Under the pieces are notes generated by a model. That model saw only the letters and a program-made list of their open reading frames with translations, did not search any database and was not told the DNA's origin. A program made the position numbers and the translations under genes. Positions 1 through 33,419 of a stretch of DNA of 33,419 bases are shown here, in pieces. Source of the DNA: Tissierellales bacterium (GTDB lineage Bacteria > Bacillota > Clostridia > Tissierellales > Dethiosulfatibacteraceae); contig JAFGVC010000057.1 in the NCBI GenBank assembly GCA_016938195.1, forward strand, positions 1-33,419. The letters run 5' to 3'. How positions within the stretch are numbered: the first letter of the stretch is position 1; every line of letters starts with the position of its first letter.

Positions 1-453
1 GATTCGAAGACCAATAATTTCTCCAAGCAGATGTCCTTCCTTAACATGAAGTCTATAGGTTCCATAGCCTTCACCTGACAATCCATGTCCCTCCAAACTG
101 TATTCGTTCCATGTGCTGGGGACCTTTACCAGAAGATCAGGTTCTGCGTCTGAAATATCTGAAACCATTAAAAATTGCTTCCAATAGAATTCCCACTCTC
201 CATTCAAGGAAATGGGCGTTTTCATTTCCATATCATATGATTCAATGTTCAGGATACCATTTTGGACTTCAATCTGTTTGGAATCACTTGTTGGTGCATA
301 CCAGAATGCCAACAAGATCAACAACAATATCATAATAAAGAAAGCGTAATACTTTTTCTTTGCCATGGCATGTGATTCTTTACCTTTTAATGAAATAGAC
401 AAAGTCCGTATATATGTTTTTAGTTGGCTTGCTTTATCTTTCAAATTCATCAC
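1..453 (-). CDS. 7TMR-DISM type membrane sensor, N-terminal part (partial at window edge)
   Basis: An open frame runs off the window edge at position 1, giving 151 codons. A GTG at 453 (10 nt after GAGG at 464-467) is preferred to the ATG at 450, which lies 13 nt away. Visible protein: a basic 34-residue N-terminus, one hydrophobic helix at about residues 35-53, then an exported region containing LNGEWEFYW, VPSTWNEY and GYGTYRLHV. That pattern is typical of the sugar-binding-like extracellular domain (7TMR-DISMED2) that precedes seven membrane helices and a cytoplasmic GGDEF, kinase or phosphatase output domain. The output domain lies outside the window, so the signalling activity cannot be named. 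It lies downstream of the rlmD-like gene on the same strand, 165 nt away, with hairpins between them, so it is probably transcribed separately. Confidence 0.7.
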   Translation of the reverse strand, partial: MMNLKDKASQLKTYIRTLSISLKGKESHAMAKKKYYAFFIMILLLILLAFWYAPTSDSKQIEVQNGILNIESYDMEMKTPISLNGEWEFYWKQFLMVSDISDAEPDLLVKVPSTWNEYSLEGHGLSGEGYGTYRLHVKEGHLLGEIIGLRI

Positions 454-480
454 TAAATTGCCACCTCATTTTAAATCCTT

Positions 481-520
481 ATAGGGTGATTTAGCTAGTC
501 AAAATATCAATTCACCCTAT
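481..520. repeat. 9-bp inverted repeat upstream of the sensor gene
   Basis: ATAGGGTGA (481-489) is matched by TCACCCTAT (512-520) with 22 nt between the arms, 28 bp upstream of the sensor start. No T-tract follows either arm, so it looks more like an operator or leader hairpin than a terminator. Confidence 0.4.
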
Positions 521-539
521 GTCATCTATATTTTAGCCC

Positions 540-650
540 TTTTTTCGGGGTCAAAAAACGTCATTTTTTTGTCTGTTTTTTTGCCCAAATTTCAGGTCAA
601 AACCACTACATGTTGTGGTCAATCTCTATTTTTACTGACCGTACCACAAC
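540..650 (-). terminator. A/T-tract ladder and overlapping hairpins at the 3' end of the rlmD-like gene
   Basis: GTTGTGGT (612-619), which includes the first base of the stop codon complement, can pair with ACCACAAC (643-650). Alternatively its GTGGT (615-619) can pair with ACCAC (602-606). The two hairpins are mutually exclusive. On the minus strand the second one (ACCAC, 8-nt loop, GTGGT) is followed by TTTT. Further downstream are four A or T runs of 6-7 bases at 540-582. I infer an unusual transcription end for the long minus-strand operon. The GC content of the stems is low. Confidence 0.4.
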
Positions 651-1995
651 GTGTCATCAGAATTATCGCCTCAACGTGCCCAGCCATCGGAAACATGTCA
701 ACAGCCACGGCCTTCTCTACCTCGTATCCGGCCTCGATAAATACGGGCAAATCGACGAGAAGGGCGTCTGGGTTGCACGAAACATAAATAAATATCTGAG
801 GATTGAAGTTGATGATTTTACTAATAGCTTTCGGATGTATGCCACTTCTTGGGGGATCAAGAATGATGATATCCGGAACATCTTGAATTTCACCAACTTT
901 TTCCAGAACGTCGCCTGCGATAAATTCACAGTTATTAATACCATTTAGGGTTGCATTTTCTTTTGCCTTTTGAACGGCCTCTGTCACTATCTCAATGCCA
1001 ATCACTTTATGACATACAGGTGACACAATTTGAGCAATAGTGCCCGTCCCTGAATAAAGATCAAAAATTGTTTTATCTTTTGTATTTCCGATATACCGAC
1101 GAATCACTTCATAAAGCTTTTCTGCACCGGAAGAGTTAGTTTGAAAAAATGAATAGGGAGAAATATCAAATTTAAGACCCAATATTTCTTCTCTAATAAT
1201 AGGATTGCCATACAATATTCTCATTTCATCACTCTGGACCACGTCGGCCAAAGCATCATTGATCGTATGAATAATGCCTCTGAGATTTCCAATAAGCTCA
1301 AGGCTTGTCAGAGCATCAACAAATTCATTTTCGTTTAAAGTGCCTTGCGAAGAAGTCACCAAGTTCACTAGAATATCCCCAGTCGTTTCACCTTTTCTAA
1401 TCACAAGGTGACGCAAAAACCCTTCATGGCTTTTTTTATGATAAAAAGAAGCCCTGTTTCGTTGAAAATAGCTTAAAATCACCTGTAGTATTTGAGTAAA
1501 ATCACTATCGACAATTTTACAGGTATCTGTCGTCACGATTTCATAAAATTTCCCTCTTTCATGTAATCCCAAGGATAGTGGTCCATCTTTAAATTCATCG
1601 CCAAAAGAAAATTCCATTTTATTCCTATATGCCAAGATTTTAGGGCTCGGTATAATGCCTTCATATTGAATTTCAGGAGCAATTTTCTCGACAATATCTT
1701 GGACATATTGAGATTTTATCTGAAGCTGCCGATCGTAAGGAATTGTCTGCAAAAGGCATCCGCCGCATTTATCGGTATGATTGCAGTGGGGGATGATTTC
1801 ATAAGGTGCTCTTGTTAGAATCTTTTTGATTTTTCCCTCTATACGATTCTTTCTCTTTTTCACAATCTCAACTGTCAATTCCTGTTCCGGCAGACTATTT
1901 TTTACTGTTATTTTTTGATTGTCAAAATACCCAATCCCTTTGTTTGGAAATTTATATTCCTTTATTGTCAGATTGATCATATCACCTTTTTTCAT
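619..1995 (-). CDS. rlmD: 23S rRNA (uracil-C5)-methyltransferase, RlmD/RlmCD (RumA) type
   Basis: This enzyme transfers a methyl group from S-adenosylmethionine to C5 of a uracil in rRNA; the family also contains the tRNA enzyme TrmA. The protein has 458 residues: an N-terminal TRAM-like RNA-binding region (about 5-60), a cysteine set C71, C77, C80 and C159 matching the 4Fe-4S cluster of RumA-type enzymes, a Rossmann motif FDLYSGTGT (311-319), LDPPRSG (379-385) and the catalytic Cys407 in SCNP. The Fe-S cysteines favour RlmD/RlmCD over TrmA; the exact target uracil cannot be read from sequence. AAGGA 7 nt before ATG 1995 supports this start. It is the last gene of the minus-strand operon, 22 nt after the DUF1294 gene. 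Its final residues (RCGTVSKNRD) are coded within a hairpin-forming segment. Confidence 0.9.
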   Translation of the reverse strand: MKKGDMINLTIKEYKFPNKGIGYFDNQKITVKNSLPEQELTVEIVKKRKNRIEGKIKKILTRAPYEIIPHCNHTDKCGGCLLQTIPYDRQLQIKSQYVQDIVEKIAPEIQYEGIIPSPKILAYRNKMEFSFGDEFKDGPLSLGLHERGKFYEIVTTDTCKIVDSDFTQILQVILSYFQRNRASFYHKKSHEGFLRHLVIRKGETTGDILVNLVTSSQGTLNENEFVDALTSLELIGNLRGIIHTINDALADVVQSDEMRILYGNPIIREEILGLKFDISPYSFFQTNSSGAEKLYEVIRRYIGNTKDKTIFDLYSGTGTIAQIVSPVCHKVIGIEIVTEAVQKAKENATLNGINNCEFIAGDVLEKVGEIQDVPDIIILDPPRSGIHPKAISKIINFNPQIFIYVSCNPDALLVDLPVFIEAGYEVEKAVAVDMFPMAGHVEAIILMTRCGTVSKNRD

Positions 1996-2017
1996 TTGTA
2001 CATCCTTAATTTTATTA

Positions 2018-2287
2018 TTAATATAATGCTGTATAGAGAATGATAATAACGTGTAGTGTTGCTGCCAAAGCCGTAATAGCTACAAAGTATTTTTTGTTTA
2101 TTTTATGATGAAACAGCTTCATCGCAAGTGCCATGCCAAAAACGCCCCCTAAAAACGAAAGCAGATGCAATCTGCTTTCGTTAATCCTCCACATTTGATT
2201 CATAGCTTTCATTTTATCTGCTCCCGCCACTAAAAAAGCGAGTGCGTTAACAAATAAATAATAGTAAATCCAATAAATATTCATCAT
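2018..2287 (-). CDS. DUF1294 family small membrane protein
   Basis: An 89-residue protein of unknown function. It has a hydrophobic N-terminal helix (about 3-22), a short loop with DKMKAMNQMWRI, then LSFLGGVFGMALAMKLFHHK and a C-terminal helix (about 66-88). The sequence W-R-I-x-E followed by GG-x-x-G-x-x-L-x-M-K-x-F-x-H-K is the recognisable DUF1294 signature. The start overlaps the end of alr by 4 bases (ATGA), so it is translationally coupled to alanine racemase. Nothing in the sequence gives a biochemical role. Confidence 0.85.
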   Translation of the reverse strand: MMNIYWIYYYLFVNALAFLVAGADKMKAMNQMWRINESRLHLLSFLGGVFGMALAMKLFHHKINKKYFVAITALAATLHVIIILYTALY

Positions 2288-3450
2288 AGCAAATAATTCT
2301 TCACGGCTACGATTTCGCCATTTTGATAATAAACTCTGGGCAATCTCCTGTCCAACATTGTGAGAATTTCATGATTGATTGTTCCGATGCGAGAAGCTAC
2401 TTCGTCAGGGTGCAAGCCGTTAAGTGTGCCGTCATCGTACAAAATGACCTCTTCTCCAACTGCAACGTCTTCAACCTCTGTCACATCCACCATACATTGG
2501 TCCATACAAATTGAACCGATAATTTTACATCTGATTCCTTTAACTGAGACTTCCATTTTCCCTGTGAGAAATCTTGAAAATCCATCTGCATATCCAATAG
2601 GTATCGTACCGATTTTTGTCTTCTTATCGGTAATATATCGGTGACCGTAACTCACCCCTTCCCCTTCACTCACCGTCTTGATATGGGTCAGCTTAGCTTT
2701 GAGTCTAAATGCCATTTTTAAATTAAATTTAGCATTATTGGGACTGGTTGAGGGATATAAGCCGGTTAAAATGATTCCCGGCCTTACCATTTCATAATTA
2801 AAATCCGGCAAATCGATTATTGCGGCGCTGTTTGAAATATGCCTCAGCTGAATAGGCACACCCACTTGAGTTAATCTATCCAAAAATGCATCGAATCGTC
2901 TCTTTTGTTCGTAGCAGGATGTTTTATCTGCTTCATCTGCCTTTGCCAAATGACTATATACACCCTTGATTTCAAGATGCGACAAATGACTCAGACTCCG
3001 GATATCCTTAAGATTTTGTTCGTTCGGCAAAAAACCAAGTCTGTTCATGCCTGTTTCAATTTTAATATGGACAGCTGCTTTAATTCCTAAGTTCAGACAT
3101 ACTTTATTGAGTGATAAGCCACTCTGATAATCATAGAGTGTCATCGTAATCTGATGCTTTACGGCTGTCTCATAAAGCTCAGACGGTGTATGCCCCAAAA
3201 CTAAAATCGGCATATCTGGAAATTGATGCCTAATTTCCATGGCCTCGTCAATGACAGCGACCGCTACCATCGAAGCGCCATTTTGAATATATGTTTCAGC
3301 CGATTTTATGACCCCGAGTTTATAGGCATCCGCCTTTATGACTGCACAAATTTCAGTGTTGCTCCCTAATTTTCTTTTGATTTCCTTAATGTTATGCGCC
3401 ATTTTGTCTAAATCCACTTCTAACCATGCTGTACTGTTAATATTGTTCAT
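2284..3450 (-). CDS. alr: Alanine racemase
   Basis: A PLP enzyme that interconverts L- and D-alanine and supplies D-Ala for peptidoglycan. Its 388 residues are full length. The PLP lysine is K39 in VIKADAYKLG, the second catalytic base is Tyr268 in VSYGHRY, the TIM-barrel core ends near 240, and the C-terminal beta domain carries GTIPIGYADGF, CMDQ and EILTMLDRRLPRVY. AGGAG 7 nt before ATG 3450 supports the start. It lies 10 nt after the membrane-fusion protein gene and overlaps the DUF1294 gene, so it is inside an export-transporter operon. It resembles the catabolic/anabolic Alr family rather than the membrane-bound VanT type, because no transmembrane domain is present. Confidence 0.96.
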   Translation of the reverse strand: MNNINSTAWLEVDLDKMAHNIKEIKRKLGSNTEICAVIKADAYKLGVIKSAETYIQNGASMVAVAVIDEAMEIRHQFPDMPILVLGHTPSELYETAVKHQITMTLYDYQSGLSLNKVCLNLGIKAAVHIKIETGMNRLGFLPNEQNLKDIRSLSHLSHLEIKGVYSHLAKADEADKTSCYEQKRRFDAFLDRLTQVGVPIQLRHISNSAAIIDLPDFNYEMVRPGIILTGLYPSTSPNNAKFNLKMAFRLKAKLTHIKTVSEGEGVSYGHRYITDKKTKIGTIPIGYADGFSRFLTGKMEVSVKGIRCKIIGSICMDQCMVDVTEVEDVAVGEEVILYDDGTLNGLHPDEVASRIGTINHEILTMLDRRLPRVYYQNGEIVAVKNYLL

Positions 3451-3460
3451 CTATTTTCTC

Positions 3461-4663
3461 CTAATCAATTAAAACGATATCTCCATCAGATAATCCGATA
3501 ATAATTTCATAAAAATCATCGTTCTCAAGTCCTAAAACTACTTCTCTTTCTTCAAGCTTCCCATTGACTAAAATAGTCACATACTGTTGATTTTCCTTTT
3601 CATAAACAGATTCTTCGGGAACTAGCAATACATTATCTCGATGAGCAATTTCAATTTCTACTTCAACATTAGCCCCTAATGTAACATTATCAAAGTCTTC
3701 CGGCAAAAGAATTTTTACGGTCACTTTTTTTTGATTGACACCTAATTCAGAAAGACGTGTGACCGCCTTGGGATATATTTTACTAACAGCCAATCCCGAA
3801 AGAGCCAAATCTAAATCAATATTCCTAACCGAGGCTTCCATGCCTTCTTGAATCATAACCGCTTCATCTACCAAAAAATCGGCGTAAACAGCTTTGCTTG
3901 CTTTATCCTGTAGCTCGAGTACAAGCGTTCCGGCCATTGGAGCTTGACCTTCAAAACCGTTCAATTCTGTTATTATACCACTAAAATTAGCTGTTAATAT
4001 ATCATTTCTTTTGTTTTTTTCTAAAATTTCTAAAGAAATCGCTAAGCTTTCAATTTGAGCCTCATATTGAAGTCTTAAATTATTTGAAACATCTTTCACC
4101 AATAAACTATATTGATTATTTAAGATTGAAATTTGGTTTTTTAGTTGTGCTACTGCTAATTCAGCCGCATTATACGCACTTTTCGTTATGACGCCCTCTT
4201 GATAGAGATTTTTTGAATTTTCAAATTCCTCTTCCACAACATAGAGATTAGCCTTTAAACTTTCAATTTCAAGCTTTACACTGTTTATTGTTTCAAAATC
4301 AACTCCCTTCACAACCTCATTATAGGTATATTCAAGAGCTTTTATTTCTTTCTGTATTTTTTCTATCTCAAGGTCAATAGTCGAGTCATATTCAATCAAC
4401 ACGTCTCCTTCATTAACTAAATCTCCCACTTGAACATTGATTTTATTTATTCTTTTTATGCCGTCACTATAGTAAGCATTGATTCGATTAGATAATATCT
4501 CTCCATTTTCTATGAATGTTTTGCTGATGCTCCCTTTTTTAACAGCTTCTGTTGAGTATGTCTCATCTTTTGTATTCATGGAGAGATAACCATAAAATAC
4601 ACCCGCCATAACAATGACAGTGATTAATCCGATAATGAGACTCTTTTTCTTATTTGTTTTCAT
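3461..4663 (-). CDS. Membrane-fusion / periplasmic-adaptor type subunit of an ABC exporter
   Basis: A 400-residue protein with one N-terminal membrane helix (about 9-28), a lipoyl/barrel-sandwich start near residue 70 (INVQVGDLVNEGDVLIEYD), a long helical hairpin rich in E, K, L and N at about 80-215, and a return beta-barrel region ending with an HlyD-like C-terminus. This is the architecture of HlyD/MacA-family subunits that accompany MacB-type transporters, also found in Gram-positive bacteria. AGGAGG lies 5 nt before ATG 4663. It is 14 nt after the permease gene and directly before alr. The exported substrate is unknown. Confidence 0.87.
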   Translation of the reverse strand: MKTNKKKSLIIGLITVIVMAGVFYGYLSMNTKDETYSTEAVKKGSISKTFIENGEILSNRINAYYSDGIKRINKINVQVGDLVNEGDVLIEYDSTIDLEIEKIQKEIKALEYTYNEVVKGVDFETINSVKLEIESLKANLYVVEEEFENSKNLYQEGVITKSAYNAAELAVAQLKNQISILNNQYSLLVKDVSNNLRLQYEAQIESLAISLEILEKNKRNDILTANFSGIITELNGFEGQAPMAGTLVLELQDKASKAVYADFLVDEAVMIQEGMEASVRNIDLDLALSGLAVSKIYPKAVTRLSELGVNQKKVTVKILLPEDFDNVTLGANVEVEIEIAHRDNVLLVPEESVYEKENQQYVTILVNGKLEEREVVLGLENDDFYEIIIGLSDGDIVLID

Positions 4664-4677
4664 TTCTCCCTCCTGAA

Positions 4678-7026
4678 TTATGATGTTCTGCTCTTTAATG
4701 CTTCAATAAAATTTAGATTTTTTATTTTTTTATAAGTGATCAGCTGTGCCGCCGTTAAGCATATGATTGTAAAGCCGTATGCATATAGAATGTTTTTCAG
4801 CGTAATCGGTGCATCAAAGGTATACACGTCTGATACATAAACCGTCCTCATGCCATCAATCATTAGTTTTCCTAATGGCAATCCATATACAAACCCTAGC
4901 GCAGACATGACGGTGTTTTCTTTAAGAATAATGCTGAAAATTTCTCTTTTTGAAAATCCTAAAACTCGTAGTGATGAAAATTCCATACTTCTTTCATTGA
5001 TGCTCATAATCGTCATGCTGTAAATAATGACAAACCCCAACAGTCCCGAGAAAATGACCATGAATCCTACCATCGCCACTGTCAAATCAAGGTATTCAAG
5101 AAAAGAATTCTGCATTTCCTGTGTAGATTGAACGCCTCCTATGTTTTTCAAATGATTAAGATCACTGGTAATATTTTGTTTTGTATTAACATAAGCGCCG
5201 TTTATTGTTTCTTTTCCTGTCAAGGTTTCGGCCATATAGTCAATATTCATATATACATTAATGCCAAGTGTTTGTTTAACTATACCCTCTACCCGAATAT
5301 AGGCGTCATCTTTTCCCGGAATGTAATTATCTATCTTGATGATATCGCCAATTTGAGCGTCAATAGCCAAAGCAAGATTATATGAAATCAGAGCTCCCGT
5401 TTCCGGAAGATTCACAGTATAGCCTTCAAAATCCTTAAATGTATAGGTTTTCGTACTTCTATTTATGCCTATGACATTTACCACCTTTGATGCCCTTCCG
5501 TTCGAAACCTCGAAGGGCATCTCCATCTTGGCTTCAATGTGATCCGGATTAAGAATTTTTTCTAAGTCCAACAAAGCCCCTTTGTTTATAGGCTTTGAAA
5601 ATTGAATGTTATAATCCATCTTCATAAATTCACCATAATGTTCAGTGAACATATTATCCATCATACCTGATATCCAAAAGGTCATCAAACTCATTGCAAC
5701 GGTAATCGCAGCGCCCAAGCTGATAAACAAAAACTTTTTCTTCTCTCTGAAAATATTTCTAAAAACAATTTTCCAGCTAAAGGATACCTTTTTCCAAATT
5801 ATGTTGAAGCTTTCAATCATAATGCGGTGTCCTTCTTTTGGGGTTTCCGGCCTCATAGCCTCTGCGGGAGAAATTTTCAAAACCTTTCTTGCACCATAAA
5901 CACCCGCTACCGTACAAAATACACTGGTCATCAAGATTGCATTGACAATTGTCATAGGATATAGCTTGACCTCTAAAACCGGGATGTAAAAAAACGTCTG
6001 ATACATTGTCGTCATGACGCCGGACATCAAAGTACCCGCCAATATCCCTATTGTGCCTCCCACAACGCCAATACTCAGAGCATATAAGGTATAATGTCTC
6101 AGTATGCTTGCATTGGAATATCCCATTGCCTTCAATATGCCAATAACGTTTCTATCTTTTTTTACATTCCTTGAAATCATGGCTGCTAGTATAGCCGCTG
6201 CAGCGAATAGAAATACAACCGGGATAAAGCCTGATATTTGCTTCACACCGTTAATTTCTTCAAACATCATAGCATTGCTTAGCTGGTCTTCTTTTTCTAT
6301 CATACTGATCAAGCCATACTTATCTAGTTTTTTTTCAAGTATTCTTCCGGTTTCCTTATATTTGTTTTCATCGTTTAACGTTAAAACCAAACTATTATAG
6401 ATGGCATGCATACCTGTCAAGGAAGCTATCAATTCTTCATCGGCAAAAACAATTCCGAATTTATCGGGTCTTGGCATCAAGGCTTGCTCATCTTCCATGA
6501 CATAAGCGAATTCAGGGCTTGAGGCTATTCCCTTAATTTGAAAAGCATATCTTAAGCCGTTGATCTGCAATTCGATTTCATCGCCAATCATAATGCCCCT
6601 TGCTTCTGCAAATTGCTTCTGAATTATGATTTCTCTACCCTTGATTCTTCTTTCCCCTTCATTCATAAATAGTTTATTAACCATATTTTCATTTTGACTG
6701 ACTGTCACAATTCTGACATTCACTTTTTCATCCTTAATATGGCTTATAAAGGGTACGTCAAAGACTATTCTTCCCTCTATTTCCTTAACATTATCGATTT
6801 TTTCAAATTCAGACATAGCGCCTCTCGGAAAATGCATTACCTCAATATAGACATCCCCAAAATTTGTAATGTCATAAAATTCTTGAAGTGATGTCTCAAG
6901 ATTAGTGATAGCACTATTCATCGCCGTATAAATCAACAATCCCGTAATCACAATAATCAATATTGCGATATACTGTCCTTTTGAATGTTGAATCATTCTT
7001 AGCAATCTAAGATCAAGTTTTTTCAT
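4678..7026 (-). CDS. ABC transporter permease with two FtsX domains (MacB/LolE-like)
   Basis: A 782-residue integral membrane protein. The first helix is near residues 15-40, followed by a large extracytoplasmic domain, and three helices around 265-385 form FtsX domain 1 (RNVIGILKAMGYSNASIL). A second helix around 430-455 is followed by another extracytoplasmic domain and FtsX domain 2 (about 655-775; SLRVLGFSKREIFSII). The duplicated layout fits the large FtsX permeases of export ABC systems. An upstream GTG at 7032 is possible, but the ATG at 7026 overlaps the ATPase stop codon (TAATG) and is preferred. It works with the ATPase upstream and the adaptor downstream. Confidence 0.9.
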   Translation of the reverse strand: MKKLDLRLLRMIQHSKGQYIAILIIVITGLLIYTAMNSAITNLETSLQEFYDITNFGDVYIEVMHFPRGAMSEFEKIDNVKEIEGRIVFDVPFISHIKDEKVNVRIVTVSQNENMVNKLFMNEGERRIKGREIIIQKQFAEARGIMIGDEIELQINGLRYAFQIKGIASSPEFAYVMEDEQALMPRPDKFGIVFADEELIASLTGMHAIYNSLVLTLNDENKYKETGRILEKKLDKYGLISMIEKEDQLSNAMMFEEINGVKQISGFIPVVFLFAAAAILAAMISRNVKKDRNVIGILKAMGYSNASILRHYTLYALSIGVVGGTIGILAGTLMSGVMTTMYQTFFYIPVLEVKLYPMTIVNAILMTSVFCTVAGVYGARKVLKISPAEAMRPETPKEGHRIMIESFNIIWKKVSFSWKIVFRNIFREKKKFLFISLGAAITVAMSLMTFWISGMMDNMFTEHYGEFMKMDYNIQFSKPINKGALLDLEKILNPDHIEAKMEMPFEVSNGRASKVVNVIGINRSTKTYTFKDFEGYTVNLPETGALISYNLALAIDAQIGDIIKIDNYIPGKDDAYIRVEGIVKQTLGINVYMNIDYMAETLTGKETINGAYVNTKQNITSDLNHLKNIGGVQSTQEMQNSFLEYLDLTVAMVGFMVIFSGLLGFVIIYSMTIMSINERSMEFSSLRVLGFSKREIFSIILKENTVMSALGFVYGLPLGKLMIDGMRTVYVSDVYTFDAPITLKNILYAYGFTIICLTAAQLITYKKIKNLNFIEALKSRTS

Positions 7027-7733
7027 TACCACGCAATCCTTTCAGGGTCTATTGGATGATTATTTTCATAATACTCCATAATCTGCCCACTTCTCATTTT
7101 GAGAACTCTGTCTCCCATTTGTGCAATAGGTGTATTGTGCGTAATGATAATAACGGTTCTTTTAAACTCGCGGTTGATTTTTTTTAATATTTTCAAAATG
7201 GAAATTCCCGTCTCAAAATCAAGCGCACCCGTAGGTTCATCGCAAAGCAAGACTTCCGGATTTTTTGACGCTGCTCTTGCAATAGCAACTCTCTGTTGCT
7301 CTCCTCCGCTTAATTGGGAAGGAAAATGATTGGCTCTGCTTTGCAAATCGACTGCCTGGATAACTTCATCAATATCTAACGTATCATCGCATATTTCTAC
7401 TGCGAGTTCGACATTTTCTCTTGCTGTCAAATTTCCCATCAGATTATAAAACTGAAATATAAATCCCACATCTTTTCTTCTATATTCTGTCAGTTTTCTT
7501 TCATCATAATCAGTGATTTCCTTATCTTTAAAAAACACCCTTCCGGAAGTAGGTGTGTCCATCCCGCCAATAATATTAAGAAGCGTACTTTTCCCCGATC
7601 CGCTAGGACCTAAGACAACAACAAATTCTCCTTCATAGATTTCAAAATTGATATCTCTCAATGCCTTGACAACTACCTCTCCCATGATGTAGTGTTTGCT
7701 GAGATTTTCAACTTTATATAAGATGTTTTTCAT
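7026..7733 (-). CDS. ABC exporter ATPase (MacB/LolD family)
   Basis: A 235-residue cytoplasmic ATPase. Walker A is GPSGSGKST (42-50), the Q-loop glutamine is Q94, the signature is LSGGEQQR (141-148), Walker B is VLLCDEP (161-167), the D-loop is GALD, and the switch histidine is H199. LSGGEQQRVAIARA and DEPTGALD are characteristic of the LolD/MacB branch that energises FtsX-type permeases. The frame extends to a TTG at 7748, but AGAGGT sits 4 nt before ATG 7733, which is taken as the start. It overlaps the permease by one base and follows the Nudix gene by 21 nt. Confidence 0.93.
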   Translation of the reverse strand: MKNILYKVENLSKHYIMGEVVVKALRDINFEIYEGEFVVVLGPSGSGKSTLLNIIGGMDTPTSGRVFFKDKEITDYDERKLTEYRRKDVGFIFQFYNLMGNLTARENVELAVEICDDTLDIDEVIQAVDLQSRANHFPSQLSGGEQQRVAIARAASKNPEVLLCDEPTGALDFETGISILKILKKINREFKRTVIIITHNTPIAQMGDRVLKMRSGQIMEYYENNHPIDPERIAW

Positions 7734-7754
7734 AAGGACCTCTTTCAAAATAGT

Positions 7755-8393
7755 TTATTTTTCGTCATGACTAAACTGAGAAGATGAATCGCGAAGTCGA
7801 TTAACAAAACTCCTGGTAATCTTAGCGGTCATTCCCCAAATCATATATCCCTTATAATGATAAAACAGTACCGGATAACCAATTTTTCGCCATTGATAAT
7901 TTTCGCCATTGGGTATTTTATAAAAAGGAAACCCGTTTTCAAGATCGGTTTTGTAAGTCAAATGGTACTCTTCCGGCTCGTTTTCCAAAAAATATCGAAG
8001 GGGCACGGTAAATATTTCTTCCACTTCTTCCTTGTTAATTATTAGATTGATTGCGTCATCATGTAAAATACCCACATAAGGGTAAAGAATGAAATTACTA
8101 ACATTCGTAATATAGTCTAATTCCCCAATAATTTCAATCTGATGCCGAGCAATACCAATTTCCTCTTGTGTCTCCCTAATCGCAGCTTCTTTGTATGTTT
8201 CATCTGCCTCGACACTCCCACCCGGAAAGGATACTTCTCCTGGTTGATGTACACTTTTAGAACGCACTTCAAATAAAATATGAAGCTCCTCATCCACTGT
8301 AATCAATGGAAGTAGAACAGAAAAGAATTGATTGATTTCTAACGGCTTCGCTATGACGTTTTTATACTTTTGTTTTATTGTCTCTATGTCCAT
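7755..8393 (-). CDS. Nudix hydrolase, CoA pyrophosphatase-like
   Basis: A 212-residue hydrolase of nucleoside-diphosphate-linked compounds. The Nudix box is complete: G59, E65, R73, E74, E77, E78, G80. The stretch just before it (R-S-K-S-V-H-Q-P-G-E-V-S-F-P-G-G) resembles the extra motif of the CoA/acyl-CoA pyrophosphatase branch (NudL/YeaB). CoA as substrate is therefore likely but not certain. The frame opens upstream at 8429, but GGAGG 5 nt before ATG 8393 decides the start. It is the first gene of the seven-gene minus-strand operon, with a promoter in the gap to the divergent glycosyltransferase. Confidence 0.88.
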   Translation of the reverse strand: MDIETIKQKYKNVIAKPLEINQFFSVLLPLITVDEELHILFEVRSKSVHQPGEVSFPGGSVEADETYKEAAIRETQEEIGIARHQIEIIGELDYITNVSNFILYPYVGILHDDAINLIINKEEVEEIFTVPLRYFLENEPEEYHLTYKTDLENGFPFYKIPNGENYQWRKIGYPVLFYHYKGYMIWGMTAKITRSFVNRLRDSSSQFSHDEK

Positions 8394-8411
8394 AAATGCC
8401 TCCATAGTGAC

Positions 8412-8440
8412 ATTATACAATAGTATCAATCATAATTAAA
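8412..8440 (-). promoter_or_regulatory. Candidate promoter of the Nudix-to-rlmD operon
   Basis: On the minus strand a perfect -10 (TATAAT, 8412-8417) lies 17 bp from a weak -35 (TTTAAT, 8435-8440). Transcription would begin about 10-15 nt upstream of the Nudix ribosome binding site. Confidence 0.5.
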
Positions 8441-8481
8441 TAAGTAAAAAATGCAAATCTTAATTCAATCTTAATATTAAT

Positions 8482-8511
8482 TTAACCCTTTTTTAGTAAA
8501 TAGTATATAAT
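8482..8511 (+). promoter_or_regulatory. Candidate promoter of the glycosyltransferase gene
   Basis: TTAACC (8482-8487), an 18-bp spacer and TATAAT (8506-8511). The predicted start of transcription lies downstream of the ATG at 8512, which argues that this ATG is not the translation start. Confidence 0.55.
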
Positions 8512-8541
8512 ATGTTTGTAATACATACCGAGGTGATTGTG

Positions 8542-9642
8542 TTGAAAGATTTAAACATATTGATAATTACAGCTCCTTTTGGAAATGGCCATAAAATGGC
8601 GGCTAAATCCTTGCATGACGCTTTTGTTGAAAAAGGCTGCAATGTCATGATTTGTGACTTATTTACAGAATCTCATCCTAGACTAACTTCGAACTTGAGC
8701 AAAACACATTTGAAATTGTTTAACATGGGTCATGCTTATTCTTATTTATATTATGGGATTGACAAAATTTCTAGGACTAAACTCATTAATATATATAAAA
8801 GATTTGGTTACAACCAAATCAAGCAAATTTCAAAGGAATTCGAGCCCAATATCATCATTAATACTTTTCCTGTATTGTCATCCTCAGAATACTCCAAAAA
8901 ATTTAATGTAGATATTCCTGTCATAAATGTCGTGACAGATTACTGCTGCCACAACCTATGGCTAAATGAATCTGTTGATCGTATATACATTGCTACTGAT
9001 GACTTGAAGGAAAAGCTTAAAAAGCTAAAGGTACCCATTTCAAAGCTCGAGGTGACAGGGATTCCTATTCGACATGAATTTGAAAAAGCATTTGATAGGA
9101 AACAGGTTTTCGAAAAATATGACTTATGCTTAGACAAAAACGTCATTCTTCTTTCTCCCGGTGCTCAGGGAAGCTTTAGACAATTAAGAGATGTCTGCAA
9201 GGATTTAGACCAATATGACCATTTCCAGACAATCTTGCTTTGTGGGAATAACTTGAAGCTTAAAGCTATCATGGACGAAATGAATTTTAAAAATCTTAGA
9301 ACATTCGGATATATTGAAGAAGTGCATGAGCTCTACAAGATTGCTTCCTTCATGATAACCAAGCCGGGTGGTATAACACTAAGCGAAGCAGTCGCTACAA
9401 ATCTGCCCTTGATTCTTTATCGACCCGTTGCCGGACAAGAAAAAGAAAATGCTCATTACTTTGTTAGCAAAGGCGCAGCGGTAATCGCTGATAATAAAAC
9501 CGAGCTCATCTATAATGTTCTTGATTTTCTATCCAATGACACAAAACTAGATACTATGAAAAAAAATATGAAACGTTTTTACAAGGCTTCACCTTCAAAA
9601 AAAATTGTCAATGATCTTATTTCCAGATATGCTATATCGTGA
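8542..9642 (+). CDS. MGDG-synthase/UgtP-like processive lipid glycosyltransferase
   Basis: A GT28-type glycosyltransferase of 366 residues. The N-terminal half carries ITAPFGNGHKMAAKSL (MGDG-synthase domain; the G-x-G-H loop contacts the acceptor or phosphate). The C-terminal half has LLSPGAQG and ITKPGGITLSEAVATNLP, the nucleotide-sugar binding region. Family members add glucose or galactose to diacylglycerol at the inner membrane face and so set glycolipid and lipoteichoic-acid anchor levels; the actual sugar is not visible here. The frame opens at ATG 8512, but GAGG at 8530-8533 is placed for TTG 8542 (8 nt) or GTG 8539 (5 nt), and the -10 box abuts 8512. TTG 8542 is preferred. The gene is divergent from the Nudix operon. 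Confidence 0.87.
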   Translation: MKDLNILIITAPFGNGHKMAAKSLHDAFVEKGCNVMICDLFTESHPRLTSNLSKTHLKLFNMGHAYSYLYYGIDKISRTKLINIYKRFGYNQIKQISKEFEPNIIINTFPVLSSSEYSKKFNVDIPVINVVTDYCCHNLWLNESVDRIYIATDDLKEKLKKLKVPISKLEVTGIPIRHEFEKAFDRKQVFEKYDLCLDKNVILLSPGAQGSFRQLRDVCKDLDQYDHFQTILLCGNNLKLKAIMDEMNFKNLRTFGYIEEVHELYKIASFMITKPGGITLSEAVATNLPLILYRPVAGQEKENAHYFVSKGAAVIADNKTELIYNVLDFLSNDTKLDTMKKNMKRFYKASPSKKIVNDLISRYAIS

Positions 9643-9679
9643 TTATCAATCTCATAAAATATATTTTAAGCCTGATTTT

Positions 9680-9710
9680 GCCATCTTATTCCTCAAAGAT
9701 GGCATTTATG
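9680..9710 (+). terminator. Weak Rho-independent terminator after the glycosyltransferase
   Basis: GCCATCTT (9680-9687) pairs with AAGATGGC (9696-9703) around an 8-nt loop, followed by the moderately T-rich ATTTATGTT. A TATAAT (9712-9717) just downstream may be the -10 for the nitroreductase, but no good -35 is seen. Confidence 0.55.
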
Positions 9711-9747
9711 TTATAATCTTAATACCTAACAATTGTAGGAGGTTATC

Positions 9748-10359
9748 ATGGATTTTAAAGAACTTGCTGAATCAAGAAGGTCTATCCAGTTTTTTGACAA
9801 AGACGCAGAACTATCTGATGCGCTTTTAGAGAAAATAATCAACTTAGCCGTCCTAGCACCTTCGGCCTATAATTTTCAGCCTTGGCGTATTATTGCGGTA
9901 AAATCTAACGAGTCAAAAGAAAAACTTTTTCCGCTTGCTTCAAATCAAGACAAAATACTTAAGGCAAGCGTCACGTTAATTATCGTTGGCAACCGTGAAG
10001 GATATGGTGCATCTAATCCTATATGGCAAGACATAAGAACACGATTAGGCGATGAAAAAACATCTAAAATTATGTCCGCTAATCAACAGCTCTATGGCGA
10101 AACCGAAGAAAAAAGAATTAAGTTTGCCGAATTAAATGCCGGACTCTTAGCTATGTCCATTATGTACGCGTCAAAGTATTATGGTATTGATTCTCATCCT
10201 GTAGGTGGCATTGATGCAGAAGGAATAGAGCGTGCCTTTAATATTACAGGAGCAGACAAGGTTGTCATGCTGATTTGTTTAGGAAAATTTGATCAGGCTA
10301 AAAACTTAAATCCCCGAAAACCCAGAAAAACATTTTTTGATATCACTGAAATAATATAA
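9748..10359 (+). CDS. Nitroreductase family flavoprotein
   Basis: A 203-residue protein of the FMN-dependent nitroreductase fold, which uses NAD(P)H to reduce nitro groups, quinones or related electrophiles. Visible family features are the N-terminal ESRRSIQFF (FMN phosphate contact R/S), LAPSAYNFQPWRIIAV (about 36-51) and the C-terminal GADKVVMLICLGKF. No ferredoxin domain is fused. The physiological substrate is not predictable. AGGAGG lies 7 nt before the ATG. folC follows after 17 nt, so the two are probably co-transcribed. Confidence 0.88.
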   Translation: MDFKELAESRRSIQFFDKDAELSDALLEKIINLAVLAPSAYNFQPWRIIAVKSNESKEKLFPLASNQDKILKASVTLIIVGNREGYGASNPIWQDIRTRLGDEKTSKIMSANQQLYGETEEKRIKFAELNAGLLAMSIMYASKYYGIDSHPVGGIDAEGIERAFNITGADKVVMLICLGKFDQAKNLNPRKPRKTFFDITEII

Positions 10360-10376
10360 AACAACAGGAGTATTTT

Positions 10377-11684
10377 ATGAATTACAAAGAAGCGTTAGAT
10401 TATATCCATTCAACGTATAAATTCGGTTCAAAATTAGGATTGGAAAATATAGGTTTTTTGTTGAATTTATTGGGAAACCCTCAAAAAAACCTTAAGTTTA
10501 TCCATGTTGCGGGTACCAACGGCAAAGGCTCAACCTGCAGCATGTTGTCTTATGTTTTAACAGAGGCGGGCTATAAGACCGGGCTATTTATTTCTCCTTA
10601 CCTAGTCGATTTCAGAGAAAGAATACAATTAAATAATCAATTGATTTCAGAAGATGATCTCGTCAATGCTGTGGCCTGTGTTAAAGCTGCTACAGAGCGT
10701 ATGGTAAAAGAGGGCAAAAATCATCCAACAGAATTCGAAATTGTAACGGCCGTTGCTATGGTCTATTATAATATTCAAAAGGCAGATATTGTCATTTTAG
10801 AGGTAGGAATGGGTGGCCGACTTGACGCAACAAATATCATCGATAAGCCTGAATTATGCATTATCACAAGTATCAGCATGGATCACAGTGAATATCTAGG
10901 CCATACGCTAGAAGAAATAGCCTTTGAAAAGGCTTCAATTATTAAATATGGCTGCCCCGTCGTCGTTTATCCGCAAAAAGATTCTGTGCATAATGTCATT
11001 CGACAATTCGCAGTTAACAAGCTTTCGAGACTCTATGCGGTGAATCCCAAGGATATTGAAATTATCAATTACGGACCTTGGGGTCAAAAATTGAAATATA
11101 ACAATTCAGCTTCTTCATTAAATATCAGCTCTTTTGAGCTGAGTCTGATAGGTGTACACCAGTCGCTAAACGCTCTGACTGTACTTAAGGCTTTGGAGAT
11201 ACTTATTGACAAAGGATATAACATAACCAATCATCATATTGTTTCAAGTCTTCAAAAGGTAAGATTCATGGGCAGACTTGAAATTCTATCTAAAAAACCA
11301 CTGATTATCATTGATGGTGCTCATAACGCCGAAGGCATCGAAACACTAACGCATAATCTGAAGACATACTTTCCGAATTACGAAATCCATCTTTTTTTCG
11401 GGATGCTATCAGACAAGGAAATGACAAGCCAGCTCAGCGCTTTAGCTTTATCGTGCAAAGAAATCATTACCGTTACGCCGGATAATCCAAGAGCCAAGCC
11501 AGCTACTGAGACGGCTGCAATGTTCGAGAATTGGACCGATGCGCCTATTTACGCGTGCGATAATTTAGAAGAATCTCTACCTCATATTGGTTTAGGAGAA
11601 AATGCGATAAATATATATTGTGGGTCACTGTATATGATTGGAGCAGCAAGAAATTTAATCCTCAATAGATATATTCAATCATAA
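10377..11684 (+). CDS. folC: Folylpolyglutamate synthase / dihydrofolate synthase
   Basis: A 435-residue Mur-ligase-like enzyme that adds glutamate to dihydropteroate and/or reduced folates, using ATP. The P-loop is AGTNGKGS (45-52). SPYLVDFRERI (73-83) is the family's folate-site loop. EVGMGGRLDATN and SISMDHSEYLG follow, and the C-terminal ligase domain begins around GVHQSLNAL. CAGGAG lies 6 nt before the ATG. An intrinsic terminator follows at 11735. Whether it is bifunctional (FolC) or only FPGS cannot be decided from the window, because no other folate gene is present. Confidence 0.95.
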   Translation: MNYKEALDYIHSTYKFGSKLGLENIGFLLNLLGNPQKNLKFIHVAGTNGKGSTCSMLSYVLTEAGYKTGLFISPYLVDFRERIQLNNQLISEDDLVNAVACVKAATERMVKEGKNHPTEFEIVTAVAMVYYNIQKADIVILEVGMGGRLDATNIIDKPELCIITSISMDHSEYLGHTLEEIAFEKASIIKYGCPVVVYPQKDSVHNVIRQFAVNKLSRLYAVNPKDIEIINYGPWGQKLKYNNSASSLNISSFELSLIGVHQSLNALTVLKALEILIDKGYNITNHHIVSSLQKVRFMGRLEILSKKPLIIIDGAHNAEGIETLTHNLKTYFPNYEIHLFFGMLSDKEMTSQLSALALSCKEIITVTPDNPRAKPATETAAMFENWTDAPIYACDNLEESLPHIGLGENAINIYCGSLYMIGAARNLILNRYIQS

Positions 11685-11734
11685 AACAGGTGAAAATATT
11701 TAATTGTATATGATTTAACGATTTCCTGTATCTA

Positions 11735-11775
11735 AGGGACTTAAGAAGTCCCTATTTTATTAATTTTATTTAACA
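11735..11775 (+). terminator. Rho-independent terminator after folC
   Basis: AGGGACTT (11735-11742) and AAGTCCCT (11746-11753) form an 8-bp stem with a 3-nt loop, followed by the T-rich ATTTTATTAATTTTATTT. Confidence 0.75.
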
Positions 11776-11784
11776 ATTTTAGTG

Positions 11785-11812
11785 TTTACAAAGCCTGTTT
11801 TTTGTATATAAT
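11785..11812 (+). promoter_or_regulatory. Promoter of the candidate small RNA
   Basis: TTTACA (11785-11790), a 16-bp spacer and TATAAT (11807-11812). No open reading frame with a ribosome binding site follows. The only downstream signal before the next promoter is an intrinsic terminator. Confidence 0.65.
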
Positions 11813-11818
11813 GATTAT

Positions 11819-11907
11819 GGTTTATAAATTCCCCCCTCTTTAAAATATATTTTGAAATGTTATGGACATTTCAGCCTGGTCAAACCTTTTGATCAGGCAC
11901 TTTTTTT
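11819..11907 (+). ncRNA. Candidate ~89-nt small regulatory RNA with a C-rich single-stranded region
   Basis: Expected transcript from about 7 nt after the -10 box to the T-run of a strong terminator. From 5' to 3': an unpaired A/U-rich leader; a C-rich stretch TTCCCCCCTCTT (11829-11840); an A/T palindrome; hairpin 1, GAAATGT (11854-11860) with ACATTTC (11866-11872) around loop TATGG; and the terminator hairpin. The exposed C-run resembles the C-rich seeds of Firmicutes sRNAs that pair with G-rich Shine-Dalgarno regions. It matches no RNA family I recognise. The call rests on promoter, structure and terminator alone. Confidence 0.5.
11874..11907 (+). terminator. Rho-independent terminator of the candidate small RNA
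   Basis: GCCTGGTCAAA (11874-11884) and TTTGATCAGGC (11888-11898) form an 11-bp stem with one G-U pair and a CCT loop, followed by AC and seven Ts. Confidence 0.85.
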
Positions 11908-12144
11908 ATTTAATTGTATTCGACTTTAAGCAAAAATCGATAATAAAATATCAATGTCAGCAAATTTGAAGAAATGTTTTAGAAACTTGCGTATATAAAA
12001 ATTAATTTTCTGCTAAAAAAACGTATTCCTGTCTGTATAAATACAACTTGTTTGAATATTATAAATATTATTTATTTCATCTTGCAAAATATAAGCTTTT
12101 AAAACTTTAATGAGGTTATTTTAAATCTTTTTTGCAATATTTAT
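11908..12144. other. AT-rich intergenic stretch without a recognised feature
   Basis: This stretch lies between the small-RNA terminator and the promoter of the Cys-rich pair. No convincing ORF with a ribosome binding site, no stable GC-containing hairpin and no repeat was seen on either strand. Confidence 0.6.
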
Positions 12145-12173
12145 TTGACAACTTGCATTTATCATGTTATAAT
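12145..12173 (+). promoter_or_regulatory. Consensus sigma-A promoter for the Cys-rich micro-protein pair
   Basis: Perfect TTGACA (12145-12150), a 17-bp spacer and perfect TATAAT (12168-12173). It is the strongest promoter seen in the window, which implies high expression of the two small genes. Confidence 0.85.
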
Positions 12174-12206
12174 CAAACCATAATAAAGGTTATGGAGGTT
12201 ATACTT

Positions 12207-12356
12207 ATGAAATCAACTATGAAGGTCATCGAGAAGAAAGCTGCAAAATTAAAATTTAAACCCTGCAATACCATCACTTGCATTCATAATATTGATAATA
12301 AGTGTATGCTCAATAAATGTGAAGTCTACGAACGCTCACTAAAACAAGAATATTAA
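12207..12356 (+). CDS. Cys-rich micro-protein, copy 1 (49 aa, unknown function)
   Basis: A 49-residue protein starting at ATG 12207, with GGAGG 8 nt upstream. The first half is Lys-rich and probably helical. The second half contains C20-x4-C25-x7-C33-x4-C38 in the setting CNTITCIHNIDNKCMLNKC, followed by a charged tail. The four Cys plus a His next to the second Cys suggest a small metal-binding (Zn or Fe) knuckle; this is inference. It is vaguely like DUF1540 Cys-rich proteins, but the spacing is not one I can match. It has a close paralog immediately downstream and shares its strong promoter. It is not a SCIFF-type peptide: it has four Cys, not six, and no radical-SAM maturase is adjacent. 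Confidence 0.8.
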   Translation: MKSTMKVIEKKAAKLKFKPCNTITCIHNIDNKCMLNKCEVYERSLKQEY

Positions 12357-12392
12357 TCTATACGATTACATAAAAAAAAATGGAGGTCTGTT

Positions 12393-12548
12393 ATGAAAAA
12401 AGAAATGTTGAAAAAAGAGGAAATGGCTACAAACAAGTTTAATTTTAAATCATGTGGCACTATCACATGCATTCATAATATTAACAATAAATGTCTTCTG
12501 AAAAAGTGTGAAATGCACGAAAGATCCTTTAGACAAGAAGGTATTTAA
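12393..12548 (+). CDS. Cys-rich micro-protein, copy 2 (51 aa, paralog of copy 1)
   Basis: A 51-residue protein beginning at ATG 12393, with GGAGG 6 nt upstream. It repeats the same four-Cys pattern (C21-x4-C26-x7-C34-x4-C39) and the same block as copy 1 (C-x-T-I-T-C-I-H-N-I-x-N-K-C), followed by an E-R-S-x-x-Q-E tail as in copy 1. The N-terminal halves differ more (MKKEMLKKEEMA). Conservation concentrated on the Cys block across a tandem duplication indicates selection on that block. It lies 36 nt after copy 1 and ends 26 nt before a strong terminator. The function is unknown. Confidence 0.8.
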   Translation: MKKEMLKKEEMATNKFNFKSCGTITCIHNINNKCLLKKCEMHERSFRQEGI

Positions 12549-12574
12549 ATTGGGTTTCGTTAGTACAAAAAGTG

Positions 12575-12608
12575 AACAAGCTCGGTCATGTGACCGAGCT
12601 TGTTTTTA
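12575..12608. terminator. Strong bidirectional terminator between the Cys-rich pair and ileS
   Basis: AACAAGCTCGGTCA (12575-12588) and TGACCGAGCTTGTT (12591-12604) form a perfect inverted repeat. On the plus strand it ends in TTTT(T). On the minus strand the stem is followed by CACTTTTTG. It separates two convergent transcription units. Confidence 0.88.
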
Positions 12609-12611
12609 TGA

Positions 12612-15600
12612 CTACGCTTTTTTTATTTCAATGATAGTTTCTTGGCCGTTCAAATTCTGCGACTCCCCATCGATTATTTCAGTATTGAGTATATCAAGCG
12701 CCAATGTTTCTTTAAGAATATACTCTTTATGTCGTTCGACAGCAATCATTATTTCATCTGTTCCTTTAAACATAATGTGAATGTTATCCATCATTTCATA
12801 ACCATTCGTTTTTCTCATCTGTTGTACTTTTGAAACGAATTCTCTGGCATATCCTTCATCGATTAAAGCTTCATTCAAATTAGTATCTAAAATGACAAAA
12901 AGATTGTTTGCCATTGATACATTAAAGCCCTCCTTCGATGTGATTCTGATGTCAAGCATGTCTTCAGTCACATTGACGATGTCCCCTGCCACTTCTATGT
13001 TGATACTCCCACCATTCTGAACACCATTGATAATATCAAGTGCATGTGCCTGTGCTAGTATATCCGCAAAAGCTTTAACATTTTTACCTAATTTTGGTCC
13101 GGCCGTTCTGAAATTTGGTTTTAAGCTAAAATTCATAAATTCTTGGAGGTTTTTTTCAAATACGACTTCTTTAATATTTAACTCTTCCATAATTAATGGT
13201 ACCAAATCAGATATAATCGCCTCATATTCACCGTCAACATGTATTTTTTGAAGAGGCTGTCTTACTTTTATCTTTTCAGTTTCTCTAGCTGCTCTTCCAA
13301 GTGTAACAAGATTTCTGACAAGGTCCATTCTCTTTTCCGTATTGACATCAATCAGAGCCTGATTAACTTCAGGCAAATAACTTAAATGGACAGAAACTTC
13401 ATCTGTCAGGTTTCTATAAATTTCTTCAGCGATATATGGAGAGAAAGGCGCAACTAATTTTGAAACACCTATCAAAATTTCCATGGTTGTATTGTAAACA
13501 GATTTCTTGTCATCTGTTAATTCTGTCGCCCAAAATCTTCTCCTAGACCTTCTAATATACCAATTGGATAAATCTTCATTGACAAATTCTTGAATAGCTC
13601 TTACAGCCTTGGTTTGATCGTATTGATCCATACTTTCTCTAACTGAAGCGACTAGATGGTTGAACTTGGACAAAACCCATCTGTCCAATTCCGGTCTTTG
13701 GTCATAATCAACATAGAAATGATTAGGATTGATACCATCTGTATTAGCATATAAAGCGAAAAATGTATAGACATTTCTAATCGTGCCGAAGAATTTACTT
13801 AAAACCTCTTTTAATCCATCCTCATCAAATTTTGTAGGCGTCCATGCCGGTGACACAAAAAGCAAATACCAACGTAACGCATCGGCACCATATTTATCAA
13901 ACATTTCGAAAGGATTTACCGTGTTTCCTTTTGACTTAGACATCTTCTTGCCAAATTTATCAAGAATTAAGTCATTGACTAATACGCGCTTATACGGGGA
14001 AACTCCTTTTACGAATGTCGAAATAGCAATTAAAGAATAAAACCATCCTCTCGTTTGATCAATTCCCTCACAAATAAAATCCGCCGGGAAAAGCTCTTCG
14101 AAATTTTCTTTGTTTTCAAATGGATAGTGGTGTTGTGCATAAGGCATAGCGCCACTGTCAAACCAGCAATCGATAACATCCTTTACTCTTTCCATCGTCC
14201 CGCCACATTTAGGACAAACAAAATGAACCTCATCAACATATGGCCTATGCAATTCTATATTCTCGTCGATTTCTTCTATAGCCATTTTTACCAGTTCTTT
14301 TCTCGAACCGACACTTTCGATATGGCCGCATTCACAGGTCCATAAAGGTAGTGGCGTTCCCCAGTATCGGCTTCTGGATATAGCCCAGTCATTTAAGTTT
14401 TCAAGCCAGTTTCCGAATCTTTTTTCGCCAACATAGGAAGGATACCATGATACCGAGTTGTTATTCTCTATCAGTTTATCCTTTAATTTTGTCATTGCAA
14501 TATACCAACTCGGCTTTGCATAGTAAAGAAGCGGCGTTTTACACCTCCAACAGTGCGGATAATTGTGTTCCATCGTTTCCTTTTTATATAGCTTGTTTTC
14601 TGCTTTGAGCCAGCTTATAATCTCTGGGTCTGCATCCATAACAAACATATCTTTCCATGGAGTCTCAGTATATTTTCCGGTTTCATCCACAGGCTGCACT
14701 ACAGGCAATCCATATTTCATACCCGTTTGATAATCATCTTCTCCAAACGCAGGCGCAGTATGAACTATTCCCGTTCCGTCTTCAGTCGTCACATAATCAG
14801 CACAGGTAACAAAAAAAGCTTTTTTATCAACCTTTACAAATGGCATTAGCTGTTCATATTCAATATGCTCAAGCTCGCTACCTTTAATAGTATCAAGTAT
14901 TTCATATGATTCCTTGAGCACTTTGCTCGCGAGATTCTTTTCTATAATATAAATTGTTCCCTCTGATCGTACTTTGACATAAGTTTCATCCGGATGAACC
15001 GTCAGTGCAACATTTGACGCCAAAGTCCATGGTGTTGTTGTCCATACTAAAAAATATTCATCCGCGTCTTTGCGTTTGAATTTAACATATACAGTGGTTG
15101 TTTTAATTTCTTCATATCCTTGTGCTACTTCATGAGAGGCTAAACCCGTTCCACATCTTGAACAATAAGGCAATATTTTATGCCCCTCATAAATAAAGCC
15201 TTCTTTGTTCATTTGGTCGAGTATCCACCAGACAGATTCAATATAGTCATTTTCCAACGTAATATAAGGATTGTCCAAATCAATCAGGTAAGCCATCCTC
15301 TGGGTCATTTCTCGCCACTTGTTTTCATAGGTAAACACTGATTCTTTGCATTTTTTGTTGAACTTATCAATTCCATAATTCTCAATATCTTGTTTGTTGT
15401 TTAATCCCAACTGTTTCTCAACTTCTATTTCAACCGGCAAGCCATGTGTATCCCAACCGGCCTTCCGTTTGACTTGGAAACCTTCCATGGTTTTGTATCT
15501 GCATACGGAATCTTTCAATGTCCTTGCGATAACATGATGTATGCCTGGATTTCCATTAGCCGTAGGAGGCCCTTCATAAAAAATATAGCTTTCTCGGTCC

Positions 15601-15713
15601 GCCCTTGACACAACACTTTGATGTAAAAGGTCAATTTTTTCCCAATATTCCCTGATTTCTTTCTCATATTGACTGTGAGATGCAGATGAAATGTTGTTAA
15701 ATATTTTTTCCAT
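12612..15713 (-). CDS. ileS: Isoleucyl-tRNA synthetase, IleS2 type with altered HIGH motif
   Basis: A class I synthetase that charges tRNA-Ile in the cytoplasm. Its 1033 residues and overall sequence fit the IleS2 (eukaryote-like) group rather than the shorter bacterial IleS1. Motifs: the ATP-site signature at residues 57-60 reads GIHH instead of HIGH; the KMSKS loop is intact (KKMSKSKGN); cysteine pairs CSRCG and CPKCGG lie in the inserted (CP1/CP2) region; WTTTPWTLASN marks the editing domain; a C-terminal tRNA-binding extension is present. AGGAGG lies 4 nt before ATG 15713. It is expressed through a T-box leader. IleS2 enzymes are known for low mupirocin sensitivity, and GXHH variants have been described as strongly resistant. 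It is the only ileS in this window. Confidence 0.96.
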   Translation of the reverse strand: MEKIFNNISSASHSQYEKEIREYWEKIDLLHQSVVSRADRESYIFYEGPPTANGNPGIHHVIARTLKDSVCRYKTMEGFQVKRKAGWDTHGLPVEIEVEKQLGLNNKQDIENYGIDKFNKKCKESVFTYENKWREMTQRMAYLIDLDNPYITLENDYIESVWWILDQMNKEGFIYEGHKILPYCSRCGTGLASHEVAQGYEEIKTTTVYVKFKRKDADEYFLVWTTTPWTLASNVALTVHPDETYVKVRSEGTIYIIEKNLASKVLKESYEILDTIKGSELEHIEYEQLMPFVKVDKKAFFVTCADYVTTEDGTGIVHTAPAFGEDDYQTGMKYGLPVVQPVDETGKYTETPWKDMFVMDADPEIISWLKAENKLYKKETMEHNYPHCWRCKTPLLYYAKPSWYIAMTKLKDKLIENNNSVSWYPSYVGEKRFGNWLENLNDWAISRSRYWGTPLPLWTCECGHIESVGSRKELVKMAIEEIDENIELHRPYVDEVHFVCPKCGGTMERVKDVIDCWFDSGAMPYAQHHYPFENKENFEELFPADFICEGIDQTRGWFYSLIAISTFVKGVSPYKRVLVNDLILDKFGKKMSKSKGNTVNPFEMFDKYGADALRWYLLFVSPAWTPTKFDEDGLKEVLSKFFGTIRNVYTFFALYANTDGINPNHFYVDYDQRPELDRWVLSKFNHLVASVRESMDQYDQTKAVRAIQEFVNEDLSNWYIRRSRRRFWATELTDDKKSVYNTTMEILIGVSKLVAPFSPYIAEEIYRNLTDEVSVHLSYLPEVNQALIDVNTEKRMDLVRNLVTLGRAARETEKIKVRQPLQKIHVDGEYEAIISDLVPLIMEELNIKEVVFEKNLQEFMNFSLKPNFRTAGPKLGKNVKAFADILAQAHALDIINGVQNGGSINIEVAGDIVNVTEDMLDIRITSKEGFNVSMANNLFVILDTNLNEALIDEGYAREFVSKVQQMRKTNGYEMMDNIHIMFKGTDEIMIAVERHKEYILKETLALDILNTEIIDGESQNLNGQETIIEIKKA

Positions 15714-15755
15714 AATTCCTCCTGTTTTGTGTGAATGAGTACATGTTTACAAATA

Positions 15756-15779
15756 AAAAATCCCTGTCAAAAACAGGGA
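15756..15779 (-). terminator. Attenuator terminator of the ileS T-box
   Basis: On the minus strand a 7-bp stem (TCCCTGT/ACAGGGA) with a 5-nt loop is followed by a run of six Ts, immediately after the T-box antiterminator sequence. Confidence 0.88.
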
Positions 15780-15998
15780 CGAAATATTTCCGCGGTACCA
15801 CCCAGATTGCAGATTAAATCTGCCACTTAAAAAAATAACGCTTATCGCGGGATATTTTACTGTCTTCAAATATCCGACTCTTGGATGATGTTCGCCTTAT
15901 GTCCATTCATAATCTCTCACCGATGATTACGTCTCTGAAAATATCCATAAAGCTACTGTTCCAGTCATTGTCTTTTATATACAAAGTATGGATGCTAT
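15756..15998 (-). promoter_or_regulatory. T-box riboswitch controlling ileS
   Basis: Reading the minus strand: a Stem I region with AGAGAC, GGTGAGAG and GAAC preceding the putative specifier ATC (15887-15889); the invariant T-box GGGTGGTACCGCG (15791-15803); and a competing terminator with arms CCCTGT/ACAGGG (15762-15767 and 15773-15778) followed by six Ts. The specifier AUC is an isoleucine codon, consistent with the downstream gene. Uncharged tRNA-Ile would stabilise the antiterminator and let transcription continue. Confidence 0.93.
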
Positions 15999-16004
15999 TG
16001 CAAT

Positions 16005-16033
16005 ATAATAACCTATGACAATGCATTTGTCAA
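16005..16033 (-). promoter_or_regulatory. Promoter of the ileS T-box transcript
   Basis: On the minus strand TTGACA (16028-16033), a 17-bp spacer and TATTAT (16005-16010), placed just upstream of the T-box leader. Confidence 0.75.
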
Positions 16034-16067
16034 TGTTTGAGAGAATACATATTAATTTGATATCAAT

Positions 16068-17231
16068 CTAATCATTGACAGTTTTGGTCTTGTTGATTTT
16101 CAGAATCTTATGTATTTTTATGGCTAATGAGGTTTGTTCAATGAATTTTATTGGGTCCTTTTCGAGGTCTAATAATTTTTTAGCTTTTAGAATTCTATAC
16201 CTTACCGTATTTTCATGTTGATGCAAAATATGTGATGTTTTCTTATAATCACCTTCATTGTCCAAAAAAGTTTCTAGTGTATTAATGATATCAGCATTAT
16301 AGTATTCATCATATGTCTGAAGCGGCTGAAATATTTCATTATAAAACTCTAATAGATACCTGTCATTCCTAGCGGGGTAAAGAAACTTATATATATTTAA
16401 ATCCTTGTAATATATCCTTTTTTTAATTGATATTGAAGATAATTCGAGGGCTGCAATAGATTGACGAAGACAATAATTGAAATCCTCCTTATACTCAAAT
16501 GGATTACTAATACCCATTACATAATCCTTACAGTATTTTCCTATTACTTTTTCTGCATAGTCAAGGTGTATAGGAAACATGACCGATTTATTGGTATTAA
16601 TGATCAGCAAAATATTTCCTCGATATTTTATAGCTTCAAAATCATAGTTGGCATTTAGCTCTTTTCTAATGAGATTAATAGATTCTTTATCCGTATTGCC
16701 ATAAATATAAACAACGGTGTAATAGGCTTTGAAGCTTCTATTAATTCTTACAGCGGTAGACACAACCTCATCCTTGCTGATTTTTTCTTCCAGAAGTTTA
16801 TCCAACCTCATTTCAGAAATAATATCTGCCTGCTCGAGTAAAATCATCTCAGTACAAATTCTAATAATTTCAGCATAAGGAACATTTGTATCAATTAAAA
16901 TAACTGGAAAATCATGATAATCCGCATATTTTTTAATTTCATTTGGAAGCTCTTTAACAAATTCATCAATGACGCAAACCCCTGAACTACTAGAATTTAT
17001 GTACAAATCAAATAACCTTTTCATTTCAACAACATCATCTTTTACAATGTACATACTGTTGATATAGAAGTCTCCTGCCATAACTAATTCAAGATCGAGT
17101 GTATCATTCATAACAGGACAGTCTGAAAAATTAATTCTACTGATTTCTTTCTCCAGTCCATTGATGCCGGCAACTACTTTTGCTGAACTGAATAATTTTA
17201 GTTTCAACAAATCCTTTACTTTTACCGCCAT
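16068..17231 (-). CDS. PucR-family transcriptional regulator
   Basis: A 387-residue regulator. The N-terminal region (about 1-125) matches the PucR sensory domain (VKDLLKLKLF, VVAGINGLEKEI and a run ending in FPVILIDTNVPYAEI). The middle region (about 155-260) is the CdaR/GGDEF-like domain. The C-terminal HTH (about 330-375) contains GDYKKTSHILHQHENTVRYR, the hallmark of PucR/CdaR activators. GGAGG lies 5 nt before ATG 17231. PucR relatives respond to small catabolites such as purine or sugar-acid breakdown products and usually activate an adjacent uptake/degradation operon. This one is transcribed divergently from the DUF917/ABC operon, which I infer is its target. Confidence 0.92.
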   Translation of the reverse strand: MAVKVKDLLKLKLFSSAKVVAGINGLEKEISRINFSDCPVMNDTLDLELVMAGDFYINSMYIVKDDVVEMKRLFDLYINSSSSGVCVIDEFVKELPNEIKKYADYHDFPVILIDTNVPYAEIIRICTEMILLEQADIISEMRLDKLLEEKISKDEVVSTAVRINRSFKAYYTVVYIYGNTDKESINLIRKELNANYDFEAIKYRGNILLIINTNKSVMFPIHLDYAEKVIGKYCKDYVMGISNPFEYKEDFNYCLRQSIAALELSSISIKKRIYYKDLNIYKFLYPARNDRYLLEFYNEIFQPLQTYDEYYNADIINTLETFLDNEGDYKKTSHILHQHENTVRYRILKAKKLLDLEKDPIKFIEQTSLAIKIHKILKINKTKTVND

Positions 17232-17291
17232 GCCGCCTCCTTCAGAATAAAACCCTCACTGATTAAGCTTCAATTGTATCTATTTCAAAAA

Positions 17292-17320
17292 ATTATAGCT
17301 TATTTTTGTGTTTATTACAA
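17292..17320 (-). promoter_or_regulatory. Promoter of the pucR-like gene
   Basis: On the minus strand TTGTAA (17315-17320), a 17-bp spacer and a perfect TATAAT (17292-17297). Confidence 0.65.
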
Positions 17321-17342
17321 TTTTTTTTTATTTGACTATAGA
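17315..17342 (+). promoter_or_regulatory. Possible promoter of the DUF917/ABC operon
   Basis: TTACAA (17315-17320), a 16-bp spacer and TATAGA (17337-17342). The -35 is the same six base pairs used by the divergent promoter. A nearby TATAAT (17343-17348) would put the transcript start on the ribosome binding site and is less likely. The weak match fits an activator-dependent promoter. Confidence 0.35.
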
Positions 17343-17365
17343 TATAATAAAATAGGAGGTGAATA

Positions 17366-18439
17366 ATGAAAAAAATTAATTTTCAAGATGCAGTCGATAT
17401 TCTTGTGGGATGTACTATTCTAGGTACAGGCGGCGGAGGTTCTCTTCAATCTGGTATCGATGCAGTTAAAAAAACTTTTGAAGCCGGCAATAGTATTAAT
17501 ATGATTGATTTTGATGAGATTGAAGACAATGCTTATTATATTAATCCATATTATTGTGGTACCGTAACACCAGAAAATGAAACAAATGAAGATGAAAACG
17601 AATTATCATCTGCCATTACAGCTTTGGAAGAATTTATGAATGTAAATTTTGAAGGTGTTGTATCCATTGAATATGGTGGAGGAAACACGGCACAAGCAAT
17701 GGTAGCAGCAGCACAAACCGGAAAGTACATAGTCGACGCAGACGCCGCTGGTAGAGCAGTACCTGAATTGCAATTTTCCACTTATTATATCACAAACCAA
17801 CCTATCTATCCGTTTTCCATTGCAACAAAGCATGGAGATGCTGTTATTTTTACAAAGGTCCAAAGTGATGCGCGAGCTGAAATATTATCTAGAATGATGG
17901 CCGTTGTTACTGATAATAGTGTTGGAATTGCAGATCATCCTATTAAGGGAAAGGAATTAAAAAAATCAGTAATACCAAACGCCCTAAGTTATGCAGGAAA
18001 AGTGGGTAAGATTCAGAGGGAATCAAGAGAAAAAGGACTGGACCCAATTTCAGAGATAATCAAATTTTGTAATGGCAAAGTGCTTTTTAACGGCGTTGTT
18101 GAAGAAAACAATACAAATTGGCAAATCAAAGATGGGTTTACAGTAGGAACCATTGGAGTTAGAGATAAGGACATAAGTTCAAACTCTAAATTGAAAATTT
18201 GGTATAAAAATGAAAATATGATAGCTTGGCTCAATGATGAGGTTATCCTAACTTGCCCTGATTTAATTTGCGTCCTAAATTCTTATACTGGCTATCCCAT
18301 TACAAATCCAAATTGCAAGCCGGGGGAAAACGTTACTATTCTTGGTTTTAAAGCTCATGACCTATGGAAAACAGAAAAAGGCATGAGTATTCTTAATCCA
18401 AATTTTTTTGGTTTTGATATTGATCCTGTTTTCTTGTAA
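17366..18439 (+). CDS. DUF917 (S-methyl-thiohydantoin desulfurase-like) protein, copy 1
   Basis: A 357-residue protein of the DUF917 family, named after an S-methyl-thiohydantoin desulfurase relationship and often found beside hydantoinase/oxoprolinase-type genes. Visible blocks are GTGGGGS (20-26) at the N-terminus, IEYGGGNTAQAM, DADAAGRAVPELQFSTYY and a C-terminal beta-rich part ending LNPNFFGFD. GGAGG lies 6 nt before ATG 17366. It is the first gene of the plus-strand operon opposite pucR. The enzymatic activity of the family is poorly defined; a role on a cyclic amide or thio-heterocycle is inference. A diverged paralog closes the same operon at 25114. Confidence 0.88.
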   Translation: MKKINFQDAVDILVGCTILGTGGGGSLQSGIDAVKKTFEAGNSINMIDFDEIEDNAYYINPYYCGTVTPENETNEDENELSSAITALEEFMNVNFEGVVSIEYGGGNTAQAMVAAAQTGKYIVDADAAGRAVPELQFSTYYITNQPIYPFSIATKHGDAVIFTKVQSDARAEILSRMMAVVTDNSVGIADHPIKGKELKKSVIPNALSYAGKVGKIQRESREKGLDPISEIIKFCNGKVLFNGVVEENNTNWQIKDGFTVGTIGVRDKDISSNSKLKIWYKNENMIAWLNDEVILTCPDLICVLNSYTGYPITNPNCKPGENVTILGFKAHDLWKTEKGMSILNPNFFGFDIDPVFL

Positions 18440-18498
18440 GATTGTTACTATAATTGAAAAACAGAATCTCCATCAATATATATTTCAAGGAGGAAAAT

Positions 18499-20076
18499 AT
18501 GAATAAGAAATTATCAGTTTTTTTGGCCATTGTTTTGATCCTTTCCATTCTTGCAGGATGCGGGAATAACAACACCACGCAAAATACACCTACTCAAGAA
18601 CCTCTCGACATTGCTTATTATGCCTATAATTCAGAACCCATATTAAACTGGGACCCAAGTGTTATGTTTTCAAATGGAATTATCATTTTAAATAACACTT
18701 ATGAAACACTCCTACGATTTTATCCTGACACAAAAGAATTTGAACATGTATTAGCTACAAATTACGAAAAAAGTGAAGATGGTATGGTTTGGACCTTTCA
18801 ACTAAGAAAAGGTGTCACATTTCACGATGGAACACCTTTCACTGCTGACGCTGTTAAATTTTCAATAGAAAGGACTTTGGAGATTGGACAAGGCGCTTCA
18901 TATATTTGGGATCCAGTGGAAGAAATCAATGTCATAGATGACTATACCGTCGAGTTCAGGCTATCTTACGCAGCCCCACTTGATCAAATAGCAAGTTCAC
19001 CCTATGCGGCTTTTATAATGTCCCCGGCAATTAAAGATTATCCATCTGATTGGTTTGAAGCTGGAAACGAAGCTGGAACAGGACCTTACAGTTTGGAAAA
19101 CAATAGCATGGGGGATGAAGTCATTCTAACAAAATTCAATGATTATTGGAAGGGATGGGATGGAGAACATTTTGACAAGATAATCATTAAGAAAATTCCT
19201 GAAACTTCTTCAAGAAGACAAATGGTTGAAAAAGGGGAAGCAGACATAACATTACAACTTACTCCTGAAGACATTGAGGCATTAAAAAATAATGATTCAG
19301 TAAAAATCTATGTGGAACCCTCTTTCACCAATTTGATTGCTTTTTTTAATACTGAAAAAGCACCTTTAAATGATATAAACGTTAGACAAGCGTTGTCTTA
19401 CGCCTTTCCTTACAAAGATGTCGTAGATTATGCAGCCGGTGGCTATGCTTCTCAATCTATTGGTGCTATCCCTAAAGGACACTGGGGAAGAGGAGAAAAT
19501 CTTTTTCAATACTCTCTAAATCTTGAAAAAGCAAAGGCCCTCCTACAGGAATCAGGAATTCAACAAAATGAACTAAAATTGCTATTAACCTATATGAGTG
19601 GCGATGAAGCCGAAAGAAAAGCAGCTGAGCTCTATAAAGCTGAACTGTCAAAAATAGGCGTAGAACTTGAAATTAGGGCTATGCCTTGGGAATCTCAGTG
19701 GGAAATGGCTATGGATCCTCTTCCAGAAAATAGACAAGATATTTTTATCATGTATTGGTGGCCAGACACATCAAATCCCTATTCTTGGTTATATAGTCTT
19801 TTTAGAACAGAAGAATCTATTCTCTTCAATATGTCATATTATAGTAATGAAAACTTTGATCAGCTCATAGATTTAGGGTACGAGAAAAGTGGGATAGACA
19901 TTGAAGAAGCTGAAAATCTTTTTATAGAAGCTCAATCCATCCTAATCGACGAGGCCCCTGCAATATTTATTATGGATAAGGAAGATGTTTGGGTCACAAG
20001 CTCTTCTTTCTCAGGCTTCAAATATAATCCTTCATATCCAAATGTTGTGTTCTTCTACGACACTTATAGAAAATAA
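18499..20076 (+). CDS. Peptide/nickel-type ABC transporter substrate-binding lipoprotein (family 5)
   Basis: A 525-residue lipoprotein. The signal peptide ends in a lipobox L18-A19-G20-C21 (SILAGC), after which a short Asn/Thr-rich linker leads into the binding fold. Family 5 landmarks are present: YETLLRFYPDTKEF, W-T-F-Q-L-R-K-G-V-T-F-H-D-G-T-P-F-T-A-D and GTGPYSLE. This is the extracellular receptor for the importer coded next. Oligopeptides are typical ligands, but the family also binds nickel, opines and heterocycles, so the ligand is open. GGAGG lies 5 nt before ATG 18499; an in-frame ATG 45 nt upstream has no proper ribosome binding site and would add residues before the signal peptide. 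Confidence 0.94.
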   Translation: MNKKLSVFLAIVLILSILAGCGNNNTTQNTPTQEPLDIAYYAYNSEPILNWDPSVMFSNGIIILNNTYETLLRFYPDTKEFEHVLATNYEKSEDGMVWTFQLRKGVTFHDGTPFTADAVKFSIERTLEIGQGASYIWDPVEEINVIDDYTVEFRLSYAAPLDQIASSPYAAFIMSPAIKDYPSDWFEAGNEAGTGPYSLENNSMGDEVILTKFNDYWKGWDGEHFDKIIIKKIPETSSRRQMVEKGEADITLQLTPEDIEALKNNDSVKIYVEPSFTNLIAFFNTEKAPLNDINVRQALSYAFPYKDVVDYAAGGYASQSIGAIPKGHWGRGENLFQYSLNLEKAKALLQESGIQQNELKLLLTYMSGDEAERKAAELYKAELSKIGVELEIRAMPWESQWEMAMDPLPENRQDIFIMYWWPDTSNPYSWLYSLFRTEESILFNMSYYSNENFDQLIDLGYEKSGIDIEEAENLFIEAQSILIDEAPAIFIMDKEDVWVTSSSFSGFKYNPSYPNVVFFYDTYRK

Positions 20077-20089
20077 TATCTTTGCAATG

Positions 20090-20133
20090 ATACTGAGTAC
20101 TAGTACTATCTAATGACATCTAGTGCTCAGTAT
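20090..20133 (+). repeat. Intercistronic hairpin between binding-protein and permease genes
   Basis: ATACTGAGTACTAG (20090-20103) pairs with CTAGTGCTCAGTAT (20120-20133), 14 bp with one G-U, around a 16-nt loop. No T-run follows. Such hairpins commonly protect the upstream message and lower expression of the downstream permease. Confidence 0.75.
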
Positions 20134-20170
20134 TACCATCCTACAAAATAAAAGGATAAGAGGTGAAATA

Positions 20171-21181
20171 TTGAGGAACTATATTATTAAAAGACTATTG
20201 CTTGGCGTCATCGTGCTGATGGGGGTTGTCGTGATTACCTTTTTCTTAGCTAGAGTAATCCCCTCAAATCCTGCTGCTCAATGGGTTGGACCTAGGGCAA
20301 CTCAAGAACAGATTGATAAAGCAACGATTGAACTTGGATTAGATCAACCACTCTATATCCAATTTACAAAATATCTAACCGACTTATTTAAAGGAAATTT
20401 AGGATTTTCTTTAAGAACAAAACAACCTATCGTAAATGAATTGAAAACTTATCTACCACCAACAATAGAATTAGTTATTATGTCAACCTTTATTGCCGTC
20501 TTGGTGGGAATTCCGTTGGGACTAAACTCCGCTAAAAGAAAAGATAAAGCCTTAGATCACTTTTGTCGCTTCTTTTCAGTAGGAGCAGTATCCCTTCCTA
20601 CATTTTGGGTAGCTCTTTTTTTACAATTAATTTTTTTTAGAGCACTCAATCTATTACCACTGGGTGGTCAAATTGATGCAAAGCTAAAATTAATTTATCA
20701 AATTCCTAATTATACCGGATTTTTGTTTCTTGATAGCCTTATAAGCGGAAACACAATCATTATAAAGGATGTCTACCGGCATATGCTTCTTCCGGCAATT
20801 ACTCTTTCTCTTTATCCTGTTGGACTGGTTGCACGAATGACAAGATCAGCCCTGTTGGAAATTTTAAGCGAGGATTACATCAAAGCTGCTCGTTCATATG
20901 GCATTCATGAGCAAAAAGTTTTGTGGTTGTACGCACTAAAAAACTCGCTAGGAACTACTGTTACAGTCCTTGCACTCTCGACAGGTTATACGTTGGTCAA
21001 TACTTTTTTAGTTGAAGCCATCTTTAGTTGGCCTGGCGTTGGAAGTTATATTGCTGGTGCTGTAGTTTCTCTCGATTATCCTGCAATCATAGGCGTTACT
21101 CTTTTTTCAGCTTTCACATATATTATTCTGAATCTATTTGCAGATATTATCATTGCACTAGATCCAAGAGTAAGAGTATAA
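20171..21181 (+). CDS. ABC importer permease, DppB/OppB type
   Basis: A 336-residue inner-membrane permease with six predicted helices. The N-terminus MRNYIIKRLLLGVIVLMG and the IPSNPAAQWVGP loop are typical of DppB. The cytoplasmic coupling loop (EAA-like) lies around EDYIKAARSYGIHEQKVLW. The start is TTG 20171 with AGAGGTG 5 nt upstream. A GTG at 20123 would extend the frame, but it lies in the 3' arm of the intercistronic hairpin and lacks a ribosome binding site. It pairs with the DppC-type subunit that follows after 12 nt. Confidence 0.93.
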   Translation: MRNYIIKRLLLGVIVLMGVVVITFFLARVIPSNPAAQWVGPRATQEQIDKATIELGLDQPLYIQFTKYLTDLFKGNLGFSLRTKQPIVNELKTYLPPTIELVIMSTFIAVLVGIPLGLNSAKRKDKALDHFCRFFSVGAVSLPTFWVALFLQLIFFRALNLLPLGGQIDAKLKLIYQIPNYTGFLFLDSLISGNTIIIKDVYRHMLLPAITLSLYPVGLVARMTRSALLEILSEDYIKAARSYGIHEQKVLWLYALKNSLGTTVTVLALSTGYTLVNTFLVEAIFSWPGVGSYIAGAVVSLDYPAIIGVTLFSAFTYIILNLFADIIIALDPRVRV

Positions 21182-21193
21182 AAGGAGACCAAA

Positions 21194-22078
21194 ATGAATA
21201 ATCTTTATAAATCAATAATGCCTAAAATAAAAGAGCTTAAAACCAATATTTACTTACTAAAAAGAAACCGCCTGACCCGAATTGCATATTATCTTGTATT
21301 GTTTCTCTTATTATTATCAGTTATTATTCCTATAATTCTCCCCGTGGAGCAACATGTTTACCAGAGTACAAATCCTTCCGAAAAACTCTTGCCTCCTTCC
21401 GCAAAATATCCATTCGGCACAGATGAACTTGGCAGAGATTTATTCAAAAAAGTACTTTTAGGAACTAGGATCTCGTTGCAAACTGCATTATCCGCAGTCG
21501 GAATTGCTCTAATAATAGGTGTTCCATTAGGTGCAATGGCCGGTTATTTTGGTGGTTTTATAGATGAGATAATCATGCGATTCACGGATATTTTTCTTGG
21601 ATTTCCACCCTTGCTTCTAGCTATAGCCGTGGCGGCTTTTTTAGGACCAAGTCTACAGAATGCAATGATAGCCATTTCAATCTCTTGGTGGCCGTGGTAT
21701 ACAAGAATTGTGCGCGGGCAATCCGTATCTTTAAAAGAAAGACAATTTGTAAAAGCTGCAAAGGCTATAGGTACACCTTCCTATAAAATTATCATGAAAC
21801 ACATAGTTCCAAATTCAATTGCTCCGGTTATTGTTCAGGCGTCTATGGATATTGGTGGTGTTATTCTAACGATTGCTTCTCTTAGTTTTCTTGGATTAGG
21901 TGCACAAGCTCCTGTTCCAGAATGGGGATTAATGGTAAGTACCAGTCGAAATTATTTTCTTAATGCTTGGTGGTATAGCATTTTTCCTGGCTTGGCTATT
22001 TTTATTACTGTACTAGCTTTTAATCTGCTCGGCGATGGCTTAAGGGAAATCCTTGATCCCAAGACCCGAAATAATTAG
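21194..22078 (+). CDS. ABC importer permease, DppC/OppC type
   Basis: A 294-residue permease with an N-terminal cytoplasmic stretch and helix (about 25-50), the FGTDELGRDLFKKVLLGTRISL segment that begins the transport domain in this family, five further helices, and the coupling loop around ERQFVKAAKAIGTPSYKII. It ends with GDGLREILDPKTR, the usual DppC terminus. GGAG lies 7 nt before ATG 21194. The stop codon TAG overlaps the ribosome binding site of the next gene. It forms the channel with the DppB-type subunit. Confidence 0.94.
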   Translation: MNNLYKSIMPKIKELKTNIYLLKRNRLTRIAYYLVLFLLLLSVIIPIILPVEQHVYQSTNPSEKLLPPSAKYPFGTDELGRDLFKKVLLGTRISLQTALSAVGIALIIGVPLGAMAGYFGGFIDEIIMRFTDIFLGFPPLLLAIAVAAFLGPSLQNAMIAISISWWPWYTRIVRGQSVSLKERQFVKAAKAIGTPSYKIIMKHIVPNSIAPVIVQASMDIGGVILTIASLSFLGLGAQAPVPEWGLMVSTSRNYFLNAWWYSIFPGLAIFITVLAFNLLGDGLREILDPKTRNN

Positions 22079-22090
22079 GAGGTGTATCTG

Positions 22091-23062
22091 ATGACAAACC
22101 CTTATCTTCTAATCAAAAATCTTAAGGTAAACTCTATTAATTACGAAGGAAAAAGAAACATCATCAATATTGATGAAATCTCCATCAACAAAGGAGATTC
22201 TTATGGGATAATAGGAGAAAGCGGAACAGGAAAAACTGTATTAGCATTAACAATCCTGAAATTGCTTGAAATGCCTCCCGGAGAAATAGAAAGTGGAAGC
22301 ATAATTTTCGATGGTTATTCTGTTTTAGAAATGTCACAAAGAGAGATGGAACGCAAAATTCGCGGAAAAAAAATAGCTATGATTTTTCAAGATCCAATGT
22401 CCACGCTAAACCCAGTTTTTACTATTGGTTATCAAATGCTCAGTGTTATCATGAGAAATCAGCATCTCAAAAAAAAATCCGCTTATGAAAAAGCTCTTGA
22501 AATGATCTCTACCGTTAAGTTGCCTGATGCAGAAAGAATTATGAAAAAATTTCCTCATGAATTAAGCGGAGGACAAAGACAAAGAATTATTATTGCCTTG
22601 GCTTTAAGCTGTGGGGCGGAATTAATCATTGCAGATGAACCTACACGAAATCTAGATGTTACGATTCAAGCGGGAATATTGAAACTGCTTAAGGAGCTCC
22701 AGGATAAATTCAAAGTGACCGTTCTCTATATAGCTAATAATCCCGGTTTGATCTCAGCAACTTGCGACAAGACAGCTGTATTATACAGAGGAGAAGTCGT
22801 TGAAAAAGGATTAACTCGTTCAGTCCTAAGAAATCCTTTACATCCCTATACACAAGCTTTGTTAAAAACTATGCCCAATCATAATGCCGGTGAAACTAAT
22901 CTTATGCAGGTAGAAAAATCCAAAAATGACATTATCTCTGGTAAGTCCTGTATATATTATGATAAATGTCCTATGAAAGAGGATAGTTGTTTGAATTCTC
23001 AGAATTTCATCAAAATTGATGATATGCATTATGTTAAATGCCATCTAGTAAAGAGGTGCTAA
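22091..23062 (+). CDS. ABC importer ATPase, DppD/OppD type, with H-loop His replaced by Asn
   Basis: A 323-residue ATPase of the peptide-transport class. Walker A GESGTGKT, Q-loop FQDPMSTLNP, signature LSGGQRQR and Walker B LIIADEPT are intact. The switch-loop position normally occupied by His in T/S-H-D reads Ala215-Asn216-Asn217 (YIANNPGL), and the D-loop is NLD rather than ALD. The C-terminal oligopeptide domain begins near NPLHPYTQAL and has a Cys cluster (C-x5-C-x6-C) like that of Opp/Dpp ATPases. AGGAGG overlaps the previous stop and points to ATG 22091; a GTG at 22082 falls inside the ribosome binding site. The partner ATPase, 3 nt downstream, keeps its His. ATP hydrolysis may therefore be asymmetric. 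Confidence 0.93.
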   Translation: MTNPYLLIKNLKVNSINYEGKRNIINIDEISINKGDSYGIIGESGTGKTVLALTILKLLEMPPGEIESGSIIFDGYSVLEMSQREMERKIRGKKIAMIFQDPMSTLNPVFTIGYQMLSVIMRNQHLKKKSAYEKALEMISTVKLPDAERIMKKFPHELSGGQRQRIIIALALSCGAELIIADEPTRNLDVTIQAGILKLLKELQDKFKVTVLYIANNPGLISATCDKTAVLYRGEVVEKGLTRSVLRNPLHPYTQALLKTMPNHNAGETNLMQVEKSKNDIISGKSCIYYDKCPMKEDSCLNSQNFIKIDDMHYVKCHLVKRC

Positions 23063-23065
23063 GAT

Positions 23066-24034
23066 ATGAATGATAATATTCTTGAAATCGACCGTCTGAT
23101 CAAATATTTTCCCATCAGAAGCGGTCTATTGTCAAAGGTAGTTGCAAATGTTAAGGCAGTCGATAATGTTAGTTTAAAAATTAAAAAGGGACATATATTG
23201 GGTTTAGTTGGTGAATCAGGCTGTGGAAAATCAACATTGGTTAATACTGTGCTCAATTTAATTGAACCTACATCAGGAAAAGTCATTTTTGATGGTAAGG
23301 ATTTGTTTTCTTTGAACAGTAAAGAATTAAGAAATACTAGAAAAGATATCCAAATTGTATTTCAAGATCCTTTTTGGTCCTTAAATCCTCGCCTTCTTGT
23401 TAAAGATATCATAGGAGAGCCTTTAGATGTACAGTTAAAAATGAGAGGAACAGACATACTTGGTAAAGTCGAAGAAATACTTGAAATGGTAGGTCTACCC
23501 AAAGAAAGTGCGTTTAAATATCCTCATGAATTTAGTGGAGGACAAAGACAAAGAATTGCTATTGCAAGAGCACTAGTATTAAAACCAAAATTGATTGTAT
23601 TAGATGAACCCACTTCTTCAATTGATGTTCTGTCACAGTTTCAAATACTAGATTTGCTACTTCTATTAAAAAAACAATTTAATCTAACTTATATCTTGAT
23701 TTCTCATGATTTAAGCGTTGTAAGCTACATGTCAGACATGACAGCCGTAATGTATCTAGGGAAATTAGTTGAATATGGCCCAACAAAAGAAATATTTGCA
23801 AATCCTCTTCATCCCTATACGATTGCATTGTTTAATGCAATACCTGATATTCATATGGAAAATATATCTGAAATAGATGTAATAGAAGGAAATGTACCTA
23901 GTGCAGTCAATCCTCCTTCAGGTTGTCGATTTCATACGCGTTGCCCAAAAGCGGTGGAAAGATGTCGTTTAGAAGAACCTAACCTAATCGATGTAGGAAA
24001 AGATAGAACTGCTGCTTGTCATTTAATTAAATAA
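23066..24034 (+). CDS. ABC importer ATPase, DppF/OppF type
   Basis: A 322-residue ATPase with canonical motifs: Walker A GESGCGKST, Q-loop FQDPFWSLNPR, signature FSGGQRQR, Walker B LIVLDEPT and H-loop ISHDLS. The C-terminal domain has the usual NPLHPYT and the cysteine pattern around GCRFHTRCPKAVERC. AGAGGTG lies 7 nt before ATG 23066. It should pair with the preceding DppD-type subunit, which has a degenerate H-loop, and so would provide at least one fully competent set of switch residues. Confidence 0.95.
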   Translation: MNDNILEIDRLIKYFPIRSGLLSKVVANVKAVDNVSLKIKKGHILGLVGESGCGKSTLVNTVLNLIEPTSGKVIFDGKDLFSLNSKELRNTRKDIQIVFQDPFWSLNPRLLVKDIIGEPLDVQLKMRGTDILGKVEEILEMVGLPKESAFKYPHEFSGGQRQRIAIARALVLKPKLIVLDEPTSSIDVLSQFQILDLLLLLKKQFNLTYILISHDLSVVSYMSDMTAVMYLGKLVEYGPTKEIFANPLHPYTIALFNAIPDIHMENISEIDVIEGNVPSAVNPPSGCRFHTRCPKAVERCRLEEPNLIDVGKDRTAACHLIK

Positions 24035-24054
24035 TTTTTAAAATGGAGAATATA

Positions 24055-25101
24055 ATGATTAAACAAGAATTTGAATTACATAAAGCCACCAACAAATTGA
24101 TTAACGATATACTGAAGGTTCAAATTGGTGAAACTGTGATTATTACTGCGGATACATCCTCAGATGAATCTGTCGTCAATGCTACCGCTTCAAGTGTTTA
24201 TGCTAGCGGTGGAAAACCAATGGTAATTTGGCTTGCTACCCCTAATGGCGTTGGCAAAGCTTCAGATAATGACCTTCCTATTGAATCCTTGAGCGCTGCA
24301 TTAGTAAAAACAGATGTCTGGATAGAATACAATAAGCAATGGCTTCTTTATTCCACGCCTTTTGAAATAGCCTATGAAAACAATAAACAGCTTCGTTACA
24401 TTTGTTTAGTTGATATGAACTCTGATCTCTTAATCAGAAATATCGGAAGTGTTGAGATGGATTTGCTATCCGAATTTATGCTCGAATTTGCAGAAATGAA
24501 TAAAAAAGCAAACATAATAAGAATAACCACTTCTGCAGGAACTGATTTGACTTTTAATACTGACGCCAAGCATATTATTGCCTGCGATGCTGGAGACGCA
24601 TCTTATCCAGGAATTTTTATGATGCCTGGTCAATTAAATGTAGTTCCTAAATTTAATACAGTTAATGGTACTTTAGTTTTCGATGGGACCCTAGTTCCTC
24701 CTTGTGGAAAACTTGAAGCTCCAATAAAACTGACTATAGAGAATAGTAGGATTGCAAAATTTGAAGGTGGTTACCAAGCCCTAGAGTTTGAAGCTTGGAT
24801 TAAATCTTTTAATGATTCCAACATGTATAAGCTTGCTCACATTGCATACGGTCTCAATCCTGGTGCAAAACTGACTGGGAACATCGTCGAAGATGAACGA
24901 GTATGGGGCGCAACTGAATGGGGAATAGGCTATGTAAGTCCAAATGACGCTCCTCCTCAAGGACAGGATGCCAAATCACACTGTGACGGTATATGCCTTA
25001 ATTCAACAATCTGGTTGGACAATAATATGATTATGGAAAATGGCCACTTTATTCACGAAAAAATGAAGAAATATGAAGACCAAATATTTAAAAGATATTA
25101 A
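24055..25101 (+). CDS. M29-aminopeptidase/NicX-like metalloenzyme
   Basis: A 348-residue protein of the superfamily that holds M29 (AmpS-like) aminopeptidases and the ring-cleaving 2,5-dihydroxypyridine dioxygenase NicX. Visible are N-terminal VIITADTSSDESVV, the conserved H262 in LAHIAYGLNPGA, then TGNIVEDERVWGATEWGIG, and H309-x-D311 in SHCDG. A His plus H-x-D set fits the non-haem iron site reported for NicX. The further acidic and His ligands of true M29 peptidases are not obvious, so a non-peptidase activity is plausible. GGAG 7 nt before ATG 24055 decides against the ATG at 24043. It sits between the importer and the second DUF917, suggesting that it acts on the imported compound. Confidence 0.8.
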   Translation: MIKQEFELHKATNKLINDILKVQIGETVIITADTSSDESVVNATASSVYASGGKPMVIWLATPNGVGKASDNDLPIESLSAALVKTDVWIEYNKQWLLYSTPFEIAYENNKQLRYICLVDMNSDLLIRNIGSVEMDLLSEFMLEFAEMNKKANIIRITTSAGTDLTFNTDAKHIIACDAGDASYPGIFMMPGQLNVVPKFNTVNGTLVFDGTLVPPCGKLEAPIKLTIENSRIAKFEGGYQALEFEAWIKSFNDSNMYKLAHIAYGLNPGAKLTGNIVEDERVWGATEWGIGYVSPNDAPPQGQDAKSHCDGICLNSTIWLDNNMIMENGHFIHEKMKKYEDQIFKRY

Positions 25102-25113
25102 ACGGAGGATATA

Positions 25114-26220
25114 ATGAGACATTTAAGTAAACAGGATTTACACGATATATTGCTTGGAGCTGCCATTTTAGGGACAGGTGGTGGTGGTTCTCTTGAGCAC
25201 GGTATAAAAATCATTGACAAAGCTCTAGAAGATGGATGTGTTTTTACCTTAGCAAGCGCAGAAGAAATCCCTGAGGATGCTCTTGTTGGTACACCCTATG
25301 GCTGTGGGTCCGTCGGAATCCTATCTACGGATATGCAAAAAATATATAATGCTCTCGATAAAATAGATACCACCCCAGAAGTAGCTGCAGTAAAAACCAT
25401 AGAAAAATATCTTAACAAAAGCTTATATGGTTTAATTGCCACCGAGCTTGGCGGAGCAAACACAGCGGTTGCGTTAGAAGCAGGAGCAAGGCTTGGCAAG
25501 CCTATCATCGATGCAGACCCTGCTGGCAGAAGCGTCCCTTGTCTTCAACATTCGACTTATTACTTAGAAAATATTCCCATCTACCCTATGGCGATAGCCA
25601 ATGAATTTGGTGATACAATGCTAATTGTCAAAGCCGCCAATGACGAAAGAGCTGAAGCTTTAACACGAGCAGCTGCTGTAGCCAGTTTCAACCATGTCGG
25701 CGTTGTTGACCATATTGGTGAATGGAAAAAAATCAAAAATGCACTGCTTTTAAACACTATCACACTATGTCTCAAGGTAGGTCAAACTGCACGTGAAGCT
25801 CAAAATAACAATAGAAATTATGCTTATGATGTATCTCAAATGTTCGGAGGTAAAGTTATTTTTGAGGGAATAGTCACTTCCTGCGAATGGGAAGACAGAA
25901 ACGGATTTACCTATTCAGACTTAGTCATTAAAGGAATCAACGCCTACAATCAAGATGAGTTGAAAATTTGGATTCAGAACGAAAATATCATCAGCTTTAA
26001 AAACGGAGAATATTTTGTAACCGTTCCAGATTCTATCAATATTGTGGTAAACCAAACCAATATGCCTCTATTAAATCCAAATGCCAAAATAGGCATGGAA
26101 GTGACTGTATTTGCATTGAAGGCCTTTGATAAATGGCGGACAAAGAAAGGCATCGAGATTCTTGGTCCAGGTTTTTTTGGCCACTCAATTGAATATAGAA
26201 AGCTAGAGGAACTCTTGTAA
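25114..26220 (+). CDS. DUF917 protein, copy 2
   Basis: A 368-residue paralog of the gene at 17366. The same blocks are present: GTGGGGS (20-26), ELGGANTAVAL, DADPAGRSVPCLQHSTYYL and LGPGFFGHS near the end. The two copies clearly differ in most surface sequence, so this is an old duplication or two subunits rather than a recent copy. GGAGG lies 6 nt before ATG 25114, 12 nt after the M29/NicX-like gene. It is the last gene of the operon, followed by a strong terminator. Retention of two copies in one operon is compatible with a hetero-oligomer or two successive steps; neither can be shown here. Confidence 0.88.
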   Translation: MRHLSKQDLHDILLGAAILGTGGGGSLEHGIKIIDKALEDGCVFTLASAEEIPEDALVGTPYGCGSVGILSTDMQKIYNALDKIDTTPEVAAVKTIEKYLNKSLYGLIATELGGANTAVALEAGARLGKPIIDADPAGRSVPCLQHSTYYLENIPIYPMAIANEFGDTMLIVKAANDERAEALTRAAAVASFNHVGVVDHIGEWKKIKNALLLNTITLCLKVGQTAREAQNNNRNYAYDVSQMFGGKVIFEGIVTSCEWEDRNGFTYSDLVIKGINAYNQDELKIWIQNENIISFKNGEYFVTVPDSINIVVNQTNMPLLNPNAKIGMEVTVFALKAFDKWRTKKGIEILGPGFFGHSIEYRKLEELL

Positions 26221-26261
26221 TTCCAATCAATTAAATTTTTTTGACAATATAAAAATATAAA

Positions 26262-26298
26262 TAAAAATCTGGAAAATAATCCCAGATTTTTATTTTTT
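26262..26298. terminator. Bidirectional terminator between the DUF917 operon and nrdJ
   Basis: TAAAAATCTGG (26262-26272) pairs with CCAGATTTTTA (26282-26292) around a 9-nt loop, with T-runs on both strands (TTTTTT at 26293-26298). Confidence 0.85.
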
Positions 26299-26318
26299 CA
26301 AATTTTAATATTAATTGA

Positions 26319-28673
26319 TTATCTAATCGGACAGATTCCTCCGTCACACCCTTCGGTACCTACATCAAGATCCGTCTCATACGTCTCATATTTGTTAAGC
26401 AAGGAAGGGATGAATGGTTTCATTTCCGACACTCTTTTGTGATATTCTTCTTCATCTATCGATTCATAAGGCAAAAGCTCATAAAAATTATCATCTAATG
26501 AAAGGAATGATAAAGCAACAACATCGTCCCAATTGTTCCAGACCCATTCTTCAACTTCCTCCCACTCATGCTCTCTCACATGAATAGTAACAGAGCAATT
26601 ATGGTCTACATAATTTTCCATAAACAATTTATATGTCTCAAGCTGTTCTATTGCGGTCACGTCATATTTAGTTTTTCCCTCAGGCGACTTAACAGGAAAT
26701 TCTATGACTTTCGTTGTACAGGTAGCCATATCTTGCCCAACCTCCGGGAAAATAGGATAACCTAAATCTTCACAAACCTTGACAAGCGGATCATGAGAAT
26801 TGATTCTAACTCTTCTAATGTAATAGGGTGAATGGGAATAGTGCACACCACTTGATACGGTAGGCAACTGAGACAAAGTACCTTCAGGCTTAACCGTTGT
26901 CACTAAAATAGGCTCTGCTTCACCGATTTGAGCTGCATATTTTGAGGCCTCATCTTTAGCCGCTTTTCTTAAATTCCTTAATACCTCTGCCTGCTCTTCC
27001 GTGTTAAACTGACAGGCATTGACCATATCTTGCCATCCGGTCAAAGAACATCCGGTCAATTTATCTCTTTGCTGTACAGCATCCCATGCCGGAATCTCAA
27101 GCTCTACACAAGTCATACGATAAGCAGCTCGGACGGATAGTCTTTGTGCTTCAAGAAGTCCTTCTAGATCTAAGGAGCCATCCTCGTTGACAAACGCAAA
27201 AACATTCATTGTTGTTAGATTACAGAGCCCATTTGAATCAAGCAATATTTCGCCGCATGGGTTGACTCCATTCATATTTTTCCTACGCTTGCTCCCGGCA
27301 ATTTCATTGACCCAGCCGGGTTCACCGGAATATCTCATCTGCTGAATTTGCCAGTGAAGCATTTCTCTGTTTGGCTTTTGTTTATAATAAATTGAATTGT
27401 TACTCATCTGTCGATGGATAATATCTTTATCAACAATCCACTGTCCATCAATCTGTTTATAAAGCTTGCTCTTAGCTTCAATGCACTCTTTGTCATCAGA
27501 ATCAATCAATACGATTTCCGCCGTTCTTCTTACGCCTCCCACCACAACATTTTCGCCGATAATGTTAGCAATATCCAAGCAATCGATTGGTAATAATTTG
27601 ACCCTCACCTTATCTTCAATCGTTCCTCTTTTTTTGAGCACCTTGTCAATTTTAAGAAACATATTCTTCAAGCTTGAGTGACCGCTGGCAGTGCCTCCAA
27701 ATGTTTTGAGCGGCTCGCCCTTAGGTCTTACGTTGTCATAATTGATAATGACTGTCTTAATATTTCTATACTCATTGCTGTAAATGATATCTAGAAAATA
27801 TCCCAATGATTGAACCCAACCTTCTTTACTATCTCCCACGATTACCTTCACGGTATTATTGTATAAGAATTCAAGACTGGTATTATCTTCTCTCTTACTC
27901 ATCTCAATCGGCGTAAAATCCTCGTGGATGACTTCAAAATCCGTTCTAACCTTAGGCAAGCCGGCTACGTCCTTCTTTAGAACCCTTACGCCAACTCCTG
28001 AGCCAATCATTAATAAATAGAATAGATCTCGATACGCGCGAAAGCTGTCAATCACTTGGAAAGCACAGTTAAAATTTGCCATTGGATAATGCTTTGCTAC
28101 AGGAGTACCCCCTACCCAGAAAGTTCTTCCTGATAAAAACTGTTTTAGGTTAAAAATATTATCATATAACTTTTCAGCTTCTTCCTTTGTGGTCGGAACG
28201 AGACTACAATTGTATTCAACAGCCCTTCTGACAGTTTCCCACCAGTACTCACGTCGTCTCTCTTCAGTCAACCATCTAGAATAAGTCCGATAATAAACAA
28301 AGCTACCGAGTTGTTGCATCGGAGATTGTCTATGTTTATATTTGCTGATAAATTCTTCGCTGAGCAGTCTACCGTCTCTTCTTTTTCTTGCATCTCTTGA
28401 TTTATCACGTTCATATCTGTATAAGATGTATCTTTTAGCTACATCCTTTCGAACGCTGTCCATCAATTTATCTTCAACCATGTCCTGAATTTTCTCAACA
28501 GGCATCGCACTATCAGATAATAACACATGCTCCCTTATCTCGTTAGCAATTAACTGTGCCAGTTCAACATTGGCACCATCCTTTGTTTCATTCATTGCTT
28601 TGATAATAGCATTAACTATTTTTTCGCTTTTAAACTCTACTTCTTCCCCAGTTCTTTTTAGAATGCGCGCCAT
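26319..28673 (-). CDS. nrdJ: Adenosylcobalamin-dependent ribonucleoside-triphosphate reductase (class II) with ATP cone
   Basis: This enzyme reduces ribonucleotides to deoxyribonucleotides with a B12-derived thiyl radical, without oxygen. It has 784 residues: an N-terminal ATP-cone (about 1-90), C203 (NCAF) and C484 (GLCNLTT) as the reducing Cys pair, the radical Cys473 and Glu475 in NPCGEIL (the 473/484 spacing equals the 408/419 spacing of the Lactobacillus enzyme), and a C-terminal redox pair C776 and C781. The sequence resembles the monomeric RTPR type. The Lactobacillus enzyme lacks the ATP cone, so activity control by ATP/dATP is likely here. GGAGG lies 7 nt before ATG 28673. NrdR-box-like palindromes flank the promoter. 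Confidence 0.94.
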   Translation of the reverse strand: MARILKRTGEEVEFKSEKIVNAIIKAMNETKDGANVELAQLIANEIREHVLLSDSAMPVEKIQDMVEDKLMDSVRKDVAKRYILYRYERDKSRDARKRRDGRLLSEEFISKYKHRQSPMQQLGSFVYYRTYSRWLTEERRREYWWETVRRAVEYNCSLVPTTKEEAEKLYDNIFNLKQFLSGRTFWVGGTPVAKHYPMANFNCAFQVIDSFRAYRDLFYLLMIGSGVGVRVLKKDVAGLPKVRTDFEVIHEDFTPIEMSKREDNTSLEFLYNNTVKVIVGDSKEGWVQSLGYFLDIIYSNEYRNIKTVIINYDNVRPKGEPLKTFGGTASGHSSLKNMFLKIDKVLKKRGTIEDKVRVKLLPIDCLDIANIIGENVVVGGVRRTAEIVLIDSDDKECIEAKSKLYKQIDGQWIVDKDIIHRQMSNNSIYYKQKPNREMLHWQIQQMRYSGEPGWVNEIAGSKRRKNMNGVNPCGEILLDSNGLCNLTTMNVFAFVNEDGSLDLEGLLEAQRLSVRAAYRMTCVELEIPAWDAVQQRDKLTGCSLTGWQDMVNACQFNTEEQAEVLRNLRKAAKDEASKYAAQIGEAEPILVTTVKPEGTLSQLPTVSSGVHYSHSPYYIRRVRINSHDPLVKVCEDLGYPIFPEVGQDMATCTTKVIEFPVKSPEGKTKYDVTAIEQLETYKLFMENYVDHNCSVTIHVREHEWEEVEEWVWNNWDDVVALSFLSLDDNFYELLPYESIDEEEYHKRVSEMKPFIPSLLNKYETYETDLDVGTEGCDGGICPIR

Positions 28674-28681
28674 TTTAATAC

Positions 28682-28739
28682 CTCCAATATATTGTGCCGG
28701 AATTTAAAAAAACAACCCTTTGCACACTATATATTGTAC
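28682..28739. promoter_or_regulatory. Pair of NrdR-box-like palindromes upstream of nrdJ
   Basis: Box A is the perfect palindrome CAATATATTG (28685-28694), directly next to the ribosome binding site. Box B is ACACTATATATTGTAC (28724-28739, core 28727-28736), overlapping the -10. Both match the NrdR consensus (acaCwAtATaTwGtgt). Their centres are 42 bp apart, about four helical turns; the usual spacing is about three turns. Confidence 0.7.
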
Positions 28740-28761
28740 CATCAGGATTGTTTCTCGTCAA
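28733..28761 (-). promoter_or_regulatory. Promoter of nrdJ
   Basis: On the minus strand TTGACG (28756-28761), a 17-bp spacer and TACAAT (28733-28738). The -10 lies within NrdR-like box B. Confidence 0.75.
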
Positions 28762-28903
28762 ATAATTAAAGCTTTTTGCTCTAATAGCGCAAGCGATTAA
28801 TATGACTCATTTATAACTTATTTGTATAAATATTGATTTTAATGTACGGCATTTAGCTTTGAAAATTCAATCTATATTCGAAGTTTACTTGTAAATTGTT
28901 TTT

Positions 28904-29614
28904 TTATATCCAATTAATAAGGTGTTTTGTAAGATTGAAACACTCGCTTTTCAAAAAATCGTCTGTATATTTTTCTGAACACATCATAGGGTGTCGACTA
29001 CAATGCAAAGTCCCATGATTAATGAAAATAGCCTTCTCTTGTGCCTTGCTACCCCATAGAAACCAATTGATGTTTGGATTGGACGTAGAGATATATGAAA
29101 TGAGTTCATTGCCAAAATCCTCCCAAATTCGAATATGGCTACCCGGTACTCCTTCCTGCACAGTAAGATAAGTGTTCAGCAAGAGAACGCCTTGTTTTTC
29201 CCATGACTTAAATATTTGATTAGGCGGTAAAATTGAAAATTGTCCCTCATTAATTTCTTCTTGTATTTCAGAAAATTTCTTTATGTCTTTATAATCCTTA
29301 ATTTCAGAATAATTTTTATGTAAAAGTCTTACTATGTTTTTTAATGAAACTTGTCTGAATTTATCATTCCAATTATTTAATCCCCCAACCTCAAAACATC
29401 TGCCGGTTGCTTTTCCTTTTTGAGGATATGGATCTTGTCCCAAAACAACAATCTTAACGCTATCCAAATCCATCTCCAAAAATTTTAAAACTCTAGATGG
29501 CTCAGGATTAATTTTTTCTCCAATTTCATGAGAGATTTGGATTATCCTATCTTGAATATCTTTTGTTAAAAAATCATCCCACGATTGATGAATAGTGCTC
29601 GGATAAATATTCAT
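28904..29614 (-). CDS. ung: Uracil-DNA glycosylase, family 1, divergent
   Basis: A 236-residue DNA repair enzyme that removes uracil from DNA. Family 1 signs: GQDPYP (59-64) with catalytic Asp61, SLKNIVRLLHKNY, KQGVLLLNTYLTV (139-151) and WFLWGSKAQEKA. Two motif changes stand out: the residue after GQDPY is Pro64 where Ung normally has His, and the DNA-intercalation motif HPSPLS is replaced by H208-P-M-M in SRHPMMCS. The catalytic His is retained. It overlaps the upstream family-4 glycosylase gene by 4 nt (ATGA). Activity on uracil is likely; a shifted substrate range is possible. Confidence 0.88.
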   Translation of the reverse strand: MNIYPSTIHQSWDDFLTKDIQDRIIQISHEIGEKINPEPSRVLKFLEMDLDSVKIVVLGQDPYPQKGKATGRCFEVGGLNNWNDKFRQVSLKNIVRLLHKNYSEIKDYKDIKKFSEIQEEINEGQFSILPPNQIFKSWEKQGVLLLNTYLTVQEGVPGSHIRIWEDFGNELISYISTSNPNINWFLWGSKAQEKAIFINHGTLHCSRHPMMCSEKYTDDFLKSECFNLTKHLINWI

Positions 29615-30186
29615 GCTTTTACCTCAGTAGAATTTTCTATTTCTTTAACCTTATCCCTAATGGCTTTAAAATCTTCCCAGGCTTCTCTTTTAGCACTAGG
29701 ATTTCTTAGTAAATAAGCCGGATGGTAGGTAGCTATAAAATTAATATTTCCCTTTTGTTGCCACTTTCCCCTGTCTCTTGATATTTTAAAATCATTATCT
29801 AAAATATACTTTGAAGCGACTGCTCCAAGGCAAACAATAATTTTTGGCTGAATTAATTTGACTTGCCACCTCAAATACGGAAGACAAGCTTCAGCCTCAT
29901 CCTCCATTGGATTTCTGTTATCAGGCGGACGACACTTAACTATATTAGTTATATAAATACTTTCTCTCGTAAAATTAATCGCATCTAACATTTTATCTAG
30001 CAATTGACCCGCCTTCCCTACAAAAGACCTACCAATTTTATCCTCGCTAAATCCAGGACCCTCTCCTATAAACATAACTGTTGCATTTTGAAAGCCTTCC
30101 CCAAACACTGCATTTATTCTGGTTTCGTGTAGCCTGCACTTTTGACAGGCTTTGCAAAAGAGATTAAGTTCATCTAATGAATTCAT
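29611..30186 (-). CDS. Uracil-DNA glycosylase, family 4 (Fe-S, UDGa type)
   Basis: A 191-residue Fe-S glycosylase. Cluster ligands are C14, C17, C85 and C101, in the spacing known for family 4 enzymes. Motif A is GEGPG (41-45), the FVGKAGQLLDKML segment follows, and motif B is HPAYLL (155-160). It removes uracil from single- and double-stranded DNA. A GAAGGTGA ribosome binding site precedes ATG 30186. It lies 19 nt after the D-aminopeptidase gene and overlaps ung by 4 nt. Two unrelated UDG families are thus coded side by side. Confidence 0.94.
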   Translation of the reverse strand: MNSLDELNLFCKACQKCRLHETRINAVFGEGFQNATVMFIGEGPGFSEDKIGRSFVGKAGQLLDKMLDAINFTRESIYITNIVKCRPPDNRNPMEDEAEACLPYLRWQVKLIQPKIIVCLGAVASKYILDNDFKISRDRGKWQQKGNINFIATYHPAYLLRNPSAKREAWEDFKAIRDKVKEIENSTEVKA

Positions 30187-30205
30187 CTTGTCACCTTCAC
30201 TACAC

Positions 30206-31000
30206 TTATAATATAAACATTCTTGTCGTCAACAATTCTGTAATATTTTGTGTCTTGAAACTTACTTCATAAGGACCTGTTCTTACAACGCCCGGATAAT
30301 ATGACGCTCTCAAGGCATCTACATGCTGATGATATGCAATGCTCATTCTGAATGAATCCGGCATCTCAATGCTACAAAGCTGTATCTTATTCATAGCTTC
30401 AAATGCTTGTTTTCTGATTAAATCAGTTGCATCCTTTCTATTAAGACTAAGAACAGCTGAGCCAAAGCCTTCCTTCACCGGCGCGATTGAAATATTAGGA
30501 TTGAAAGACTCCGCCCATTCACAAATCATTTGGTCCCCTGAAATCATGATCACAGGCACTGAAAAAGCCGCCGCCGCATAGGCATGCAACAAATATTCGG
30601 AACATATCATATCGTTAAGCATTATCTTTGAAGCCTTGGTATCCATGGTATGAGACAATGGATTTCCCGTCATAGAAGCTGCTGAATGATAGCCAATAAA
30701 AACTGCTCCATCAAAAGAAGAATCCAATCCCTGCACCATGGAGTATGGGCTCCCTGTCCACTCTCTAATAATTCGCACTCCCGATGGCAATCTATCGTGA
30801 AAAATATTTTTTCCGCTGTCGTGCGCATCCTTGACGACAATATCCGTTACGCCTGCCTCTAATAACCCCTCACAGGCCGCTATCACCTCCAAGGTCATCT
30901 CTTCTGCCGCTTTATAGTGCTCTTCATTTCCTAGCATCGTTTCAGACCAGCTTGTTACACCGGCACAGCCTTCAAGGTCTGCACTAATAAATATTTTCAT
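30206..31000 (-). CDS. dppA: M55 family D-aminopeptidase, DppA type
   Basis: A 264-residue zinc peptidase related to Bacillus subtilis DppA, which cleaves D-Ala-D-Ala and similar D-dipeptides. Metal ligands seen: D8 and E10 (SADLEG), H60 (KDAHDSG), H105 (IGYHS) and E135 (ICSEYLL); the positions are almost identical to those of B. subtilis DppA. The Cys reported as active-site residue near 115 in that enzyme is not seen; the segment reads NPLSHT here. GGGGATG lies 5 nt before ATG 31000. It is second in the dapF operon (21-nt gap), which suggests recycling of cell-wall D-amino acids. Confidence 0.9.
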   Translation of the reverse strand: MKIFISADLEGCAGVTSWSETMLGNEEHYKAAEEMTLEVIAACEGLLEAGVTDIVVKDAHDSGKNIFHDRLPSGVRIIREWTGSPYSMVQGLDSSFDGAVFIGYHSAASMTGNPLSHTMDTKASKIMLNDMICSEYLLHAYAAAAFSVPVIMISGDQMICEWAESFNPNISIAPVKEGFGSAVLSLNRKDATDLIRKQAFEAMNKIQLCSIEMPDSFRMSIAYHQHVDALRASYYPGVVRTGPYEVSFKTQNITELLTTRMFIL

Positions 31001-31021
31001 AAAATCATCCCCTTGTTGTAT

Positions 31022-31891
31022 TTATATAAGATCTAAGTCAATATCCTCGTCTGTAATCCATCCTTCGGCAACTATATTCGTGTTACCAATCAGCAATAGC
31101 CTTTCAATCAGGTTATTTTTATCAGTCGTAATTTCGATAGTCAAGTCCCCACCCGGAACCTTAAGATTAATTCTGTTGCCTTTTACTAATTGCTTTAGCC
31201 ACAAAACGACAGCTACTGAAGCTGCTCCTGTTCCACACGCAAGTGTAAAATCTTCCACGCCACGTTCATACGTTCTCACGATAGCTGATGAGGCGCTATT
31301 GATATTATAAAAATTAATGTTTGCACCCTTGTAAAACGCTTTATGATACCGTAGCTGCCGACCGAGTTCAAGTAAATCGTCACGGGACATCTGCTCAAGG
31401 TTCTTATATTCTATAACACCATGCGGGACTCCGGGGTTTCCTAATTCAATATATGAAACCATAAATTCTTGCCCCTCAATATCAATCTTCATATCAAGAT
31501 TAATGATTTCCGGTAAATTAAGTGCTACCGAGACAGTCCTTTCATTATCGTCGACCATCGCATACACATTTCCTGCTGTTGTTTCAAATATCATCTCTTG
31601 CTTTGCAATGTGATTTTTATAAGCATATCTCGCGATACATCTCGCGCCATTCCCACACATCTCGCCTATGGTGCCATCTGCATTAAAAAAAAGCATCTTG
31701 AAATCCGCTTTGCTTTGAGCTTCTTCAATAGCCATAAATCCATCTGCACCTACAGAGATTCTACGTTGGCACACTTTCCTTGCAAGACTTTGAAGCTCTT
31801 CACTTTTATATTTATATGTTCGATTATCCATAATAATAAAATCATTTCCTAATCCTTGCATCTTTGTATATTTTAATCTAACAGGCCTCAT
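31022..31891 (-). CDS. dapF: Diaminopimelate epimerase
   Basis: A PLP-independent racemase that converts LL- to meso-diaminopimelate in lysine and peptidoglycan synthesis. It has 289 residues and two homologous halves. The catalytic cysteines are C79 (EMCGNGARC) and C219 (ACGTGAAS). The N-terminal MQGLGNDFIIMD and the GNPGVPHG block are conserved. AGGAG lies 6 nt before ATG 31891. It heads the minus-strand operon dapF-dppA-UDG4-ung and is divergent from lysA, which catalyses the next pathway step. Confidence 0.97.
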   Translation of the reverse strand: MRPVRLKYTKMQGLGNDFIIMDNRTYKYKSEELQSLARKVCQRRISVGADGFMAIEEAQSKADFKMLFFNADGTIGEMCGNGARCIARYAYKNHIAKQEMIFETTAGNVYAMVDDNERTVSVALNLPEIINLDMKIDIEGQEFMVSYIELGNPGVPHGVIEYKNLEQMSRDDLLELGRQLRYHKAFYKGANINFYNINSASSAIVRTYERGVEDFTLACGTGAASVAVVLWLKQLVKGNRINLKVPGGDLTIEITTDKNNLIERLLLIGNTNIVAEGWITDEDIDLDLI

Positions 31892-32088
31892 ATTTTTCTC
31901 CTAATTATCACTATGTTGTAGTTATTCTATCATATGTTGCATCCTATTTCTATATTGCAATCTCACTGTCCTAATTTTTTTTGCTGAAAATGTCCATTAA
32001 TCAAAACAAAATAATTTTATTACTTTCTTTTTTGTGTTATGATTACACTTATATATTATTTAAATAAATCCCTATTGAGGAGAAGCTT
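31892..32088. promoter_or_regulatory. Divergent dapF/lysA control region
   Basis: A 197-bp AT-rich gap. For lysA, TTGTGT and TATTAT with a 16-bp spacer (about 32033-32060) form a weak promoter candidate. TTGCA and TGCAA arms lie about 14 nt apart near 31937-31960. No lysine riboswitch or T-box core was recognised. Confidence 0.35.
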
Positions 32089-33369
32089 ATGTTCAAAATC
32101 ACAAATAATCAGCTCTATATTGAAGGATGCTCAACTTCTGATTTAGCACTTCAATATGGTACCCCCTTATATGTTTATTCAGAAAATACTATTTTAGAAA
32201 AATTGAATGAAATCAAAAAATCGTTTATTGATAAGTATCCCAATACACATGCTGCCTATGCTTGTAAAGCCTTTTGCACGGGTTATATTTGCAAGCTTAT
32301 GGCTCAGGAAGGATTTTGGCTTGATGTTGTAAGCGGTGGAGAACTTTATACGGCACTCAAGGTTGGTTTTCCTCCTGAGCACATTGAATTCAATGGAAAT
32401 AACAAGTCAGAAGAAGAGTTATTGCTCGCTTTAAATAACAATGTTGGAAGAATTGTTGTCGATAATGTCTCCGAATTACATGATCTCAATCAGCTTTGTA
32501 TTAAAGTCAATAAAAAAACTAAAATTCTTTTTAGAATTACGCCTGGTGTTATGAGTGATACACATGAATTCATCACCACGGGAAAAAAGGATTCAAAATT
32601 TGGTATTCCCTTGGATGATTTTATTATCTATCCTGCTATACAGTTTGCCTTAGAATCAAAAGCCTTAGATTTTCTTGGATTTCATTTTCACGTTGGTTCT
32701 CAAATTCATGATATTCATTCCCATATGGGCGCATTAGATGTCATTTTAGATGTAATCAAAGAAACCAAAACCAGATTTGGATACGATGTCAAAGATTTAA
32801 ATATCGGTGGTGGATACGGAATTAAATATACCGAAGCGGACAAGCCTCTTCATATTTCTGATTTTGTAGATCCTATCATGACTAAAATCAAATCCTTCTG
32901 TCAATCTCATTTTATAACTATGCCTCACGTATCTATGGAACCCGGTCGATTTATCATCGGTGAAGCGGGTATTCAGCTATATACCATCGGAAACATAAAG
33001 GAAATCCCCGATGTAAGGACCTATGTGTCTGTAGATGGCGGCATGACTGATAATATTAGACCCGGTCTCTATGATGCAAAATATGATGCGTTGATTGCCA
33101 ATAAGGCTGAAGAAGAGAAAACAACCACTGTATTTATCAGTGGAAAATGTTGTGAATCAACTGATATTTTGATTAAAGACTTGAAATGTGCTCCCCCCCA
33201 AAAAGGCGATGTGCTTGCTGTCTTTTCAACAGGTGCCTATGGTTATTCTATGGCCAACAATTACAATAAACTTCCATTGCCTGCCGTTGTAGTTGTAAAG
33301 GATAATCATTCGAGATTAATCGTAAAAAGACAGTCTTATGAACATATGACGATGAACGAAATAGAATAA
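32089..33369 (+). CDS. lysA: Diaminopimelate decarboxylase
   Basis: A PLP enzyme that decarboxylates meso-diaminopimelate to L-lysine. It has 426 residues. The PLP lysine is K60 in YACKAF, the phosphate-binding GGGYG is in LNIGGGYGIKY, FHFHVGSQ and EPGRF are conserved, and the catalytic Cys is in SGKCCESTD of the C-terminal barrel. GAGGAG lies 6 nt before ATG 32089. It is divergent from dapF, giving a two-step DAP/lysine module. A long palindrome begins 12 nt after the stop codon. Confidence 0.97.
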   Translation: MFKITNNQLYIEGCSTSDLALQYGTPLYVYSENTILEKLNEIKKSFIDKYPNTHAAYACKAFCTGYICKLMAQEGFWLDVVSGGELYTALKVGFPPEHIEFNGNNKSEEELLLALNNNVGRIVVDNVSELHDLNQLCIKVNKKTKILFRITPGVMSDTHEFITTGKKDSKFGIPLDDFIIYPAIQFALESKALDFLGFHFHVGSQIHDIHSHMGALDVILDVIKETKTRFGYDVKDLNIGGGYGIKYTEADKPLHISDFVDPIMTKIKSFCQSHFITMPHVSMEPGRFIIGEAGIQLYTIGNIKEIPDVRTYVSVDGGMTDNIRPGLYDAKYDALIANKAEEEKTTTVFISGKCCESTDILIKDLKCAPPQKGDVLAVFSTGAYGYSMANNYNKLPLPAVVVVKDNHSRLIVKRQSYEHMTMNEIE

Positions 33370-33381
33370 AGCAAGTCAAGG

Positions 33382-33419
33382 GGACGCTTTGTTTGACTGA
33401 TGAGTCAAACAAAGCGTCC
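33382..33419. repeat. Perfect 17-bp palindrome at the right edge
   Basis: GGACGCTTTGTTTGACT (33382-33398) is exactly complementary to 33403-33419, with a GATG loop. The upstream arm is preceded by GG, and the matching CC would lie beyond the window. No T-run can be seen. It could be the lysA terminator or a REP/RAYT-like or MITE-like interspersed repeat; the GGGGACG start resembles repeats common in clostridial genomes. Confidence 0.7.

Follow-up and report, generated by a model that had tools for sequence, protein, structure and literature searches.

Positions 11,785 to 11,907 of the window (the whole stretch of DNA analysed, 33,419 nucleotides, contig C139 of a 2.5-Mb Tissierellales genome) very probably hold the gene for a regulatory RNA of about 90 nt. 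We consider it likely that this RNA is a free-standing, trans-acting molecule of about 70–90 nt, whose unpaired C-run would pair with G-rich Shine–Dalgarno (SD) sequences and block the start of translation. Judged by its invariant core, its organization as an independent unit and its occurrence in two families, the gene is under selection and in that sense real, and sequence comparisons support its boundaries, its conservation, its independence from neighbouring genes and the lack of a conserved coding function. The RNA appears to be of an ordinary kind, a C-rich small RNA (sRNA), yet to represent a new family as far as the tools used can tell. Rfam covariance models gave nothing above the gathering score at the locus or its homologs, the sequence-only reading of this stretch could likewise name no matching RNA family, and a literature search found no paper joining Dethiosulfatibacter with an sRNA.

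The sequence-only reading had described a TTTACA-16-TATAAT promoter, about 89 nt without an open reading frame (ORF), an exposed C-run and an 11-bp terminator stem with a T-run, and our analysis bears out all four (Table 1). The promoter hexamers and the stem with its T-run lie as described, and no ORF of at least 20 amino acids overlaps the transcript except those that begin within its 3′ part and read on through the terminator; on sequence grounds, the roughly 89 nt between promoter and terminator are without a plausible ORF. Near the 5′ end of the unit stands CCCCCCTCTTT, with the C-run CCCCCC at 11831–11836 and TCTTT at 11837–11841. The window RNA has an MFE of -23.3 kcal/mol versus -12.7 ± 2.7 kcal/mol for shuffles (z = -3.9), and both the C-run and the 5′ half are predicted to be unpaired in its MFE fold; the 5′ part of some relatives forms weak alternative pairings once flanking sequence is folded too.

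Table 1. Coordinates of the proposed sRNA gene in the window
Feature	Position	Strand	Remark
Upstream element ATTAAT-N5-TTAACA, 11-bp-spaced imperfect direct repeat	11759..11775	+	ends 9 bp 5′ of the -35
Sigma-70-type promoter TTTACA-16-TATAAT	11785..11812	+	11/12 matches; conserved in relatives
-35 TTTACA (then 16-nt spacer)	11785..11790	+	
-10 TATAAT	11807..11812	+	
Predicted transcription start	11817..11820	+	5–8 nt past -10; inferred from spacing
Predicted sRNA transcript, ~89 nt	11819..11907	+	span from promoter to terminator; homologs
Invariant core GGTTTATAAATTCCCCCCTCTTTAAAA with C-rich seed	11819..11845	+	same letters in 6 genomes, 4 genera
Hairpin GAAATGT-TATGG-ACATTTC, 7 bp, loop TATGG	11854..11872	+	fold; window's genome only
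Intrinsic terminator, 11-bp stem and T-run	11874..11907	+	stem 11874–11898, then ACTTTTTTT

BLAST over 100 genomes, the window's own included, returned five strong matches in other genomes, every one within the window's family. A pattern search across all eight family genomes located the 27-nt core, mismatch-free and single-copy, in six of them, representing four of four genera; the reversed-pattern control gave zero matches, and the two genomes without the core are 68% and 71% complete. In an exact scan of GTDB contigs, the inner 23 nt occurred only in Dethiosulfatibacter aminovorans, whose type strain DSM 17477 has the identical core, and four uncultured relatives. Mean identity between genera falls from 0.98 in the first 34 nt of the core region to 0.68 in the promoter and 0.49 in the terminator, while the flanks (0.29–0.44) are unalignable, shuffled sequence giving 0.28–0.36. 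Of 16 predicted pairs in the six-genome alignment, 7 are altered on both sides, in the terminator. The earlier reading had asked whether anything beyond the terminator is conserved, and the core, kept across genera, answers that it is. As a conserved element, the 7-bp TATGG-loop hairpin of that reading has to be given up: it exists only in the window's genome, where the MFE structure lengthens it to 9 pairs, and the middle part in relatives is instead AU-rich (AAAATATATATTTTGTTTTG). The functional parts would thus be a 5′ C-rich segment, then an AU-rich linker, and lastly a terminator whose sequence is free to vary.

When 249 genomes of the order were scanned with R1, a sequence-only model of promoter and core, two more plausible matches appeared (E = 7.6e-6 and 4.4e-5), both belonging to a single other family. 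With the second-family pattern AAAAATTCCCCCTCTATTTATTATA, allowing at most 3 mismatches, the variant AAATTCCCCC(C)TCTATTTATTATA was found in 14 of 27 genomes against zero control matches. As one of these genomes (G082) carries two copies, 15 were retained; a match in G217, which has 3 mismatches and shows no terminator when folded, was left out. Every retained copy has a -10-like element and a terminator whose stem sequence differs while pairing is kept, and in all 21 copies from the two families the terminator, with many different stem sequences, starts 33–51 nt past the start of the AAATTC motif. Matches occur in only 7 of the 13 near-complete second-family genomes, so loss or divergence of the RNA is possible. 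The two G082 copies (G082:C1:1438458-1438482 and G082:C1:1451736-1451760) lie about 13 kb apart, each preceding a complete or fragmentary gene of a related ABC importer ATPase, and the second has TTTCTCCCTCT in place of AATTCCCCCTCT.

A class-wide search of 391 genomes with a 21-sequence model found no convincing match elsewhere; its candidates, with a best E of 1.6e-4 beyond the window's own genome, resemble chance matches, being coding sequence or a terminator with a C/G stem of its own. Weak BLAST relatives in family f6 (L014, L015 and L018) are antisense to the start region of a coding gene and were dropped, and viral contigs do not contain the second-family core. The clostridial scope of the earlier reading is too wide, only two families of the order Tissierellales having been found to carry the RNA. 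Its central proposal, an orphan sRNA with a C-rich seed, is upheld by the identical core, the second family, the covarying terminator stems, the changing neighbours and the lack of an Rfam match.

C-rich unpaired runs of FsrA, RoxS and IsrR bind SD sequences (PMC9410917, PMC10433868). The RNA described here shares with this class a conserved, unpaired C-rich segment, together with its own promoter and intrinsic terminator, independent of neighbours. FsrA of Bacillus subtilis, Fur-controlled and iron-sparing, binds SDs through a single-stranded C-rich motif (PMC9410917, PMC10433868); ours is likewise a small RNA with such a motif, presumed to bind SDs, but no Rfam-level match to FsrA was listed for it, and it belongs to another order, lacks a conserved Fur-type operator and has one C-run only. 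RoxS/RsaE of Bacillus and Staphylococcus acts through C-rich single strands on metabolic mRNAs, at their G-rich SDs (PMC10433868). There are three C-rich regions in RoxS, and no Rfam match to it was listed for the window RNA; by eye, neither a ResD nor a Rex site was recognised at the sRNA promoter, the left half of the latter being missing. In the iron-sparing IsrR of Staphylococcus the C-rich regions are conserved and the sequence of the terminator is poorly so (PMC9410917), the pattern also seen in the window RNA, but the three C-rich regions of IsrR lie in defined stem-loops and it has two Fur boxes, whereas ours has one unpaired 5′ C-run. The RNA may well work like FsrA, RoxS/RsaE and IsrR, with membership in none of them indicated.

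In the mechanism we propose, the CCCCC(C)UCU run, unpaired and about 12 nt from the 5′ end, would pair with GAGGGGG-type SD regions, and the resulting duplex on chosen mRNAs would block translation start. The AU-rich middle and the terminator U-run may provide stability and possibly chaperone binding, while the sigma-70 promoter and a conserved upstream element would drive transcription, probably conditionally. Transcription, SD pairing, promoter regulation and targets are what we infer; masking of SDs by the C-run is probable, given the known Firmicutes sRNAs and a target pattern picked out post hoc. Alternatively, the RNA could titrate, as a sponge for another RNA or a protein, instead of pairing with SDs. 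Strong conservation of one unpaired segment also fits a binding site, and the mRNA targets are candidates only; against this, a pure C-run complementary to SDs fits a well-known mode and no partner RNA or protein was found, and we regard titration as unlikely.

The sRNA is flanked in the window by folC (10377–11684), which has its own terminator at 11735–11753, and by two tandem small-protein genes (12207–12356 and 12393–12548). The order folC – sRNA – small Cys-rich protein – ileS holds in the window's genus and a second one (g2); in another (g4) it is ileS – sRNA – ABC exporter, with a small Cys-rich gene between on the other strand. A transport ATPase gene and an unrelated gene flank the sRNA in D. 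aminovorans, and in G002 the gene 3′ of it differs again from those in the window, g2 and g4. Of the 15 second-family copies, 14 stand upstream of the gene of an ABC importer ATPase (the exception being G090) and 8 lie near feoAB, with a DtxR-type iron regulator gene between in 4 of these 8. Because the neighbours vary between genera, the sRNA is better seen as a free-standing gene than as a leader.

This variety bears directly on the idea of a cis-acting leader or attenuator, in which a signal would set stopping at the terminator against read-through into the downstream small-protein genes. Such an arrangement would account for a terminator closing a conserved 5′ region, and the best Rfam score at the locus is indeed to a leader, the PyrG leader (RF02371), over CUCUUUAAAA followed by a terminator. 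That match reaches 25 bits against a gathering score of 65 (E = 0.13), the 5′ GGGC start and the terminator-stem CUCCC of the family are absent here, and pyrG is not adjacent at these loci, so the PyrG assignment was rejected. Moreover, the genes that a leader would control differ from genus to genus and between families, the next gene in the window has its own 12/12 promoter at 12145–12173, and no conserved antiterminator pairing was seen; we find a leader quite unlikely.

Several features of these loci are recorded here in their own right. The tandem genes in the window encode proteins of 49–51 amino acids with the four-cysteine pattern CNTITCIHNIDNKCMLNKCEVYER and no Pfam or NCBIfam match; g2 and g3 have relatives of them close to ileS or the sRNA, as does g4, where the strand is the opposite one. 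A T-box leader precedes ileS in the window (15772–15977, minus strand, 144 bits), and L038 and L041, the loci with the ileS of relatives, contain T-box leaders too. In several second-family genomes a small protein ending in EERKKDVDANEK is encoded convergently with the sRNA (in L099 on the minus strand, at +90..+311 counted from the sRNA core); it weakly resembles the CDIF630_02480-like spore surface protein family, below the cut-off (E = 0.0019).

Could the core instead encode a peptide? The frame ATG GTT TAT AAA TTC CCC CCT CTT TAA fits it exactly in five of the six family genomes, and ATGGTTTATAAATTCCCCCCTCTTTAA would read M-V-Y-K-F-P-P-L-stop, possibly leaderless and with a Pro-Pro stall. 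The 27-nt core, however, shows zero synonymous changes across four genera, G006 has ACG for ATG, and most second-family copies read ATG and then directly TAA with the C-run still kept; a peptide is therefore improbable as the conserved function, and we rate a tiny coding gene very unlikely. A chance pairing of promoter and terminator in an AT-rich intergenic region is hardly credible: promoter-like sites alone are common here (15 versus 11.4 in shuffles), but the window has a single promoter of at least 11/12 matches with a strong terminator 50–140 nt on, 30 block shuffles gave no such unit, and the same layout is conserved across genera and families.

The regulatory RNA that we favour may also be subject to control itself. 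An element RTTA(C/A)(A/G)-N5-TTAA(C/T)A, stopping about 9 bp short of the -35, recurs at the same place upstream of the promoter in nearly all 21 copies from the two families (degenerate in G066 and G224, and misaligned by the script in G226). Regulators of the OmpR family, PhoP and WalR among them, typically have half-sites spaced by 11 bp. The element is a candidate activator site or UP element and probably makes transcription conditional. In the genomes searched for a regulon sharing it, none was found; its matches away from the sRNA occur at control frequency (24 versus about 22), so no regulon can be named. Possible control by PhoP was examined by comparison with pstS: its promoters in G001 and G004 carry TTAACA-N5-TTAACA, with three repeats in the former, equal in spacing to the sRNA element RTTAMR-N5-TTAAYA but different in the first repeat.

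Fur-family proteins are present, and a possible Fur box over the -10, ATAATGATTAT, is not conserved throughout, being found in four of the six family members, broken in G001 and G006 and absent from the second family. Nor was a metal-regulator box common to feoA and the sRNA promoter found. Second-family feoA is preceded by a TTAGC-N4-GCTAA-like dyad, likely the site of a DtxR-type metal regulator, at loci of the order feoA – DtxR-type regulator (L091, L093, L097 and L100) or feoA – sRNA (L092, L094, L096 and L101); the sRNA promoter is without this dyad.

As to targets, GAGGGGG stands 1–12 nt before ATG at 105 sites versus 68 in the reversed control, a roughly 1.5-fold excess that is expected of SDs in general and on its own proves nothing. 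Three products, picked post hoc from about 50 such sites with an open frame, recur across genera: a molybdopterin dehydrogenase FAD subunit (PF00941; G000, G002, G004 and G005), a ParB-like protein (G001, G004 and G006) and citrate lyase alpha (PF04223; G000 and G002), the two Pfam assignments having been tested on G000 proteins and the remainder judged by likeness. In five family orthologs of the FAD subunit the SD is GAGGGGG or GGAGGGAGGG (the latter in G001), with duplex energies of -16 to -23 kcal/mol versus -4 to -15 kcal/mol in the order's other families. A more distant family homolog in G007, where the sRNA was not found, still pairs fairly well (-18.7 kcal/mol), and strong G-rich SDs may simply be inherited. 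The pattern, post hoc as it is, is suggestive of targeting by the C-run, and makes the mRNA of the molybdo-enzyme FAD subunit the best candidate target.

More tentatively, and less likely than not, the RNA could be this order's own counterpart of FsrA, RoxS and IsrR, switched on by way of an OmpR-type (PhoP/WalR-like) direct repeat and restraining the mRNAs of metal-dependent redox enzymes and fermentation. With its boundaries, invariant seed, promoter element and 21 copies, the unit is defined well enough for direct testing. It would add an independently conserved case of riboregulation by a C-run, bearing on how often the Firmicutes evolved the masking of SD sequences.
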